From: Bacillota bacterium
GTDB lineage: Bacteria; Bacillota; SHA-98; Ch115
Direction of reading: 5' to 3'
Assembly (NCBI GenBank): GCA_013178415.1
Contig: JABLXA010000002.1
Location: 186,001-250,000, forward strand
Length of the DNA: 64,000 nucleotides
Shown: one piece after another, positions 1-64,000 of the stretch
Layout of the letters: each line of letters opens with the position of its first letter
How positions within the stretch are numbered: the first letter of the stretch is position 1
Made by a program: the position numbers and the translations under genes
Notes under the pieces: generated by a model
What the model was told of the DNA's origin: nothing
Databases searched by the model: none
Seen by the model: the letters and a program-made list of their open reading frames with translations, nothing else

Positions 1-478
1 TAGGATTCCTTGGGAAACATGTCTCCGCCCCAACCCCAGGCAAGTTCGAAGATATCCCTCGTCTCAACGACTCCATATTCATCTATCCTGCCGTCTCCGT
101 TCACGTCCCGCGTCAACTTTTTCGCGGTTTCGATCATCTTCTCCCATGTCCAGGTTTTATCCGCCCAGTCGGTCGGAGGATAGGAGACTCCGGCTTTATC
201 AAACAATGTCGCATTGAAGAAGCAAGCTGTGTATGCTTGAAGAAATGGGATACCGCGTAGCTGGTCCTTATAAGTCGCGCCTTCTAGGGCTACTTTGTAG
301 AAATCATTCATCCGCAGGGTTTTCTCATGCTTCTTGGCGAGGGAGGTCAAATCCATATTCATGCCACGAATGGCATGATCCATATGTGAAAAGACATGGC
401 GCTATCGCTAGAACGGCGAAGCGTATATCACCTCCGATCCCGGGACGATCTTAAGCTCCCATCTTTTCGCCTGGAATA
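1..478 (-). pseudogene. Broken extracellular sugar-binding protein gene (ABC importer), cut by window edge
   Basis: Read on the minus strand, this frame encodes the middle of a family 1 extracellular solute-binding protein. It contains the typical segments GIPFLQAYTACFFNATLFDK, TWTWEKMIETAKKLT and the calcium-loop-like DVNGDGRIDEYG. The frame has two in-frame TAG codons (408-410 and 402-404). No start with a ribosome site lies in front of the conserved part, and about 80-90 residues that should precede it are missing. A good SD (GGAGGTGAT, near 431-439) is followed in another frame by a signal-peptide-like stretch (FAVLAIAPCLF), which suggests an internal deletion with frame change. It lies downstream of the rhamnose genes in the same direction, so it was probably the rhamnose importer's binding protein. 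The rest lies outside the window. An assembly error is the main alternative. Confidence 0.6.
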
Positions 479-582
479 GGCCAGGACTCTATCCAAAGCC
501 TGACCTACTCCAAATAGTCCCAACTATTCTATTTAATTCTCCTCTGGAATAGATTTTCCTCCTGAGTAACGAAATCCGGCAG

Positions 583-1782
583 CTATTTTGACACATTTCT
601 AGTAGATACAATTTTCTCATGATATCCGCCTGAATAATAGGCAGCTATCGGATCCTCCGGCAGACCTTCTTCTACCCGGAACTTGGCCAGGAGCGGGCGC
701 ACATCCGTCTCAAAAGCATCTCGCAGTATGGATTCGGCTCCCAGCACATCACCGTCCGCCTGGGCCCTTGCAAGGGCGACACGATCCACAAGAAGCGCCT
801 TGGCCAGTGCCGTTTGAATATTGATGACAGAGCGGATCATGGCAGGAATCTTTGGCTCTATATTATGGCTCTGGTCTATCATATACCCTATTCGGGAGGC
901 ATGGTCGGAAATTGAAGGATCATCATCTTCGAGCGCATCTACCAGTTCATTGAAGATCAGGAACAATTGATAGGGGTTGCTGCTACCGGTAATCAGGTCG
1001 TCGTCAGCATATTTCCGGTCATTGAAATGGAAACCGCCCAACCGGCCCTCAAATATGAGAGTCGCAACGATATGCTCTATGTTGGCTCCATGCAAATGGT
1101 GACCCAGATCAACCAATACCTGGGCTCGGGGGCCAAGGCGCATAGCCAAGGCATAGGCTGATCCCCAATCTGCGACATCGGTATGATAGAACGCAGGCTC
1201 AAAGGGCTTATATTCTATCAGGAGGCGCATCCCCTCCGGCATCGCCGCATATGTCTCCTCCAGAGCCTCTATAAGCCACTCACGACGTTTGCGGAAATTC
1301 CCCTGGCCAGGGAAATTCGTACCATCGGACAGCCACAGGCTGATCATAGATGAATTCACCTCTTTGGCTATCTGGACGCATTCCAGAAGATGATTCCTGG
1401 CCCGCCTCCTGATGCTGGCATCCGCATGGCAGAGGCTCCCTAGCATATATTCATGATCCTGAAAAAGATTGGGATTCACAGCACCAACCTTGAGTCCCAG
1501 GCTTTCAGCCCTGCGCTTCAGGGCCCCATAGTCATCGACTTTATCCCATGGGATATGTATAGCCACAGACGGACAAGCGCCTGTCAGCTGATGCACAAGA
1601 GCAGCATCTTCTAGTTTTTCCCATATATCCCGAGCCGCCCCAGGCTGTGGGAACACCTGAAATCTGGTTCCGGCATTTCCATATCCCCATGATGGAGTTT
1701 CCACCTTAAAATCGCGAAGCCTCTCTCTAAAAGTCTCAGGGTTTATTCCCCGCCCTCGAAGAGTCTCCCAAGCATCCGTCAT
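583..1782 (-). CDS. rhaI: L-rhamnose isomerase, RhaI (Gram-positive) type
   Basis: This 399-residue protein interconverts L-rhamnose and L-rhamnulose in the cytoplasm, the first step of rhamnose breakdown. It is of the xylose-isomerase-like TIM-barrel RhaI type rather than the E. coli RhaA type. Visible metal- and sugar-site segments include LLIEYKPFEPAFYHT, VLVDLGHHLHGANIEH and GGFHFNDRKYADDDL, which supply the acidic and histidine ligands expected of the family. Start ATG at 1782 follows GGGAGG with about nine bases of spacing. It is the third gene of a minus-strand operon after the aldolase and kinase, about 40 bases behind the kinase stop. The family call is firm; substrate choice rests on family and on the kinase neighbour. 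Confidence 0.9.
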   Translation of the reverse strand: MTDAWETLRGRGINPETFRERLRDFKVETPSWGYGNAGTRFQVFPQPGAARDIWEKLEDAALVHQLTGACPSVAIHIPWDKVDDYGALKRRAESLGLKVGAVNPNLFQDHEYMLGSLCHADASIRRRARNHLLECVQIAKEVNSSMISLWLSDGTNFPGQGNFRKRREWLIEALEETYAAMPEGMRLLIEYKPFEPAFYHTDVADWGSAYALAMRLGPRAQVLVDLGHHLHGANIEHIVATLIFEGRLGGFHFNDRKYADDDLITGSSNPYQLFLIFNELVDALEDDDPSISDHASRIGYMIDQSHNIEPKIPAMIRSVINIQTALAKALLVDRVALARAQADGDVLGAESILRDAFETDVRPLLAKFRVEEGLPEDPIAAYYSGGYHEKIVSTRNVSK

Positions 1783-1823
1783 CGCAAAAGACCTCCCGTC
1801 AATTCAATGATGAGTAACGATGA

Positions 1824-3335
1824 TCAACCCCGCTCGATGAGAATCTTGAATCTCGCATATGCCTCTTCCCATGCGCCCCTTGCTTCCTCGCGCGGCTCGA
1901 ATTCTTCGAGCTGAAACGAAGCTCGGATTATTTGGCGAATCTCTGTCATATCCTTTACCTCGCCCAATGCCATAGCTTGGACCAACAGGTTGCCAATAGC
2001 TGTCGCCTCAGCAGGCCCGGCAATCACAATTCGGCCCGTGGCATCTGCTGTATATTGATTGAGAAGGTGATTCTTGGACCCGCCTCCGACAATGTAGATG
2101 GTGTCTATATGGCGCCCAGTTATGATCTCCAATTGTTCCAGGGTCATCCGATAACGTAGCGCCAGACTCTCCAGGGCGCAACGCAAGATCGCGCCTCTGG
2201 TTTCAGGCACAAGCTGGCCTGTGCGCTTGCAGAAATCCTGTATAGCAGCAGGCATGCTCGGCGGGTTCAGAAATGAATCATCATCTGGGTCCACAAAAGA
2301 TACTAGGGGTTTGGCCTGACCCGCCAGATGGGTCAATGCATCATAAGAAAGTGCTTCCCCTTCCTTTTGCCATTCCTTTCTGCACCTCTGTATCAACCAT
2401 AGACCCATTATGTTCTTGAGAAAGCGGAATGTCCCACCGACTCCCCCTTCATTGGTGAAGTTGAATTGAGCCACATGCTCCCCCAGATATGGCTTTTTCG
2501 TTTCGACGCCCATCAAGGACCAGGTGCCAGAGCTGATATACGCGTAATTGCCTGTTGCCATACCATCTTCATGCTTGGCTGGAGTGGCTGGGACGGCCAC
2601 TACTGCTGAAGCTGTATCATGGCAGCCAGGTAGCGCCACCGAAACGCCCATTGCGCTGGTCTCCTGCGCTATGGGGTCCCGAATCGTGCCAATCTTGGCT
2701 CCAGGAGGGATGATATCGCCAAGGATGTGGGTAGGGATCCCCATTTTCGCCAGGAGGTCGCCGGCCCATCCCCCGCCCTTTACATCCAACATTTGGCTGG
2801 TGCTCGCGATTGTATATTCATTTACCGTAAGGCCGGTGAAAAAGAAATTCAGAATGTCAGGGATGAATAGCAGCCTATGTGCTGTATCAAGCATCCTCTT
2901 ATTCTGCAGTCTCATGGCTAATAGTTGGAATAGCGTGTTAAATTGCATGAATTGGATACCTGTGTAGGCGAATATCTCCTCCTTGGGCACGATAGAAAAT
3001 GCCTTTTGGAGGATGCCGGAAGTACGGGAATCTCGGTAGTGATAGGGAGCGCCCAATAACTCACCCCGGTCATCAAGGAGCCCGAAATCAACCCCCCAAG
3101 TATCGATTCCGATGGAATCTACATGTCCTTCCCTTTGCGCGGCAAAAGCTAGGCCATGCTTCAATTCGCGGAAAATGTGCAATATGTCCCAATGTAATCC
3201 CGAAGGGAGCTCCACCGGTTCATTAGGAAAACGGTGGATTTCATGGATGGTAAGATGCTCGCCATCAAACTTGCCAAGGATAGCCCTGCCACTCTCCGCG
3301 CCAAGGTCGAAGGCCAGCAAATTCAGGTGTTTCAT
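1824..3335 (-). CDS. rhaB: Rhamnulokinase (FGGY family)
   Basis: Phosphorylates L-rhamnulose to L-rhamnulose-1-phosphate with ATP. The FGGY fold is clear: an N-terminal actin-like domain with LLAFDLGAESGRAILG and SIGIDTWGVDFGLLD, then a C-terminal ATP domain with YISSGTWSLMG and IYIVGGGSKNHLLNQYTADA. Length (503 residues) is normal for rhamnulokinases. The longest frame begins at GTG 3344, but GGAAGGTGG ends about six bases before ATG 3335, so I start there (first residues MKHLNLLAFD). It lies between the aldolase and isomerase genes with short gaps, so one transcript is likely. Among FGGY kinases the early motifs and the neighbours favour rhamnulose over xylulose or fuculose. Confidence 0.9.
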   Translation of the reverse strand: MKHLNLLAFDLGAESGRAILGKFDGEHLTIHEIHRFPNEPVELPSGLHWDILHIFRELKHGLAFAAQREGHVDSIGIDTWGVDFGLLDDRGELLGAPYHYRDSRTSGILQKAFSIVPKEEIFAYTGIQFMQFNTLFQLLAMRLQNKRMLDTAHRLLFIPDILNFFFTGLTVNEYTIASTSQMLDVKGGGWAGDLLAKMGIPTHILGDIIPPGAKIGTIRDPIAQETSAMGVSVALPGCHDTASAVVAVPATPAKHEDGMATGNYAYISSGTWSLMGVETKKPYLGEHVAQFNFTNEGGVGGTFRFLKNIMGLWLIQRCRKEWQKEGEALSYDALTHLAGQAKPLVSFVDPDDDSFLNPPSMPAAIQDFCKRTGQLVPETRGAILRCALESLALRYRMTLEQLEIITGRHIDTIYIVGGGSKNHLLNQYTADATGRIVIAGPAEATAIGNLLVQAMALGEVKDMTEIRQIIRASFQLEEFEPREEARGAWEEAYARFKILIERG

Positions 3336-3361
3336 GAACACCACCTTCCATAAACAATCCT

Positions 3362-4078
3362 TTATTTACCGGCGGTGCCGGTTAGTCTATCCGGATGGCT
3401 GGACGGACGCATACCCAAATTAGGATATCGTCCCGGAATTCGCATCTTTTTCCTCAGAGAAATGAGCTTTGCCACATCCTCACTAGACAACTCATTTTCT
3501 CCCCCAAGCAGTCTCGCATAGAAACTTATGCGCGCAAAATGCTCCACAGTTTCCATCTTATACATTGCGTGGGTAACATCTTCGGCCATAGTCAATACGC
3601 CGTGGTTCTGCAATAGCACCGCATCGTGATATTCGATGAATTCTTCCACCGAATGCGCCAATTCATCCGTAGAAGGTGTCGCGTATCTGGCCAGGGGAAT
3701 CCACCCTAGACTAATGATGACCTCCGGGAGGATACAACGATCCAAGGAGATTCCGGCTACGGCAAAGGCCGTGGCTACCAGCGGATGAGCGTGCGCCACA
3801 GCGCCAACATCAGGACGTTTTCTGTAAACGGCAAGATGCATCTTCACTTCTGAGGATGGCTTGAGGTAACCTTCTATCGGGTTCCCTTGAGCATCCACCT
3901 TCACCAGCATGTCAGGGGTCATGCGCCCCTTGCTCACTCCTGTTGGAGTCATCAGTATGGAGCCATCTGGCAGGCGTGCCGAAATATTACCGTCATTTGC
4001 CGCTACATAGCCACGTTCATAGATCCAACGTCCTGCATCCACGATCTCTTTGCGAAGTTGCTGCTCAATATTCAACAT
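3362..4078 (-). CDS. Class II aldolase, probable L-rhamnulose-1-phosphate aldolase
   Basis: Zinc-dependent aldolase of 238 residues, expected to split L-rhamnulose-1-phosphate into dihydroxyacetone phosphate and L-lactaldehyde. Class II aldolase/adducin motifs are all present: GNISAR (30-35), TPTG (44-47), catalytic Glu77 in PSSE, zinc ligands His96 and His98 in HAHP, and His159 in QNHG. By length it resembles FucA-type fuculose-phosphate aldolases more than the longer E. coli RhaD, so the rhamnulose role is inferred from the rhaB and rhaI neighbours. Start ATG follows GAGGTG with seven bases. It is the first gene of the operon. No regulator or lactaldehyde reductase gene is next to it. Confidence 0.85.
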   Translation of the reverse strand: MLNIEQQLRKEIVDAGRWIYERGYVAANDGNISARLPDGSILMTPTGVSKGRMTPDMLVKVDAQGNPIEGYLKPSSEVKMHLAVYRKRPDVGAVAHAHPLVATAFAVAGISLDRCILPEVIISLGWIPLARYATPSTDELAHSVEEFIEYHDAVLLQNHGVLTMAEDVTHAMYKMETVEHFARISFYARLLGGENELSSEDVAKLISLRKKMRIPGRYPNLGMRPSSHPDRLTGTAGK

Positions 4079-4142
4079 ATGATGTCACCTCATTAGATAA
4101 AGACATTGCAGGATACCTTTCCGGGCTGTCTGTAACCTCGAC

Positions 4143-4187
4143 CCTATTCTACCATGTTCATGAAGATCTCGGTAGATTCCGAATAGG
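4143..4187 (-). promoter_or_regulatory. Dyad in front of the rhamnose operon, possible operator
   Basis: An interrupted inverted repeat pairs CCTATTC (4143-4149) with GAATAGG (4181-4187), and ACC with GGT inside it. It lies about 65-110 bases upstream of the aldolase start. On the minus strand its downstream arm contains TAGAAT, a fair -10 box, so a repressor bound here would block that promoter. No convincing -35 box is seen. The rest of the 274-base divergent gap holds nothing else I can name. Confidence 0.3.
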
Positions 4188-4352
4188 TATTTTCATCACA
4201 TCTGGTGCCGGATGTTTTATGTGAATATAAATGCTGATCATGCGTCTAATATTGTCAGAAATCCCCAAAGGTAATGGCACGCGCCAGTTGCCTATGTTGC
4301 TCCGGCAGCAGGAACCGCCTGTGTTCAAAGGCATAGAAACGGAGGGATTATT

Positions 4353-5447
4353 TTGATTCTAACCAGTTCCCAGGCCTCACCAGGCCGGATGCAAGACCAA
4401 TCCTCAGGCCGGGTCGCAATCCGCGCCCTGGGATTGACCAAGATATTTGGCACGCTCAGAGCCGTTGACTCTGTGGACCTTGAGATCCGGACAGGCGAAG
4501 TCTTTGGGTTTCTCGGTCCGAACGGCGCTGGGAAAACCACCACTATCAACATGATCCTGGGTCTTATCAGTCCAACCGCAGGGCAGGTGGAAATCCTGGG
4601 GCAGCCGGCTCCCTGGTCGAACGCCACGATCCGCCGGCACATAGGATCTCTGCCGGACGGGGTGCAACTCTACCCATACCTTTCCGCGAGAGAAAATCTC
4701 TCTGTATTTGCTCGAATGCTCGGTGATGTTCCCGCCAGAAGGATAGACGAGGTTCTGGATCTGATCGGGCTTGCACAAAGGGCAAAGGACAGAGTCGGCG
4801 GCTATTCGCATGGGATGAAAAGACGACTGGCCCTGGCCCTGGCACTGTTACATGACCCTGAGATCCTGGTCCTGGATGAACCGGCCAATGGGCTCGATCC
4901 AGCCGGCATAAAAGAGATGCGGGATCTCATGAAAGCACTTGCCGCGCAAGGTAAGGCGATATTCCTGTCAAGCCATCTCCTGCATGAGGTCGAAATCATA
5001 TGTGACAAGGTCGCCATACTCAAACGCGGGACTATTCTGGCCCAGGGAAGAGTTGAGGAGCTTCTCAGGCAAACCCCTGCCATTGAGATGATGGTGCACG
5101 GGCCTGATATCGCCGAGGAAATCCTGCAGCAACTCCCTGAAGTAAAAAAAGTGAAGCGTAATGGGAAATGCCTGGTCATCGAATATGTCAGCGGATTTAT
5201 CAATGATATGACTATGAAGAAAGCCGATGACTCCGGCCAAGCGGACTCTGGCCGGTCACCATCAGATGGGGCGCCGCGGGCCAGCACGCAGGAGGAGGAA
5301 TATTCCATAATTGCAGGTTATCTGAACGCTGTTCTCGTCAGTCACGGCGTTTTTGCCTATGAGATCCGCCCCAAAAAAAGGGAGCTGGAGGAGATATTCT
5401 TTGACGTCACAAAGGAGGAGACAAATGTTGACGGCAGAATTGCATAA
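4353..5447 (+). CDS. ABC-2 type transporter ATP-binding protein
   Basis: Cytoplasmic ATPase of a two-gene ABC-2 type exporter. Walker A GPNGAGKT at 55-62, signature YSHGMKRRL at 151-159, Walker B ILVLDEP at 171-177 and the switch histidine in SSH near 208 are intact, so it should hydrolyse ATP. Start TTG at 4353 follows GGAGGG with six bases. The C-terminal accessory region (after about 240) carries an unusual low-complexity polar stretch near 290-316 (ADDSGQADSGRSPSDG and onward), probably a flexible linker. Its end overlaps the permease gene by 23 bases. Cargo is unknown; drug, lipid or peptide export are all possible. It is divergent from the rhamnose operon and probably unrelated. Confidence 0.88.
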   Translation: MILTSSQASPGRMQDQSSGRVAIRALGLTKIFGTLRAVDSVDLEIRTGEVFGFLGPNGAGKTTTINMILGLISPTAGQVEILGQPAPWSNATIRRHIGSLPDGVQLYPYLSARENLSVFARMLGDVPARRIDEVLDLIGLAQRAKDRVGGYSHGMKRRLALALALLHDPEILVLDEPANGLDPAGIKEMRDLMKALAAQGKAIFLSSHLLHEVEIICDKVAILKRGTILAQGRVEELLRQTPAIEMMVHGPDIAEEILQQLPEVKKVKRNGKCLVIEYVSGFINDMTMKKADDSGQADSGRSPSDGAPRASTQEEEYSIIAGYLNAVLVSHGVFAYEIRPKKRELEEIFFDVTKEETNVDGRIA

Positions 5448-6258
5448 GTTAAAGCGCCTCAGGATCGCGTGGATCCTGATGTCTATCATGATTGCCATGG
5501 AGCTCCTTATGATTATAGGTCTGGGCTATGCAGCGCGGAATTCGCCTGAAGCTCAGAATATGCCGGCCAAGGAACGCCAAGGCGCCATCGTGCTCACCAC
5601 GTTTCCTTCATCCATACCGCCGACATTAAGCTTCATTGCTTCTTTTGGGCCGCTTCTGGCATTGATCCTTGCATCTCGCCTAGTTGGGGATGAATATGCG
5701 CTAGGCACGGCAAGACAGCTGGTTTCAATGGGCCTGGACAGGCGAAGATATATAATCATCAAGATAGAGGGAGTTATCGTTGCTTCACTATTCCTGCTCA
5801 CAGGCTCCCTCCTTGCAGGCTCCATAATCTCAATTATCTTCACCCTCATATCCGGGAGGCCATTGGCTCTAAACATGCTCACAGCGGCATTTCTCGGCAA
5901 GGCCATATTCAGCATTGGCATTGCCTGGTTCACTTTGGGATTCTACTCGATATTCGCCCTTTTCCTTGCTACCCTCACCAGGTCCGCTGCCTCAGCAATT
6001 GCCACGGGGCTCTTGGTGTTCTTCCTGGAAGGGAACCTAATTGGGCTTCTCGCGAGCAAATTCTCCATAGTTGGCAGGATCGCTCCATATACTATCGGGC
6101 AGAATATAAACCAGATAATAGCTCTCATCGAGCAGGGAAAAGGGGTTTATGGCGGACTTACACATGAAGCAGCGCGAGCATTCCTGACGCTGACAGCGTG
6201 GCTCATGGCCTTTGCCGTGGGGTCGATGGAAATATTTCGCCGGCAGCAACTGAGTTAA
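5425..6258 (+). CDS. ABC-2 type transporter permease
   Basis: Membrane partner of the ATPase just upstream, 277 residues with about six predicted hydrophobic segments. An N-terminal helix (RIAWILMSIMIAMELLMII) precedes an extracellular loop. The ABC-2 core follows, including the coupling-type stretch GDEYALGTARQLVSMGLDRR after the second helix. The longest frame begins at 5353, but AAAGGAGGAG at 5411-5420 places the start at ATG 5425, overlapping the ATPase gene and implying translational coupling. Substrate cannot be deduced. No regulator gene is attached. Confidence 0.85.
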   Translation: MLTAELHKLKRLRIAWILMSIMIAMELLMIIGLGYAARNSPEAQNMPAKERQGAIVLTTFPSSIPPTLSFIASFGPLLALILASRLVGDEYALGTARQLVSMGLDRRRYIIIKIEGVIVASLFLLTGSLLAGSIISIIFTLISGRPLALNMLTAAFLGKAIFSIGIAWFTLGFYSIFALFLATLTRSAASAIATGLLVFFLEGNLIGLLASKFSIVGRIAPYTIGQNINQIIALIEQGKGVYGGLTHEAARAFLTLTAWLMAFAVGSMEIFRRQQLS

Positions 6259-6324
6259 ATTAAGTTGCTCTAGTCTAGTCGCCTAGCTCCACATGCGATT
6301 TGGCATCACCAGGCAATCGAGCCT

Positions 6325-6370
6325 GCAGCCCGGGGTATGGCTGCCCTACTCGGCACATGGTTCCCGGGCT
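6325..6370. terminator. Hairpin between convergent genes, possible bidirectional terminator
   Basis: AGCCCGGG (6327-6334) and CCCGGGCT (6363-6370) form a perfect eight-base inverted repeat. A smaller stem, GCAGCC/GGCTGC (6325-6344), is nested as an alternative. It lies where the exporter operon and the DUF4097 gene converge and touches the last codon of the latter. No clear T-run follows, so intrinsic termination is only a possibility. Confidence 0.35.
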
Positions 6371-7553
6371 ATTTCATAGCTCTTATCTGAATATTGCCAT
6401 GGGTTGTTTCCAAGACTATATTGCCCCCACCCTTGCCCAAGGTTCCCCTCACTCTCTGAGTTGTGACCTCCTTTTCTACTGGGAGACCAAGATTGTTCTC
6501 TATTCTCCCAAACTCGGTTTCGGCGCGTATACTGGCGACGGAGTCAAATGGCAAGGCAAAATCTATGGAGCCAAATCTGGTAGATATATAACAGTCCTCG
6601 CTGATGGGGCTGAGGGCTTTTACCCTGACGCTGCCCATTGAATTGCGAATATAAGTTTTCCCTAAATGCCCCTTTGCTTCCACGCGCCCGAAGGAATTTG
6701 AGACTTCAATATCTCCTGCCACGCCTGTCATCGTGATCGCTCCGTAAGAATTTCTAACGCTGAGAGCGCCTTCCACGTTCTCTACATCAACATTGCCAAG
6801 GCTATTTTCAATGGAAACGTCCTGACGAAGGCCACGGGCCAGGATCTTGCCAAAGGAATTCCGAATCTCCACCTGTAGACCTGGCGGCACCTCGATGGTA
6901 GAGTCGACCGCTATCCTATTTGAGCGCTCGCGACCAGCTTCCAGGTGACTAATTAGTGATCCCCCCGGATCACTAACCTGGATCATCGCCGTCTCGCCCT
7001 GTATTGCCAAGGAAATATCGGCCTCTTCTGCAACCTTTCGAGCAAGGTCTGGTGTTGGCCCATAGCCAGTGATTTCGGATGCTACTGAGATCTCCCCTAC
7101 AGGGCCCGGCAAGACCACCACCTTGCCAAAGGGATTAATAATCCTAACATGCTTTGCATTGCCGGGTATTTTCATGCTCTTTCGCGCTTCCCGTGAGGCT
7201 TTCACGGCCCTGTCCCCGATATGTATACCGACATATCCGGGAAAGATCTCGAATTTTGAAAATGGATATCCCAAGCCTCTTACCGCGCCCAACCCCACGA
7301 GAATTACCACGATGACAACAATCAGAAATATGCTCCCGAAATCAAACCCCGGAGGTTGGTCCCCCCTCTTACGGGCCAAATAGTCCTTCATCAATAGCTC
7401 GATGCCCAACATCACCAGGACCACAGGCCATAGCCTCAAGACATGCCATATCATATCGCGCCCCGTGATATTTGAAATGAGCCACAAAACGCCCACCGAT
7501 ATTAGGGTAATTGCAAGAGTGATGGTGCCGGCGCGGCTGGTTTTTATGGCCAT
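6369..7553 (-). CDS. LiaF-like membrane protein with DUF4097 (toast-rack) domain
   Basis: 394 residues. The first third holds three hydrophobic segments (around 10-30, 38-54 and 74-92), as in LiaI/LiaF-type stress proteins. The rest is a repeated beta-strand pattern (VEIRNSFGKILARG, VDVENVEGALSVRNSYGAI and similar blocks) typical of the DUF4097 adhesin-like fold. Members are often controlled by envelope-stress systems; that is family knowledge, and the exact activity is unknown. It is the last gene of an operon behind an ECF sigma factor and its anti-sigma factor, supporting a role in envelope stress. The start has only a poor SD, so an internal start cannot be excluded. Confidence 0.75.
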   Translation of the reverse strand: MAIKTSRAGTITLAITLISVGVLWLISNITGRDMIWHVLRLWPVVLVMLGIELLMKDYLARKRGDQPPGFDFGSIFLIVVIVVILVGLGAVRGLGYPFSKFEIFPGYVGIHIGDRAVKASREARKSMKIPGNAKHVRIINPFGKVVVLPGPVGEISVASEITGYGPTPDLARKVAEEADISLAIQGETAMIQVSDPGGSLISHLEAGRERSNRIAVDSTIEVPPGLQVEIRNSFGKILARGLRQDVSIENSLGNVDVENVEGALSVRNSYGAITMTGVAGDIEVSNSFGRVEAKGHLGKTYIRNSMGSVRVKALSPISEDCYISTRFGSIDFALPFDSVASIRAETEFGRIENNLGLPVEKEVTTQRVRGTLGKGGGNIVLETTHGNIQIRAMK

Positions 7554-7596
7554 GTTGTCGGGATAACTCCCGTTCCCCCTTTCTCGGGAATTGATA

Positions 7597-8214
7597 TCAG
7601 CTGCGTGCTGAACGCTCCCTGGTGAGGAGCCAAACCCCTAGGATTACCATTGCAATGGGCAAGATCACAGCGGTAATCCAGCTTGACCTCAAATACGGCC
7701 CGAAGTAGCTGATCCTGTTGAGGATCCCTATCGCCCCCAGCGCAACCAGGACCCAGCCAATGAGATTGGAATTCCTGCTGAGAAAATCCTGCGAAAATAT
7801 GCCAAGATCTGGCACCAGCTCTCCACGAGCGAGCCTTCCAGATATTTGGAAAGTATCGAAGAAACTGTAGAACCATGTAACCGGGGCCACCAGCACGGAC
7901 CATAACTGGTCAAATGGACGGCCCACCGCGCCTGCTATAAAAAGCGCCCCAAAGAAGAATGCCATGATCTGTAATCCGCGGTTCATAAGCCCCAGATACA
8001 TTTGCCCCGCCCCAGGGATGAGGGCAAATAAGAATACCAGAAAACTAGATTTTGCTTCACTCGAGGTTTTCCTTTCAGTTCTCAGAGTAGCGCCGCCCTC
8101 CGCATCCTTAGGATCGGTGATTTCAACCTTCTGGCCAGCGGCAACTTGTTCCGGCGTCGCACTAGCTCCACCAGGCAAGTTACCCTCAGTTGGATTGGAA
8201 TCTGATGTATTCAC
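7597..8214 (-). CDS. Small multi-pass membrane protein, TM2-like
   Basis: About 205 residues. A polar N-terminal tail of some 60 residues precedes three or four hydrophobic segments. The first contains LIPGAGQMYLGLMNRGLQI, a pattern found in TM2-domain and related small membrane proteins. The last two helices resemble the LiaI-type pair found in the downstream DUF4097 protein. The longest frame starts at TTG 8220, but GGAGGTG seven bases before GTG 8214 marks that codon as the start, two bases after the anti-sigma stop. Function unknown; the operon position suggests an accessory to the sigma/anti-sigma envelope-stress system. Confidence 0.7.
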   Translation of the reverse strand: MNTSDSNPTEGNLPGGASATPEQVAAGQKVEITDPKDAEGGATLRTERKTSSEAKSSFLVFLFALIPGAGQMYLGLMNRGLQIMAFFFGALFIAGAVGRPFDQLWSVLVAPVTWFYSFFDTFQISGRLARGELVPDLGIFSQDFLSRNSNLIGWVLVALGAIGILNRISYFGPYLRSSWITAVILPIAMVILGVWLLTRERSARS

Positions 8215-8216
8215 AA

Positions 8217-8780
8217 TCAAACACCTCCAAACCGCAATAGACTCATTATCAGCCCGGCCCCCTCAGAAAAGAGCCTGGGAAGTAAGACGCCGATTTCCGC
8301 TACAGAGTCACTCCTAGAGAGTAAGGCTGCTGTCATCTTTGCGGCATCTGATCTTACTATTTCAATGGAAACTGAATGTGGCAACAATTCCCCGGCTCCC
8401 AGAGTCGACCATATGAACACCAGGAACACTCCCAGGGCGGCCCCGAGAAAAGCCAGGTCGATTCCTGATGCGGGGGCCATGTGTCGCAACCGCTGGAGAG
8501 CGTAACCCCAGCACGGCAAAGTATTACTCTTCTTTTCCTCCTGGCTCCCGGCCGCCTGAAAGATCGCAGAAGCCAAATCTTCAGGCATATCCAATTCCGG
8601 GAGTTCTTCAAATATGCTCTCAAATCTTTCCCATTCAACAAGCCTTGCCTGGCATCTGTCGCACAAGCCCATATGGGACTCAAATGCAGCGATGTCAAAT
8701 ATCAATTCTTCGCGAGGAATCCGTCCCTTCTTAAAGGCGATATATGAATGAATATTACGCTCGACCTTGTCGCATCTCAA
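8217..8780 (-). CDS. Zinc-finger anti-sigma factor (membrane anchored)
   Basis: 187 residues. The N-terminal region carries the anti-sigma zinc-binding pattern His36-x3-Cys40-x2-Cys43 (HMGLCDRC). One clear membrane helix lies near 108-126 (GIDLAFLGAALGVFLVFI), leaving an external C-terminal tail. It should hold the adjacent ECF sigma factor at the membrane until an envelope signal arrives. Start TTG at 8780 lies three bases after the sigma factor stop. No site-1 protease gene is nearby. Confidence 0.82.
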   Translation of the reverse strand: MRCDKVERNIHSYIAFKKGRIPREELIFDIAAFESHMGLCDRCQARLVEWERFESIFEELPELDMPEDLASAIFQAAGSQEEKKSNTLPCWGYALQRLRHMAPASGIDLAFLGAALGVFLVFIWSTLGAGELLPHSVSIEIVRSDAAKMTAALLSRSDSVAEIGVLLPRLFSEGAGLIMSLLRFGGV

Positions 8781-8783
8781 AAC

Positions 8784-9392
8784 TTACCGCCCCCCCACTA
8801 ATCTGCTCTGCAGAATCTTCTTGGCGCGGTATAGCCTCGTCTCAACTGTCCTTAACGGAAGCTTAAGGATCTCGCCGATTTCACGATACGAGAGACCTTC
8901 ATAATGATATAGAATGATGACTATACGGTAGTTCTCCGGCAGCTCCGCTACCTCCCGCCACAGAAGCTCGGCCCTCTCCCTGTTTATGACGATCTCCTCA
9001 GGCCCTATATCATCGTCAGGGGGATCAAACTCCCCGCTATGCCCCTCAGGATTATCCTGGCATGAAACCTCCTCAAGGCATGTGAAGGAGATGACTCTGG
9101 CTCCCTGCCTGCGTTGCTTCCGCCACCAGTCGATAGTCTTGTTTGTGGCGATCCGGTAGAGCCAGGTGCCCAGCTTTGAATCCCTGCGGAATCCGCGGAT
9201 AGACCGGAATGCATCGAGGAATACCTCTTGAGTTAGGTCGCGGGCATCCTCATGGTTGTATGTGGCCCTGAACGCCAATCTATACACAGCCGCCTGGTAT
9301 TTCCTCACCATTTCTTCAAAGGCGGATAGATCTCCCGACGCTATCCTTGCCACAATGGCGCTATCCTCGTCCAGGGGGAACTCTTTTCTCAT
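8784..9392 (-). CDS. ECF RNA polymerase sigma factor (RpoE/SigW-like)
   Basis: 202 residues with sigma region 2 (about 27-95, including DARDLTQEVFLDAFRSI and the -10-reading SKLGTWLYRIATNKTIDWWR). After an acidic linker comes region 4 (about 140-195, ELPENYRIVIILYHYEGLSY, then LPLRTVETRLYRAKKIL). There is no region 1 or 3, as expected for an ECF factor. It directs RNA polymerase to a small regulon, probably including its own operon. The group cannot be fixed without comparison; the short helix-turn-helix and the zinc-finger partner place it with SigW/RpoE-type factors. Confidence 0.9.
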   Translation of the reverse strand: MRKEFPLDEDSAIVARIASGDLSAFEEMVRKYQAAVYRLAFRATYNHEDARDLTQEVFLDAFRSIRGFRRDSKLGTWLYRIATNKTIDWWRKQRRQGARVISFTCLEEVSCQDNPEGHSGEFDPPDDDIGPEEIVINRERAELLWREVAELPENYRIVIILYHYEGLSYREIGEILKLPLRTVETRLYRAKKILQSRLVGGR

Positions 9393-9492
9393 ATTCTCAT
9401 ACCCCTCAGGCCCCTAGACATGGACCGCCGGGGGCGCATAGCTCATCGAGATACAACCGATGTTCTCCCTTCGCCACTTTCCATCTGGTATT

Positions 9493-9519
9493 GACGCCTT
9501 TTCAAGAATAAGTACTTCA
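9493..9519 (-). promoter_or_regulatory. Possible ECF-type promoter in front of the sigma factor operon
   Basis: On the minus strand TGAAGT (9514-9519) is separated by 17 bases from CGTC (9493-9496), resembling SigW-class promoters (TGAAAC, 16-17 bases, CGT). It lies about 100 bases before the sigma factor ATG, where autoregulation would be expected. Matches are partial, so this is tentative. The rest of the 271-base gap (9393-9663) holds nothing else I can support. Confidence 0.3.
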
Positions 9520-9663
9520 CCAGAAAACGGCCAATCAAGGCGGTGGACCCCGGCGCCAACCGGGTGTCAATGGATAGACTATCTGGATATCTGGGGATAC
9601 AGGTTAGAACTGCGGATGTAGATGCAGTCTTTATTTGGGCATTAGCTAACAGCACCCAGGATA

Positions 9664-10125
9664 TTAGTTGACATCGCCCATATATATGCAGCGCTCTTCC
9701 CGGCGGGAAGACGCGACGTAACGCTTCAGGGCCTGAGGATAGAGCCTGCGCGAGTCGAGGCCGTCCAGGTCGAGCCATTCTACAGAAACCTGGTACCTAT
9801 CAGGTTCTACCCCTTTCTGGGGAACCTGGCCATCCCGGACTGTGCATGCGAACATCAGTTCCACCTGGTGAATATCGCCGTCCCAGAATGCAAACTCGTG
9901 ATTACATCCTATATATTCGCGAACAAAAAGAAGTTCTCCGACGTCCACTTCCACTCCTATTTCTTCACGACATTCCCGCTTTAGCGCATCAATCAAGGTT
10001 TCTCCCGGTAGTTGCCCCCCTCCTGGGAGGAGATAGAAAGTGCCGAACTGATCGACGTTCTTTGTGACTAAGAGCCTGCCGTCCTGTATGATAACAGCCT
10101 TCGCAGAAACTCTGATATTCTTCAT
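9664..10125 (-). CDS. Nudix hydrolase
   Basis: 153 residues. A complete Nudix box is visible from GGGQLPGETLIDALKREC to REEIGVEV (pattern G-x5-E-x7-REU-x-EE-x-GU), so it should cleave a nucleoside diphosphate linked to another group using Mg2+. The specific substrate is not evident. The longest frame runs back to 10302, but those 59 residues overlap the yjbQ gene and look random. GGTGGTGGG six bases before ATG 10125 decides the start (MKNIRVSAKAV). It follows yjbQ with a 34-base gap. Confidence 0.85.
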   Translation of the reverse strand: MKNIRVSAKAVIIQDGRLLVTKNVDQFGTFYLLPGGGQLPGETLIDALKRECREEIGVEVDVGELLFVREYIGCNHEFAFWDGDIHQVELMFACTVRDGQVPQKGVEPDRYQVSVEWLDLDGLDSRRLYPQALKRYVASSRREERCIYMGDVN

Positions 10126-10159
10126 GAGATCCCACCACCCGCCGAGAATATGACCTTTT

Positions 10160-10588
10160 TCAGCTTGTTGGCGATACCCCCATAACCTGCGCCGCCACCG
10201 AGCGCGTCCGGGGGCCATCGAATTCACACAGGAAGATACCTTGCCACCTCCCAAGGACAAGTCGTCCCTCATGAATGGGCACAGACAGGGTTGTCCCCAC
10301 AAGGCTGGCCTTTATATGGGCGTCAGAATTGCCTTCCACGTGACGAAATTGCGAGTTGACCGGCACAAGTCGTTCCAGGTGCGCCAGTAAATCCTCGCGG
10401 ACATCAGGATCTGCATCTTCATTTATCGTGAGGCCCGCCGTTGTATGGAGCGCTGAGAGGTAGACGACTCCCTCCCCCGCCCCACTCTTATTGACAATCT
10501 CCTGCACCTGCCCGGTGATATCGATCATCTGTACCCGCCGTCTGGTTGGGACACTTATTTGCCCGTAAAATGTCACACTTTCTCCCAT
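10160..10588 (-). CDS. yjbQ: YjbQ family protein (UPF0047)
   Basis: 142 residues, full length for this family. Conserved features are HTTAGLTINEDADPDVREDL near 48-67, then HIKASLVGTTLSVPI and LGRWQGIFLCEFDGPR, which form the metal- or phosphate-binding centre of the fold. Family members can replace thiamine phosphate synthase weakly, but their real function is not settled. Start ATG follows GGGGGTGA with five bases. It sits between the endonuclease IV and Nudix genes in the same direction. Confidence 0.88.
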   Translation of the reverse strand: MGESVTFYGQISVPTRRRVQMIDITGQVQEIVNKSGAGEGVVYLSALHTTAGLTINEDADPDVREDLLAHLERLVPVNSQFRHVEGNSDAHIKASLVGTTLSVPIHEGRLVLGRWQGIFLCEFDGPRTRSVAAQVMGVSPTS

Positions 10589-10671
10589 ATATTGTCACCC
10601 CCGTGATCTTACTCTGAATCGAACCCCATTGTATCATGGGTGATCACTCATGGCCGGCCTGACTACCGCGG

Positions 10672-11529
10672 TCAAGATACCTTCTCCGCCGCAAGTTTCC
10701 TCATATGGGCAAGATTCCTGCGATCATCCTCCATGTTCTCGCGGGGAGTCTCCAGGATAAATGGCAGGTCTTTTAGCCGCGGGTTTCCCAATATGACGCG
10801 AAAGCCGCCATCACCTATCGTGCCGGCTCCAATGTCTGCATGGCGATCTTTATGCGAACCCCTGGGAAAGACCGAATCATTGGCATGCACGACCTTGACC
10901 CTATCCATCCCAATGATCCGGTCGAGATGCACGAGAGTGTCATCCAACCCCTGAATAGTTGCCACATCATACCCTGCCGCCCACAGGTGACATGTGTCAA
11001 TGCATATTCCTAACCTGGAATCATCATGGATTTTTGATATGATCTCCTGGAGCTCCTCGAAGGTCCCGCCGATCTCTGTGCCTGATCCCGCCACCGTTTC
11101 CAGCAGGATAACAGGTATGTCTTCTCCCTCATCTGAATCCAGAGCCTCATTGATGGCTTCCGAGATCCTACGTATACCTTCCTGCCTACCCCGGCCAAGG
11201 TGACTCCCGGGGTGTATGACGAGATATCTGGCGCCGAGAGTCCGAGATCTTGCCATATCCTCTTTTAAAGCCTGGACCGATAATGCGTAAAGATCATCCT
11301 TTGGTGACGCCAGATTCAATAAATATGGAATATGAACTACTACAGGAAAGATCCCCGTGGAATCTATCTTCCGCATGAAGGAACCGGCTTCTTCCGGATC
11401 CAGGTCCCGGGTCCTGAGAGATCTGGGACTTCTGGAAAAGATTTGCATGGTCTCACACCCGATCTCAATGGCCCTGTCAGGGGCTTTATCGACTCCTCCC
11501 GCAATAGAAACATGAACGCCAAACCTCAT
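10672..11529 (-). CDS. nfo: Endonuclease IV (apurinic/apyrimidinic endonuclease)
   Basis: 285 residues. Cuts DNA 5' of abasic sites in base-excision repair, using three zinc ions. Zinc-site segments of the xylose-isomerase-like barrel are present: GVHVSIAGG, VVVHIPYLLN, LVIHPGSHLG, VILLETVAGSG, ICIDTCHLWAAGYD, VVHANDSVFPRGSHKDRHAD and ILETP. GGAGG six bases before ATG 11529 selects that codon over the longer frame from 11553, which would overlap the GT4 gene. Length is normal. Confidence 0.95.
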   Translation of the reverse strand: MRFGVHVSIAGGVDKAPDRAIEIGCETMQIFSRSPRSLRTRDLDPEEAGSFMRKIDSTGIFPVVVHIPYLLNLASPKDDLYALSVQALKEDMARSRTLGARYLVIHPGSHLGRGRQEGIRRISEAINEALDSDEGEDIPVILLETVAGSGTEIGGTFEELQEIISKIHDDSRLGICIDTCHLWAAGYDVATIQGLDDTLVHLDRIIGMDRVKVVHANDSVFPRGSHKDRHADIGAGTIGDGGFRVILGNPRLKDLPFILETPRENMEDDRRNLAHMRKLAAEKVS

Positions 11530-11549
11530 AGAAATCCTCCATTCTCCCA

Positions 11550-12371
11550 TCACCGTCTCCCAAGCTGGTCGAGAAATCTCAGCACCGGATTTCTCTCTAT
11601 AAAGCGAGAAAGCGGATATTTCTCACAGTAAAGATGCAACAGCAGCAACATCAAAAGATAAATGATCTTAGGATATGGCCCGAGGTTGAGGACAATCAGA
11701 TGTCCAACACTGATTCCAAGGGCATTTGAACCTGTATCTCCCAACATCCCGCGTTCTTTCAATTCCGCCGGCAGATATGCCAGAGCTGCGCCAAGGACTG
11801 AGAAGGCCAGGATGGTGGCAGATGAAGGGGACGTGAGCAATGAAACCGGAAGTTGCACAATCAAATAGGCCTTGATAGCTCTTCCGGGCCGGAGGTCAAG
11901 CAAATTCCACATATTTGCCGATAGGGCCAGGATGAAGGTATTTACCACGGCCTCTATTAAACGCGATGATATCGCCGTGGCGACAATGGCGCTGCTGGCG
12001 AATATAACAATGGCTTTTATCGCGCCTGTAGAAAGGCGGCGGGCGAAGATCAGGCTTCCCAGATGGCCCCGGAAACCCTTGACGCTTTGAGTCCCCCAGA
12101 TATCATCAACAAGCCCGGCAAAGGCGGCTGATGACACAAGAAAAAGCGGCACAACGAGTTCCGATAGAGACAAAGGCAGCCATCCAAAGAAATAACCGAG
12201 CAATATGGCCATCATGGCCGAGAAAACCAGTGAAATGCCGCAGGAAGTGGGTATGTCCAGACCTAAATAGTTTTTCTTTGTATGCCCCTGACGTTTTAAG
12301 ATCCTGATGACGATGGGGGTCATCGCCAGTGATAGAATGAAAGCCAACCATAATGCCAGTAATGCTGTCAT
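11550..12371 (-). CDS. GT4 / MraY-like polyprenyl-phosphate sugar-1-phosphate transferase
   Basis: 273 residues with about eight to ten membrane helices. Family signatures are AGLVDDIWGTQSVKGFRG (the DD pair binding Mg2+), SANMWNLLDLRPGRAIK and GMLGDTGSNALG. Such enzymes move a sugar-1-phosphate from a nucleotide sugar to a lipid carrier. It differs from true MraY in lacking its long conserved C-terminal loop and is short. It is the last gene of a run spo0A-steA-steB-GT2-GT4. The GT2 enzyme may act on the same lipid-linked glycan. Substrate unknown. Confidence 0.8.
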   Translation of the reverse strand: MTALLALWLAFILSLAMTPIVIRILKRQGHTKKNYLGLDIPTSCGISLVFSAMMAILLGYFFGWLPLSLSELVVPLFLVSSAAFAGLVDDIWGTQSVKGFRGHLGSLIFARRLSTGAIKAIVIFASSAIVATAISSRLIEAVVNTFILALSANMWNLLDLRPGRAIKAYLIVQLPVSLLTSPSSATILAFSVLGAALAYLPAELKERGMLGDTGSNALGISVGHLIVLNLGPYPKIIYLLMLLLLHLYCEKYPLSRFIERNPVLRFLDQLGRR

Positions 12372-12404
12372 TTTTCCACTCTTCTCTAATGGTCTGGACC
12401 GGGA

Positions 12405-13130
12405 TCAAGATCTGCGACGGGGAAAAAGGCGAAACAGGATAGCCAATGCTATATCCCGAAACTGTCTCAACCGGTGCAGGCTATGAGGGAGGCTCTTTCC
12501 CGTCACTCTATGTCTCATATCGGTCTCCACCTCGATCACGCGAAGCCCGATCCTTAGAGCATCGATTGTCATTCCAACCTCAACGCCCCAGCGGGAGGCA
12601 AATGGCAGGATCCTGAGGAGGTCCTCCTTCCTGGCCGCCCTCTGTCCTGAAAGAGGGGAGCTGGCCTTGTACCCGGTGAGCGCCCAGATTCCAAATCGGC
12701 CAAGTCCCTTTGCTGCGCCAAATCCGCCGCCCTTTCCCATCGATGGCAAAGAAGCTATGCAAAGGTCAGCCTGTCCGGCAATGATGGGCTCCAGTAGCTT
12801 CGTAAATCCCTTCGCGCTGTCCCCGAGATCCCCATCGAGAAGCGCCACGAACTCTGACGTCGAGGACTTCACCCCGACAGTCATTGCATAGCCTTTCCCT
12901 TTATTTTGTTCCAGCCGGATTACCCTAGCGCCGCTATCTTCAGCCCTGCGTGCGGTATCATCAGTCGAGCCGTCATCTACGACAATGACCTCATTGGCAA
13001 GCCCGGTAGAAATAACAGCGGCCACAGTACTCCCGATGGTTCGAGATTCATTATATGCGGGTATCACAACTGATACCGTAAAATCCCGGTTATCGAGAGT
13101 CCGGGCCTGGGAATATGTCTGGCACACCAT
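12405..13130 (-). CDS. GT2 family glycosyltransferase
   Basis: About 241 residues. A single GT-A domain carries SVVIPAYNESRTIGSTVAAV, VIVVDDGSTDDTARRAED and the metal-binding segment FVALLDGDLGDS. A short C-terminal part lacks membrane helices. It resembles dolichol-phosphate mannosyltransferase-like enzymes that load a polyprenyl phosphate. The longest frame begins at 13163. GAAGGGG six bases before ATG 13130 is a better start, although the gene still overlaps the end of the MctB-like gene by about 40 bases. Probably works with the adjacent GT4 enzyme. Confidence 0.85.
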   Translation of the reverse strand: MVCQTYSQARTLDNRDFTVSVVIPAYNESRTIGSTVAAVISTGLANEVIVVDDGSTDDTARRAEDSGARVIRLEQNKGKGYAMTVGVKSSTSEFVALLDGDLGDSAKGFTKLLEPIIAGQADLCIASLPSMGKGGGFGAAKGLGRFGIWALTGYKASSPLSGQRAARKEDLLRILPFASRWGVEVGMTIDALRIGLRVIEVETDMRHRVTGKSLPHSLHRLRQFRDIALAILFRLFPRRRS

Positions 13131-14031
13131 CAGTAGCCCCTTCACGCACACCGAAATGACCATTGACGCCTGATAAAGCGTAAATAAGAGATATATAGCC
13201 TAGAGGAGTGTCGATGCTATCCACGGTAGTAAACCTCCGGGATGCATAACTTTTCATGTGGGATGCGGTCACGCTGGAGGCTTCCGCCACCACAACCCTG
13301 ATCCCCTGCGATTTAGCTGCCTCTGCCAGAAGAAGGCCTGTATCCTTAAAGAAATCTGTAAGGGATGTCCCTTCTTTCGAAGCTGCGCCTTCCTTGTCAA
13401 GTTTCGTCCTCGACCCTCCCACAATCAGAATCTGGTCAGCAGATCTTCCAGATTCCCCATCCACAGATATGAAACCCATGGCTTCTAGCGCAGGGACGAT
13501 GGTGAAACCACCGGCCCCTGAAATGGCTGAAATGAGATCTCCCGCCAGGAGTTTTGCAAATTCATTAGATTGATCAATTCCCTTTCCCACCAGAGCCATG
13601 AGCTCACCGGCATTATCATCTTTCCTGATTGAAAATGTCCTTCTCACCCGGATTATCGTAGAAATGAAGCCACCTGAATATTCGATGGCCTTTTGAATGG
13701 ACTTTAGCTCTTTCTCGCTGATGGAGTTCTCTCCCATGATTATGGCTATGCGTTCGCCAACAAGCTTGTCCTTTGCGAAGGCATAAAAAGCCTGTTCCTC
13801 AAATCTCCTGCTCACCATAAGCTCCGACTGCGCGCGAGCAAGCTCCGCGCGAGATAAATCACGATCCCGCCGCAGTTCCTCGAAATCGGCTTCGAGCCTG
13901 TCTATGAGCTTTTGCTGCTGTTCCACCATGGTACGGTCTTCCACAAGGGCCATACCAATTAGGATTCCCGTCCCAAGGGCAAGGAAAATAGCAGCAATGG
14001 TGATTATATGTTGTCTGATATCAATAACCAT
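13090..14031 (-). CDS. MctB/SteB-like protein ('copper transporter' family)
   Basis: 313 residues. One N-terminal membrane helix (HIITIAAIFLALGTGILIGMAL) is followed by a coiled coil (about 35-80, rich in E, R, L and Q) and an outer globular domain. Databases often name this family copper transporter (MctB) after a mycobacterial member. In corynebacteria the same family is SteB, a partner of SteA at the division septum. As steA lies directly upstream here, the SteB role is the better guess. Start ATG follows GAGGATACAA. No copper-site pattern is apparent to me. Confidence 0.78.
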   Translation of the reverse strand: MVIDIRQHIITIAAIFLALGTGILIGMALVEDRTMVEQQQKLIDRLEADFEELRRDRDLSRAELARAQSELMVSRRFEEQAFYAFAKDKLVGERIAIIMGENSISEKELKSIQKAIEYSGGFISTIIRVRRTFSIRKDDNAGELMALVGKGIDQSNEFAKLLAGDLISAISGAGGFTIVPALEAMGFISVDGESGRSADQILIVGGSRTKLDKEGAASKEGTSLTDFFKDTGLLLAEAAKSQGIRVVVAEASSVTASHMKSYASRRFTTVDSIDTPLGYISLIYALSGVNGHFGVREGATDGVPDIFPGPDSR

Positions 14032-14043
14032 TTGTATCCTCGC

Positions 14044-15192
14044 TTAGTATATATTCAGCATCACTTTAACCCACATGAACAACAATCGAAATAATTGCTT
14101 CGGGCCGCCCGACATGACCAGCACGATAGTGAAAGGCAGGAGCGCGCCTAACACGATCCCGGCCACATAGCTGATCCTGACCCTGCCTTTGTAAAGTTTA
14201 TTCACACCCTTGGCATCCACCAGCTTCGGGCCCACTTTCAGTCTTACCAGGAATGTGCTGGCCATCCCCTTCCTTCCTTTTTCAAGGAAATCAATCATAT
14301 TGGAATGAGTGCCGACTGCCACGATGAGATCGGCTCCCTTTTCATAAGCCAATAGCAGCGCTATATCCTCGCTCGTTCCCGGAGCCGCAAAAATCACCGG
14401 ATCAATTCCCAATTTCCTGACCCTGTCAAGACCAGGGGCCCTGCCCCCGGGATACGCATGGACAATGACCTCAGCCCCGTATCCAAGGACACGGTCTGAA
14501 ACGCTGTCCATATCACCAATGATGATATCAGGCCTGTACCCAAGCTCTACCAGAGCATCTGCGCCCCCATCCACCCCCATCAGCACCGGGTGTTCCTCGC
14601 GGATATACGGGGCAATTGCGACCAGGTCCTCCCGGTAATCATGTCCACGCACGACGACCACGACAGGCTTTCCCGCTATCTGGGTCTTTATGTCCGGAAT
14701 CTTGAGATCCCCAAGGATGAGTGCCTTCTCGTGATTTGCATAATCAAGCGTATTTTGTATGAATTTCTCCAGGCTGCCGGCGAGGTTTTGTTGACTTTCC
14801 TCCAACTTTCTCTTGTAGATTTCCTTACCTAGGACCTCACCTACTCCTATGGTCTTCCCTCGATGCAGTATGACGCCACCCCGGATTTCGATCCTATCAC
14901 CATCAGAGAGACGGGTCATGACATCCCGGCCGACCTTGTCGACCACATGTATCCCGGATTCTAGAAGTCGAGCCGGACCCGTATTGGGGAACTCTCCACT
15001 TATGCACTCGTCGGCATTGATTATAGCTTTGATGCCGCTTCTGATCAACGCCTCGCACGCCACTTCGTCTACATCTTTATGGTCAATGACAGCAATATCC
15101 CCTGGACCGAGCCTCTTCACGAGGTCTTTGGTCTTGAAGCCAATTCTCGCCACACCCTTTATGGAAACCAAAAGGGCCACCTCATCCTTCAT
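14044..15192 (-). CDS. steA: SteA-like putative cytokinetic ring protein
   Basis: About 382 residues. The N-terminal domain (KTKDLVKRLGPGDIAVIDHK) and a central thiamin-pyrophosphokinase-like domain (GVDGGADALVELGYRPDIII and GDMDSVSD) are followed by one C-terminal membrane helix (ISYVAGIVLGALLPFTIVLVM). This architecture matches SteA, which in corynebacteria acts with SteB in daughter-cell separation; TPK activity is not expected. The frame is open to ATG 15273, overlapping spo0A. I prefer ATG 15192 because homology begins there, but its SD is weak, so the start is uncertain. Closely linked to spo0A upstream and the SteB-like gene downstream. Confidence 0.8.
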   Translation of the reverse strand: MKDEVALLVSIKGVARIGFKTKDLVKRLGPGDIAVIDHKDVDEVACEALIRSGIKAIINADECISGEFPNTGPARLLESGIHVVDKVGRDVMTRLSDGDRIEIRGGVILHRGKTIGVGEVLGKEIYKRKLEESQQNLAGSLEKFIQNTLDYANHEKALILGDLKIPDIKTQIAGKPVVVVVRGHDYREDLVAIAPYIREEHPVLMGVDGGADALVELGYRPDIIIGDMDSVSDRVLGYGAEVIVHAYPGGRAPGLDRVRKLGIDPVIFAAPGTSEDIALLLAYEKGADLIVAVGTHSNMIDFLEKGRKGMASTFLVRLKVGPKLVDAKGVNKLYKGRVRISYVAGIVLGALLPFTIVLVMSGGPKQLFRLLFMWVKVMLNIY

Positions 15193-15262
15193 ATTCCTAT
15201 TAAGGATATAGTATTCTGGAAAAGGAGCAAAATAATAACCAGAAAGGAGAGGTACACCCAGA

Positions 15263-16048
15263 TTATCCAGCATTCTTTTCCAATCGAAGCTTGTCCGCTA
15301 TTCGGGCAATAAATGCGGAGTTCGTTGGCTTGCCTCGTTCCTGATCCACGGTATGACCAAACACGCTATTCAGTAGTTCGATATTGCCCCTTGACCAGGC
15401 GATCTCTATTGCATGCCTGATTGCCCGTTCGACTCTTGGCGGAGTGGTGTTGAACTTCTGAGCGATACGGGGGTACAATTCCTTGGTTACCCTTCCAAGA
15501 AGCCCCGAATCCTCGATAACCATAAGTATGGCTTCCCTTATGTATTGGTAACCCCGGATGTTGGCGGGAATGCCCAGGGCATGGATAGATTCAGTCACCC
15601 TTGCATGAAGATTGCCAAATGAATGGCCTGGTTTTCCATTATGTCGTGTCTGCGGCTGATCCTGCACAGTGCCGAGCACTTGCCGAATACGGGCTATAAG
15701 GCTGGTGATATCAAACGGTTTCATTATGTAGTAATCTGCGCCCAACTCGATGACCCTCTGGGTGATAGTCTCCTGACCGATGGCGGTAAGCATGATTGTC
15801 TTGGGCTTCTTATCTAAGCCCAGCCTATTCAAGCGCTCCAGAACCCCTATGCCATCTAGACGGGGCATGACGATATCAAGAAGCAAAACGTCCGGGCAGT
15901 TCTTTTCAACCTCTTCCAGCACCTCTAGCCCATCATACGCAATCCCCGCCACTTTCATGTCAGGCTGTTGGTCGATGAATTCACTCAAGGCATCACACAG
16001 GCTTACATTGTCATCGGCAATGATGATACGAGCACAATTGTTCTCCAC
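15263..16048 (-). CDS. spo0A: Sporulation transcription factor Spo0A
   Basis: 261 residues. The receiver domain has the acidic pair Asp12-Asp13, phospho-acceptor Asp58 ([12 protein letters not shown]) and Lys110 (IMKPF). The C-terminal DNA-binding domain contains the Spo0A-specific stretches [20 protein letters not shown] and [18 protein letters not shown]. Phosphorylated Spo0A starts sporulation and binds 0A boxes. Start is GTG at 16048, preceded by GAGGTGGTG with five bases. It follows spoIVB by about 33 bases, the usual order in endospore formers. Confidence 0.97.
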
Positions 16049-16081
16049 AATACCACCACCTCACACTGCAGGGAATAGATT

Positions 16082-17626
16082 CTACACGACCATCGGAAGT
16101 CCTCCCTCCGCCAGTGGAGGTACTGTGAAGGCGGCACCCCGGGAGGAAGCCTTCTTTTCCGTATTTCCCATGAGTCCAGCTTCTCTAAGCATCCATTCGG
16201 CCAAAGTAGCATACCCACGCGTCGGGTCGGCCAGAAATACATGGGTAACGACAGCTACGAGTTTCCCATTCTGGACGATCGGACTCCCGCTCATGCCCTG
16301 CACTATCCCGCCAGTACGCCCCAAAAGCCTCTGATCGGTTATCCGAATTATCAGTCCTTTCGCTCCCGGGGACCTGTTTCGTAGCACCCTTTCGATCTGT
16401 ATCTTAAAACGGTCTATATGTTCGTCATCGATCACCGTAAACATATCTGCTTCTCCAACTGTCACATCTTCTGCCAGTGCCACGGGAATGCCATTGGGGA
16501 AGAACGGATTTGGTTCCGGAGGCCTGGTAAGTCTGCCGAAGATTCCGAGCCTAGTATTCTTGGTTATGGTGCCTAGATACTCTTTTAAGCCGTCAAAAGT
16601 TCCGATTTTCTCGCCCGGTTGCCCGCGTTCACCTTGATGAATACCAACTATGCATGCCGGAACGATGCGCCCCTCTTTGATATTAGCCTCTCGATTAGTC
16701 CCAGAATCTGTGATTATATGGCCGAGAGCCCCATATGTATGAGTTTCACTGTCATAAAAGGAGAGTGTCCCCACTCCGGCGGCATTGTCGCGGACAAAGA
16801 CCCCGATTCGATAGGCAAATCCATTCCCCTTAGGATCGCCTGGTGAATCCTCCCTGGATTTCACTGGAGTAACCATGGTCTTTATCTGCGCACCATTTCT
16901 CTTCAGGGTCAGCTCTACCGGCCTGCCGCGTAGTCCTGCCTGGTTGATGAGAGTTTCAAGGTGGGACGTTCCCTGAACATCAATTCCATCTACCTGCAGG
17001 ATCACATCGCCTACCTGTATGCCAGCATCAGCCACTGGGTGAACCCTTCTACCATCCTCGGTGATCACCGGATAAAGTCCGGCAACAATTACCCCCTGGG
17101 GTGCCAACAAAACCCCGATAGCATGTCCCCCAGCCATGACCTTGAGTTGAGGCACTACATTCACGAGGACACGTCTTGCTGGCAATATCCTGGCGAACTT
17201 CACATAGAGTTGGGTGGCGCCCGGGCTTATCGGATCTATCCTGAGCCTTTGACCACGAAAGACCCTGATCGTCGAAGGATCATTCTGCTCTGCTAGATTT
17301 GTCTTTAGGTCGGGAGTCCCTAAACGAATGATCTTCCCTTCATTTACAGATAATGAAATATCCAAGGGCAAGCCAACTACCAATTCCCTGGGTTCACCGG
17401 TAGATAACCTGATTTCCTCAGGTATGCCGGAAAGATATTCCAAGAGTGGGGTTGAGATCAGAAAGCTTGAACTGGTGATGATGCAGAGCAAGATAAGGAA
17501 TCTAAGTGTTCTTATTCTTGACCATAGCCTGTCCCCAAAACGCAAACTACTATCCCTCCAATTTCCACGACAAAGCCATTCACAGATCTCAACGAAAACA
17601 TCCATGTGGCGAAAGAGACGCCACAT
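16082..17626 (-). CDS. spoIVB: SpoIVB serine peptidase (stage IV sporulation)
   Basis: 514 residues. An N-terminal membrane anchor (about 41-62) is followed by a PDZ domain (about 190-255, DAGIQVGDVILQVDGIDVQG) and the S55 peptidase domain. That domain has the catalytic histidine segment GALGHIITD and the serine segment VQGMSGSPIVQNGKL. Made in the forespore, it cleaves SpoIVFA and so triggers SpoIVFB to process pro-sigma-K. sigK, the end target, is also in this window. It is longer than the B. subtilis protein, mostly before the membrane helix, so a later start (for example ATG 17605) is possible. Confidence 0.93.
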   Translation of the reverse strand: MWRLFRHMDVFVEICEWLCRGNWRDSSLRFGDRLWSRIRTLRFLILLCIITSSSFLISTPLLEYLSGIPEEIRLSTGEPRELVVGLPLDISLSVNEGKIIRLGTPDLKTNLAEQNDPSTIRVFRGQRLRIDPISPGATQLYVKFARILPARRVLVNVVPQLKVMAGGHAIGVLLAPQGVIVAGLYPVITEDGRRVHPVADAGIQVGDVILQVDGIDVQGTSHLETLINQAGLRGRPVELTLKRNGAQIKTMVTPVKSREDSPGDPKGNGFAYRIGVFVRDNAAGVGTLSFYDSETHTYGALGHIITDSGTNREANIKEGRIVPACIVGIHQGERGQPGEKIGTFDGLKEYLGTITKNTRLGIFGRLTRPPEPNPFFPNGIPVALAEDVTVGEADMFTVIDDEHIDRFKIQIERVLRNRSPGAKGLIIRITDQRLLGRTGGIVQGMSGSPIVQNGKLVAVVTHVFLADPTRGYATLAEWMLREAGLMGNTEKKASSRGAAFTVPPLAEGGLPMVV

Positions 17627-17705
17627 ATGAGATGCTCACGGGCCACGCACAAATAAAATGCCCATGCTATGGATGTTTATTCCGCCAAAACTTTGGCAGG
17701 CAGGG

Positions 17706-19133
17706 TTAGAACTGCCTCAGAAGCCTCGCGCAAAAAAAGCCGTCGGTACCATGAATATGGGGAAATAAACGGAGGAATACGGGATTCTGCAGGGGAAATG
17801 ATGAGACAAATTCTCTTGGAATGATATCTCTCAGGTCTGTAAGGCAAAATCTGGGGTGCCGTTTCAAAAACCTCTCTATTACATCCTCATTCTCTTCCCT
17901 TTCCAGACTACATGTGGAGTAAACTAGAATTCCGCCGATTCTGACGCATTCGCTAACTCTAGACAGGATTTCGAGCTGAAGAGCGGCTAGCTCTTTGATC
18001 TGTTCCGGCCTCTTCCTCCACCTGGAATCCGGCCTACGCCTGAAGACACCCGTCCCTGAACAGGGCGCATCCAGCAAAACCTTCGAGGCCATGCCAGGAT
18101 AGTAGTTTGGCAAATCCCTTGCGTCTGACGCCACGGTTCTTACATTAGTGATCCCAAGTCTTTTGACATTTTGCGCCACAAGTGCCAACCGGCGCTTGTT
18201 TACATCAGCGGCAATGATCCTGCCTCTATTTCCCATAAGGGCAGCCATGTGCGTGGTCTTCGTGCCCGGTGCGCTTGCTGCATCGATCACAATGTCATCA
18301 TGCGATGGGGAGACAATATGTGATATGAGCATCGACCCTTCGTCTTGAACCACAAAGAAACCTTTCTGAAAAGATTTGAGTTTTGTTACCGGCGTCGGTA
18401 ACGAAGCAATTATGATCCCTTCAGAGACAATTCTGCTGGGAGTGCAGGAGATGCCCTCCTCTCCCAGGGCGGCCATAAGCTCATCCCTGCTGATTTTCAA
18501 AGTATTGGTTCGAATAGAAAGGGGAGATGGCAGATTATTAGCTTCAACCAGCTTCATAGTCTCATCAAGGCCGAATTGGCTGATCCATCTCCTTACAAGC
18601 CACTCAGGATGCGAAAAACGCACTGATAGATAGCGGACCGGATCGCCTTCAGGGTCGGGGAGCTTCACTCCATCAAGCCCACGGACGACTGAACGCAAAA
18701 CAGCATTGACAAATCCAGCCGGATTCCCGCTCCTTCCACGGATTCGCTTTGAAAGCTCCACAGCCTGATGTACTGCAGCATGAAGAGGCGTTTTATCAGA
18801 GAAAAGGATCTGATAGAGGCCGATCCGCAAGATATTGAGGACGGAATGGTCAATCTCAGCAAGGGGACGATGGCAAAACTGCTGAAGTATCCAGTCCAAT
18901 CTGCCCTGCCACCGCAGAACGCCATAGACCAATTCAGTGGCAAGGGCCCGATCAGGTCCCTGAAGATCCATGTGATCAAGGGTTTCATCAAGGGTGAGGC
19001 CCGCAAAAGCGTCGCGGGCCTCTACGGCGTCAAGCACTTTCAGCGCAGCGATCCTTGCGGGGGCCGCCTCGGATTTCTCATGGCCACGTCCATGTCCATG
19101 GCGGTCATGCTCTCCCGGTGATTTGTCAGTCAC
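17706..19133 (-). CDS. rsmB: 16S rRNA (cytosine-967-C5)-methyltransferase RsmB
   Basis: 475 residues. The N-terminal NusB-like RNA-binding domain (about 25-165) is joined to a SAM-dependent RNA m5C methyltransferase domain. Motifs include VIDAASAPGTKTTHMAALMG for SAM binding, DAPCSGTGVFRRRPDSRW and the catalytic cysteine segment VYSTCSLEREENEDV. The first 25 residues are His-rich and poorly conserved, so the GTG start at 19133, which overlaps the end of the yugP gene by eight bases, is provisional. The fmt-yugP-rsmB order is common in Bacillota. Confidence 0.95.
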   Translation of the reverse strand: MTDKSPGEHDRHGHGRGHEKSEAAPARIAALKVLDAVEARDAFAGLTLDETLDHMDLQGPDRALATELVYGVLRWQGRLDWILQQFCHRPLAEIDHSVLNILRIGLYQILFSDKTPLHAAVHQAVELSKRIRGRSGNPAGFVNAVLRSVVRGLDGVKLPDPEGDPVRYLSVRFSHPEWLVRRWISQFGLDETMKLVEANNLPSPLSIRTNTLKISRDELMAALGEEGISCTPSRIVSEGIIIASLPTPVTKLKSFQKGFFVVQDEGSMLISHIVSPSHDDIVIDAASAPGTKTTHMAALMGNRGRIIAADVNKRRLALVAQNVKRLGITNVRTVASDARDLPNYYPGMASKVLLDAPCSGTGVFRRRPDSRWRKRPEQIKELAALQLEILSRVSECVRIGGILVYSTCSLEREENEDVIERFLKRHPRFCLTDLRDIIPREFVSSFPLQNPVFLRLFPHIHGTDGFFCARLLRQF

Positions 19134-19818
19134 GCCTGCTGCCCCTTAGTATGAGAAGTCGAAGCAACTGCGTTATAGCCACGGCCACCGCGGCTACATA
19201 TGTGAGGGCTGCGGCATTCAGGACTTCACGTGCATGGCCAATTTCATCATGCGTCAAATAGCCGCCTGAGTCTAGGGCCGCAAGGGCACGCTGGCTGGCG
19301 TTATATTCCACGGGCAATGTTACGATAGAGAATGCCACTACACCCACAAAGATCCAAATCCCAAGTGTCATGAGCCAGGCCAACCCTGACTGAGCGAAGA
19401 TGAATCCAATGAAAAAGAGAGGAAACGCAAGGGATGATCCAAGGTTGGCCACTGGCACCAGGCTTGACCTGATGGCAAGCGGCACATATCCCCTTGCGTC
19501 CTGCACAGCATGTCCGGATTCATGAGCCGCTACCCCAAGGGCTGCGAGAGATGTCGAGCCGTAAACCTGCGGTGAAAGCCTGAGAACCTTGCCCCTTGGG
19601 TCATAATGATCTGCCAGATGCTGAGGAATCTGCTCTATCCGGATGCCTGTCAAACCATAGCTATCAAGAATCCTCCTGGCCACCTCAGCTCCTGTTATGC
19701 CGCGCCTAGCTCCCACTCTTGAATATCTCGCGAATGTTCCCTGCACCCTAGCCTGGGCATACATAGCAAATGCCAGGGCCGGAAGAATTAGGATATAGGT
19801 TGGATCCCAATAAAACAT
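19126..19818 (-). CDS. YugP-like neutral zinc metallopeptidase
   Basis: About 230 residues. A membrane helix at the N terminus precedes the zinc peptidase motif AAHESGHAVQDARGY (HExxH form), with two or three further helices near the C terminus. The third ligand region is likely VTLPVEYNASQRALAAL. GGGGGGGAAAAGAT before ATG 19818 decides the start (MFYWDPTYILIL). Substrates of this family are not known. It lies between fmt and rsmB and overlaps rsmB. Confidence 0.87.
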   Translation of the reverse strand: MFYWDPTYILILPALAFAMYAQARVQGTFARYSRVGARRGITGAEVARRILDSYGLTGIRIEQIPQHLADHYDPRGKVLRLSPQVYGSTSLAALGVAAHESGHAVQDARGYVPLAIRSSLVPVANLGSSLAFPLFFIGFIFAQSGLAWLMTLGIWIFVGVVAFSIVTLPVEYNASQRALAALDSGGYLTHDEIGHAREVLNAAALTYVAAVAVAITQLLRLLILRGSRRD

Positions 19819-19843
19819 ATCTTTTCCCCCCCAACAGACTTGA

Positions 19844-20803
19844 TCACCCAAAACGCATTGTTTGCGAAATCCTGTGGCCCAGTATAAACGCCTGGACCTC
19901 CATCCGGCGGCCCCCTTCGGGCTGGACCTCGAGCAGCCTCAAAAGTCCTTTTCCTGTTGAAACGGTGATCCCCCGATTGCGATCAACCTCCACCACCTGT
20001 CCTGGCGCCTGGGCGCATCCAAAGCCATCCGAGATCCGGGGCTCATCCTCCTCTGATAATACCTGGACCTTCAATATCTTGATCCTCTCCCCATCAAGAA
20101 ACGCAAACGCGCCTGGGCTTGGCGCCATAGCCCTTACTAGATTATGAATCCTTGAGGCAGGGAGACTCCAGTCTATCTTTGCCATTTCTTTTGTTAGCTT
20201 TGGAGCCATGGTAGCCTTTTCATCAGCTTGAGGCATAGGCCTGAGAGTTCCTCTCTCGAGTTTTTCGATAGTCTCCAGAAGGAGGCAGGCTCCCTCACAC
20301 GCCAGAATATCGTGGAGTTCCCCCGCAGTCATATCATCACGGATGGGCACCTCTCGCTGTAGAAGTATATCTCCTGTATCCCATCCCTCATCCATAAGCA
20401 TCGTAGTGACGCCCGTCTTTGGTTCACCGTTCAAGATGGCCCATTGAATCGGGGCAGCTCCGCGATATTTCGGGAGAAGAGAAGCATGCACATTGATACA
20501 CCCGAATTTAGGCAATCTCAAGAGATCCCCGGGTATCTTCTGACCGAAGGCAACTACCACGATGGCCTCAGGGTTGAGACCAGAGATCTCCTTGATGAAC
20601 CTCGGGTCCTTGACATTCCGTGGTTGGAGCACAGAAATGCCGTGACCCTGCGCCAGACGTTTTACTGGACTGGAACCCACTCTTTGGCCCCGCCCGCTGG
20701 GTCGGTCTGGCTGTGTAACAACCGAAGCCACATTATGCCGCTGTATAAGCAACTCAAGAGAAGGCACCGCGAATTCGGGTGTCCCCATGAAAACTAGACG
20801 CAT
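19844..20803 (-). CDS. fmt: Methionyl-tRNA formyltransferase
   Basis: 319 residues. Transfers a formyl group from 10-formyl-THF to initiator Met-tRNA. Signature segments are MRLVFMGTPEFAVPSLELL, the catalytic Asn/His region CINVHASLLPKYRGAAPIQW and GVTTMLMDEGWDTGDIL. The C-terminal tRNA-binding domain is present, so length is complete. Start ATG follows GGGAG with about eight bases. Its 10-formyl-THF donor is the product of the fhs gene in this window. Peptide deformylase lies directly upstream. Confidence 0.97.
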   Translation of the reverse strand: MRLVFMGTPEFAVPSLELLIQRHNVASVVTQPDRPSGRGQRVGSSPVKRLAQGHGISVLQPRNVKDPRFIKEISGLNPEAIVVVAFGQKIPGDLLRLPKFGCINVHASLLPKYRGAAPIQWAILNGEPKTGVTTMLMDEGWDTGDILLQREVPIRDDMTAGELHDILACEGACLLLETIEKLERGTLRPMPQADEKATMAPKLTKEMAKIDWSLPASRIHNLVRAMAPSPGAFAFLDGERIKILKVQVLSEEDEPRISDGFGCAQAPGQVVEVDRNRGITVSTGKGLLRLLEVQPEGGRRMEVQAFILGHRISQTMRFG

Positions 20804-20853
20804 CTACTGCGCTCCCATCTGATATGCTGACGAACTCAGTCTCGAATTCGCCC

Positions 20854-21309
20854 CTACCCATCTTCCCTGATAAGATCCTTCGCCTTGTCAATAAACAGTA
20901 TCCCATCCAGATGATCTATCTCATGCTGCAGAGCCCGTGAGAACAGTCCCTGCGCCCTAACGCTTCGAACAGTGCCATTTATATCTTGCCCTTCAGCCGT
21001 CACTAACTCAGCCCTTGTCACCAGACCAGTAATGCCTGGAATGCTAAGGCACCCCTCTCTATCGCACACCTCGCCGGAAGCCTCAGAAATGACGGGATTT
21101 ATAAGGGTAATGGGGCCGTCACCCACATCAACGACAATGAGCCTGAGCGGGATCCCCACCTGCGGAGCCGCGAGCCCTACCCCATTAGCGGCATACATTG
21201 TATCAAGCATGTCTTGGGCCAGCTTCTTGACATCCTGGGTGATCCTGGTGACGGGCGCCGCCGCCATTCGCAGAATAGGATCCCCTTCTTTCCTGATTTC
21301 TAAAACCAA
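20854..21309 (-). CDS. def: Peptide deformylase
   Basis: About 151 residues. Removes the N-formyl group from nascent proteins. All three motifs are present: [18 protein letters not shown] (metal cysteine) and [10 protein letters not shown] (HExxH). The longest frame begins at TTG 21324, but the sequence there forms part of the ribosome site. GGAGG eight bases before the next TTG (21309) gives a start at [13 protein letters not shown], matching typical deformylase N termini. Coupled in function and position to fmt. Confidence 0.96.
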
Positions 21310-21387
21310 ATCGCTTGCCTCCAATACCAGGATAAATAGTCATTGCCTTTGCTCAATCCAATTTACTGCCATTATCATATAAATATA

Positions 21388-23472
21388 TCATATCATGCTC
21401 TGCGGATCTACATCTACAGCGACCTTTACGCCTTGACGGGCGTATGCCTTCGCGGTCTCTGACGCAATCCGATATGCAATTTCGGATCCTTTAATGACAT
21501 TGGAAACCTTTAGGATGATATGCCATCGATATACGCGTTTTACCCGTTTCACCGGCAATGGCGATGGACCCAGCACTTGGAGAAAAGGATTTCCCTGTTG
21601 TGACGCTATCTGGCGAAACCTAGAAGAAAGCTGTCCCACCGCCTGTACTACCTTGCCCTCATCTTCTGAGGTCGTCATCACAGAGATCAAATGAGAGAAC
21701 GGCGGGTACCCCAGTTCCTGCCGCAGCGCGAGTTCCTTTGCATAGAAGCCCTCATAGTCATATCGTCCTGCATAAAGGACAGCATAATGCGAAGGACAGT
21801 AAGTCTGAATCACAACCTTCCCAGGGGTATTACCTCTCCCGCTTCTTCCAGCCACCTGCACCAGGAGCTGAAATGTACGTTCCGATGATCGAAAATCAGG
21901 GAGGTTGAGAGATATATCGGCAGATATGACTCCAACCAGGGTGACGCTTGGGAAATCGAGTCCTTTTGCGATCATCTGGGTGCCTACCAAGACGTTGTAT
22001 TCCCCCCTGGAAAAAGCGGAAAGTATGGCCTCATGACTCCCTTTACGCCTTGTGGTATCAAGATCCATCCTCAGCACCTTGGCGTCTGGAAAAGCTCTGA
22101 GGACTTCCTTTTCCACTCGCTCTGTGCCTATTCCATACTGGCCTATGCGATGCCCCTTACAATTAGGGCATATATTGGGAATAGCTTCTTCATGACCGCA
22201 CCAGTGGCACCTCATGACTCCTTCATCAGAGTGCATAGTCAAGGAAACGTCACAATCAGGGCATCTCAAGGCGTGTCCACATTCGCGACACAACACAAAG
22301 GTAGAATAGCCCCTTCGATTCAGGAAAAGCATTATGGATTCACCGCGCTCCAGATGCTCACGAATGGCAGCGCTCAATCTGCGGCTGAAAACTCCTCTAT
22401 TGCCAGATGCGTGTTCTTCCTTCATATCTACGATCTCCACATGAGGAAGCGGTCTTGAGTCGATCCTGTCCGGGAGGGATACAAGCCTATAGTCCCCTGA
22501 AATCGTGTGATAGCTTGTCTCTATGGATGGTGTCGCGCTTCCCAGGAGGACCACTGCGCCCTGAATGGACGCTCTTTTGATGGCAACCTCACGGGCGTGG
22601 TACCTCGGAGCTTCCTCTTGCTTGTAAGAACTTTCATGCTCCTCATCAACGACTATCAACCCCAGCTTGCGGCATGGCGCAAATACACATGACCTGGCTC
22701 CGATGGCCACCATAGCCTCGCCCCGCGCAAGTCTTTCCCATTCCTTCGCCCGCTCACCGCCAGAAAGCCTGCTGTGGAGAACAGCCACCAGGTCTCCGAA
22801 TCTTTCGCGAAAGCGATCTACCATTTGGGGAGTGATGCTGATCTCGGGAACCAGGACAATTGCGGAATTTCCCCGCGCGATGCAGGTTTGGATTGCCCTG
22901 AGGTATACCTCCGTCTTCCCGCTGGCTGTAACTCCATGCAATAGAATAGGTTTTGGGTCCTTCCGAAGGAGAGCTTCCTCAATGAATGAGAGAGCCTTTT
23001 CCTGAGCTGGAGTGAGCGCAAAAGGGCTTTTCATACCCGCCTCGCCAAAAGCTTTAGCATCGGAAGCCTGCGCTGCTGGCGGGACCCTTCTTTTCGCAGG
23101 ACGTTGAGAAATCTTCAAGGCGCGCGTTGACGGAGGAAGCATAGCTCGCAGCACATCAACGGCCCGGCAGGCATACCTGTCCTTCACCCAAAGGGCCAGA
23201 TCGATCATATCAGGGGTGAGAAGCGGGCTTGAACCTGAGACCGAGATAATCTCCCTGAGTTTTGTGGGTTCGGCGATGGCCGGGGCGTTGCCCAGCTCTA
23301 TGACATAGCCCCCCACTTTCCTGCTGCCAAGCGGCACCACCACATAACTTCCAATCGTCACATCATCTTTCAAGGATGGCGGGACAATATAGTCGAAGGC
23401 CCTGTCTAGAGCCTGAGTCGGAACATCTACGACGACACGGGCATATTTTGAGTCTGCTGCAGAAAAAGACAT
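21388..23472 (-). CDS. priA: Primosomal protein N' (PriA helicase)
   Basis: About 694 residues, on the compact side. Restarts stalled replication forks. The N-terminal 3'-DNA-end binding domain is followed by a helicase core with Walker A GVTASGKTEVYLR and the DEEH box (IVVDEEHESSYKQEEAPRYH). An inserted zinc domain holds eight cysteines (CRECGHALRCPDCDVS, then CHWCGHEEAIPNICPNC). The second helicase domain has QMIAKGLDFPSVTLVG and QVAGRSGRG. ATG 23472 has a better SD distance than TTG 23478. Confidence 0.96.
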   Translation of the reverse strand: MSFSAADSKYARVVVDVPTQALDRAFDYIVPPSLKDDVTIGSYVVVPLGSRKVGGYVIELGNAPAIAEPTKLREIISVSGSSPLLTPDMIDLALWVKDRYACRAVDVLRAMLPPSTRALKISQRPAKRRVPPAAQASDAKAFGEAGMKSPFALTPAQEKALSFIEEALLRKDPKPILLHGVTASGKTEVYLRAIQTCIARGNSAIVLVPEISITPQMVDRFRERFGDLVAVLHSRLSGGERAKEWERLARGEAMVAIGARSCVFAPCRKLGLIVVDEEHESSYKQEEAPRYHAREVAIKRASIQGAVVLLGSATPSIETSYHTISGDYRLVSLPDRIDSRPLPHVEIVDMKEEHASGNRGVFSRRLSAAIREHLERGESIMLFLNRRGYSTFVLCRECGHALRCPDCDVSLTMHSDEGVMRCHWCGHEEAIPNICPNCKGHRIGQYGIGTERVEKEVLRAFPDAKVLRMDLDTTRRKGSHEAILSAFSRGEYNVLVGTQMIAKGLDFPSVTLVGVISADISLNLPDFRSSERTFQLLVQVAGRSGRGNTPGKVVIQTYCPSHYAVLYAGRYDYEGFYAKELALRQELGYPPFSHLISVMTTSEDEGKVVQAVGQLSSRFRQIASQQGNPFLQVLGPSPLPVKRVKRVYRWHIILKVSNVIKGSEIAYRIASETAKAYARQGVKVAVDVDPQSMI

Positions 23473-23526
23473 AGTCAAAATCCCTACGCTCTCTGCCCCG
23501 TAAAATCAGGGCAAGTCTCGCCAATT

Positions 23527-24135
23527 CTATATCTGCCTCATTTTCAGGTCTTCAGGGGAGATGATCCCCCTGGCCAGGAGCCATTTGAGGGCAACGCGCT
23601 CGAGACGACGCACGATCCTTGTCGTGATGAATTCATTGCGAGATAGCGGCGCGACCAGGATCGTAAACATGCCGCATAGGTTGCCCCCGAGGATATCAGT
23701 AAAAAGCTGATCACCGACCACTGCCGTATTTTGCGGGTCTGTCCCAAGGACTGTGAGGGCCTTCTTGAATGCCGATGGAAAGGGTTTGAGCCCCCCTAGC
23801 GCCGCAGGAATCCCGGTCATATCGGAAATAGCCTTTATCCTGGACGATACATTGTTTGAGACGATGCATAGTTTGAGCCCCGCGGCCTTGGCCCGGTGAA
23901 TCCAGCCCGAGACAGCATCCTCGATATCGGACTTGCCCCAAAATGCCAAAGTATTATCGATATCAAGAATGATGGACCTGATACCCATAGCCCTGAGCTC
24001 GTCCACATCGATATCCGCGAGATTCCTTTGCCACAGGTCTGGGCAAAGGAACCTCGCGAGCCCCTCTTTATCCCGCCGCGCCCCGTTCTCATTCACATCA
24101 CTGATCATTGAAATAACCGCTATCCGCTCCTTCAT
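23527..24135 (-). CDS. YqeG family HAD-IIIA phosphatase
   Basis: 202 residues. HAD motifs are IILDIDNTLAFWG (nucleophile Asp and acid Asp), LCIVSNNVSSR, KPFPSAFKKAL and VVGDQLFTDILGGNLCGM. The family resembles phosphatidylglycerophosphatases; the true substrate in this organism is unknown. The first 30 residues are not conserved and the SD before ATG 24135 is poor, so the protein may start later. It lies between priA and sigK. Confidence 0.88.
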   Translation of the reverse strand: MKERIAVISMISDVNENGARRDKEGLARFLCPDLWQRNLADIDVDELRAMGIRSIILDIDNTLAFWGKSDIEDAVSGWIHRAKAAGLKLCIVSNNVSSRIKAISDMTGIPAALGGLKPFPSAFKKALTVLGTDPQNTAVVGDQLFTDILGGNLCGMFTILVAPLSRNEFITTRIVRRLERVALKWLLARGIISPEDLKMRQI

Positions 24136-24219
24136 TCCTGATTATATCATAAATTCCATTGGTTTTACCAGTCAGGGAAAATATCCCAGAAACGGGAGGT
24201 ATCTCATGAGCGATGAAAG

Positions 24220-24927
24220 CTAATGGCATTCATCTGCCATCATATATTTTTGTAGCTTGCCAATAGCTCGTTTTTCGATTCGAGAAACATAAGAACGGGA
24301 AATGCCCAGTTTCTTCGAGACTTCACGTTGTGTACGGCTGATTCCATCAAGAAGTCCGTATCTCATTTCGATCACCTTACGCTCACGCAAACTCAGACGT
24401 CCCACCCTATCCTGCAGTTTCTGTTCTTCCACTAATACCTCGACACTCTCTGAGATGTCATCTCCCTCGGAACTCAAGACATCCATCAAGGTTATCTCAT
24501 TCCCTTCTTTATCGGCGCCGATGGTATCATAGAGGAACAATTCACCGCGATTCTTCCGAACGGATCGCATATGCATAAGGATTTCGTTCTCTATGCAGCG
24601 GGCTGCATAAGTTGCAAGACGGGTCTTCTTCTTCTTGTTGAAAGTATCTATGGCCTTTACGAGCCCTATGGTTCCAATGGAGATCAGATCATCTATCTCT
24701 TCGGCTTTGCCGTCGAACTTTTTCACGATGTGAGCGACGAGTCTGAGATTGCGCTCCACCAGAGTATTCCTAGCTTCTTCATCACCTTTTTCTTTGAGTT
24801 CGAGAAGGCGCGCTTCTTCCTCCTCGGTGAGCGGATCTGGGAAAATGTTGCCTGATGTTACATATGAGACCAGGAGAAAAAGGCCTCTGATGAGGGAAAC
24901 CCCTAACGCGATGGCCGCTGGCAGCAT
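24220..24927 (-). CDS. sigK: RNA polymerase sporulation sigma factor SigK (pro-sigma-K)
   Basis: 235 residues. Late mother-cell sigma factor. An N-terminal hydrophobic pro-sequence (residues 1-21, GVSLIRGLFLLVS then YVTSGNIFP) matches the B. subtilis processing region, where SpoIVFB cuts just before the Tyr. Region 2 (NLRLVAHIVKKFDGKAEEID, then RLATYAARCIENEILMHMR) and region 4 (SLRERKVIEMRYGLLDGISR, then KLGISRSYVSRIEKRA) are complete. The gene is continuous, not split by a skin-type element. GGAGGTG five bases before ATG 24927 decides the start. SpoIVB, which triggers processing, is encoded upstream. Confidence 0.95.
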   Translation of the reverse strand: MLPAAIALGVSLIRGLFLLVSYVTSGNIFPDPLTEEEEARLLELKEKGDEEARNTLVERNLRLVAHIVKKFDGKAEEIDDLISIGTIGLVKAIDTFNKKKKTRLATYAARCIENEILMHMRSVRKNRGELFLYDTIGADKEGNEITLMDVLSSEGDDISESVEVLVEEQKLQDRVGRLSLRERKVIEMRYGLLDGISRTQREVSKKLGISRSYVSRIEKRAIGKLQKYMMADECH

Positions 24928-24975
24928 ACGCCCACCTCCGAAATGAGATTCACTAAAAATCATATGAATCGGATA

Positions 24976-26643
24976 TCAGAAAGTGTGCGTGTCCACCAGC
25001 GATATGACCTTATTTGCTATTTCTCTGAAAATAGGAGCTGCAACGCCTCCTCCGCTGCCACCTTCTTCAGAAAGAACCACAATCACCATCGCTGGCTCAT
25101 CAGCAGGCACATAACCAGCGAACCAGGCGTGAGTCACAGGCTTTCCATCAATTACCTTTCCGGTTTCGCTCGTGCCAGTCTTGCCGGCAGCGCCGGAGGG
25201 ACATATCGTCTCAGCTTCCCTCCCAGTTCCTGAAAGCACCGTCTGCCGCAGCATCTGTCTTACCAGCGCGGTCACTTCGGGTCTAAAGACCTTCTTTTTT
25301 TGCACAGTTGGGAAACTTTTTAAAAGTAAGCCATCATTCCCCCTGACCTCCAGGACCACCTTGGGCCTTACAACCTCGCCGCCATTCGCTATAGCAGACA
25401 TGAGCGTGGCTACCTGAAGAGGAGTGGCAGTCACCTGGCCCTGGCCTATTGATGCATTAGCCAGGTCCTGGAGGGACATATGCCATAGATCCGGAATGCT
25501 CCCTGGGCGCTCCTCGGGTATACCAAGCCCCGTGATCCCGCCCAAGCCGCAGGCCTCCATATACTCAATGAGTTTCCTCCTGCCAAGTCTCTGCCCTACG
25601 TCAATGAAAACAGAGTTGCAGGATTCGGCCATCGCGTCTGTAAAGGAGATGCGCCCGTGCCCTCCTTCATCTGCTTTGTAGCATTTGAAACGTACACCGC
25701 CAACATCAACATAACCCTTGTCTGTAAACTCTTCATCACAAGTCACGATGCCCTCTTGTAGCGCAGCGGCCGCAACCAGGACTTTCATGATGGATCCGGG
25801 CGGATATGGCAAGACAGCACGATTGACAAAAGGGGCTCCAGGTTTCCCAAAGGCTGCAGATGGGTTATTTGGGTCAAAGGTCGGACGAGTGGTCATGGCG
25901 AGAATTTCTCCTGTATGCGGGTCCATCACAACTATGGCTCCTCGAGGGAGTCTTTCGTCAGCCACATGCTCCACGATTTCCTGGATATCACAGGAGATTG
26001 TAAGGACAAGATTCCATCCTCCCTGGCCGGAGGGAGCCACAATACGATATCCGAGGCCAGGGATGAGCATATTTCTAGCATCCACATAGGCTAGCAATTT
26101 GTAAGCCGAATCCGAGGCGAGATAATCATCAAACGCTGATTCAATCCCCATGATCCCATGCCCGTCCTTTGGGCTCACATATCCTATGAGATGGGCGGCC
26201 ATATCCCCTGGCGAATATCGCAGCCTCAATCTATGGCGGATCACGCCATTTTCTCTCAACCATGATGATGCTCCTGCAAGTGGTTGTAAGTTACGAGGGA
26301 AAAGGAGAAATGGGGCCCCATCTTCAAGTCTTCTCTTTAGATTATCTTGAGATTCCCGGGTGATCTTGCTGAGAAGCGAAGAGAGCCGCTGATCATCATG
26401 AGAAAGGGCGGGAAATACCACGAGACGGTCTTCAGCATAAACGGAGGTAAGCTTCCTGCCCTTGCGATCAAGAATCTCACCCCTGGCTGGAGATAAGTTT
26501 ATTGACAAGGTCCGCTGCTTGATTCCACTTACCATAAGGTCGTGGCCTGTAAAGACCTGTATCCAGAAAAGCCTCCCCAAGAGCACAATGAAGCACAAAA
26601 ACAGGCAAAAGCATAGGCGCCGCAGCCTTCCTTCTTGAAGCAC
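24976..26643 (-). CDS. Class B penicillin-binding protein (transpeptidase)
   Basis: 555 residues. An N-terminal membrane anchor (LCFCLFLCFIVLLGRLFWIQ) precedes a dimerisation domain (LSPARGEILDRKGRKL) and a transpeptidase domain. That domain has SxxK in YPPGSIMK, SxN in ESCNSVF and KTG in AGKTGTSETG, all intact, so it should cross-link peptidoglycan. PASTA domains, common in SpoVD/PBP2x-type proteins, are absent. Start is GTG 26643 with GAGGTGA eight bases before it, just after the mltG stop. The position between mltG and sigK hints at a sporulation or septal role, but that is inference. Confidence 0.9.
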   Translation of the reverse strand: MLQEGRLRRLCFCLFLCFIVLLGRLFWIQVFTGHDLMVSGIKQRTLSINLSPARGEILDRKGRKLTSVYAEDRLVVFPALSHDDQRLSSLLSKITRESQDNLKRRLEDGAPFLLFPRNLQPLAGASSWLRENGVIRHRLRLRYSPGDMAAHLIGYVSPKDGHGIMGIESAFDDYLASDSAYKLLAYVDARNMLIPGLGYRIVAPSGQGGWNLVLTISCDIQEIVEHVADERLPRGAIVVMDPHTGEILAMTTRPTFDPNNPSAAFGKPGAPFVNRAVLPYPPGSIMKVLVAAAALQEGIVTCDEEFTDKGYVDVGGVRFKCYKADEGGHGRISFTDAMAESCNSVFIDVGQRLGRRKLIEYMEACGLGGITGLGIPEERPGSIPDLWHMSLQDLANASIGQGQVTATPLQVATLMSAIANGGEVVRPKVVLEVRGNDGLLLKSFPTVQKKKVFRPEVTALVRQMLRQTVLSGTGREAETICPSGAAGKTGTSETGKVIDGKPVTHAWFAGYVPADEPAMVIVVLSEEGGSGGGVAAPIFREIANKVISLVDTHTF

Positions 26644-26656
26644 TCAATAACTCACC

Positions 26657-27868
26657 TCAACGGATTTCCTTGGAGCGGGGATCTATTCCTCCAACCTTTG
26701 TCGCTTGCACCTTAGTTTGGACCTTTTTTGTGGCTTTAATGTGATCTGAATAATCTTCTGAGAAGATGTGCCCTCCTTGGTTATCTGAGACAAAATAGAG
26801 ATACTGTGTTTTTGCGGGACGAAGCGCGGCGCATATGGAGGAAAGGCCTGGGTTTGCTATAGGCCCTGGAGGGAGGCCTGGGTGCAGGTAGGTGTTATAA
26901 GGTGAGGGAACCTTGAGGTCATCCAAGGTCAACCTAGCCTTTGGATGGGGCAGGAGATACTGGATGGAGGCACAGGATCCGAGAGGCATGCCGAGCTTGA
27001 GACGATTATAGAATACAGATGCCACAAGGGGCCTCTCTGAATCAAGTCTGGCCTCTCTCTCCACCAGAGACGCGATTATGATCACATCCCTAAGGGAAAA
27101 GGGAGGCATGATGCCGGTATCTTTGAGCACGGGGACCACTCTCCTGAAGAACTCCATCACCATGAGCCTGATTATCTCCCTTTCGCTTGTGCCCAAAGGG
27201 ATTTCATAAGTGTCAGGGAAAAGATAGCCTTCCAGCCCCGGGGTATGTACCGGGATGGCGCTGATAGTGGCTTCATCCAATTCATCTGTGAAGGGAATCC
27301 TTGGCCCAAAGAGATCAGAGAGAGTCAGAGATGAAACCAGGTCCAGAAAGTGGGTCTCATCGACCAGGTTTTTCTTCGCCAGCGCTCCGGCTATTTCTTT
27401 TGCCGTGAATCCCTCGGGGACGGTGAGGCTTGCCCTGATAACCCGGCCCTGGTCTATCATGGCTGTGATTTCCGGGATGCTCATTCTCTCGGATACTTTA
27501 TAATAGCCCGCCTGAAGGCGCCGGTCCACTCCTTTGAATTTAAGATAAGCCATGAAGATTCGCCTACTTTTTATGAGACCTGCCTTATAGAGGCGGTCCG
27601 CGACAACCCTGGCGGTTTCTCCCCGATGGATTGGCACTATCTCTTCATGTGCTGTTGGAGCCTCACAGACAGGCGTAAGACATAGAAGTATGGATAGCGT
27701 CCCAAATACGAGAATAAAGCCAGAAAACATGACAATAAATAGAAGGAGCCGCGGTCTTCTCTCTTTGCTCAGCGGGAAGCGGCCTATCAAAGGATGTATC
27801 TGTGGCTGCGGCGAAGGATGTAGTGTTGAAGGTAACTGGGAAAGCAATTCAGGCCCACCCCCCACCAT
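26657..27868 (-). CDS. mltG: Endolytic murein transglycosylase MltG (YceG)
   Basis: 403 residues. One membrane helix (about 41-62) and a YceG domain with VADRLYKAGLIKSRRIF (LysM-like part) and the catalytic Glu segment IIASLVEREARLDSERPLVA, followed by YNRLKLGMPLGSCASIQYLL and SPYNTYLHPGLPPGPIANPG. It cuts nascent glycan strands near the synthetases. ATG 27868 abuts a TATAAT box (27869-27874, minus strand; TTCAGA lies 17 bases further up). If that promoter is used, translation would begin inside, possibly at TTG 27847. In many Bacillota mltG follows the DUF1292 gene; here a divergent operon lies between them. Confidence 0.93.
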   Translation of the reverse strand: MVGGGPELLSQLPSTLHPSPQPQIHPLIGRFPLSKERRPRLLLFIVMFSGFILVFGTLSILLCLTPVCEAPTAHEEIVPIHRGETARVVADRLYKAGLIKSRRIFMAYLKFKGVDRRLQAGYYKVSERMSIPEITAMIDQGRVIRASLTVPEGFTAKEIAGALAKKNLVDETHFLDLVSSLTLSDLFGPRIPFTDELDEATISAIPVHTPGLEGYLFPDTYEIPLGTSEREIIRLMVMEFFRRVVPVLKDTGIMPPFSLRDVIIIASLVEREARLDSERPLVASVFYNRLKLGMPLGSCASIQYLLPHPKARLTLDDLKVPSPYNTYLHPGLPPGPIANPGLSSICAALRPAKTQYLYFVSDNQGGHIFSEDYSDHIKATKKVQTKVQATKVGGIDPRSKEIR

Positions 27869-28006
27869 ATTATATCATGTCACCTGCCCTTTCTGAAAAT
27901 GGAGTCGAGGCTGCAGGTGCATAGCTTCTCTATGACCCAGAAGCTGAACCTATTGGCAGCGCAGGAGCCTTGGTCCCATTCCCTTTGGAACTTTGGAACG
28001 CTAGAT

Positions 28007-28036
28007 TTGACATGGGGCTTTTATCTTTGCTATCAT
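28007..28036 (+). promoter_or_regulatory. Sigma-A type promoter of the riboswitch operon
   Basis: TTGACA (28007-28012, perfect -35) is followed after 18 bases by TATCAT (28031-28036). Transcription should start near 28043, about 30 bases before the first riboswitch stem. The preceding bases 27875-28006 hold nothing else that I recognise. Confidence 0.65.
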
Positions 28037-28071
28037 GTAGGTAAAGCTAAATAATCATTATTCGCGGCCAC

Positions 28072-28270
28072 CTTAGACGCTGAATCTTCCTCGAAACGAA
28101 GGGAGATCGGGGGAACCATTTCGGAGCCCGAAAACCATTCATGTTCCTTTACGGGCTCAGGGGTGAATCCTGGACCGGGGGGTCCGGGTAGGGTTAGCTT
28201 TTCGACCCGAACCCGTCAGCTCACCTCGTAAGCGTTGAAGAGCGAGGATGGCTTTTCTTCCTCCTTTTTG
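28072..28270 (+). ncRNA. Cyclic-di-AMP riboswitch (ydaO/yuaA type) with possible terminator
   Basis: The conserved ydaO-motif blocks appear in the right order: GCTGAATC (28079-28086), GGGGGAACC (about 28109-28117), GGGGTGAATCC (about 28160-28170), GGGTAGGG, and the long 3' block CCCGAACCCGTCAGCTCACC then TCGTAAGCG. The closing stem pairs CTTAGACGC (28072-28080) with GCGTTGAAG (28232-28240). Just behind lies a weak stem, GAGGA (28244-28248) with TCCTC (28259-28263), followed by T5, which can act as terminator. GAAGA (28237-28241) can instead pair with TCTTC (28256-28260), breaking both the closing stem and the terminator. This fits the known OFF-switch behaviour of the class. It controls the operon starting at 28416. 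Confidence 0.88.
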
Positions 28271-28415
28271 ACTATTCGAGCGCCCTAAATGAGACATTTT
28301 ACACCTTAAGGTGCATCTCTGGTTTCCCCTCATAGGAATTTCCCTTTTCCGCAGGATCCTGCCGAAACCGTCACCTGCGTCATGGCGAGGCCGCCTGATG
28401 GAGGCCTGAAAGACG

Positions 28416-29417
28416 ATGAAACTACGGGTAGCCATACTTTACAGCCCTAGGGCTAGGGCGAGCGCCCTCTCGTCCCGCGATGCCACATGGCATGACCAGA
28501 CACAAAATACAGTTACTGCGGTGGAACAAGCCCTGCGGCAAATGGGACATTACCCTGAACCTCTGCCATCGACCATCGAAGGGTTCCATTCCCTCGCTTC
28601 AGGTAACTATGATGTAGTCTTCAACTTGGCGACCGGTTCACGAACCAAGCGAGAACAGGCAAACTATGTCGCGTTCTTAGAATCCCTTGGAATGCCGTTT
28701 ACTGGGTCAGGCCTTACCACTCAGATTCTATGCCTTCACAAACATATCACAAAGATGGTCATGAAATTCCATGGTATACCAACCGCGGCTTTCCGGATCT
28801 ATGACACAACAGATATCTCCCAGGATACAGTTCTTGACTTTCCCGTCATAGTAAAGCCTTCGAGTGAAGGTTCATCCGCCGGAATAGGACCTGAATCCGT
28901 GATAGAAGACACATCCGCGCTGAAAACCCTCATCTCTTCCATGCTTAATACATATCCAGGGCCAATCCTAGTGGAGCATTTCCTCCCGGGACGCGAATTC
29001 ACTGTCGCAGTGATGGGCAACGAAGATCCTGTCGCTTTGCCGCCGGAAGAGATAGTCTTTGATGAAGGGACGGGAGATCCTACCGGACATCTATATACGC
29101 GTGATGTGAAAAGGAGGGATGCCATAACACCCGTATGCCCGGCGAAAATCGAAAGGGCTCTGGAAGATGCAATAAAATCTATATCTCTGAAGACGTATAG
29201 AGCGTTAGGCTGTCGTGGATATGCACGCGTGGACATTCGTCTAGATGAGAAAGGTGTGCCATGTGTTCTTGAGGTAAACAGCCTGCCTGGACTTGAGCCT
29301 GGATTCAGCGAATTTCCTAGAATAGCAAAGGCGGCGGGGATGAGTTATGGCGTATTGATTGAGAGAATTCTTCAGTATGCTCTTGATGGAAAATCTCAGG
29401 ACCAGGAGAATGGTTGA
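28416..29417 (+). CDS. D-alanine-D-alanine ligase family ATP-grasp enzyme
   Basis: 333 residues. ATP-grasp fold of the Ddl family: an N-terminal substrate domain (VAILYSPRARASALSS, YDVVFNLATG), ATP-binding strands DFPVIVKPSSEGSSAGIG and LVEHFLPGREFTVAVMG, and the metal-binding end RVDIRLDEKG then CVLEVNSLPGLEPG. It should join two carboxylate/amine substrates via an acyl phosphate. The N-terminal segment departs from cell-wall Ddl, and a typical Ddl substrate loop is not clear to me, so another amino acid pair may be ligated. GGAGG lies about ten bases before the ATG. First gene behind the c-di-AMP riboswitch; the opine dehydrogenase gene follows after 41 bases. Confidence 0.82.
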   Translation: MKLRVAILYSPRARASALSSRDATWHDQTQNTVTAVEQALRQMGHYPEPLPSTIEGFHSLASGNYDVVFNLATGSRTKREQANYVAFLESLGMPFTGSGLTTQILCLHKHITKMVMKFHGIPTAAFRIYDTTDISQDTVLDFPVIVKPSSEGSSAGIGPESVIEDTSALKTLISSMLNTYPGPILVEHFLPGREFTVAVMGNEDPVALPPEEIVFDEGTGDPTGHLYTRDVKRRDAITPVCPAKIERALEDAIKSISLKTYRALGCRGYARVDIRLDEKGVPCVLEVNSLPGLEPGFSEFPRIAKAAGMSYGVLIERILQYALDGKSQDQENG

Positions 29418-29458
29418 ATCAATAGATGGGCCATAGGCCCTAGAACAGGGGTGAAAAA

Positions 29459-30553
29459 ATGGAAAGGCCAAATCGATTTGCGGTCCTTGGTGCTGGTCAC
29501 GGGGGCCAGGCCATGGCGTGTCACCTGGCTCTCATGGGGTTTGAGGTCAAGCTTTTCAACCGCAGCTGGCACCGGATAGAGCCCATTAAGATGCGCGGAG
29601 GAATAGAATTGACCGGGGAGGTGACGGGTTTTGGCGCGCCACAGGTAGTGACATCTAACCCGGAAGAAGCAGTAGATGGGGCTGACGTAGTCATGGTGGT
29701 CGTGCCGGCCTCGGGACATTCCTGGATCGCCAAGACCTTTGCCCCTTATCTTAACGAGAGTCAGGTTGTCCTGCTGAACCCCGGGCGAACTGGCGGGGCC
29801 ATGGAATTCGTAAAGGTGCTGCGGGAGGCAGGATGCAAGTCAATGCCAGTCGTAGGTGAAGCTCAAACATTCATCTATGCCAGCCGGAACATGGGCCCTG
29901 CCCAGTCGCGCATCTTCAGGATCAAGAATACAGTGCCTGTGGCGGCGCTCCCTGCCGCAGATACTCAAAGATTGCTTGAAAAAGTCAGGGAGGCCTATCC
30001 TCAGTTTGTTCCCGCCCGAAGCGTCCTAAATACAAGTCTGGACAATATGGGGGCGGTATTTCACCCAACTATAACATTGCTGAATACCGGATGGATCGAA
30101 GCCCGGGCGGGAGAATTCGATTTCTACTTTGAAGGGGTAACCTCATCAGTAGCAAAAGTCCTCGAAGCGGTCGACCATGAACGAGTGTCTGTGGCTGCAG
30201 CCCTCGGTATAAAAGCCATAAGTGCGCTGGAATGGCTTGAGATGGCCTATGCGGCGACTGGCGAGAGCCTATATGAGGCGATGCACAACAATGAAGGTTA
30301 TGCCAATATCAAGGCTCCTCCCACGATCAGAAATCGATATCTCTTTGAGGATATACCCGCAAGCCTGGTGCCCATAGCATCCATCGGAGCGCAGCTCAAT
30401 GTGCCCACCCCGACCATCTCGGCGCTGGTGCAGATAGGTTGCCTGGTGCATGGAATAGATTACTGGCGAGAAGGGCGCACCGTAGAAAAACTTGGCATTG
30501 CGGGTATGTCAGCTGGCGAGATTCAAGAATGGGTCTTTCATGGAAGGAAGTGA
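29459..30553 (+). CDS. Opine (NAD/NADP octopine/nopaline) dehydrogenase family protein
   Basis: 364 residues. An N-terminal Rossmann domain with FAVLGAGHGGQAMACHLALM and DVVMVVVPASGHSWIAK binds NAD(P). The all-helical C-terminal domain contains NMGAVFHPTITLLNTGWIEA, which holds the His used for catalysis in octopine-type dehydrogenases. Members reductively join an amino acid amine to a 2-oxo acid, or oxidise such opines. Substrates here are unknown. AGGGGTGA lies five bases before the ATG. It is flanked by a Ddl-like ligase and a cobalamin protein in one operon. No nicotianamine-synthase-like or metallophore export gene is nearby, so a staphylopine-type role is not supported. Confidence 0.82.
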   Translation: MERPNRFAVLGAGHGGQAMACHLALMGFEVKLFNRSWHRIEPIKMRGGIELTGEVTGFGAPQVVTSNPEEAVDGADVVMVVVPASGHSWIAKTFAPYLNESQVVLLNPGRTGGAMEFVKVLREAGCKSMPVVGEAQTFIYASRNMGPAQSRIFRIKNTVPVAALPAADTQRLLEKVREAYPQFVPARSVLNTSLDNMGAVFHPTITLLNTGWIEARAGEFDFYFEGVTSSVAKVLEAVDHERVSVAAALGIKAISALEWLEMAYAATGESLYEAMHNNEGYANIKAPPTIRNRYLFEDIPASLVPIASIGAQLNVPTPTISALVQIGCLVHGIDYWREGRTVEKLGIAGMSAGEIQEWVFHGRK

Positions 30554-30557
30554 AGAT

Positions 30558-32207
30558 ATGAAGGGGAAAGGACCGGAGAACGGCGTCATTCTTGCGGCTT
30601 GTATTGGAGATTGCGTCCATGTGGCGGGAGTCATGGCTTTCCTCGATATCGCAAGAAGTCATGGTTTCGAGACGACATTCATGGGGCCTGCGGTTCCTGT
30701 CTCATCCTTGCTGGAAGAGGCAGGAAGACTCAAGCCTGACATCATTGCCATAAGCTATCGTTTAGATCCATCTGCTCTTGGCAACCTGCTTTCTGAATTC
30801 AAGGAAGGTATCTCGAAAGCTAGGATTGAGGGGACTAGGCTTCTTTTTGGCGGCACCCCTGCAACAGGCGAGATTGCCAAGAAATCCGGGATCTTCTCTC
30901 ATATCTTCACCGGAGGAGAATCTCCTGATGAGGTGCGGGTGATTCTCCTGCAGGAGCAGGCTCAGCCGGAGGCCAATAAAGCTCATGCGAAAAACCTCAT
31001 AGAAAGGATCGAAGGAAAGAAGCCCTTCCCTCTGCTAAGGCATCATTTCGGCCTTCCCACGGTGGAAGAGACAGTAAAGGGAGCCCGGGAGATAGCGATG
31101 GCAGGCGTCTTGGATGTGCTCTCCTTAGGTCCTGACCAGAATGCCCAAGAACACTTCTTCCATCCAGAAGACATGGACCCTGCGCAAAACGGAGCAGGCG
31201 GGGTCCCAGTTCGAACAAGAGAAGATTTCATCAGGATATATGAAGCCTCCAGATGTGGGAATCACCCGCTGGTCAGATGCTATAGCGGAACCCGCGACAT
31301 CATCAAAATGGCTGCTGTCCTCAAGGAAACCATACACAACGCCTGGTGCGCGGTGCCCCTTTTCTGGTATAACGTCCTCGATGGCAGGAGCACACGCCCG
31401 CTCAAAGATGCCATATCCGAGAATCAGCAAGTGATGAAATGGCATGCAGACAGGGGCATACCGGTCGAAGTGAACGAAGCCCATCACTGGAGCCTCAGGA
31501 ACGCTCCCGACGCCGTGGCGGTGGCAACTGCATTTCTCGCCGCTTACAACGCCAAGAAGATGGGAGTAAAGCACTATGTGGCTCAGTACATGCTCAATAC
31601 ACCACCTGCAACATACGCCAGGATGGATCTTGCGAAGATGTTGGCTAAGATAGAGCTTATAGAGGCCCTCCATGACAATGATTTCATCTCATACCGGCAG
31701 GTACGTGGGGGACTGGCCAGCATGTCGCCAGAGAAAGATTTTGCAAAGGGACAGCTGGCAGCCAGCACCTTTTTGGGCATGCTCCTGAGACCGCACATTG
31801 TTCACGTGGTAGGCTTCTCGGAAGCATATGATGTAGCAAGACCTAAAGAGGTCATAGAAAGCGTCCAGATAGCCGCAGGCACCATCCACAATATCCTGGA
31901 TGGCTCGATAGATATCCAAAATGACCCCATCATAATGGAAAGGAAGGAGTTTCTGCTAAAGGAGGCCGGTGTGATTCTGGATGCTATCTATACAATTGGC
32001 AAGGGTTCTCCTGATCCATGGTCTGATCCAGAGACTCTTGCTTCGGCGGTGAAGCTTGGCATACTTGACGCTCCACATCTGGTGGGCAATCCCGCAGCCT
32101 GCGGGAAGATCACAACCAGGATCATTGACGGGGCATGTTGGTCTTGCGACCCGCATACCGGAGAACCCGTCACTGAAGGCCAGAGAATTCGTGCCCTTGG
32201 GCTATAG
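30558..32207 (+). CDS. Cobalamin-binding protein with glutamate-mutase-E-like domain
   Basis: 549 residues. The first 130 resemble a B12-binding domain (GVILAACIGDCVHVAG, KPDIIAISYRL, LLFGGTPATGE, IFTGGESPDE). The remainder resembles the barrel subunit of glutamate mutase and related carbon-skeleton mutases (RPLKDAISENQQVMKWHADR, AVATAFLAAYNAKKMGVKHY). In classical glutamate mutase the two parts are separate proteins (S and E); here they are fused, B12 part first. The cobalt-ligand motif is Asp18-Cys-Val-His21-x2-Gly24, one residue longer than the canonical DxHxxG. The longest frame starts at 30492, but ATG 30558, four bases after the opine dehydrogenase stop, has GGAAGG in front. No repair protein (MutL-like) gene lies next to it. 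Reaction unknown. Confidence 0.72.
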   Translation: MKGKGPENGVILAACIGDCVHVAGVMAFLDIARSHGFETTFMGPAVPVSSLLEEAGRLKPDIIAISYRLDPSALGNLLSEFKEGISKARIEGTRLLFGGTPATGEIAKKSGIFSHIFTGGESPDEVRVILLQEQAQPEANKAHAKNLIERIEGKKPFPLLRHHFGLPTVEETVKGAREIAMAGVLDVLSLGPDQNAQEHFFHPEDMDPAQNGAGGVPVRTREDFIRIYEASRCGNHPLVRCYSGTRDIIKMAAVLKETIHNAWCAVPLFWYNVLDGRSTRPLKDAISENQQVMKWHADRGIPVEVNEAHHWSLRNAPDAVAVATAFLAAYNAKKMGVKHYVAQYMLNTPPATYARMDLAKMLAKIELIEALHDNDFISYRQVRGGLASMSPEKDFAKGQLAASTFLGMLLRPHIVHVVGFSEAYDVARPKEVIESVQIAAGTIHNILDGSIDIQNDPIIMERKEFLLKEAGVILDAIYTIGKGSPDPWSDPETLASAVKLGILDAPHLVGNPAACGKITTRIIDGACWSCDPHTGEPVTEGQRIRALGL

Positions 32208-32289
32208 GCGCCATAATCTCGCCATATATGAAGTTCCCAGTTTGCTGATTGGCTGAACCTCGTAGTAGAATCGCCAAATACGGCAATGG

Positions 32290-32330
32290 TTCTCAGGGAG
32301 CGGGTAGACAGCGATACCGCTCCCTAAGAA
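32290..32330. terminator. Bidirectional terminator hairpin at convergent genes
   Basis: AGGGAGCGG (32295-32303) and CCGCTCCCT (32317-32325) form a perfect nine-base stem with a 13-base loop, extended by TTCT/AGAA on the outside. It sits between the end of the plus-strand cobalamin gene and the end of the minus-strand DUF1292 gene. Only short T-rich flanks follow, so strength is uncertain. Confidence 0.6.
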
Positions 32331-32388
32331 TTTCATGCTATGATCTTCAATCCTATAGTGGGGTCAACCCAAGGTGATTAATCTATCT

Positions 32389-32760
32389 CTAGCCCTCATC
32401 ATCTTCCTCGTCTTCCTCCTCGTCTTCCTCATCTTCAGTAGAATCGGCGTCATCATCCTCGTCCATGGCTTCCATTTCCTCAGCCCATGCCTCATCTAGA
32501 GCGTCTACCACGCGCTCGTATTCGTCATCGTCTACATCAACGAGGATTTCCTCTCCGTTTTCATGCTCGACTCTGAAGATCCTTTCCTCCAGATAATCCT
32601 CATCGTCATTAGCCACTTGAGAGTCGGAAACATCAGGCAAGAGCACAGCATAGGTCTTGCCGTCCAGCTCGATGGTATCAAGCACTGTAAAGGTCTCTTC
32701 CTGCCCATCATCATAAACGAGTGTTATGACATCCTCATCTGTCAGATTTTGATCCGGCAT
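32389..32760 (-). CDS. DUF1292 domain protein (YrzB-like), acidic tail
   Basis: About 123 residues. The DUF1292 core (DEDVITLVYDDGQEETFTVL, LDGKTYAVLLPD, RVEHENGEEILVDVDDDEYE) is followed by an almost wholly Asp/Glu tail of some 30 residues. Function of the family is unknown. GAAGGGGG eight bases before ATG 32760 decides the start; the longer frame from 32829 would overlap ruvX. It is part of the conserved alaS-ireB-ruvX-DUF1292 cluster. Confidence 0.85.
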   Translation of the reverse strand: MPDQNLTDEDVITLVYDDGQEETFTVLDTIELDGKTYAVLLPDVSDSQVANDDEDYLEERIFRVEHENGEEILVDVDDDEYERVVDALDEAWAEEMEAMDEDDDADSTEDEEDEEEDEEDDEG

Positions 32761-32825
32761 CCCAATACCCCCTTCCCCGATTACCTGCATCGAGCAGTAG
32801 CTATCTTGCCCGCAACAGCCAGATT

Positions 32826-33293
32826 TCATACGATCTCACCCTGGTCGACATGCCCAGTCTCGCCTTTAGCTAGATAGTCCGCGCAATGCACATAATCCAG
32901 GTAGCTTTGTAATATCAGCGTCGCGGCCATCTGGTCCAGCTTCCGCTTACGTTTCTGCCGGCTTACGTCCGCTTCCAGCATAGCCCGTTCAGCTGCCACC
33001 GTAGAAAGCCTTTCATCCCAGGTCTCGACTGAAGCAGAGATTTCCTTCTTCACTTCCTCACAAAATTTGAGAACGTCCCTGGCCGCTTCTCCCAGGGTGC
33101 CATCCATATTCTTGGGTAACCCTACCACAACCCGCTGCGCCTGGGTTTCATGTATGATCGCTTTGAGCTCTTCTATAGCCTGCCGCTTGGATTTACGAAG
33201 GATACGACCATAACCCTGAGCAACCATCCCGGTCGGGTCGCTAATTGCAACCCCTATTATCTTACGACCAATATCGAGGCCGATAGTTCGCAT
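32826..33293 (-). CDS. ruvX: Holliday junction resolvase-like RuvX (YqgF)
   Basis: 155 residues. RNase H-like fold with TIGLDIGRKIIGVAISDPTG (first Asp), RVVVGLPKNMDGT and VETWDERLSTVAAERAML (Glu/Asp of the active site). Family members act as pre-16S rRNA nucleases or junction resolvases. In Bacillota it usually sits between the IreB gene and DUF1292; here an aldo/keto reductase gene has come between ireB and ruvX. Confidence 0.93.
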   Translation of the reverse strand: MRTIGLDIGRKIIGVAISDPTGMVAQGYGRILRKSKRQAIEELKAIIHETQAQRVVVGLPKNMDGTLGEAARDVLKFCEEVKKEISASVETWDERLSTVAAERAMLEADVSRQKRKRKLDQMAATLILQSYLDYVHCADYLAKGETGHVDQGEIV

Positions 33294-33327
33294 GATATCA
33301 CCCCCATCAAATGCCCGGAAAGGGATC

Positions 33328-34323
33328 TCAATAGACCCTTATGTGCAATCCCGGGCACGCTGAGGCGCAATACCCGCACAAGATGCAGCGCGATCTGTCA
33401 ACTACAGGCTTGCCGCCCTCCAGCCTCAAGGCATGATAACGGCACCTTTCCACGCACCTGCCGCAACCCTGGCACCAATCTTCTATATGAATAGTCTTAC
33501 CAATGGATCGGGGATAGACCACCGCTCGTTCAACCTCGACCTCTTCATCTTCAACGTCCAAAGCTATATCTCCACCCAGCAGCTTCAGGTTTTCCATGAG
33601 CTCAGACGATGACTGCATACCAATGGCGATTGAATCTACGTATTCCAGTCGGCTCACATAGGATATGGCCTGATGGAATTTTGGCAGGAGGTTGCCTCCC
33701 CCGAGGGCCTTCATCAGATAGATCCCCTTGCCTGCCTTATGCGCATCCTTTACTGCAAGTTCCATCTGAGACCTTGTTCCATCTATGATCCCCAGGCCCA
33801 TCATATTCAAGAGAGGATGAATAACATCGATCTCCGGCATCAAAGCCGCCTGTTTGACTACCTCAACTGCATGAGTCGACACCCCGACCGCCCTTATGAG
33901 CCCCTGAGACTTGGCATCTACAAGATAGCGAAGAGCATCTTCATGGCCTTTAAGGGTCAACCTGGACTCCTGCTCATGCAACATAAATATGTCAATATAG
34001 CTGGTGCCCAATTCCCGGAGGGCTCGCTCAACGCTTTTTCTCATTCCGTCATAGGTGTAGGCGTAGGATTTGGATGCAATCACCACATCCTCACGACGCG
34101 CCTCGATAAGCATCTTATGTAAATGGGGGTATGTCCTGTAAAGCTCTGCAGTATCAAAAAAATTGACGCCCGCTTCGATGGCGTCCAGAAATAGCTGAGC
34201 TGCGGCATCAACTGATAAATTACATTGAAGCGGCCCAATGGTCAACGTCCCAAAACAGAGCTTCGACACCTCGATTTCAGTTGAACCCAGCTTCCTTCTT
34301 ACCAAGCATTGATTTCTATTCAA
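33328..34323 (-). CDS. Aldo/keto reductase with C-terminal 2[4Fe-4S] ferredoxin domain
   Basis: 331 residues. The TIM-barrel aldo/keto reductase has the tetrad Asp57, Tyr62 (FFDTAELY), Lys85 (VIASKSY) and His116 (IFMLHEQ). The last 45 residues carry two cluster motifs, CQGCGRCVERC and CILCGYCASAC. Such fusions occur in anaerobes and suggest electron exchange with ferredoxin, but their substrates are mostly unknown. Start TTG 34323, with GAGGG eight bases before it, lies 11 bases after the ireB stop. Confidence 0.85.
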   Translation of the reverse strand: MNRNQCLVRRKLGSTEIEVSKLCFGTLTIGPLQCNLSVDAAAQLFLDAIEAGVNFFDTAELYRTYPHLHKMLIEARREDVVIASKSYAYTYDGMRKSVERALRELGTSYIDIFMLHEQESRLTLKGHEDALRYLVDAKSQGLIRAVGVSTHAVEVVKQAALMPEIDVIHPLLNMMGLGIIDGTRSQMELAVKDAHKAGKGIYLMKALGGGNLLPKFHQAISYVSRLEYVDSIAIGMQSSSELMENLKLLGGDIALDVEDEEVEVERAVVYPRSIGKTIHIEDWCQGCGRCVERCRYHALRLEGGKPVVDRSRCILCGYCASACPGLHIRVY

Positions 34324-34334
34324 TTAACCAACCC

Positions 34335-34604
34335 TCATTCCTCTCTGGTAAAGGGCGCAAGATAGGAACGCACCAGTTCCTCGAGGATTTCATCCCTGTC
34401 GATCTTGCGAATCAGGTTCCTGGCATTTCTGTGACTGGTTATATAGGTAGGGTCCCCGGAGAGGAGGTAACCGACCAGTTGATTCACAGGGTTATAGCCC
34501 TTTTCTCGAAGGGCAAGATATACCTGCTGAAGCGCCGCCCGAATGGAAGCTGCCTCCTCGGAAACCACCTTAAATGTCTGGGTTTCCTCATGAATATCTT
34601 TCAC
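34335..34604 (-). CDS. ireB: IreB family regulatory phosphoprotein (UPF0297, YrzL)
   Basis: About 89 residues. Very characteristic segment [20 protein letters not shown] then [20 protein letters not shown]. In enterococci IreB is a target of the Ser/Thr kinase IreK and modulates cephalosporin resistance. The frame opens at GTG 34616, which lies inside its own ribosome site. AGGAGGTG about nine bases before GTG 34604 makes the latter the start ([10 protein letters not shown]). It follows alaS directly. Confidence 0.9.
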
Positions 34605-34633
34605 CGGACCATACACCTCCTGCTGACAATTCC

Positions 34634-37300
34634 TTATTGCAAGAAGCTGCCCAATTGCTTTTGTATAGCAATCCTGGCGGCATCCAGGGCTGCATCCAAG
34701 AGTTCGACATTTCGAGCGCCTGCCTCGGCAATCTCAGGTTTGCCGCCGCCCCCGCCACCTGCCGCGCGCGCAGCCGTCCTTACGATCTCCCCGGCATTGA
34801 CCCCCTTACTAGTGAGATCTTTGCTGGCCATCGCAATGAAACCAGCATGTCCATCCACCCTTGAACCAATAACAAGCACGCCAGATCCGAGCCTATCTCT
34901 GATCAAATCACCCAGGGTCCTCAATTCATCAGCCTTGAGTCCTTCGACCCGGCCTACGAGCACCCTGACACCATTAATGTTCTCAGCATCTTGAACCAGC
35001 CTGTCCGCCTTTTCTTTCAGGAAATGCGACCTCAAGGACGCGATCTCTTTTTCTAATTCCTTCTGGTGTTCAAGGAGAAGCGCAACGCGTGAAGGCAACT
35101 CACTATATGTGGATTTCATCTGAGAAGCCGCTCCCTCCAGCGCGGCTTCGAGATCCCTGACGTAGGCAAGAGCATATGGCCCGGTCACCGCGTCGATCCT
35201 TTTCACCCCGGCGGCGATGCTGGTGGCGCCAAGAATCTTGAAGATCCCAATCTGACCGGTGCGCATGAGGTGGGTTCCACCACATAATTCCAGACTCACA
35301 TCGGAAATCCTGACTACCCGCACTCTATCGCCATATTTCTCGCCAAATAGTGCCATTGCCCCCATTTTCCTGGCGTCTTCTAATGATGTCTCGAAGGTCT
35401 CCACCGGGAGATCGCTCATGATCATCTCATTCACGGCATCCTCTATGGCCGACAGCTGACCTTTATCTGGGGTATCAGAGCTTGAAAAATCAAAACGGAG
35501 GCGATCGGGAGCCACCAAAGAACCCGATTGAAACACATGCTCACCCAGGACTTTTCTGAGCGCAGAGTGCAAAAGATGAGTAGAGGTGTGATTGCGGGCG
35601 GTCGATAATCTCCTTTCCCGGTCAACATGCGCAGTCACCAAATCACCGGTCGAAAGAGATCCTTTTTCCACCGCGACCTCATGCAGAATCGCTCCGCCAA
35701 TGCGATGGACACCCTTTACCATTGCGACGCCATTCGGCCCTTCAATGACACCTTCATCCGCCACTTGGCCGCCAGACTCAGCATAAAATGGGGTTCGATC
35801 GAGCAGCGCCTGCCCTACCTCACCTTCATTCAGGACCTCTGTATCTTCGTCCTTACCGAATATTTTAAGTATCTCCGATTCTGTCGTGAGAACATCATAT
35901 CCAATGAATTGGGTCTCGACCCCAGCCAATTTTTCCGCACTCGATGTCATATCACCAAGATAGCCTGCGGTCTGCCTTGCGGCACGCGCCCTTTCCCTTT
36001 GCTCATTCATAAGCCGCAAAAATCCCTTGTGATCGACAGACAGCCCGGCCTCGTGACATATTTCCTCGGTGAGTTCGTAAGGGAAACCATAGGTATCATA
36101 AAGCCTAAATGCATCAGCTCCGGGAAGGCTGTCTTCCCCGTTTGCCTTAAGCCCCTGAAGCAATCCGTTGAGCAATGAAGTGCCCTGCTCAAGGGTTTCC
36201 ATAAAACGAGATTCTTCCGCCTCTATAACTCGTAGAATATGATCATGGCGTTCGGTGAGTTCTGGATAGGCACTACCCATAGTATCCATGACCGCTTCCG
36301 CCACCATCGCGAGGAATGGTTTATCTATGCCAATGAGCCTTCCATGCCTCACCGCTCGCCTCAGCAGCCGACGCAGGACGTATCCCCTGCCTTCATTCGA
36401 GGGAACCACGCCGTCGCTCACAAGAAAGGTGACCCCTCTCATATGGTCAGTGATAACTCGGAAGGATCTATCCCATATTTCCTTTTCCCCATACTTCTTG
36501 CCAGAGACTTTTGCTATGCTGGCGATGACAGGCTCGAAGAGGTCCGTTTCAAATACCGTTTCTACCCCCTGGAGAATGGCAGAGACTCTCTCGAGGCCCA
36601 TCCCGGTGTCGATGCTCTTCTTCTCCAGCAGATGATAATTCCCCTCTTCATCCTTCCTGAATTGAATGAAGACCAAATTCCAGATCTCCATGAACCGATC
36701 GCAATCACATTCCACGCCGCAGTCAGACTTGCCACATCCATGTTCTGGCCCGCGATCTACGAAGATCTCAGAACACGGCCCACACGGCCCTACGCCAATC
36801 TCCCAGAAGTTGGTGTCCTTGCCGAGGCGAACAATCTTATGGGCCGGAACGCCAACGACTTTGTTCCATATTTCAAATGCCTCATCATCATCCAGATAGA
36901 TGGTCACCCACAGATCTCCAGGATCGAAGCCGAGGCCTTGCGTTACGAATTCCCATGCCCACGGAATAGCCTGATCTTTAAAATAATCCCCAAAGGAGAA
37001 ATTGCCAAGCATCTCAAAGAATGTGCAATGACGCGCAGTCTTGCCCACATTATCGATGTCAGCCGTGCGAAGACACCTCTGGCACGTGCTGATCCTCGTG
37101 GAAGGAGGAACTTCCGTCCCGAGGAAGTATGGTTTAAATGGGACCATACCTGCCCCAGTCAGGAGCAGGGTCTTGTCTCCTCTTGGAATCAAAGAGGCAC
37201 TGGGCAGAATAAGATGTCCCTTGCCACGAAAGAAATCGAGAAATCTCTTTCTTAATTCCTGGCTGGATAGATTATTAGGTCTTTTCAAGATCCCGGACAT
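34634..37300 (-). CDS. alaS: Alanyl-tRNA synthetase
   Basis: About 888 residues. Class II catalytic core ([38 protein letters not shown]), editing domain with [19 protein letters not shown] and the distal [15 protein letters not shown] zinc site, and a C-terminal C-Ala domain ending in [14 protein letters not shown]. All parts are complete. The open frame reaches 37399; AAGGAGG occurs near 37350, but at no suitable distance from an in-frame start. I choose ATG 37300 (preceded by AAGGA), with ATG 37336 as alternative. No T-box leader is visible in front. Confidence 0.95.
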
Positions 37301-37410
37301 ATTCCTTGCCGCGGCATCTGCCCTGCGTAGACTCATGGAAAAGCCGCAGCATGCCTCCTTTCGATCACTGGACACCGCCTGTTGAGCTAGGACTATCATA
37401 CCTAAATACG

Positions 37411-38448
37411 CTATTTGTTGTCAATCTTGTTCCCAATCGCCCTTTCCCAGATAAAACCCGCAAGGACATTCAACACGGCGGTCACCGGGACTGCTATGAG
37501 CAATCCGGTGAAACCTAGGAGTTCAGCCCCAACCAAGAGGGAAAATACTACGACGAGCGGATGAAGACCCACACGGTCGCCGAGGATCTTAGGGGCAATG
37601 AGCGAACTCTCGAGTTGCTGGATCAAGATAAAAACAATTCCTGCCCATAGGCCGGTCCACGGCGATTTCAAAAGAGACGCGCATACGGCAGGGATCGCCC
37701 CTAAGATCGGGCCAAAATATGGTATGACATTCAAGATGCCTGCCAGTATACCAACAATTAGAGCGAAATCCACATCCATGAGGGCCAGGGCGATGGTTGT
37801 GAGAATTCCCACGATGGCCCCAACAAGCAACTGACCTCTCACATAGCTGCTCAGAATGCCGTCTATCTGCCCCACAAGCGCGATTATATCTCCCCTGCCC
37901 TTCGCCAGGAGGAAACCCGCGATCCTCCCCCGGATCCTGTTTATGTCCTTAGTCAAATAAAAGGCCAGCACTGGTACGATTATGATCCCTAGAAAATGAG
38001 ACAGAATCCCCATAAGGGTCTCTACCAGTTCCTTGGCCAGGTCCCGGATATATAGTTCACCGCGGTTGATCGCATCATTTATGGCCGCACGGAGCGCCAT
38101 AGGAATATAAAATCTATCAAACCGGTCATATAAAGCCGCAAGGCCTAGCTGCAACCTTGCCGCATGAGATGGCAGGATGATGACCATCTGCTCCAGCTGG
38201 CTCAGAAAACGCGGAAAGAAATATATGCACGCCAGCGACATCGAGATGATTATTGCGATATATACTATTGCGGTCCCAATGGCCCTGGGAGCGCCCCGCC
38301 TTTCTAAAAAGGTGACGACGGGATCGATCATGTAAGCGAACGCTGCGGCCAGGAAAAAAGGCGCCAGCACTGCCCTTATGCGATATAAAAAGGCCGCAAG
38401 CGCGGCCCCCAGCAAGATAAAGACCAAATATCTCCAGATGCGTCTCAC
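37411..38448 (-). CDS. AI-2E transporter / PerM family membrane protein
   Basis: 345 residues with about eight hydrophobic segments and the family pattern AAAFAYMIDPVVTFLERRG, LSSYVRGQLLVGAIVGI, LAGILNVIPYFGPILGAIPA and GDRVGLHPLVVVFSLLVGAE. Named after the autoinducer-2 exporter of E. coli, but many members are ion antiporters or undefined. Start GTG 38448 overlaps the upstream stop as GTGA, with GGGAAGG five bases before, so the two genes are translationally coupled. It precedes alaS, as in many Bacillota. Confidence 0.88.
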   Translation of the reverse strand: MRRIWRYLVFILLGAALAAFLYRIRAVLAPFFLAAAFAYMIDPVVTFLERRGAPRAIGTAIVYIAIIISMSLACIYFFPRFLSQLEQMVIILPSHAARLQLGLAALYDRFDRFYIPMALRAAINDAINRGELYIRDLAKELVETLMGILSHFLGIIIVPVLAFYLTKDINRIRGRIAGFLLAKGRGDIIALVGQIDGILSSYVRGQLLVGAIVGILTTIALALMDVDFALIVGILAGILNVIPYFGPILGAIPAVCASLLKSPWTGLWAGIVFILIQQLESSLIAPKILGDRVGLHPLVVVFSLLVGAELLGFTGLLIAVPVTAVLNVLAGFIWERAIGNKIDNK

Positions 38449-38708
38449 TCAAGCCTTCCCAGGCCGAGTCTGCGACCTAACCCGAGAACGCGCATTCCGA
38501 GGCCAGAGGCGCCTTCCATAGCTCTTTCATTCGCCCGATTGATAGATCTCACCACCTTACCTGCGGTCCTCCTTGTCCTCGACCCCATTCTTGCGACACT
38601 GTCGGTCATCATAGAACTCCTCCGTCTGAGGGATCGAACGTACATATATATCCCAATGGAGGCGCCAATGGCTGCCCCAGTGAGGAGCGATCTCCAAAAC
38701 CTGCGCAT
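38445..38708 (-). CDS. Small basic membrane protein, YtxH-like
   Basis: 87 residues. One glycine-zipper-like helix (LLTGAAIGASIGIYMYV) near the N terminus is followed by a strongly basic tail (RSLRRRSS, RTRRTAGKVVRSINRANER). It resembles YtxH-type small proteins in layout only. Overlaps the PerM-like gene by four bases. Function unknown. The upstream gap to the glycerate kinase gene (38709-38978) shows no convincing promoter pair. Confidence 0.65.
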   Translation of the reverse strand: MRRFWRSLLTGAAIGASIGIYMYVRSLRRRSSMMTDSVARMGSRTRRTAGKVVRSINRANERAMEGASGLGMRVLGLGRRLGLGRLE

Positions 38709-38929
38709 CCTATTATCACTTCCTTCCTTAGAAGATCATTCACCGTATCTTGCCCTAACCGAACCTGTTTCTAGTATTGACCCGCGAGCGACAAAATATC
38801 AATTTATGGATAGGGGCTTTCCCTGAAGGAATCGTCTGCAATAAGTCGAAAAAATAAAAGATCCATGGGTGATTTTCGCTTTTCGCGCTAAATGACAAAT
38901 GACCCGCAAACCAACGAAGCAAGGAGGGA

Positions 38930-38968
38930 ATGTCATTTCTCTGCCGACGAAATTCGGCAGTTTCTTGA
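38930..38968 (+). other. Possible 12-codon leader ORF with strong ribosome site
   Basis: AAGGAGGG at 38921-38928 is the best ribosome site in this gap, and the ATG at 38930 behind it opens a 12-codon frame that ends at TGA 38966-38968. The glycerate kinase ATG 38979, ten bases later, has no SD of its own, so its translation may depend on ribosomes finishing this short frame. The spacing from SD to ATG is tight. A sequencing frameshift that hides a longer kinase N terminus is the alternative. Confidence 0.35.
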
Positions 38969-38978
38969 CGCGCTTCAT

Positions 38979-40175
38979 ATGAAAATCGTCATTGCTCCAG
39001 ATTCATTCAAAGGCAGCCTTTCCAGTTTTGAAGTCTGTAAATCCATACAAGAAGGACTTAGCATGGCATTACCAGGATCGAGCATTGTCTCAGTGCCAAT
39101 GGCTGATGGGGGCGAAGGGACTCTTGACGCGCTAGTTCAGGCAACCGGGGGACGAAAGGTAGAGCATACGGTGACAGGTCCCCTGGGAGATCCGGTAAAG
39201 GCCTGCTTTGGTGTCCTGGGTGACGGGGAGACCGGCATCGTAGAAATGGCCCAAGCATCAGGCCTCACTCTCATACCTGAGAAGATGCGCAACCCGCTGC
39301 TGACTACCACCTACGGGGTCGGCGAACTAATTGCGGCTTGCATCAACGAAGGCTGCAAGCATATAATCGTAGCCATCGGAGGGAGCGCTACAAATGATGG
39401 CGGCGCAGGGATGGCGCAGGCGCTGGGCGCTCGTCTCCTGGACCAGGGCGGGAAGGAAATCGGATTTGGGGGTGGCGAACTCATAAGGTTATCCCGTATA
39501 ATTGTCGATGATATGCTTCCCCAGATCCGAAAAGGCGATGTCTCGGTAGTGGTTGCCTGTGATGTAGACAACCCCCTCACAGGCCCTCGAGGCGCGTCAG
39601 CCGTCTACGGCCCGCAGAAAGGCGCGACCCCCGAGATGGTCAAGATGCTGGATGCAGCATTATCTCATTATGCAAATGTCATCCGGCGCGATCTCGGGAA
39701 ACAGGTGGATTCAATTCCAGGCGCAGGCGCCGCAGGTGGCCTGGGCGCGGGGCTCATAGCGTTTTTAGATGCGAAGCTGAAGCGCGGCATCGAAATCGTG
39801 ATAGAGGCAACCCGGCTGGAAGAATCCATAAGAGACGCGGATCTAGTCATAACAGGTGAGGGGCGGATCGATGGCCAGACGGCATTTGGGAAGACACCAT
39901 TTGGAGTGGCAAAAGTGGCTGCCCGCAATAATGTGCCATGCATAGCTATCGGCGGTGGGATCGAGGAGGGGGCTGAAAGCTTATATGGCCATGGCATCAA
40001 GGCATTGTTCAGCATTGTGCGCAAACCGATGACAGTGGATGATGCTATGGGACAAGCTGCTGCGCTGCTGCGTGATACCGCCCGCGCAATAGGTTGCGTC
40101 CTTAAAATAGGTGCCGAGATGGGAAACGGAGCAGGCAGGGAGAAAACTAGGGTTTTGAAACAGGTTTCTTTTTAA
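38979..40175 (+). CDS. Glycerate kinase (GlxK/GarK type)
   Basis: 398 residues from this start. Phosphorylates D-glycerate with ATP (2-kinase type fold). Signature segments are KIVIAPDSFKGSLSSFEVCK, SVPMADGGEGTLDALVQATG, VAIGGSATNDGGAGMAQALG, VACDVDNPLTGPRGASAVYG and LVITGEGRIDGQTAFGKTP. The frame is open to 38892, but homology begins at ATG 38979. That ATG has no SD; see the leader ORF just upstream. It is followed by MetNI genes with a seven-base gap, a combination with no obvious metabolic link. Confidence 0.92.
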   Translation: MKIVIAPDSFKGSLSSFEVCKSIQEGLSMALPGSSIVSVPMADGGEGTLDALVQATGGRKVEHTVTGPLGDPVKACFGVLGDGETGIVEMAQASGLTLIPEKMRNPLLTTTYGVGELIAACINEGCKHIIVAIGGSATNDGGAGMAQALGARLLDQGGKEIGFGGGELIRLSRIIVDDMLPQIRKGDVSVVVACDVDNPLTGPRGASAVYGPQKGATPEMVKMLDAALSHYANVIRRDLGKQVDSIPGAGAAGGLGAGLIAFLDAKLKRGIEIVIEATRLEESIRDADLVITGEGRIDGQTAFGKTPFGVAKVAARNNVPCIAIGGGIEEGAESLYGHGIKALFSIVRKPMTVDDAMGQAAALLRDTARAIGCVLKIGAEMGNGAGREKTRVLKQVSF

Positions 40176-40182
40176 GCTGGGG

Positions 40183-41259
40183 GTGTGTCCCATAATCGAA
40201 ATCAAGGGGCTTACAAAGGTCTATAAATCAAATGGTCACGAAATCGTAGCGCTAGATGATGTCAATCTCACTATTGATTCTGGAGAAATTTTTGGGGTGA
40301 TCGGACTCAGCGGCGCGGGCAAGAGCACTCTCGTGAGATGCATAAACATGCTTGAGCGCCCACAATCAGGTTCCATCATGATAGGCGGGACTGATATAAC
40401 CCGGCTTCATGGCAAGGATTTGAGACTTGCGCGGCGTCAGATAGGCATGATCTTCCAGCATTTTAATTTACTTTCATCTCGGACAGTGTTCGGGAACGTG
40501 GCATTTCCACTGGAGATCATGGGCCTCAAGGGGAATGAAATAAAGTCGAGGGTGAATGAGCTCCTCGCAATGGTAGGATTGGAAGATAAGCGGAACGCCT
40601 ATCCAGCCCAGTTGAGTGGGGGACAAAAACAGCGGGTTGGTATCGCCCGCGCTCTTGCAGCAGAGCCGAAGGTTCTTCTCTCTGATGAAGCGACCTCTGC
40701 GTTGGACCCAACTACCACTCATTCAATCCTGGAGCTTCTCAAGGATATAAACCGTAAACTGGGGCTGACCATCATCTTGATCACTCATGAAATGGGCGTG
40801 ATCAAGGAAATATGCGATAGGGTAGCGGTAATTCAGGATGGGAGGATTGTAGAGGTCGGAACGGTGCTGGATGTATTTTCACATCCAAAAAGCAAGACCG
40901 CAAAGGAATTTACTCGTGGTATTCTCAACCTTGAAATCCCTGAACAATTGTTCAAAAACAACGAGGGAATCGAGGGTGAACTGCTCAAGATCTCATTCAT
41001 AGGTGAGTCCGCAGGTAAACCACTTATTTCATCTATCGTGAGGGAATTTTCTATTGATGCCAATATCCTCTTTGGGAAGGTAGATTATATTCAGGAAACG
41101 CCTTTTGGGACATTGCTCATCGCCCTCTCTGGCGATCATTTCCAGGTGATGAGGGCAATCGAACATATGAAAGCGCTCGGCCTGGAAATCGAAATCATAA
41201 AGAACAATATCGGTTCAACCCGGTCCGGGAAAAATCTCAGTCAAGAGGAGGTGGAGTAA
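40183..41259 (+). CDS. metN: Methionine-type ABC importer ATP-binding protein (MetN)
   Basis: 358 residues. Walker A GLSGAGKS near 43-50, Q-loop FQHFNLL, signature LSGGQKQRVGIARALAAEP, Walker B VLLSDEATSALDP and H-loop ITHEMG are intact. After about 265 comes the NIL regulatory domain (YIQETPFGTLLIALSGDHFQ), the methionine-sensing ACT-like domain of MetN. Start is GTG 40183 within a G-rich stretch. The permease gene follows by four bases. No binding-protein gene (MetQ) is present here, and no S-box or T-box leader is seen. D- or L-methionine or a related compound is the likely cargo. Confidence 0.9.
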   Translation: MCPIIEIKGLTKVYKSNGHEIVALDDVNLTIDSGEIFGVIGLSGAGKSTLVRCINMLERPQSGSIMIGGTDITRLHGKDLRLARRQIGMIFQHFNLLSSRTVFGNVAFPLEIMGLKGNEIKSRVNELLAMVGLEDKRNAYPAQLSGGQKQRVGIARALAAEPKVLLSDEATSALDPTTTHSILELLKDINRKLGLTIILITHEMGVIKEICDRVAVIQDGRIVEVGTVLDVFSHPKSKTAKEFTRGILNLEIPEQLFKNNEGIEGELLKISFIGESAGKPLISSIVREFSIDANILFGKVDYIQETPFGTLLIALSGDHFQVMRAIEHMKALGLEIEIIKNNIGSTRSGKNLSQEEVE

Positions 41260-41263
41260 AGAA

Positions 41264-41920
41264 ATGCTGGATTCCCAGATTCTAATTCTATTGAAACAAG
41301 CGACTATTGAAACCTTATATATGGTCGGGCTTTCTAGCGCCATAGCAGTTCCTCTTGGGCTCCCCGTGGGGATCCTACTGATATGCACGGAATCAAATGG
41401 CATCCTTGAAAACAGGTATTTATATTCGGTCTTATCCTGGATCGTCAATATAGGGCGTTCTATTCCTTTCATCATTTTGATGGTGGCGGTCGTCCCATTC
41501 ACCAGGGCGCTGGTCGGCACGTCTATCGGAACAACGGCCGCCATCGTCCCGCTGGCTATTGCAGCCATTCCATTCGTGGCGCGCCTGGTGGAAAGTTCCC
41601 TCAAGGAAATCAGCGGAGGGGTCATCGAAGCCGCTCAGGCCATGGGGGCCACGCCATGGCAGATCATCCGCAAGGTTTTGATACCAGAGGCTCTGCCATC
41701 ATTGATCCTGGGCGCCACAATAACGGCCATAAACCTGGTAGGATATTCAGCAATGGCAGGAGCCATAGGAGGGGGCGGGCTAGGAGACCTGGCGATCAGA
41801 TATGGATACCAGCGCTTCCGCTCCGATGTGATGCTGGTGACTGTAATTGAGCTAGTCCTGATTGTGCAGGGCATTCAAATGGCGGGGGACTGGATAGCTC
41901 GGAAGCTAGACCATCGATAG
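41264..41920 (+). CDS. metI: Methionine-type ABC importer permease (MetI)
   Basis: 218 residues, five hydrophobic segments. The MetI-type coupling loop is present (VIEAAQAMGATPWQIIRKVL), as is IGGGGLGDLAIRYGYQRF near the end. GAGGAGGTGGAG precedes the ATG. It pairs with the MetN protein upstream. The operon ends here, facing rodA with a 28-base gap and no strong terminator. Confidence 0.9.
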   Translation: MLDSQILILLKQATIETLYMVGLSSAIAVPLGLPVGILLICTESNGILENRYLYSVLSWIVNIGRSIPFIILMVAVVPFTRALVGTSIGTTAAIVPLAIAAIPFVARLVESSLKEISGGVIEAAQAMGATPWQIIRKVLIPEALPSLILGATITAINLVGYSAMAGAIGGGGLGDLAIRYGYQRFRSDVMLVTVIELVLIVQGIQMAGDWIARKLDHR

Positions 41921-41948
41921 CGTGCAGGGCCGTCCATTTGTTCCAAAT

Positions 41949-43061
41949 TCAGAACAATATTCTCTGGCGTCTCATGTGAATACTGAGCACGAGTCCCATG
42001 GCGGCCAGATTTGCCATGAGCGAACTGCCGCCGTAGCTCATGAATGGGAGTGGGATTCCGGTGACGGGCATTATGCTCATGGTCATTCCTACATTTACCA
42101 TGACATGGAATAGAAGCATAGATGCCACGCCTGAACAAATCAGGCGACCATAATCATCCTTGGCCTGGGCTGCAGCGGCTAGAGATCTCGAGATGATAAA
42201 CAGGAATCCCAATAGAATGATTGCTGCGCCAATGAAACCCAGCTCTTCGCCAACGACTGAAAAAATAAAGTCAGTATGATGGGCAGGCAGGAAATTCAGC
42301 TGCCCCTGCGTCCCATGGAAAAGACCCTTGCCAAAAAATCTCCCAGAACCAATGGCAATAGTCGATTGGATCACATTATAACCTTCGCCCAGCGGATCTC
42401 TATATGGGTTGATGAAGATCAGAAGCCTTGCCCGCTGGTAGTCCTTGAGGCAGAAAAAGTACACCAGCGGAGACGCGATTGCCCCGCTCCCCACAAGGAT
42501 GAGAAGATCCCTGACCCTGGCCCCCGCAGCATAGAGCATTCCTAACAGCACCGCCAGGAAAACAAGTGCGGTACCGAGGTCATTTTGGAGGAGGATCAGT
42601 CCCATGGGGACAGCTACATGAACCAGAGGAGAGATGAGCCCGCCGAGAGACTGGATGTCCTCTTTCTCCGCCAGGTGATTCGCCAAGGTCATGATGACCA
42701 GAAGTTTAGAAAATTCGGAAGGTTGAAAGGAGAGCGGACCTAGCCTGATCCATGCCTGGGCTCCTGAGACACTGCGGCCTATCAAGAGCACCAGTCCGAG
42801 CATCCCGATATTTCCCCAATATAGGATACCGGACATGCGCTGAAATACCTGGTAATCGCTGCTAATAGCCACCAACATCAGAAAAACGCCGAGAATCGCG
42901 GATAGCAACTGTCGCTTGAAGAAGGATAGAGGGTCGCCAGCCGCCAGAGGGCTAGACTTTGTTGCGCCGTAGACGAAGACTACCCCCAGGGCCGTCATCC
43001 CCAGGACAACTATAAGGAGGATAAAATCTAGATTCTTTAGAAGTCTCTTATCAAAGAGCAT
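41949..43061 (-). CDS. rodA: Rod-shape peptidoglycan polymerase RodA (SEDS family)
   Basis: 370 residues with about ten membrane helices. SEDS signatures: GAQAWIRLGPLSFQPSEFSK, LILLQNDLGTALVFLAVLLG, NFLPAHHTDFIFSVVGEELG and VTGIPLPFMSYGGSSLMANL, the latter two carrying the catalytic Asp region. Works with PBP2 (encoded about 2 kb upstream) in side-wall synthesis. FtsW or SpoVE are alternatives by sequence, but the mre-PBP2-min context favours RodA. GGAGG touches the ATG, so the ribosome probably uses GGGAG ten bases before it. Confidence 0.92.
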   Translation of the reverse strand: MLFDKRLLKNLDFILLIVVLGMTALGVVFVYGATKSSPLAAGDPLSFFKRQLLSAILGVFLMLVAISSDYQVFQRMSGILYWGNIGMLGLVLLIGRSVSGAQAWIRLGPLSFQPSEFSKLLVIMTLANHLAEKEDIQSLGGLISPLVHVAVPMGLILLQNDLGTALVFLAVLLGMLYAAGARVRDLLILVGSGAIASPLVYFFCLKDYQRARLLIFINPYRDPLGEGYNVIQSTIAIGSGRFFGKGLFHGTQGQLNFLPAHHTDFIFSVVGEELGFIGAAIILLGFLFIISRSLAAAAQAKDDYGRLICSGVASMLLFHVMVNVGMTMSIMPVTGIPLPFMSYGGSSLMANLAAMGLVLSIHMRRQRILF

Positions 43062-43142
43062 CCTCCAATTACTCCCGAAGGCTATGATACCGTGTATGGC
43101 ATAAAATCCTTCTCATCCATACAATCATGATCCGCCCGTCCA

Positions 43143-43475
43143 TCAATGTCTCCTTTCGGAACCAGCCGATATCTTCGTCTTGCCAGAAGAGCGCCTGGCA
43201 GAACCATTCTCTGACTTTAGCCTCAATACTGGGATATTCGCCACGAGAGCCATAGCCTCACCCCGGTCGTTATCTAGATGCACCTGCGTGCGGCCCTCGT
43301 CCACATCCATATACTTAGAGGCTGCCCGGATGAGGTCTACCTTAAGCTTCTCAAAGATCTGAGGCGGAACTCCGGCCCTGTCCTGCACAAGGACCATGCG
43401 CAGCCTTTCTTTGGCTATGTTTTTGCTGGGGATGTCAGAGCGCCTTCCTAAGAAACGGCCCAGAAGTTCAAACAT
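43143..43475 (-). CDS. minE: Cell division topological factor MinE
   Basis: 110 residues. N-terminal helix and anti-MinCD segment (FELLGRFLGRR, AKERLRMVLVQDRAGV), then the dimerisation domain (LKVDLIRAASKYMDVDEGRT). Pole-to-pole oscillation partner of MinD. ATG 43475 has GGAGGGGG eight bases before it, in preference to TTG 43478. A Ser/Arg/Lys-rich tail after about residue 90 is longer than usual. Confidence 0.92.
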   Translation of the reverse strand: MFELLGRFLGRRSDIPSKNIAKERLRMVLVQDRAGVPPQIFEKLKVDLIRAASKYMDVDEGRTQVHLDNDRGEAMALVANIPVLRLKSENGSARRSSGKTKISAGSERRH

Positions 43476-43502
43476 CAAAGTCGCCCCCTCCGCATCCTTT
43501 TC

Positions 43503-44303
43503 CTACCTCACAAAAGCGACGAGACGCCGCAATTTGCTGAGAAGACCATTGTTTTCCGTAAGAGGCATAAAGGGAACCTCTTCCCCTGTAATACGCCTTG
43601 CTGTATTCCTGAAGGCCTGCCCGGCTTTTGCGCGCGAATCAAGGACAGCTGGTTCCCCCTTGTTCGTAGATACTATTATACTCTCATCGTCCGGTATGAT
43701 ACCAATGAGATTTACAGCCAGAATATCCAGGACATCACTTATATCCAGCATATCTTGCCGTCTCACCATATCCGGTCTCACCCTGTTTATGATTAGCTCA
43801 GGGGCCTTCAAATCATGTGCCTCCAAGATCCCTACTATCCTGTCAGCATCCCTCACGGCAGAGACCTCCGGGGTGGTCACTATGAGGGCACGATCAGCTC
43901 CGGCTATGGCATTCTTGAAACCCTTTTCGATACCCGCAGGGCAGTCGATCATCACATAATCGAACTCAGCCCTGAGTCCATCACATAAAGATTTCATCTG
44001 CTCAGGATTCACCGCATCCTTATCACGGGATTGCGGGGCCGGAAGCAGGAATAGATTATCGAAACGCTTGTCCCTTATGAGGGCCTGGCGAAGCTTGCAG
44101 TGCCCCTCGATGACATCCACGATGTGATAGACGATGCGGTTCTCAAGTCCCATTACTATGTCAAGATTTCTGAGGCCAATATCTGTATCTACCAGAACCA
44201 CCCTCCGGCCCAGCATGGCAAGGGCGGTACCCAAATTAGCGGTGGCGGTAGTCTTTCCAACTCCGCCCTTGCCAGAAGTTATGACTATAACCTCGCCGTT
44301 CAT
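43503..44303 (-). CDS. minD: Septum site-determining ATPase MinD
   Basis: 266 residues. Deviant Walker A GKGGVGKTT near the N terminus, VLVDTDIGLRNLDIVMGLEN, YVMIDCPAGIEKGF, and a C-terminal amphipathic membrane-targeting helix (LLSKLRRLVAFVR). Recruits MinC to the membrane to block misplaced division. GGGGAGGTAGG places the start at ATG 44303, which removes 16 non-conserved residues of the longest frame. Directly between minC and minE. Confidence 0.96.
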   Translation of the reverse strand: MNGEVIVITSGKGGVGKTTATANLGTALAMLGRRVVLVDTDIGLRNLDIVMGLENRIVYHIVDVIEGHCKLRQALIRDKRFDNLFLLPAPQSRDKDAVNPEQMKSLCDGLRAEFDYVMIDCPAGIEKGFKNAIAGADRALIVTTPEVSAVRDADRIVGILEAHDLKAPELIINRVRPDMVRRQDMLDISDVLDILAVNLIGIIPDDESIIVSTNKGEPAVLDSRAKAGQAFRNTARRITGEEVPFMPLTENNGLLSKLRRLVAFVR

Positions 44304-44307
44304 GCAC

Positions 44308-44985
44308 CTACCTCCCCACAGGGAAATACGACTCAATGACAATTGTGCCATCCCTGATACGAGCTATTTCAGGAACGTTTGGCCCTCTAGATCTCCCATC
44401 AGGCGAGCGCGTCAACATATTCGCGATCCTGAGCTGAGTGGGAGAAAGGCGAAATGCAACCACCACGGCCTGTTCGTTGTTTGGCGCGCCAGCATGAGCT
44501 AAACCCCTTAGGGCGCCCACTACGATTATATCCCCTCCCGCCATCACCTCAGCTCCTGGGTTTACGTCCCCGAGGATTACCAGATTGCCCGGAGCGGTTG
44601 CTTGCTGCCCGGAGCGAATCGTGCGGCGCAGAAGCAACGTTTCTTCCGGGAGCGCCGTAGGCAGCAGTATATTATCATCCGTGCCGGGCTCTTTTTCATG
44701 GATCTTGGGCTCCTGAAGCTCTTTCATCCTGATTCCAAACGGCCCAACGACCTTTGTCAACTTGAGCCCATGTCGCTGCAGGACATCAGTCAGCTGCACG
44801 ATGATATCATCATCTAATGAACGATCACCAAGATCCAAGATGGCTTTAGCTCCGGCGAAAAAGTGATCGCGCCTTGAGAGCTTTTGTTCGAGATCGCGCG
44901 TCAGAGCGTCAATGCTCTGATTGCGCGGGATGACCACGAGCAAACCTTCCTTAGTTCCTTTGAAAACAACCTGATCTGTTCGCAT
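44308..44985 (-). CDS. minC: Septum site-determining protein MinC
   Basis: 225 residues. The N-terminal FtsZ-inhibiting domain (VVFKGTKEGLLVVIPRN) is followed by a Pro-rich link and a beta-helical C-terminal domain with TIRSGQQATAPGNLVILGDV and the conserved NPGAEVMAGGDIIVVGALRG then LAHAGAP. GGGGGGAG before ATG 44985 sets the start; the frame is open to 45018. Last contact with PBP2 upstream is about 30 bases. Confidence 0.95.
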   Translation of the reverse strand: MRTDQVVFKGTKEGLLVVIPRNQSIDALTRDLEQKLSRRDHFFAGAKAILDLGDRSLDDDIIVQLTDVLQRHGLKLTKVVGPFGIRMKELQEPKIHEKEPGTDDNILLPTALPEETLLLRRTIRSGQQATAPGNLVILGDVNPGAEVMAGGDIIVVGALRGLAHAGAPNNEQAVVVAFRLSPTQLRIANMLTRSPDGRSRGPNVPEIARIRDGTIVIESYFPVGR

Positions 44986-45018
44986 GAAGCTCCCCCCGGC
45001 CCAGTGTACTTTCCTCAT

Positions 45019-46875
45019 TCATTGTGAAAATCCTCCCCCTTGTCCCAAATCCTTTTCTGGGCTCTTGGGCGCTTTTTCATCAAAGTAAGCTTGAAGTATC
45101 TTCCTGGCTATTGGCGCCGCGGCTGCGGCTCCGGAGACACCTCGTTCCACGAAGGTCAGCACAACAACCTCGGGGTTGTCAGCAGGAGCGAAGGCCGCAA
45201 ACCATGCATGGCTCGGTCCAGGAGGCGCCTGTGCCGTCCCGGTCTTGCCCGCCACAGGAACGGGAAACCTATAAAATGATCCGGCTGCAGTTCCACCAGG
45301 GGAGGTCACTGCTTTCATACCGTTGATGATGATATCCCGATTCTCAGGAGATATGGGGACATGGCCGTTTACCCGTACCTTGGAATGCCAGACCACCTGA
45401 CCTGTGGAATCCAACACCTTGGATACAACATGCGGTTCATATAGCCATCCTCCGTTGGCCAGGGCAACGTAGGCCATGGCAAGCTGAATAGGGGTGACTG
45501 ATAGAGCCCCCTGGCCAATGGCCACATCGAGGGTTTCATCTGGATACCATATCCTGTCCGATCCTTTATAAGTTCGTTCCTTCCATTCCCTGTCTGGGAC
45601 AAGCCCGGCATTTTCTCTCGGGATCACGCTGAACCCTGTGGGCATACCAAACCCATACAGTCTGGCCCATTTGGAAAGCAAATCAATGCCTATCCTGCGT
45701 CCAAGCTCATAAAACACTATATTACATGAATTCTTTATCCCGTCAACCAGGTTCTGAACGCCATGGCTCTGCCCTCTAGCCAAAATCCAGCAGGCCTTCC
45801 CCGAGATCGGGTCTCTGCCGTGACATACAAATCTATCATTGATCGTGACCTTTCCTTCCTCAAGGGCGGCGGTGGCAGTGACTATCTTGAACGTGGAGCC
45901 AGGTGGATAAGAAAACATGGTAATCCGATTGGCCAGCGGATTCGTCGGGTTATTTAGCGCTTTCCACTTGGCAGGTGATATCCCCCTTACAAAATCATTT
46001 GGATCAAATCCCGGCTTGCTCACCATAGCCAGGATATCACCGTTTCTAGGGTCCACCACCAGGGCACCCCCGCCTTTCACATGCTTAGTATCCTGTTTGC
46101 CCTGGAGACTTTCAAGTCCCCGAGAAAGCGCTTCTTCTGCCGCCTTCTGCAGCTTTACATCTATCGTGAGCACTATATCATCGCCAGGAATAGGATTACG
46201 GTCGCCCAGCACGCGCACAGGCCGGCCAAGGCTGTTGACCTCGACCTGCTGTCCGCCGTCCTGGCCATGGAGATATTTCTCATATGTGGCCTCGATGCCA
46301 GTTTTTCCGATTATATCGCCCGGCTTATAGCCGTGGCTGCTCAACTCCTTCAGTTCAGACGGACCGATCTGCCCTATATAGCCCAAGAGATGGCATGCCA
46401 GATCTCCAAATGGATAATATCTCACCGGCAGTTCTTCTACGATCACGCCAGGAAGCTCATATCTTCTCTCTTCGATGGCAGTGATCAATGCCGGGTCCGC
46501 GTCGATAACGAGCCGCACCGGTTCGAAAGATCGTTCGCCAGAATCAGATATCTTCTTCTTAAGATCCTTCACATCTATTCCCAAAATTCGACTCAGCCAG
46601 GATAGAGATTCCGGCGATTTATCTAATTCGCGCGGTATGACGGAGATAGTATAAGCCATACGACTCGAGGCTATAGGAATTCCATTTCGATCGAGAATCC
46701 TTCCCCTGGGTGCAGGGATCCTGATGAGACGAATGCGATTTCCCTCAGAGAGAGTTGCATAGAGATCCCCATGTACTATTTGAAGCTGCCAGAGCCTCCC
46801 CAAAAGAAGCAAAAAGATGGCGATAGTAACTATGCTCATTAATCGGAGTCTTCGGTCAGGCTTCTGTTCCGACAT
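45019..46875 (-). CDS. mrdA: Penicillin-binding protein 2 (elongation transpeptidase)
   Basis: 618 residues. N-terminal anchor (LMSIVTIAIFLLLLGRLWQL), pedestal domain (APRGRILDRNGIPIASSR), and transpeptidase with SxxK in YPPGSTFK, SxN in NSCNIVFYELG and KTG in AGKTGTAQ. The segment IGKTGIEATYEKYLHGQDGG is typical of the MrdA group. Acts with RodA in the elongation complex. Start ATG overlaps the mreD stop by 20 bases. Order mreB-mreC-mreD-mrdA-minC is the usual one. Confidence 0.95.
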   Translation of the reverse strand: MSEQKPDRRLRLMSIVTIAIFLLLLGRLWQLQIVHGDLYATLSEGNRIRLIRIPAPRGRILDRNGIPIASSRMAYTISVIPRELDKSPESLSWLSRILGIDVKDLKKKISDSGERSFEPVRLVIDADPALITAIEERRYELPGVIVEELPVRYYPFGDLACHLLGYIGQIGPSELKELSSHGYKPGDIIGKTGIEATYEKYLHGQDGGQQVEVNSLGRPVRVLGDRNPIPGDDIVLTIDVKLQKAAEEALSRGLESLQGKQDTKHVKGGGALVVDPRNGDILAMVSKPGFDPNDFVRGISPAKWKALNNPTNPLANRITMFSYPPGSTFKIVTATAALEEGKVTINDRFVCHGRDPISGKACWILARGQSHGVQNLVDGIKNSCNIVFYELGRRIGIDLLSKWARLYGFGMPTGFSVIPRENAGLVPDREWKERTYKGSDRIWYPDETLDVAIGQGALSVTPIQLAMAYVALANGGWLYEPHVVSKVLDSTGQVVWHSKVRVNGHVPISPENRDIIINGMKAVTSPGGTAAGSFYRFPVPVAGKTGTAQAPPGPSHAWFAAFAPADNPEVVVLTFVERGVSGAAAAAPIARKILQAYFDEKAPKSPEKDLGQGGGFSQ

Positions 46876-47377
46876 GCGATGCCTCCCAATTGCCAGAAAA
46901 CGCCACCCAGATTGCTACTGCGGGAGTGAGAAACACGGTAAGCAGTAGCGAGTATATTTCAACACGGATAAAATGTAAAAGACTTCCGTCAAGCATGCCC
47001 AAAGATATGCAGAGTCCCAATGTGATGGCGACCTTTATAATGCCAGTCATAGCTACCAAGAGGGTCGGCACCACCAAATTGTCCCTGAACAATATCTCAT
47101 GCATAGCCCCGGCAAGATAACCACAGGTCACTTTACTTAGGGCGGAAATGCCGATGACCCCACCTGCCAGCATATCTTCAAGAAGACCGCCCGCGAGGCC
47201 CCAGCCGAGCCCTGCTAGCAATCCACGGTCAAGGCTATAAAGAATCACGAGTATGAGCACAAGATCAGCATGAACGCCCGGTGGAGCAAAACGTGGAATC
47301 ACCGCCGATTCCAAAGCAACCGCAAAAAACAAGGTTAGTACCCGGGATACCAAGCGAAGAACTTTGCCATACTTCAT
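46856..47377 (-). CDS. mreD: Rod-shape protein MreD
   Basis: 173 residues with five or six hydrophobic segments, including VLILVILYSLDRGLLAGLGW and GWGLAGGLLEDMLAGGVIG, the MreD core. Membrane part of the elongasome. ATG overlaps the mreC stop by one base (TAATG), indicating coupling. Confidence 0.9.
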   Translation of the reverse strand: MKYGKVLRLVSRVLTLFFAVALESAVIPRFAPPGVHADLVLILVILYSLDRGLLAGLGWGLAGGLLEDMLAGGVIGISALSKVTCGYLAGAMHEILFRDNLVVPTLLVAMTGIIKVAITLGLCISLGMLDGSLLHFIRVEIYSLLLTVFLTPAVAIWVAFSGNWEASHVGTEA

Positions 47378-48252
47378 TATTGTCCAGATGAGGAGCTCGT
47401 TCCCCCCTTTATGTCTCCCTCTGCCGAGGGCAAGACCTTACTAGTTATGACCAGGACTTCCTCCAATTTGGCAAAATCTACATCCGGCTTGACGAGAGCG
47501 TTTTTCCCAACAAGATATTTCCCTGCGCTCACATCGATTATCGTCCCAATTAGGAGCCCCTTTGGGAATATCCCACCCAGTCCCGACGAAATTATCTGAT
47601 CGCCAACCCTCAGGTCCGCATCCGAGCTAAGCGGCTTCAAGCGACAGAGAGCCGTCTCCTGGCTTTGGCCTTCCACAAGCGCCAGATCCCGTGTCCGGTG
47701 AACTATTCCCCCCACAGCGCTCTTTGGATCTATAATGGGTAAGACAGTGGAAGTGCTTGGCGTAACGGAAATCACGCGGCCAACCAGTCCTCCCAAATAG
47801 ATGACAGGCATGTCTTTTCTGACTCCATCCCTCTTACCTTTATCGAGAATCAGACTAGATGTGATCCTGGATGGATCGCGACCGATAACTCTTGCAGCAA
47901 CTGTATTGTAGGGAGCGGCCTCCTTGAACCCGAGAAGTTGCTTTAGCCTTTCGTTCTCCGCCTTATATTCAGATAATTGCATCAGCTCCGCATTAAGCTT
48001 CGCGACTTCGCGGGCTAGCTCAAGGTTTTCTCGTCTCAGCTGGCCGATATGCCCCACGGTCCATACAGCACGATTTACATAAGAGGCTATTTCTGAAAAA
48101 AAGGACAGGAGGGGCCTGAGAGCCTCACAGATCATCTCCTCCGCAAAGGTCAATCGGCCCCTTTCCCTGGCCGTGACATAAATTATTGATACCAGGAGAA
48201 AAAAGATTACAATATAGCCCCAAATCCGCCTGCTAACTATGAACTGGTGCAT
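47377..48252 (-). CDS. mreC: Rod-shape protein MreC
   Basis: 291 residues. One N-terminal membrane helix, a coiled coil (about 70-110, ELAREVAKLNAELMQLSEYK) and a double beta-barrel outer domain (VAARVIGRDPSRITSSLILD, GLVGRVISVTPSTSTVLPII, GGIFPKGLLIGTI). Scaffolds PBP2 and RodA. GAGGGGGTAAG precedes the ATG. The C-terminal 20 residues are Ser/Gly-rich and not conserved. Confidence 0.94.
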   Translation of the reverse strand: MHQFIVSRRIWGYIVIFFLLVSIIYVTARERGRLTFAEEMICEALRPLLSFFSEIASYVNRAVWTVGHIGQLRRENLELAREVAKLNAELMQLSEYKAENERLKQLLGFKEAAPYNTVAARVIGRDPSRITSSLILDKGKRDGVRKDMPVIYLGGLVGRVISVTPSTSTVLPIIDPKSAVGGIVHRTRDLALVEGQSQETALCRLKPLSSDADLRVGDQIISSGLGGIFPKGLLIGTIIDVSAGKYLVGKNALVKPDVDFAKLEEVLVITSKVLPSAEGDIKGGTSSSSGQ

Positions 48253-48302
48253 CTTACCCCCTCATTGCAGCAAATGGGAATCGGCAATCCGACCCGGCCC
48301 GT

Positions 48303-49340
48303 TCAGGCCCTGGTATCAGTCAGCAGGACCTTTCTGAAAACATCCAGACTCTCGAGGCACTTGCCGGTGCCCAGAGCTACACACTTCATCGGGTCCTCCG
48401 TAAGATGGACAGGCATCCCTGTCTCATTTGCAAGCAGCCTGTCAATGCCCCTCAGGAGGGAACCTCCGCCGGTCATGACTATGCCCTTGTCCATGATGTC
48501 AGCGGCAAGTTCAGGCGGCGTGCGTTCCAGGGTTACGCGAACGGCATCTATAATAGCGCGCACAGGTTCTTGAAGAGCGTCCCTGATTTCAGCAGCCTCC
48601 ACGGAAACAGTCTTGGGGAGCCCCGTGACCATATCGCGGCCTTTGATCTCCATAGAACCCTCCCCTTCAAAAGGACAGGCTGAGCCCAGGACTCTCTTGA
48701 CCTCTTCTGCGGTACGCTCGCCGATCATAAGGCTATATGTTCGCTTGACATGCTGGACTATAGCCTCGTTCATCTCATCCCCGGCGGTCCTCACTGAACG
48801 GCTTGCCACTATGCCGCCCAGTGAAATGACGGCGATCTCCGTGGTGCCACCACCTACATCGACTATCATGCTGCCCGAAGGATCGTGGACAGGCAACCCC
48901 GCGCCGATGGCTGCTGCCATCGGTTCCTCTATAAGATAGGCTTCCCTGGCCCCTGCCTCGAGTGCTGCGTTTATGACCGCCCTTTTCTCTACCTCTGTGA
49001 CCCCGCAAGGAACCCCTACAACCACCCTCGGTCTCACAATACCTCTGCCGCCATGCGCCTTTCTGATGAAATGCCGGAGCATGGTCTCTGTCACATCAAA
49101 GTCAGCGATGACGCCGTCCTTCATGGGGCGAATGACAACTATGCTCCCCGGGGTGCGGCCTACCATCTTATTTGCTTCCTCTCCGACTGCCAACACCTCG
49201 TTGGTTTCCCTCCGTATTGCCACTACAGAGGGCTCCTGGAGCACAATACCATTGCCTTTCACATATACTAGCGTATTTGCGGTGCCGAGATCTATTCCCA
49301 TGTCTTTTGAAAACAACCTGAAGATTGGATCTAATATCAT
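48303..49340 (-). CDS. mreB: Rod-shape actin homologue MreB
   Basis: 345 residues. Actin fold motifs: DIGTANTLVYVKGNGIVLQE (phosphate 1), IVDVGGGTTEIAVISLGGIV (phosphate 2) and IVMTGGGSLLRGIDRLL (adenosine). Forms membrane-bound filaments that organise side-wall synthesis. GAAGGGAG lies before the ATG. It opens the mreBCD-mrdA operon, behind radC. Confidence 0.97.
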   Translation of the reverse strand: MILDPIFRLFSKDMGIDLGTANTLVYVKGNGIVLQEPSVVAIRRETNEVLAVGEEANKMVGRTPGSIVVIRPMKDGVIADFDVTETMLRHFIRKAHGGRGIVRPRVVVGVPCGVTEVEKRAVINAALEAGAREAYLIEEPMAAAIGAGLPVHDPSGSMIVDVGGGTTEIAVISLGGIVASRSVRTAGDEMNEAIVQHVKRTYSLMIGERTAEEVKRVLGSACPFEGEGSMEIKGRDMVTGLPKTVSVEAAEIRDALQEPVRAIIDAVRVTLERTPPELAADIMDKGIVMTGGGSLLRGIDRLLANETGMPVHLTEDPMKCVALGTGKCLESLDVFRKVLLTDTRA

Positions 49341-49376
49341 CTGCAGATTCTCCCTTCGAAGTCCAGAGGCCGGGAA

Positions 49377-50072
49377 TCAATCGAGGCCGAGCCCTCTTTC
49401 CCTGAGACTTACAAACCGGCCGTCCCCCAATATGACATGATCTAGCACCTGAATTCCGAGGATCTCACCGGCCCTTACCAGCTGCTTCGTTATTTCAATA
49501 TCCTGATGGCTTGGCGATGGATCCCCGCTGGGATGGTTATGCACCAATATCACCGCGGCGCTTGATCTGCGAATAGCGTCCTTGAACACCTCCCTCGGAT
49601 GAACAAGAGAGGAGTTGAGACATCCTATGGATATATTCGATATCCCCAGAACGCGATGTTTTGCGTTTAGAAGAACGGCTCTGAAATGCTCCCTATCAAG
49701 ATACTTCATGTCGGGCATCAATAAGGCTGCGATATCATCTGCTCCCAATATTTGGGGGCGATCCTCTGGAACAAAAGCCATTAGACGCAAACCTAACTCG
49801 AGCGAAGCTTTTAATTCCGCAGCCTTTATCTTGCCAATTCCGTCAACTTGCGCTAGCTCGTCCAGACTAGCTTCAGCAAGACCGCCGAGATTGCCAAACT
49901 TGCAGAGGAGACTATTTGCCACATCAATTGCCTTTGACTTCCTGGACCCGGTCCTTAGGATGATGGCAATGAGTTCGGACGTCGACAAAGCGGCACTACC
50001 TCGGCGTATGAGCCTCTCGCGAGGCCTTTCATCCTCTGGGAGATCCTTCATGGTGATATTACCCACGCTCAT
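49377..50072 (-). CDS. radC: RadC/JAB-domain family protein
   Basis: About 231 residues. An N-terminal helix-hairpin-helix pair (LAQVDGIGKIKAAELKASLE) is followed by a JAB/MPN metal-binding domain with ILVHNHPSGDPSPSHQD. Once assigned to DNA repair; its real role is unclear. ATG 50072 has GGCGGGTG nine bases before it; GTG 50084 and ATG 50051 are alternatives. Next to mreB, as in many bacteria. Confidence 0.93.
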   Translation of the reverse strand: MSVGNITMKDLPEDERPRERLIRRGSAALSTSELIAIILRTGSRKSKAIDVANSLLCKFGNLGGLAEASLDELAQVDGIGKIKAAELKASLELGLRLMAFVPEDRPQILGADDIAALLMPDMKYLDREHFRAVLLNAKHRVLGISNISIGCLNSSLVHPREVFKDAIRRSSAAVILVHNHPSGDPSPSHQDIEITKQLVRAGEILGIQVLDHVILGDGRFVSLRERGLGLD

Positions 50073-50182
50073 TATTGCAGACACCCGCCTTTACATAGCT
50101 GTCGCGGGGTTCCGACCCATAAGCCATGACCGGCTGTGGGTCTTCTTCCAGCTGATGAAGGGCAGGTAGACTTCAGGCAGTC

Positions 50183-50773
50183 CTACAGATCCATGAGGTC
50201 TATCCCAAGATCCTGAGTGAGTTCAGCAAACTTTGCCAACGGCAATCCAACGACATTGAAATAACAACCGCAAATGCCCTCAACAAGCAGAGCCCCTTTA
50301 CCTTGGATCGCATATGCGCCTGCCTTGCCAAGAGGTTCGCCTGAACGAATATAGCCTTCGATGATCTCAGGCGAGATGCGTCGCATCTTTACTTCTGTCT
50401 TATCATGGGCCACCCTGAATTCCATAGTATCGGATAACACCACCGCGACGCCGCTCATCACGTAATGTGACCGGCCCTGAAGCTGCAACAGCATCTCCCG
50501 GGCCTCCCGCTCGTCAGCAGGTTTTCCCATGATTTCGCCATCATTGGTCACCACCACAGTGTCGGCTCCAACCACAAGTCGCTTGCGGTCCCTCATTTCC
50601 GAAGCCACCTCTCGGGCTTTGGCCAGAGACAATTCCTCAACCAGACGGTGCGGCGGGAGTCCGCTGAAGGCATTCTCATCGATCCCGCTGGGGATGACCT
50701 TGAATGGCAAACCCAGAAGTTCAAAAATCCATTTTCTGCCCACAGATTGAGATGCGAGCACTACCTCGTACAG
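50183..50773 (-). CDS. maf: Maf-like nucleoside triphosphate pyrophosphatase
   Basis: About 196 residues. Maf motifs are present: the first-strand LASQSVGRKWIFELLG, VVGADTVVV, GKPADEREAREMLLQLQGR, HYVMSGVAV and GKAGAYAIQGKGALLVEGI. Hydrolyses non-canonical or methylated nucleotides. The first canonical start (GTG 50761) would cut the first beta strand. The frame continues upstream with YEVV, and TTAGGAGGA lies nine bases before a CTG at 50773, so I propose a CTG start. An ATG between them is out of frame. Confidence 0.85.
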   Translation of the reverse strand: MYEVVLASQSVGRKWIFELLGLPFKVIPSGIDENAFSGLPPHRLVEELSLAKAREVASEMRDRKRLVVGADTVVVTNDGEIMGKPADEREAREMLLQLQGRSHYVMSGVAVVLSDTMEFRVAHDKTEVKMRRISPEIIEGYIRSGEPLGKAGAYAIQGKGALLVEGICGCYFNVVGLPLAKFAELTQDLGIDLMDL

Positions 50774-50829
50774 TCTAACATTCCTCCTAAGGATTTACAA
50801 CCCCAAAATGCTTGGTTAGAAGATAGATT

Positions 50830-51597
50830 TCAGCATAAAATATCTGGGGGCAACACCGGTATCGGGGCAGGCTTCCGCTTATGCTCGCTGCGCCTATGCA
50901 TAGTCAGGACCTTTTCACGCACATCCTCGCTAGCGACGCCAGTGAGCAAATAGCGATCCAAAGCCTCATAAGTGATGCCCATTTCCCCTTCATCTGTCTG
51001 CCCGGCCCAAAGCCCTGCGCTAGGCGCTTTTGTAATAATCTGCTCAGGCACCCCAAGGAATGAAGCCAATTCCCACACCTGTGTCTTGACAAGGCCTCCT
51101 ATAGGAAGAATATCGACTCCGCCGTCTCCATATTTAGTGAAGTACCCGATTTCCCTTTCGCTTCGGTTTCCAGTTCCAGCGACAAGATAGTCGAGTCTAT
51201 TGGCAAAATAATACCAGGCCATCATCCGCAACCTTGGCTTGAGATTTGCTTCAGCAAGGGGAATCCTCTGGCTGGAGCCGCTCTTCCGTTTCTCATTTTC
51301 GCCGTCAGGATTGAAAACAGCAAGGGCAAGATCATAAAGCGGACCTAGATCTATAGTCCTTACTGGTATATCAAAAGCCTCAGCCACGGCCATGGCATCG
51401 TGGATATCATCAGGGTGGCTATGAGCAGGCAAGATCAATCCCAGAACATTATCAGGGAACGCTCTCTTAGCCAGTGCCCCCACTACAGCCGAGTCTACTC
51501 CTCCGCTGAGACCCACGACAATGCCCTTTGCCCCCGCGGCGTGAACCTGATCCTGTATCCATTCTACCAGCTTGGCTGTCACCTGACTGCAATCCAT
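50830..51597 (-). CDS. nadE: NH3-dependent NAD+ synthetase
   Basis: 255 residues. PP-loop GLSGGVDSAVV, GTGNRSEREIGYFTKYGDGG and TKAPSAGLWAGQTDEGEMGI are diagnostic. It lacks a nitrilase/glutaminase domain, so free ammonia should be the nitrogen source. GGAAGGGG seven bases before the ATG. It follows rnfB by about 55 bases. Confidence 0.96.
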   Translation of the reverse strand: MDCSQVTAKLVEWIQDQVHAAGAKGIVVGLSGGVDSAVVGALAKRAFPDNVLGLILPAHSHPDDIHDAMAVAEAFDIPVRTIDLGPLYDLALAVFNPDGENEKRKSGSSQRIPLAEANLKPRLRMMAWYYFANRLDYLVAGTGNRSEREIGYFTKYGDGGVDILPIGGLVKTQVWELASFLGVPEQIITKAPSAGLWAGQTDEGEMGITYEALDRYLLTGVASEDVREKVLTMHRRSEHKRKPAPIPVLPPDILC

Positions 51598-51651
51598 AAT
51601 AAAACCCCTTCCAGAAAACTAATGCAGAATGAGGACGAATGGCCCCCACTA

Positions 51652-52485
51652 TCAGGAGGCCACAACACATTCCATCGCCCGGGAATTCTCCCCATCCCTC
51701 ATCACGATACATTTGGTAGGACATTTTTCCACGCATAAGCCACAGGCATCACATTTTTCAGGGAGAATCCTGGCGAGATTATTTTCCAGGACAATGGCGG
51801 AATTGGGGCAGGCCTTCACGCAAAGCCCGCAACCTATGCACCCGACCTTGCACGCCTTACGCACATCAGCGCCCCTGGCCTCTGATTTACACCGGACCTC
51901 GACCCGACTCTTCTCCGGCAACAGCACCATGATATGTCGCGGGCATGCGATGACACACCTGCCACACCCGGTACACTTGGCTTCATCCACCACAGGTAGC
52001 CCGTTTTCTCCCATCTTCATAGCATCAAAAGGACAGGCGGCAACGCATGAACCAAACCCCAGGCAACCATAGACGCAAGCCTTTGGCCCATTGGATACGA
52101 GCTCCGCCGCCCTGCAATCTTGGATGCCTGAATAGAGAAAACGTAACGAAGCGTTTGCCCGGTCACCGCCGCACATCACGCGAGCCACCTTGCGCACATA
52201 CTCCTTCACTGGTTCTTGTCCCATGATGGCGGAGATCTTCGCCGCGACGGCGGCTCCCCCTACCGGGCATGATGAAGTTGGAGCCAGCCCCTTCGCAATC
52301 GCCTCAGCAAGCCCGCTACAGCCAGGATAGCCGCATCCTCCACAATTTGCCCCGGGCAACACCTCTATTATCTTTTCAATCCTTGGATCCTGTTCAACAG
52401 CGAATTTCTTGGCCGCAAGAGCAAGGGCTACACCGAAGAGGGCTCCAAGCCCGCCAAGCGCCAGAATCGCTTTAAGGTAAACCAT
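51652..52485 (-). CDS. rnfB: Rnf complex iron-sulfur subunit RnfB
   Basis: 277 residues. A membrane helix at the N terminus is followed by a four-Cys domain (LPGANCGGCGYPGCSGLAEA) and several [4Fe-4S] motifs: CLGFGSCVAACP, CTGCGRCVIACP, CIGCGLCVKACP and CDACGLCVEKCP. Likely entry point for electrons from reduced ferredoxin. GAGGTGA precedes the ATG. Last gene of the rnfCDGEAB run. Confidence 0.95.
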   Translation of the reverse strand: MVYLKAILALGGLGALFGVALALAAKKFAVEQDPRIEKIIEVLPGANCGGCGYPGCSGLAEAIAKGLAPTSSCPVGGAAVAAKISAIMGQEPVKEYVRKVARVMCGGDRANASLRFLYSGIQDCRAAELVSNGPKACVYGCLGFGSCVAACPFDAMKMGENGLPVVDEAKCTGCGRCVIACPRHIMVLLPEKSRVEVRCKSEARGADVRKACKVGCIGCGLCVKACPNSAIVLENNLARILPEKCDACGLCVEKCPTKCIVMRDGENSRAMECVVAS

Positions 52486-52547
52486 TTATATCACCTCTTA
52501 TCTTGCAGTGCCTTACCTTCTGCCTGCGTCGGGGATAGGTGCCCCTC

Positions 52548-53147
52548 TTATCCCATACCTAGGAGCGCCTCGAGTTTGAAGCCGGTAAAGCCAAGAAACG
52601 CTATAGACATCAAACCGGCTGTGATGAGAGCAATTGGAAATCCCCGCAGCGCGGCGGGTATAGGAGCAAAATCCATTCTCTCGCGGATACCTGAAAATAG
52701 CACGATGGCAAGGGTGAATCCTGCCGCGCCGGCGACGCCATTTACTGCTGTCTGTATCATATTGTAGCCCTCACGAATGTTCAGGATCGATACACCCAGG
52801 ACGGCGCAGTTGGTGGTGATGAGCGGCAGATATATCCCCAGTGCCTGGTAGAGGCTCGGGCTGACCTTGAGGATCACCATCTCGACCAGCTGCACAAGCG
52901 CAGCAATCACCAGGATGAAAACTATAGTCTGGAGATATTCAAGATTCAACGGAACCAATAGATAATACTGAGCCGCCCAGGTGATCACTGATGCCACCGC
53001 CATTACGAAGATCACTGCCATACCCATCCCGATGGCGGTCTCCGTCCTTTTGGAGACCCCGATAAATGGACATATGCCGAGGAATCGAGACAATATGAAA
53101 TTGTTCAAAAGAACCCCAGCGAGGAATATCACTAGTAATTCTTTCAT
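52548..53147 (-). CDS. rnfA: Rnf complex membrane subunit RnfA
   Basis: 199 residues with six membrane helices. Typical segments LLNNFILSRFLGICPFIGVS and YLPLITTNCAVLGVSILNIR; the Cys in each half line an intramembrane iron-sulfur site in Rnf/Nqr complexes. Paralogue of RnfE. Start ATG behind GGAAGGAG. Confidence 0.96.
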   Translation of the reverse strand: MKELLVIFLAGVLLNNFILSRFLGICPFIGVSKRTETAIGMGMAVIFVMAVASVITWAAQYYLLVPLNLEYLQTIVFILVIAALVQLVEMVILKVSPSLYQALGIYLPLITTNCAVLGVSILNIREGYNMIQTAVNGVAGAAGFTLAIVLFSGIRERMDFAPIPAALRGFPIALITAGLMSIAFLGFTGFKLEALLGMG

Positions 53148-53199
53148 AAGAATCCATCACTCCTTCCGGCCGCTATCCGTCCCGTCTGGTCCCATACGC

Positions 53200-53811
53200 C
53201 TATTTCCTTCGGGTAATTGTATTTATGAGCCCGATCAAGAGACCCAAAGTAATGAAGGCGCCTGGCGGCAGGAGCATCATGACCGGACTGTACTCTTGGC
53301 TGAAGAGATGTATGCCAGAAAACCCGAAATCCGGGGCGGCCAGGACTGTCCCGGTTCCGATTGCTTCCCGGATGAAACTCAATAGAGTGAGCGCGAAGGT
53401 AAAACCAAGCCCCATTCCTATCCCATCAGCGATGGATGCCACCACCGAATGCTTCGAGGCAAAGGCCTCTGCCCGGGCGAGAATGATACAGTTCACTACG
53501 ATGAGAGGAATGAAGATGCCCAGGACCTCATGAAGGCCGGGCGTAAAGGCTGCCATCACCAGATCCACTACTGTCACAAAGGATGCAATGACGACAATGA
53601 AACACGGTATCCGGATCTTGGGAGGTATTATGCTCCTCAAAGCCGAGACTATAAGATTGGAGCCCACCAGAACGAATGTGGCAGCTATGCCCATGCCGAT
53701 GCCATTGGTGACAGCCAGACTGGTTGCCAGCACCGGGCACATGCCAATCAAGAGTCGAAATGTAGGGTTTTCATCAACGATGCCATTCTTGAGGATTGAG
53801 AAAAACCGCAT
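53200..53811 (-). CDS. rnfE: Rnf complex membrane subunit RnfE
   Basis: About 203 residues and six membrane helices, with NPTFRLLIGMCPVLATSLAV and IFIPLIVVNCIILARAEAFA, matching RnfE. AGAGGTG seven bases before ATG 53811 sets the start; the frame is open to GTG 53820. It has a 12-base separation from rnfG. Confidence 0.95.
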   Translation of the reverse strand: MRFFSILKNGIVDENPTFRLLIGMCPVLATSLAVTNGIGMGIAATFVLVGSNLIVSALRSIIPPKIRIPCFIVVIASFVTVVDLVMAAFTPGLHEVLGIFIPLIVVNCIILARAEAFASKHSVVASIADGIGMGLGFTFALTLLSFIREAIGTGTVLAAPDFGFSGIHLFSQEYSPVMMLLPPGAFITLGLLIGLINTITRRK

Positions 53812-53832
53812 AAAATTCACCTCTCATTTACC

Positions 53833-54408
53833 TTACCTGCCAGCCGCCAGCCTTCCGAAAAGCTTACCTGCGGCATCCACAGCGCGCGCAACTGCCCGGG
53901 AGGAGATGGTGGCCCCAGTCAACGCATCAATGTCTCCTCCATCCTTTTTGAGCTTGATGGATGAATGGACATCCTTTCCCAGGAAACGCTTCCTAAATCC
54001 CTCAGTAGTCACATTCGCCCCAAGCCCAGGGGTCTCTTGCTGCGAGAGGATGACTACGCCAGATATCTTTCCGTCATTTGTTATTCCAACAATCCCCTCT
54101 ATATCTCCGCTGTACCCAGGCGAAGAGAACTTGATGGCAGCGCCTACCCGCTGGTCACTTGTGGAATATCCTTCATAAAATCCCTTTATCAAGCTGAATT
54201 GTGGCTGCGCCAGCAGGTCTGAGATAGCGCCAGTCTCATCTTTGAAGGTTGCGGCGTCAGGCAAAGCAGACGCCAGCGCCCTTTCCTCTTCAATGACCTT
54301 CTGGGCCTCAATGCGACTGTGGGTCACCTCATTTACGTAAGCCAGGATGCCAGCGGCCACGATGCAGATAAGTCCCAATACCAGGCCATACCTTATGACA
54401 TCACGCAC
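53833..54408 (-). CDS. rnfG: Rnf complex FMN-binding subunit RnfG
   Basis: 191 residues. An N-terminal membrane helix precedes an FMN-binding domain with ALTGATISSRAVARAV; the Thr of TGAT is the expected site for covalent FMN. GTG start 54408, with GGAGGTGA five bases before it, overlaps the rnfD stop by eight bases. Flavin transfer would need an ApbE, not seen in this window. Confidence 0.93.
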   Translation of the reverse strand: MRDVIRYGLVLGLICIVAAGILAYVNEVTHSRIEAQKVIEEERALASALPDAATFKDETGAISDLLAQPQFSLIKGFYEGYSTSDQRVGAAIKFSSPGYSGDIEGIVGITNDGKISGVVILSQQETPGLGANVTTEGFRKRFLGKDVHSSIKLKKDGGDIDALTGATISSRAVARAVDAAGKLFGRLAAGR

Positions 54409-55357
54409 TATGCTTCACCTCCCCGAATCTCCGCGGCCGGGTGAACCGGTCGATGAGAGCGGTGGCTGCATCCATGATGAGAATAGAATAACATACGCCT
54501 TCCGGATATCCTCCATAGAGCCTGATGAGCACGGTCAAAACCCCGCATCCGATGCCGAAGATCGCCTGTCCCAAGGGGGTGACAGGGGTGCTCACATAAT
54601 CGGTAGCCATGAAGAATGCCCCGAGAAGAAGCCCGCCAGCAAGGATATGGAAGACAGGGTCCTGCCCAAAGAGGATGGACAAGATGGCCACTGTCAATAT
54701 ATAGAACCCAGGAATCCTCCAGGTGATGTGCCCTCTTAGGAGGAGGAATGCTGCTCCTAGCAAAATAGCTACAGCCGATGTCTCACCTATGCTCCCTGCG
54801 ACGGATCCAAAAAATAGCGGCAAATAAGGTGTCTTTACCCCAGAGAGCTTCATGGCAGCAAGTGGAGTCGCGCTGGTGAGCACGTCAAAATCCTGGCCGA
54901 ACCACGGGGCCTCTGTAATTGGCCATCGCCATGTCGTCATGGCCACTGGCCAGGAGGCGAGCAGTACAGCTCTGCCGATGAGAGCTGGATTGAACGGATT
55001 ATGACCTAGTCCGCCAAATACCTGTTTCCCCAAACCGATTGCCACGATTGCCCCCACTGCCACTATCCAAAGAGGAAGGTCCGGCGGCAGCGTCAACGCC
55101 AGCAGCAGCCCGGTCACTGCTGCACTGAAATCCCCAACGGTGACAGGCCGGTGAGTGAGTTTCTCAATTATCGCCTCTGATATGACTGCGGTGGCCACCC
55201 CTGTCACTATGACCGCCAGCGCATGGGTGCCAAAAAAGTATACCCCGGCAAAAGATGCCGGCAGTAGTGCAAATATGACATCCCGCATAATAACAGCAGT
55301 AGAGATGGGAGATCGGATGTGAGGAGAGGAAGATACTATGAATTGATTTACCGACAT
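54401..55357 (-). CDS. rnfD: Rnf complex membrane subunit RnfD
   Basis: About 318 residues with nine or ten membrane helices. Contains GLGHNPFNPALIGRAVLLAS and the flavinylation motif VLTSATPLAAMKL (Thr before PLA is the expected FMN site), as well as ILIMDAATALIDRFTRPRRF. ATG 55357 with GGGGA before it is preferred to 55396, which would overlap rnfC. Probable ion-conducting part. Confidence 0.94.
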   Translation of the reverse strand: MSVNQFIVSSSPHIRSPISTAVIMRDVIFALLPASFAGVYFFGTHALAVIVTGVATAVISEAIIEKLTHRPVTVGDFSAAVTGLLLALTLPPDLPLWIVAVGAIVAIGLGKQVFGGLGHNPFNPALIGRAVLLASWPVAMTTWRWPITEAPWFGQDFDVLTSATPLAAMKLSGVKTPYLPLFFGSVAGSIGETSAVAILLGAAFLLLRGHITWRIPGFYILTVAILSILFGQDPVFHILAGGLLLGAFFMATDYVSTPVTPLGQAIFGIGCGVLTVLIRLYGGYPEGVCYSILIMDAATALIDRFTRPRRFGEVKHSA

Positions 55358-55373
55358 GCAAGATTCCCCATTT

Positions 55374-56696
55374 CTATTTCTTCCTGCGCCGGGCAACTAT
55401 CTCAGCCTTTGCAAGCCTGATGGATTGCACAAGATGACGCCTTGAGGGGCACACAAAACTGCATGTCCCGCATTCGATGCAATCCAAGGCCCCGTAGGCT
55501 GCCGCATCATCAAATCTCCCGGCGTCTGCATATTGGCTTATGAATAATGGAAGAAGACGCATTGGACAATTCTCCACGCATTTACCACATCTCACGCATG
55601 GACCTGGTTCCTCAAGAGAGGTCTCATCGGCATCCAGGAAGAGGATACCAGAGACGCCCTTGGTGACGGGGATATCCAGGGTAAACTGGGCAATACCCAT
55701 CATAGGGCCGCCAACGATGACCTTGGCAGGCTCCCTGACAAACCCTCCACATTCATTGACCAGATCAGAGACCTTGGTCCCTATTTTAACCAATAGATTG
55801 GAAGGCTCTTTGAGAGGGCGCCCAGTTACAGTAACCACCCGCTCTATGAGAGGCATACCTGTCTTCAATGTATTGGCCACAGCGACAGCGGTCCCTACAT
55901 TGCTGACCACAGCGCCGACATCCACGGGCAAACCACCCGAGGGAACCTCTCGGCCTAACAGGACCTTGATGAGCTGTTTCTCGGCCCCCTGTGGATATTT
56001 GGCCATGAGGGGCACCACCTGTATCCCCTTCGCTTTGCTGACCGCCTTTTCCATGGCCGCTATAGCTTCTGGTTTGCTATCTTCGATGGCTATAAACGCT
56101 TGCTTTACTCCGGTGGCTTTCATCAAGATGCGAGCCCCAAGCACTGCATCCTCCGGCCGCTCCATCATGATTCTCTGGTCTGCGGTGAGATAGGGCTCAC
56201 ATTCGCTTCCGTTGATGATAAGCGTATCAAATTTCTTGCCTGGCGGAGGGGTAAGCTTGAAATAAGTTGGAAAAGCCGCTCCCCCCAGCCCGACGATACC
56301 AGCCTCTCTGATCAGATTTATCAGATCCTGCCGCGTGAGGTTTTCCAGGCTGCCATATGGCCTTACCGTATCCGCTACCTCCTGCAGGCCATCGGATTCA
56401 ATAGTGATGGCCGGCCGCTCTACTCCTCCGCTCATCAAATATGGGCCGATCTTGACTACTTTCCCTGATACCGGAGAATGAACTGGGGCCGTGAGAGCAG
56501 CCTGGCTATCCCCGATCTTCTGGCCTACCTTGACCTGGTCTCCCACTCTGACAAGAGGCTCGCAGGGGGCTCCAGTATGCTGATGCAGTGAGACCACTAC
56601 CGTGGATGGAAGTCTAGTGCTTTTGATAGGTCTGGATTCTGTCGATTCTTTGAAATGCGGAACATGAACGCCGCCTTTGAATGTTCTGGATCTCAC
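55374..56696 (-). CDS. rnfC: Rnf complex NADH/FMN subunit RnfC
   Basis: 440 residues. N-terminal barrel-sandwich segment (HQHTGAPCEPLVRVGDQVKV), NADH/FMN-binding Rossmann part (GIVGLGGAAFPTYFKL, LIINGSECEPYLTADQR) and two C-terminal clusters (CVRCGKCVENCP, CIECGTCSFVCPSRR). Site of NAD+ reduction. The rnfC-first order is that of clostridia and acetogens. GTG start with GGGGAG about six bases before it. Confidence 0.95.
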   Translation of the reverse strand: MRSRTFKGGVHVPHFKESTESRPIKSTRLPSTVVVSLHQHTGAPCEPLVRVGDQVKVGQKIGDSQAALTAPVHSPVSGKVVKIGPYLMSGGVERPAITIESDGLQEVADTVRPYGSLENLTRQDLINLIREAGIVGLGGAAFPTYFKLTPPPGKKFDTLIINGSECEPYLTADQRIMMERPEDAVLGARILMKATGVKQAFIAIEDSKPEAIAAMEKAVSKAKGIQVVPLMAKYPQGAEKQLIKVLLGREVPSGGLPVDVGAVVSNVGTAVAVANTLKTGMPLIERVVTVTGRPLKEPSNLLVKIGTKVSDLVNECGGFVREPAKVIVGGPMMGIAQFTLDIPVTKGVSGILFLDADETSLEEPGPCVRCGKCVENCPMRLLPLFISQYADAGRFDDAAAYGALDCIECGTCSFVCPSRRHLVQSIRLAKAEIVARRRKK

Positions 56697-56698
56697 GA

Positions 56699-57133
56699 TT
56701 ATCTCCCCTCTGAAGTTTCAATGAGCTCACCTTGCCCCGGGAAAAAGAGCCGAACCTCCCGCTCATAGCTTTCCCTTGAATCTGAAGCATGGACCACATT
56801 GCGAGGCAGAGATCCGCCAAAGTCACCACGTATAGTGCCAGGCAGAGCCTCCCTAGGGTCAGTGGATCCGATCAAATTCCTCGCGACTCTGATCGCATCC
56901 TCCCGTTCCAGAACTGCCACCACACTTGGGCCCTCAGTGATCGCATCAAGGAGTCCCGGGAAGAAGGGCTTGCCCTTCAAATGACTATAATGTTCCTCAG
57001 CAAGGGTTCTGTCAATGGTCCTTACTTCTAACCTGAGGAGTTTAAACCCACGTCTTTCAAATCTTTCAAGCACTGCTCCAACAAGGCCTCTTGCCACACC
57101 ATCAGGTTTGACGATTATAAAAGTTCTCTCCAT
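56699..57133 (-). CDS. ndk: Nucleoside diphosphate kinase
   Basis: 144 residues. Motifs TFIIVKPDGVARGLVG, HYSHLKGKPFFPGLLD and the phospho-histidine segment NVVHASDSRESYEREV are complete. Balances NTP pools. GAGGAGG lies before the ATG. It is only two bases before rnfC, probably by chance of operon structure rather than function. Confidence 0.97.
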   Translation of the reverse strand: MERTFIIVKPDGVARGLVGAVLERFERRGFKLLRLEVRTIDRTLAEEHYSHLKGKPFFPGLLDAITEGPSVVAVLEREDAIRVARNLIGSTDPREALPGTIRGDFGGSLPRNVVHASDSRESYEREVRLFFPGQGELIETSEGR

Positions 57134-57227
57134 CTACCATAGCCTCCTCGAAAATCGGGGCCCGCCACGTATGCGCAATCACATACAGGGGAACGGACCC
57201 GCCCATCATCGACCAATATTCCCTATC

Positions 57228-58901
57228 CTAAAACAACCCTGTGATCCTTCCGCTATCATCGATATCTACCCGCTCAGCAGCAGGATGTTCAGGCAGCCCT
57301 GGCATGGTCATCATGTTCCCACAGAGAACCACGATGAAACCAGCCCCGGCCGATATCCTGACTTCCCTGACAGTCAATGTCCATCCGGTCGGCGCGCCCC
57401 GCAGGGAAGGTTCATCAGAAAAAGAAAGCTGGGTTTTGGCCATACACACCGGCAGATCTGTAAACCCTTGCTGTGATAGGACCTTGATGGCCTTCTCCGC
57501 CTCTGGTGTATATGCGACATTTTGCGCTCCATAGATCCTGCGCGCCACCGTCTCGATCTTATCCTTTATGGGGGCCCCCAGGTCATAAAGAAAATTGAAA
57601 TTCGGCTTCTCTTCTTCAATGGCGGCCAGTACTTCCCTGGCCAGGTCCAGGCCCCCCTCCCCACCGCGCGCTACAACCTCAGAGATAGCCGCCCTGACCC
57701 CAAGTTTGTCGCAGTGATCTAGAATGTACTGCAGCTCACCTTCATCGTCCGAAGGGAACCTGTTGACAGCCACGACGCACGGCATTCCGAATTCTCCTCG
57801 TAGATTCGCGAGATGCCGATCAAGATTGGACATGCCGCGCTCGAGAGCCTCCATGTTCTTCGCAGCCAATTTCGATCTGGCCACTCCTCCATGATGGTGG
57901 AGGGCGCGAACAGAAACGACGACCACTGCGCAACTGGGCCTTATATTAGTCAAACGTAGCACGATGTCGAAGAATTTCTCCGCACCCAGGTCTGCGGCAA
58001 ATCCACCCTCGGTCACCACATAATCTGCGAGCTTCAGCGCCATCTCGGTGGCCAGGATGCTGTTGTTGCCATGGGCTATATTGGCAAACGGTCCGCCGTG
58101 AATGAATGCAGGCTGGCCCTCAAGAGTCTGGACTAGATTGGGTTTTATGGCATCCTTGAGGATGACGGCCATGGCTCCCGCCGCGCCCAGGTCCCCTGCT
58201 GTCACTGGCTCACCATCAAACGTATATGCGACAATGATGCGGCTTAATCTGGACTTGAGCTCTGTTATGGACCGGGAAAGGCAAAGAATCGCCATGACCT
58301 CAGAAGCCGCAGTGATATCGAACCCGCTCTCGTGCGGGAACCCGTTGGCTTTGCCGCCCAGACCCACCACAATATGACGCAGCTCCCGATCGTTTATATC
58401 TGTAACGCGCCTGATGGTTATCTTGAGCGGGTCGATCCTCAGTGAATTACCATGCACGATATGGTTGTCAACCATCGCCGCCAGGAGATTGTGAGCCGCA
58501 CCAACAGCATGTATATCACCGGTAAAATGGAGATTTATATCCTCCATGGGAACCACTTGAGAATAACCGCCGCCCGCGGCTCCACCCTTGACCCCGAAGG
58601 TCGGGCCCAGTGATGGTTCACGGAGGGCGACTGCCGCGCGCTTGCCCAATTTCCCGAGGGCCTGCGTGAGCCCAATCGCTGTACAAGTCTTCCCTTCGCC
58701 CGCAGGAGTAGCGGTAATGGCCGTTGTGTAAATGAGTTTGCCAGAAGGTTTTTCCTTGAGACGCTCCAGGATGCCGAGTCCTACCTTGGCCTTATGCCTT
58801 CCATATAGCTCTATATCCTCGTGAGATAATCCCAGATCTTGCGCTATGTCTAAAATGGGCCTCAATTTCGCAGAATGGGCAATCTCAATATCAGACAACA
58901 C
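57228..58901 (-). CDS. fhs: Formate-tetrahydrofolate ligase
   Basis: 557 residues. Makes 10-formyl-THF from formate, THF and ATP. ATP loop TATPAGEGKTCTAIGLTQAL, then EPSLGPTFGVKGGAAGGGYS and THF region segments NLHFTGDIHAVGAAHNLLAA and VVTEGGFAADLGAEKFFD. Start is GTG 58901. A key enzyme of the methyl branch of the Wood-Ljungdahl pathway, but also common in purine or amino-acid fermenters. The nfnB gene precedes it by 24 bases, suggesting one transcript. Confidence 0.97.
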   Translation of the reverse strand: MLSDIEIAHSAKLRPILDIAQDLGLSHEDIELYGRHKAKVGLGILERLKEKPSGKLIYTTAITATPAGEGKTCTAIGLTQALGKLGKRAAVALREPSLGPTFGVKGGAAGGGYSQVVPMEDINLHFTGDIHAVGAAHNLLAAMVDNHIVHGNSLRIDPLKITIRRVTDINDRELRHIVVGLGGKANGFPHESGFDITAASEVMAILCLSRSITELKSRLSRIIVAYTFDGEPVTAGDLGAAGAMAVILKDAIKPNLVQTLEGQPAFIHGGPFANIAHGNNSILATEMALKLADYVVTEGGFAADLGAEKFFDIVLRLTNIRPSCAVVVVSVRALHHHGGVARSKLAAKNMEALERGMSNLDRHLANLRGEFGMPCVVAVNRFPSDDEGELQYILDHCDKLGVRAAISEVVARGGEGGLDLAREVLAAIEEEKPNFNFLYDLGAPIKDKIETVARRIYGAQNVAYTPEAEKAIKVLSQQGFTDLPVCMAKTQLSFSDEPSLRGAPTGWTLTVREVRISAGAGFIVVLCGNMMTMPGLPEHPAAERVDIDDSGRITGLF

Positions 58902-58925
58902 CCAAACCAGCCCCCCGGGAATTCA

Positions 58926-60338
58926 TCACTGTTCCTTACTCCCACGTAGATACCGGTCTATGCCTCTGGCAGCCACCTTGCCTGCCCCCATGGCAGCAAT
59001 CACCGTCGCCGAACCGGTTACGATGTCACCACCCGCAAAGATACCTGAAATATTGGTCATTCCGGTTTCTGGATCCACCTCGATGTTTCCGTGGCGCCCG
59101 ACCTTGAGCCCAGGGATGAGCTTGGGCAGGAGGGGGTTGGGATCAGTCCCTATTGCAGATATCATGGTATCTATCTCCATCACGAATTCAGACCCTGGGA
59201 CAGGCACCGGCCGCCTACGGCCGCTCTCATCCGGCTCTCCTAATTCCATTTTGATACATTCAAGCCCGCTTACCCACTTTTTCTCATTTCCTATGACTCG
59301 GATGGGATTAGTCAGAAGGGCGAATTTCACGCCTTCTTCTTCAGCATTTATGATCTCCTCATGCCTTGCGGGCATCTCCTTTCGAGAGCGCCTATAGACG
59401 ATGGTGACCTCTTCGGCCCCCAGCCTGAGCGCTGTCCTGGCCGAATCCATAGCCACATTCCCCGCCCCCACCACTGCCACTCTCCTCCCCACTTTGATTG
59501 GGGTTGCATACTCGGGGAAGAGGTAGGCTTTCATAAGGTTTGAGCGGGTGAGGAATTCGTTGGCTGAATATACTCCGCTCAGATTTTCGCCGGGAATGCC
59601 AAGGAAATGAGGGAGTCCGGCGCCGACGCCGATGAAAATCGCCTTATATCCCATCTTGAACAGATCATCTATAGAATAAATCTGGCCTATGAGCGCATTT
59701 AACCGGATCTCTACCCCAAGGCTCTTCACATAAGAGATCTCCTCATCGAGAATAGCCTTGGGCAGCCTGAACTCCGGTATCCCGTACCTTAAGACGCCTC
59801 CAGGGGCATGAAGAGATTCGAAGAGGGTAACCCTGTAACCCAGCTTTGCAAGGTCGGCTGCGCAGGTAAGGCCCGCAGGTCCCGATCCCACCACTGCCAC
59901 CATCTCACCATTCGGTAGATCCGGCGGGTCTCCACTCACCGTATGATCTCGGTCGTCATGGGCACGCTCATAATCAGCAACGAAACGTTCAAGGGCGCCA
60001 ATGGCCACAGGTTCTCCTCTCTTGCCGAGAGTGCACTGGATCTCGCATTGGGTCTCCTGAGGGCAAACCCGGCCGCAGATCGCGGGGAGGCTATTCTTTT
60101 CTTTTATCTTCTGCGCGGCTTCCAGGTATTTCCCCTTGGTGACTAATTCAATAAAATCAGGTATATCTACTCCCACGGGGCAACCAGAGACACAAGGCCT
60201 CTTGGGGCATTTGATACACCTCGCCGCCTCCTGCCTGGCCAATTCCTCCGGATACCCCAATGCAACTTCAGAAAAGTTGCGTATACGTTCTTGCGGATCT
60301 TGTTTTGGCATTGGATTGCGGACTAACCTCGATGGCAT
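58926..60338 (-). CDS. nfnB: NfnB-like large subunit (GltD-type FAD/NADPH oxidoreductase)
   Basis: 470 residues. An N-terminal cluster domain (CIKCPKRPCVSGCPVGVDIP, ICGRVCPQETQCEIQC) precedes FAD and NADPH Rossmann folds (VAVVGSGPAGLTCAADLAKL; VAVVGAGNVAMDSARTALRL). Alone it could be called glutamate synthase small subunit. With the NfnA-like gene directly upstream (16-base overlap) it is best read as the large subunit of the bifurcating NADH-dependent ferredoxin:NADP+ oxidoreductase. Confidence 0.9.
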   Translation of the reverse strand: MPSRLVRNPMPKQDPQERIRNFSEVALGYPEELARQEAARCIKCPKRPCVSGCPVGVDIPDFIELVTKGKYLEAAQKIKEKNSLPAICGRVCPQETQCEIQCTLGKRGEPVAIGALERFVADYERAHDDRDHTVSGDPPDLPNGEMVAVVGSGPAGLTCAADLAKLGYRVTLFESLHAPGGVLRYGIPEFRLPKAILDEEISYVKSLGVEIRLNALIGQIYSIDDLFKMGYKAIFIGVGAGLPHFLGIPGENLSGVYSANEFLTRSNLMKAYLFPEYATPIKVGRRVAVVGAGNVAMDSARTALRLGAEEVTIVYRRSRKEMPARHEEIINAEEEGVKFALLTNPIRVIGNEKKWVSGLECIKMELGEPDESGRRRPVPVPGSEFVMEIDTMISAIGTDPNPLLPKLIPGLKVGRHGNIEVDPETGMTNISGIFAGGDIVTGSATVIAAMGAGKVAARGIDRYLRGSKEQ

Positions 60339-61189
60339 CTACATTCCTCCTGTCCAGAAGAAGGCTCCAGGAAAGATTGCATTGCAGTTTTCTCTTGTTC
60401 AAGAAATCGACTCTGCCGGGCGATGAGCTCGTCGAAGTCCACCTGGTGACCGTCAAAGGCCGGTCCATCTACACATGCAAATTTAGTCTGACCTCCAACT
60501 GTCACCCGGCAGCCACCGCACATACCGGTCCCGTCCACCATGATGGGATTCAAGCTCACGATCGTCTTCACCCCAAACGGCCTGGTCACCATTGCGGCGG
60601 CTTTCATCATGACCAGTGGCCCCACCGCTATTACTTCATCCACTTTAGTGCTCTGTTCGAGGATCTCTTTCAGGATGTCTGTCACAAAACCATGGTGGCC
60701 GAAACTTCCATCATCTGTGCTGTAACGAACCTCGTGACTCACCTTTTCCATCCTATCACGCATGATGATGAGATCCCGGCTCTGAGCCCCAATAAGGGAT
60801 ATGACGTGGCTTCCGACTTCAAAGTGACGCTTTGCCTTCGGATATATGGGCGCGACTCCCAAACCTCCGGCCACAAACACGACGCAATCAACCTTTTCGA
60901 TGTGCAGGGGAATTCCCAGCGGCCCCATGATATCCATGATGTAATCCCCCTGCTTCATGAGCCCCATCTGGACGGTCGTCCTGCCTACCTCCTGCACCAC
61001 CAATTCGATCGTGCCCGCGTCTGTATCGTGGTCAGCAATGGTAAGAGGGATGCGTTCGCCCTTCTTATCTAACCTTACGATGACGAAATGTCCTGGCTGG
61101 GCTTTTCTTGCTATCTCTGGAGCTTCGATCTGAAATGACTTGATCCGAGGAGCAAGGACTTCCTTGCTTAGAATCCTGTACATCGACAT
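60323..61189 (-). CDS. nfnA: NfnA-like small subunit (FAD/NAD(P)-binding, [2Fe-2S])
   Basis: 288 residues. FAD domain (GHFVIVRLDKKGERIPLTIA), NAD(H) domain (CVVFVAGGLGVAPIYPKAKR) and the Cys motif near the end (MCGGCRVTVGGQTKFACVDG) for the [2Fe-2S] centre, as in NfnA and dihydroorotate dehydrogenase electron-transfer subunits. AGGGGGG precedes the ATG. With NfnB it links NADH, NADPH and ferredoxin pools. Confidence 0.9.
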   Translation of the reverse strand: MSMYRILSKEVLAPRIKSFQIEAPEIARKAQPGHFVIVRLDKKGERIPLTIADHDTDAGTIELVVQEVGRTTVQMGLMKQGDYIMDIMGPLGIPLHIEKVDCVVFVAGGLGVAPIYPKAKRHFEVGSHVISLIGAQSRDLIIMRDRMEKVSHEVRYSTDDGSFGHHGFVTDILKEILEQSTKVDEVIAVGPLVMMKAAAMVTRPFGVKTIVSLNPIMVDGTGMCGGCRVTVGGQTKFACVDGPAFDGHQVDFDELIARQSRFLEQEKTAMQSFLEPSSGQEECRCHRG

Positions 61190-61244
61190 GTATCCCCCCT
61201 GTGGCCACCATTCGTATCTTCCTACATTTACCCCCCATTGTCAA

Positions 61245-61279
61245 GGAGTGCACCAACCCATACAAGGCTGACGCACTCC
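61245..61279. promoter_or_regulatory. Inverted repeat beside a -35 box between hydA and nfnA
   Basis: GGAGTGC (61245-61251) and GCACTCC (61273-61279) form a seven-base inverted repeat with a 21-base loop. On the minus strand TTGACA follows directly (61239-61244), a perfect -35 box for nfnA, but the -10 region (AAGATA, about 61215-61221) is weak. It could be a terminator of the hydrogenase transcript without T-run or an operator. Next to it, CAGACATAAT is repeated twice in tandem (61300-61319). Confidence 0.4.
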
Positions 61280-61325
61280 TCTCGACAAATTATGGAATTC
61301 AGACATAATCAGACATAATGCGGAA

Positions 61326-63089
61326 CTACACTCTGGCTGCAATCTGAGTCTTGGACAGCTTCGGATATTTACCCCTGGAGGTATAGGTAGTGTGTAATAG
61401 ATGATGCGACATCTCCCCCAGAGGTTCCCCAAGGAATTCTCTGTAGATTTCCTTTATGGCGGGATTCTCATGGGACTTCCTGTAGGGGAGGCTCCTATCC
61501 GCTAGATACAGGGCCTCTCCTCTCCTGGCGCGAATATCCATACGGGTGGGTATGGGCTGCCCGCCGCCGCCAACACACCCCCCAGGGCAGCACATGATCT
61601 CGATGAAATGATATGGAGCGTCACCATTTCTCAACAATTCCAATATCTTCTTAGCATTTCCAAGGCCGTGGGCGACAGCCACCTTGACCTCGAAACCATC
61701 TAGGTCTACAGAGGCCTCCTTTATGCCCTCGAGACCACGGACCGCATGAAATTCGACCTCACCCAGCTCTTTGCCAGTAGCGACCTCATAAACGGTTCTC
61801 AAGGCAGCTTCCATAACACCGCCCGTTGCCCCAAAGATAGCACCCGCTCCGGTGGATATGCCCATGGGATCATCGTGTTCTTCTTCTGGAAGCTCCTCAA
61901 ATCGAATTCCTGCCTCCCTGAACATCCTGCCGAGCTCCCTGCTAGTGAGGACCACATCTACGTCCTTGTACCCGGACGAGCGCATCTCAGGCCTATCAGC
62001 CTCATATTTCTTGGCAGTACAGGGCATAAGTGATACCGAGAAGATCTTGGATGGATCGATCCCTGCCCTCCTGGCATAATACGTCTTCACCAGAGCCCCG
62101 AACATTTGCTGCGGTGATTTGCATGTTGAGATGTGGGGAAGCAGGTCCGGGTAGAAGTGTTCCCCAAATTTGATCCAGCCCGGGCTGCAGGAAGTTATCA
62201 TGGGGAGGACGCCCCCTCCCTTGAGGCGTCTCAGGAGTTCGTTGCCTTCCTCGATTATGGTGAGGTCCGCCGTGAAATCTGTGTCCATTACCCTGTCGAA
62301 TCCAAGTCGTCGCAAGGCGCTGACCAGCTTTCCAGTCACGATCGTCCCCACCGGAAGGCCCATTTCTTCGCCAATACTCACTCGGATAGCCGGCGCAGTC
62401 TGCACTACCACGTGCATGTCGGGGTCATTGAGGGCCCGAAACACCTTCTCAGTGTCATCACGTTCGGAGATCGCGCCCACAGGACAGGCATGGATACATT
62501 GGCCGCATAGCGCGCATGCCACTTCATCTAATTCGGATTCATACGCGGGGACAACCAGGGTATCAACTCCACGATTTACGGGATATAGAACCCCTGCCGC
62601 CTGGACATCATGGCACATGGATACACAGCGGCGGCACAATATGCATTTGTTAGGATCCCGGACGATCGCAGGGGTTGATTCGTCCTTTGGCAGGCTGCGG
62701 AGCTTCCTTTCAAACCTTACCTCGCGGATCTGCAATCTCTCAGCCAACTCCTGGAGCTCGCACACCTGATTTCGTATACATTGCAGGCAATCCTGTGGAT
62801 GACGGGCTAATAAGAGCTCGAGGGTCACCCGCCTGGCTTGCCTTACCAATGGCGTGTTGGTGCGGACCGACATTCCTTCTGAGACAGGATATGCGCATGA
62901 CGGCTGGAGGAGCTTTTGCCCGTCGATCTCAACGACACAAATTCTGCAAACAGCGCGTGCCTCCAGGTCGGGATGGTGGCACAGGGTTGGGATCTCGATG
63001 CCAATGGTCTTGGCTGCGTCAAGGATGGTCGTCCCCTCAGGGACGGTGACCTTCTGTCCGTCTATAGTCAAATTGACCACTTGCGTCAC
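61326..63089 (-). CDS. hydA: NADH-linked [FeFe] hydrogenase catalytic subunit HydA
   Basis: 587 residues. N-terminal [2Fe-2S] domain (PTLCHHPDLEARAVCRICVV), His-ligated cluster (ARHPQDCLQCIRNQVC), two [4Fe-4S] (CILCRRCVSMCHD, CALCGQCIHACPVG), then the H-cluster domain with L1 TSCSPGW, L2 MPCTAKKYE and L3 MCCPGGCVGGGGQP, and a fused small-subunit tail (AIKEIYREFLGEPLGE). In L1 the second Cys of the common TSCCPGW is Ser. With the NuoF-like HydB upstream it should form a multimeric NADH-dependent, perhaps bifurcating, hydrogenase. Confidence 0.94.
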   Translation of the reverse strand: MTQVVNLTIDGQKVTVPEGTTILDAAKTIGIEIPTLCHHPDLEARAVCRICVVEIDGQKLLQPSCAYPVSEGMSVRTNTPLVRQARRVTLELLLARHPQDCLQCIRNQVCELQELAERLQIREVRFERKLRSLPKDESTPAIVRDPNKCILCRRCVSMCHDVQAAGVLYPVNRGVDTLVVPAYESELDEVACALCGQCIHACPVGAISERDDTEKVFRALNDPDMHVVVQTAPAIRVSIGEEMGLPVGTIVTGKLVSALRRLGFDRVMDTDFTADLTIIEEGNELLRRLKGGGVLPMITSCSPGWIKFGEHFYPDLLPHISTCKSPQQMFGALVKTYYARRAGIDPSKIFSVSLMPCTAKKYEADRPEMRSSGYKDVDVVLTSRELGRMFREAGIRFEELPEEEHDDPMGISTGAGAIFGATGGVMEAALRTVYEVATGKELGEVEFHAVRGLEGIKEASVDLDGFEVKVAVAHGLGNAKKILELLRNGDAPYHFIEIMCCPGGCVGGGGQPIPTRMDIRARRGEALYLADRSLPYRKSHENPAIKEIYREFLGEPLGEMSHHLLHTTYTSRGKYPKLSKTQIAARV

Positions 63090-63132
63090 TCCCTTTTGCT
63101 GTGGATTCTCAATACCCGGGAGCCCGGGGCCG

Positions 63133-64000
63133 CTAGACCGAATGTGTTCCTATCAAACATGCCTTCTTGTTGGTGATATGGTCGCGAATCTCATCGCCAT
63201 AATGTCTCAACATGGTGATGATAGAAAGGGGCGCCGCCTGGCCGAGGCCGCAAAGGCTTGTGACCTGCATAACCTGACAGATCTCATGTATAAGATCCAG
63301 ATCTTGAAGTCTGCCTTTTCCTTCGGCGATCTTTGTCACGATGTCGTAGAGCCTGTCTACGCCCTCACGGCAGGGCGCACATTTTCCACATGATTCATGC
63401 TTGAAGAATTTCATGAAGCAGCAGGCTATGTCAATGATGGGATGGCTGTCATCGATTATGAGAAGCGCCCCGGACCCTAAGGCGGATCCAGCCTTCGCCA
63501 AAGAAACATAATCCATTGGGGTATCCAGGAGAGCTTCAGGCAGGCATCCACCTGATGTTCCGCCTGTCTGGGCCATTTTGAATTGCCTGCCTCTGGGTAT
63601 TCCCCCGCCGACTTCGTAGATTATCTGCCTCAATGTGATGCCCATCGGGACTTCGATGAGCCCCTTGTTATTGATATCTCCTGTCAATGTGAATACCTTG
63701 GTGCCCGGACATTCGGCAGTGCCGATGCTGCGAAACCATTCAGGGCCGAAAAGGATGATCGGAGGAACATTGGCCAGAGTCTCCACATTGTTGACCACCG
63801 TGGGTTTGCCCCATAGGCCCACAACGCCAGGATAGGGAGGTTTGATCCTTGGTTCTCCCCTGTCGCCTTCCATCGATTCGATCAGAGCCGTTTCCTCACC
63901 ACATACATATGCCCCGGCGCCGATCCGCACTTCCACATCAAATCTGAAACCAGATCCAAATAGATTTTCGCCCAAAAGCCCGTATTTTCTCGCCTGCTCA
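63133..64000 (-). CDS. hydB: NuoF-like hydrogenase subunit HydB (5' part outside window)
   Basis: Partial: the C-terminal 288 residues are present and the frame runs off the right edge. It shows the FMN/NADH-binding glycine-rich region GAGAYVCGEETALIESMEGD, VVNNVETLANVP and the cluster motif HESCGKCAPCREGVDRL with the distal Cys in VTSLCGLGQAAPLS. The protein stops soon after, without the two-cluster ferredoxin tail seen in many HydB/HndC proteins. It precedes hydA in the same direction; hydC would be expected beyond the edge. Confidence 0.92.
   Translation of the reverse strand, partial: EQARKYGLLGENLFGSGFRFDVEVRIGAGAYVCGEETALIESMEGDRGEPRIKPPYPGVVGLWGKPTVVNNVETLANVPPIILFGPEWFRSIGTAECPGTKVFTLTGDINNKGLIEVPMGITLRQIIYEVGGGIPRGRQFKMAQTGGTSGGCLPEALLDTPMDYVSLAKAGSALGSGALLIIDDSHPIIDIACCFMKFFKHESCGKCAPCREGVDRLYDIVTKIAEGKGRLQDLDLIHEICQVMQVTSLCGLGQAAPLSIITMLRHYGDEIRDHITNKKACLIGTHSV

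Follow-up and report, generated by a model that had tools for sequence, protein, structure and literature searches.

Three open reading frames follow one another closely on the plus strand of the window (the whole 64,000-nucleotide stretch of DNA analysed here), with gaps of 41 and 4 bases, exactly the packing that a preliminary description of this DNA had reported. They are preceded by a promoter-like sequence and an RNA element (Table 1). The three protein assignments of that description also stand: the first gene encodes a Ddl-like ATP-grasp enzyme, the second a member of the opine dehydrogenase family (ODH), and the third a B12-binding protein resembling glutamate mutase, with a weak Met_asp_mut_E match on the same chain as its B12-binding domain. 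A YceG/MltG gene and a penicillin-binding protein gene lie divergent from this operon.

Table 1. Features of the operon and its leader, in window coordinates
Feature	Position	Strand	Evidence
Candidate sigma-70-type promoter, TTGACA-18-TATCAT, extended -10	28007..28036	+	Consensus scan, 11/12 matches
c-di-AMP riboswitch aptamer RF00379 (ydaO/yuaA leader)	28068..28249	+	cmscan, 88.4 bits
Candidate expression platform: hairpin from aptamer 3' tail, T-rich 3' arm	28234..28272	+	RNA fold, weak
Ddl-like ATP-grasp ligase, 333 aa	28416..29417	+	Dala_Dala_lig_C (PF07478), E 5e-40
Opine dehydrogenase family enzyme, 364 aa, NADP-type motif	29459..30553	+	Octopine_DH (PF02317), E 5e-48
Single-chain B12 protein, 549 aa, B12-binding domain + glutamate-mutase-E-like barrel	30558..32207	+	PF02310, fold, profile
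B12-binding domain, CxHxxG motif (C19, H21, G24)	30585..30950	+	Pfam, residues 10-123, E 3e-9
Mutase-like barrel + C-terminal region	30984..32204	+	hhalign of A2 to MutE

The promoter, rated as good at the outset, retains that standing as a candidate: its -10 element is preceded by TG, and the region contains two promoter-like sites where shuffled sequences lead one to expect 0.3. The match to the RF00379 covariance model spans its full length (1-134; E 2.5e-19 in a cmscan of the 64 kb window, where the gathering score is 38) and is the sole Rfam match within the window. The covariance check that had been proposed for the ydaO-type element thus came out in its favor, and the RNA ahead of the three genes is, by this match, a genuine c-di-AMP riboswitch. 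A single RF00379 copy was found in the genome, the one upstream of this operon, and two genes with diadenylate cyclase domains are present. Riboswitches of this class behave as off switches with osmotic targets (PMC9960051). The candidate expression platform of the window folds weakly (-14.7 kcal/mol, z -1.8), and a strict terminator scan after the aptamer found none; among 54 related leaders, 19 have a hairpin by a strict rule. The idea that the leader hides the ribosome-binding site was rejected, the fold of 28250-28425 being no better than those of shuffled sequences.

By its residues the ATP-grasp enzyme is no D-Ala-D-Ala ligase. It falls below all Ddl cut-offs (best NCBIfam score 179 bits against 243; TIGR01205, 145.5 against 245.65), and it and its relatives are devoid of the N-terminal EREIS/EHEVS-type Glu and the omega-loop Tyr. 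Both residues are present in a canonical Ddl encoded elsewhere in the same genome (L214:4296-5336), and a housekeeping role for the window enzyme was rejected on these grounds. The closest solved relative of ODH is PDB 1bg6, which matches over almost the whole chain (E 3e-80). His202, Arg293 and Asp298, which we take to be the active-site His, Arg and Asp of the family, are kept in at least 97% of 102 relatives, most of which also have N34-R35, part of an NADP-type NR[ST] motif.

The B12 protein yields an AlphaFold model of high confidence (pLDDT 91.6) whose best PDB fold match is glutamate mutase (1cb7_B); the whole chain lies nearest to glutamate mutase and the aminomutases. Comparison of A2 with MutE by hhalign covers 356 columns (probability 91%, E 1.2e-6), and a sequence search of the PDB with the barrel alone returned nothing useful. 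Membership in the glutamate mutase family itself was rejected: the Met_asp_mut_E match (E 4e-5, 22.7 bits) is below the cut-off of 26.6, and the arginine claw R66, R100, R149 aligns with H163, Q197 and Y242, which are conserved in about 101 relatives, in a remote alignment in which the neighboring Arg161 and Arg240 could stand in. Because the glutamate-binding arginines are changed, the substrate probably differs from glutamate. The Glu that lines up with GlmE E330 does not vary. In the cobalamin-binding motif His and Gly are found in 101 of 101 relatives, with Cys in 93 and Asp in 8, so that most members depart from the DxHxxG of base-off/His-on B12 proteins. MutL adjoins the B12 protein or is fused to it in relatives; it is absent from the window's genome, and its absence in G000-G003 led to its rejection as an obligate partner. 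The window's genome has a CobA/BtuR-type adenosyltransferase gene and no PduO-type one.

The preliminary description had staked its case on the three families occurring together in other genomes, and they do so well outside the window's own genome. The B12 family is present in 87 of 399 sampled genomes, and ODH adjoins the B12 gene in 95 of 99 loci. It is this pair that forms the conserved core, with the ATP-grasp gene as a variable third member. Non-canonical ATP-grasp enzymes, asparagine-synthase-like enzymes and MutL are the commonest partners; different ligase families occupy the amide-forming slot, and at most loci it is empty, with no such gene in the neighborhood. In one relative a PylC-like ligase, far below the PylC cut-off, sits beside the pair. 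Wall genes also occur as neighbors. Of the 92 loci searched for RF00379, 46 have it ahead of the operon, distributed over at least 15 families; the other half, many complete genomes among them, have no RF00379 in front, which implies that the pathway is not linked to c-di-AMP everywhere. Control also extends in trans. Where the B12 gene stands apart (G290, G360), ODH is found elsewhere behind its own RF00379, and the riboswitch likewise precedes a separately located Ddl-like ligase (G062, G175, G247) or asparagine-synthase-like gene (G052, G349). Its other targets in the same genomes include OpuAC betaine transporters, TrkH, TrkA and an antiporter, and several are wall hydrolases. Chance adjacency was rejected on the strength of the 95 loci, the co-control in trans and the MutL fusion. 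Three ideas about the product or the amide-forming enzyme were also dropped: an NAGGN-type amidotransferase (L094 scores far under the TIGR03104 cut-off and agrees with asparagine synthase B), a dead, lactam-synthetase-like amidotransferase (L094 lacks Cys2, which had prompted the idea, but the MCG start is retained in at least six relatives), and an opine metallophore (no such cluster is among the recurrent neighbors).

These elements can be assembled into a pathway. High c-di-AMP would turn the operon off through the riboswitch, and low c-di-AMP, as under K+ limitation or high external osmolarity, would leave it expressed. The B12 protein, a single chain, would use adenosylcobalamin radical chemistry to rearrange a substrate resembling an amino acid; that it is a mutase is suggested by its fold, the adjacent or fused MutL of relatives and the conserved Glu aligned with E330. 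ODH would use NADPH to couple an amino acid reductively to a 2-oxo acid, generating an opine-type secondary amine; the anabolic direction is proposed because ODH has the NADP-type motif and its partners are ATP-dependent and amide-forming. The ATP-grasp ligase, often replaced in relatives by an asparagine-synthase-like enzyme, would form an amide on the opine-type compound; mutase, ODH and ligase may act in a different order. The product would most likely be a compatible solute, made while K+ and betaine uptake are also on. The combination of mutase, reductive coupling and ligation under c-di-AMP, advanced in the preliminary description, fits the evidence; the product and its service as a solute are inferred. 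That the locus is an off switch on c-di-AMP-controlled synthesis of an amidated or amide-linked opine-type compound, probably a compatible solute, strikes us as an evenly balanced proposition. Several observations weigh against this reading: the lack of an amide-forming gene near most loci, the half of the searched loci without RF00379 in front, the weak expression platform of the window, the lack of MutL in its genome, CxHxxG in place of DxHxxG, and the wall genes found as neighbors and among RF00379 targets.

The main rival keeps the c-di-AMP-controlled pathway and sends its product to the cell wall, as an unusual or amidated wall-peptide residue incorporated into peptidoglycan or modifying it. 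AsnB-type enzymes amidate wall peptides in some Gram-positives, four genomes (G033, G134, G341, G379) have their only above-cut-off murD beside the ODH-B12 pair, and Tepidanaerobacter relatives have a canonical Ddl divergent beside the operon, to which the divergent wall genes of the window and the wall hydrolases under RF00379 may be added. Yet MurD accompanies the pair in those four loci only, from two families, many riboswitch-ODH-B12 loci are without any wall gene, the commonest partners are of other kinds, and the window ligase does not have the residues of the D-Ala-D-Ala ligase that its genome encodes elsewhere. A wall compound is rated as unlikely.

Operation in the catabolic direction, after the manner of amino acid fermentation, with the B12 enzyme rearranging an amino acid and ODH oxidizing a secondary amine, is considered improbable. 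Aminomutases, to which the B12 protein's fold is related, act in fermentation ahead of dehydrogenases, several carriers are amino-acid-using anaerobes, and Tissierellia loci have 2-oxoacid oxidoreductase- and kinase-like genes upstream; the NADP-type motif of ODH, partners that consume ATP to form amides, and control shared with K+ and betaine uptake all speak for synthesis. For the B12 protein, a role as methyltransferase or corrinoid methyl carrier in place of mutase is very improbable: taken alone, its B12 domain does match the corrinoid proteins of methyltransferases, MtgC and MttC among them, and a distant likeness to methionine synthase has been described (PMC2626281), whereas the whole-chain relationship, the MutL of relatives and the invariant Glu all favor a mutase.

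Many anaerobic bacteria that are only distantly related have this switch coupled to this set of enzymes, and the recurrence points to an uncharacterized pathway, whose product is probably a small molecule that protects against stress. Here an entire metabolic pathway recurs as a target of the c-di-AMP riboswitch, and in the window's genome it is the sole target found. Growth at low c-di-AMP or high salt offers a handle on the reaction of a B12 family predicted in 2009, and could reveal new B12 chemistry, possibly a new osmolyte. In its broadest form the proposal places under riboswitch control by c-di-AMP a pathway that joins a single-chain adenosylcobalamin mutase of a new class, acting on a new substrate, to an NADPH-dependent opine synthase and exchangeable amide-forming enzymes in the making of a new class of compatible solute by anaerobic Bacillota-like bacteria; we offer it tentatively, at somewhat less than even confidence.

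Contrary to what had been supposed, the gene set is not wholly unrecognized. Zhang et al. (2009) predicted this B12 family, then in 11 genomes, as having an N-terminal B12-binding domain and PF02317 as its constant neighbor, several organisms also having D-Ala:D-Ala ligase and asparagine synthase close by (PMC2667541), and Mavromatis et al. (2009) noted the ODH-B12 operon of H. orenii (Hore_09740/Hore_09750; PMC2626281). Judged by these features rather than by alignment to the paper's sequences, the window protein belongs to that family, and its operon is the same gene set. What these two accounts say of the set assigns it no function and includes no c-di-AMP riboswitch, MutL link or glutamate mutase fold. 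A literature search found no later function and no connection of RF00379 with opines; the genes may be listed in supplementary material to Nelson 2013 or to earlier ydaO surveys. As a member of the ydaO/yuaA class the riboswitch is well above the cut-off over its full length, and it differs in preceding a metabolic pathway, the targets on record being mainly transporters and wall enzymes (PMC9960051, PMC10117811). The ligase has the ATP-grasp domain of D-Ala-D-Ala ligase in common with that enzyme, and differs in the missing Glu and Tyr. Relative to 1bg6, the N-(1-D-carboxylethyl)-L-norvaline dehydrogenase of Arthrobacter 1C, ODH has Asn-Arg in place of the NAD-type Asp after the second strand. 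With glutamate mutase (MutS/MutE, GlmS/GlmE) the B12 protein shares the fold, the full-length profile match, the Glu and, in relatives, the MutL partner; it is set apart by having B12 domain and barrel on one chain, by CxHxxG, and by His, Gln and Tyr at the three substrate-arginine positions. The pyrrolysine enzymes PylB, PylC and PylD offer an analogy only, to which the PylC-like ligase of one relative adds: PylB is a radical-SAM enzyme independent of B12 and PylD is not an opine dehydrogenase, unlike the enzymes of the window, yet the logic of a mutase, an amide ligase of D-Ala-D-Ala-ligase fold and an NAD(P) dehydrogenase runs parallel to the set described here.

The preliminary description had proposed a ydaO-type riboswitch upstream of the operon, and a covariance model search bears this out: RF00379, the Rfam model of the c-di-AMP riboswitch (ydaO/yuaA leader), matches end to end, scoring 88.4 bits against a cut-off of 38. 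The good promoter claimed ahead of it is an extended -10 site with 11 of 12 consensus matches, and the three genes 3' of the riboswitch are as tightly packed as claimed, separated by 41 and 4 bases. No other RF00379 copy was found in the genome (3.57 Mb). Its two diadenylate-cyclase-domain genes presumably enable it to make the ligand; a CobA/BtuR-type adenosyltransferase gene is also present. Two wall-enzyme genes lie divergent from the operon.

Coordinates of features in the window and in loci (L-numbers) cut from compared genomes (G-numbers) or from the window's own genome
Feature	Position	Strand	Remark
Promoter, extended -10	28007-28036		
c-di-AMP riboswitch RF00379	28068-28249	+	
Ddl-like ATP-grasp ligase ORF	28416-29417		first gene
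Opine dehydrogenase family (ODH, PF02317) ORF	29459-30553		second gene
B12 protein ORF	30558-32207		third gene; B12-binding domain and glutamate-mutase-E-like barrel
YceG/MltG and penicillin-binding protein genes	24976-27868	-	
Tandem RF00379 pair	L084:8549-8675, 8815-8938	-	G060; upstream of a single ODH-B12 operon
Asparagine-synthase-like remnant	L176:8702-9055	-	G362; short, between riboswitch and ODH
Asparagine-synthase-like gene	L094:2237-3733	+	RF00379-controlled
Asparagine-synthase-like gene	L195:3187-4641	-	RF00379-controlled
B12/mutase-MutL fusion	L177:3306-7007	-	1233 aa; distant ODH alongside
B12/mutase-MutL fusion	L178:1739-5383	+	1214 aa; distant ODH alongside
Housekeeping-type Ddl	L214:4296-5336		own genome
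Ddl-like ATP-grasp paralogue	L213:5089-6102	+	own genome, contig C3

Zhang et al. (2009) predicted the B12 family, with PF02317 always alongside and Ddl and asparagine synthase close by (PMC2667541), and Mavromatis et al. (2009) reported the operon from H. orenii and from other anaerobes (PMC2626281); neither paper gives a function for the gene set. No link between the set and c-di-AMP was found in the literature searched. As far as could be checked, the following are new: regulation by c-di-AMP both in cis and in trans, the association with MutL, the fold, and the changes at the active site.

Of 399 sampled genomes of the phylum, 87 (57 of 265 genera) carry a relative of the B12 protein; relatives also occur on contigs titled Aminicenantes, Bacteroidales/Bacteroidetes and Actinomycetota, metagenome bins being open to misassignment. 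Among 99 loci left once evident duplicates were dropped (one or two more may persist), 95 have ODH and the B12 gene on one strand and no more than 4.5 kb apart, nearly always as immediate neighbors, which excludes the possibility, raised at the outset, that the families co-occur in no other genome.

An RF00379 with the orientation of the operon stands in front of it in 46 of the 92 loci whose genome was searched, that is, in 19 of 50 groups (B12 protein at 75% identity) and, by our count of family labels, at least 15 families; its start mostly lies 200-300 bases from the ODH match. A tandem pair is found in one genome; the ODH-B12 pair of G403 has no RF00379 in front. The trans cases are stronger evidence for c-di-AMP control than this placement in cis. 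Two genomes (G290, G360) lack ODH beside the B12 gene and carry it elsewhere under its own RF00379 (L181, L179). A Ddl-like ATP-grasp gene stands behind a second RF00379 in Fervidicola ferrireducens (G062, the same genome as G146), G175 and G247 (L099, L185, L186), and an asparagine-synthase-like gene stands behind one in G052 and G349 (L094, L142, L195). L142 of G349 reads RF00379, asparagine-synthase-like gene, RF00379, ODH, B12; L195 holds another such gene of that genome. Further RF00379 targets in carrier genomes are OpuAC-type betaine transporters, TrkH, TrkA, a cation/proton antiporter, a SulP transporter, peptide and amino acid ABC transporters, and wall hydrolases. In several genomes (L095, L098, L100, L101, L184) RF00379 precedes a small DPBB lytic-transglycosylase-like gene, itself upstream of a cysS-like gene.

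Amide-forming partners vary. Near the ODH-B12 core are ATP-grasp ligases of the window type (13 loci) or a second Ddl-like type (4), asparagine-synthase-like enzymes (12, of which 10 at 200 bits or more), MurD (4) and a PylC-like ligase (1). The 17 ATP-grasp and 10 asparagine-synthase-like loci do not overlap; since only about two shared loci are expected under independence, mutual exclusion is only suggested. In unbiased clustering of neighbors over 52 groups, the ATP-grasp cluster (12 groups) ranks next after B12 and ODH; asparagine-synthase-like (7) and MutL (5) clusters are on the same strand throughout. An ABC ATPase cluster (8 groups, mixed strands) and an always-opposite-strand protein (8) are comparable in frequency and look like background. 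The L176 remnant is apparently a decayed first operon gene. The L094 and L195 proteins lack the N-terminal Cys (glutaminase nucleophile) kept by at least six relatives.

The ydaO riboswitches are described as off switches whose targets in Bacillales and Clostridia are, in more than half of cases, transporters of ions, osmoprotectants or amino acids (PMC9960051). A terminator follows the aptamer in 19 of 54 related leaders (strict hairpin rule, a few duplicate genomes counted in); the window's own hairpin is weak. We therefore infer that high c-di-AMP would repress the operon and that an amide-linked opine-type solute would be made when c-di-AMP is low. That the product instead enters or modifies peptidoglycan is an alternative kept alive by loci of two families in which the only murD adjoins the ODH-B12 pair, and by the wall genes among RF00379 targets.

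The operon's ODH is closest to N-(1-D-carboxylethyl)-L-norvaline dehydrogenase (1bg6), with conserved active-site His, Arg and Asp. Asn-Arg-Ser/Thr takes the place of the Asp that follows the second strand in 1bg6; NADP enzymes, 6-phosphogluconate dehydrogenase among them, share this pattern, which favors the synthesis direction. Neither the EREIS-motif Glu of Ddl nor the omega-loop Tyr is present in the operon's ATP-grasp enzyme, whereas the housekeeping-type Ddl has both; the L213 paralogue, 41% identical to the operon's enzyme, is also without EREIS.

The AlphaFold model of the B12 protein (mean pLDDT 91.6) is closest in the PDB to the glutamate mutase E subunit, then to lysine and ornithine aminomutases, and the protein's profile aligns with that of MutE over 356 columns (probability 91%, E 1.2e-6). 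The B12 motif DxHxxG is kept in 8 of 101 relatives and reads CxHxxG in 93, with His in all. MutL, which presumably reactivates glutamate mutase, adjoins the pair in nine loci, in G039 and G368 separating the ODH gene from the B12 gene; in G113 and G108 it forms one chain with the B12 protein (MutL match E 5e-81 in the 1214-residue G108 protein). A search of the window's own genome found no MutL. This adjacency and fusion make a radical mutase likelier than a methyltransferase. In alignment with GlmE, its glutamate-binding arginines R66, R100 and R149 fall on H163, Q197 and Y242 of the B12 protein, each of which 100 or 101 of 101 relatives share, whereas the Glu aligned with GlmE E330 is retained as E422.
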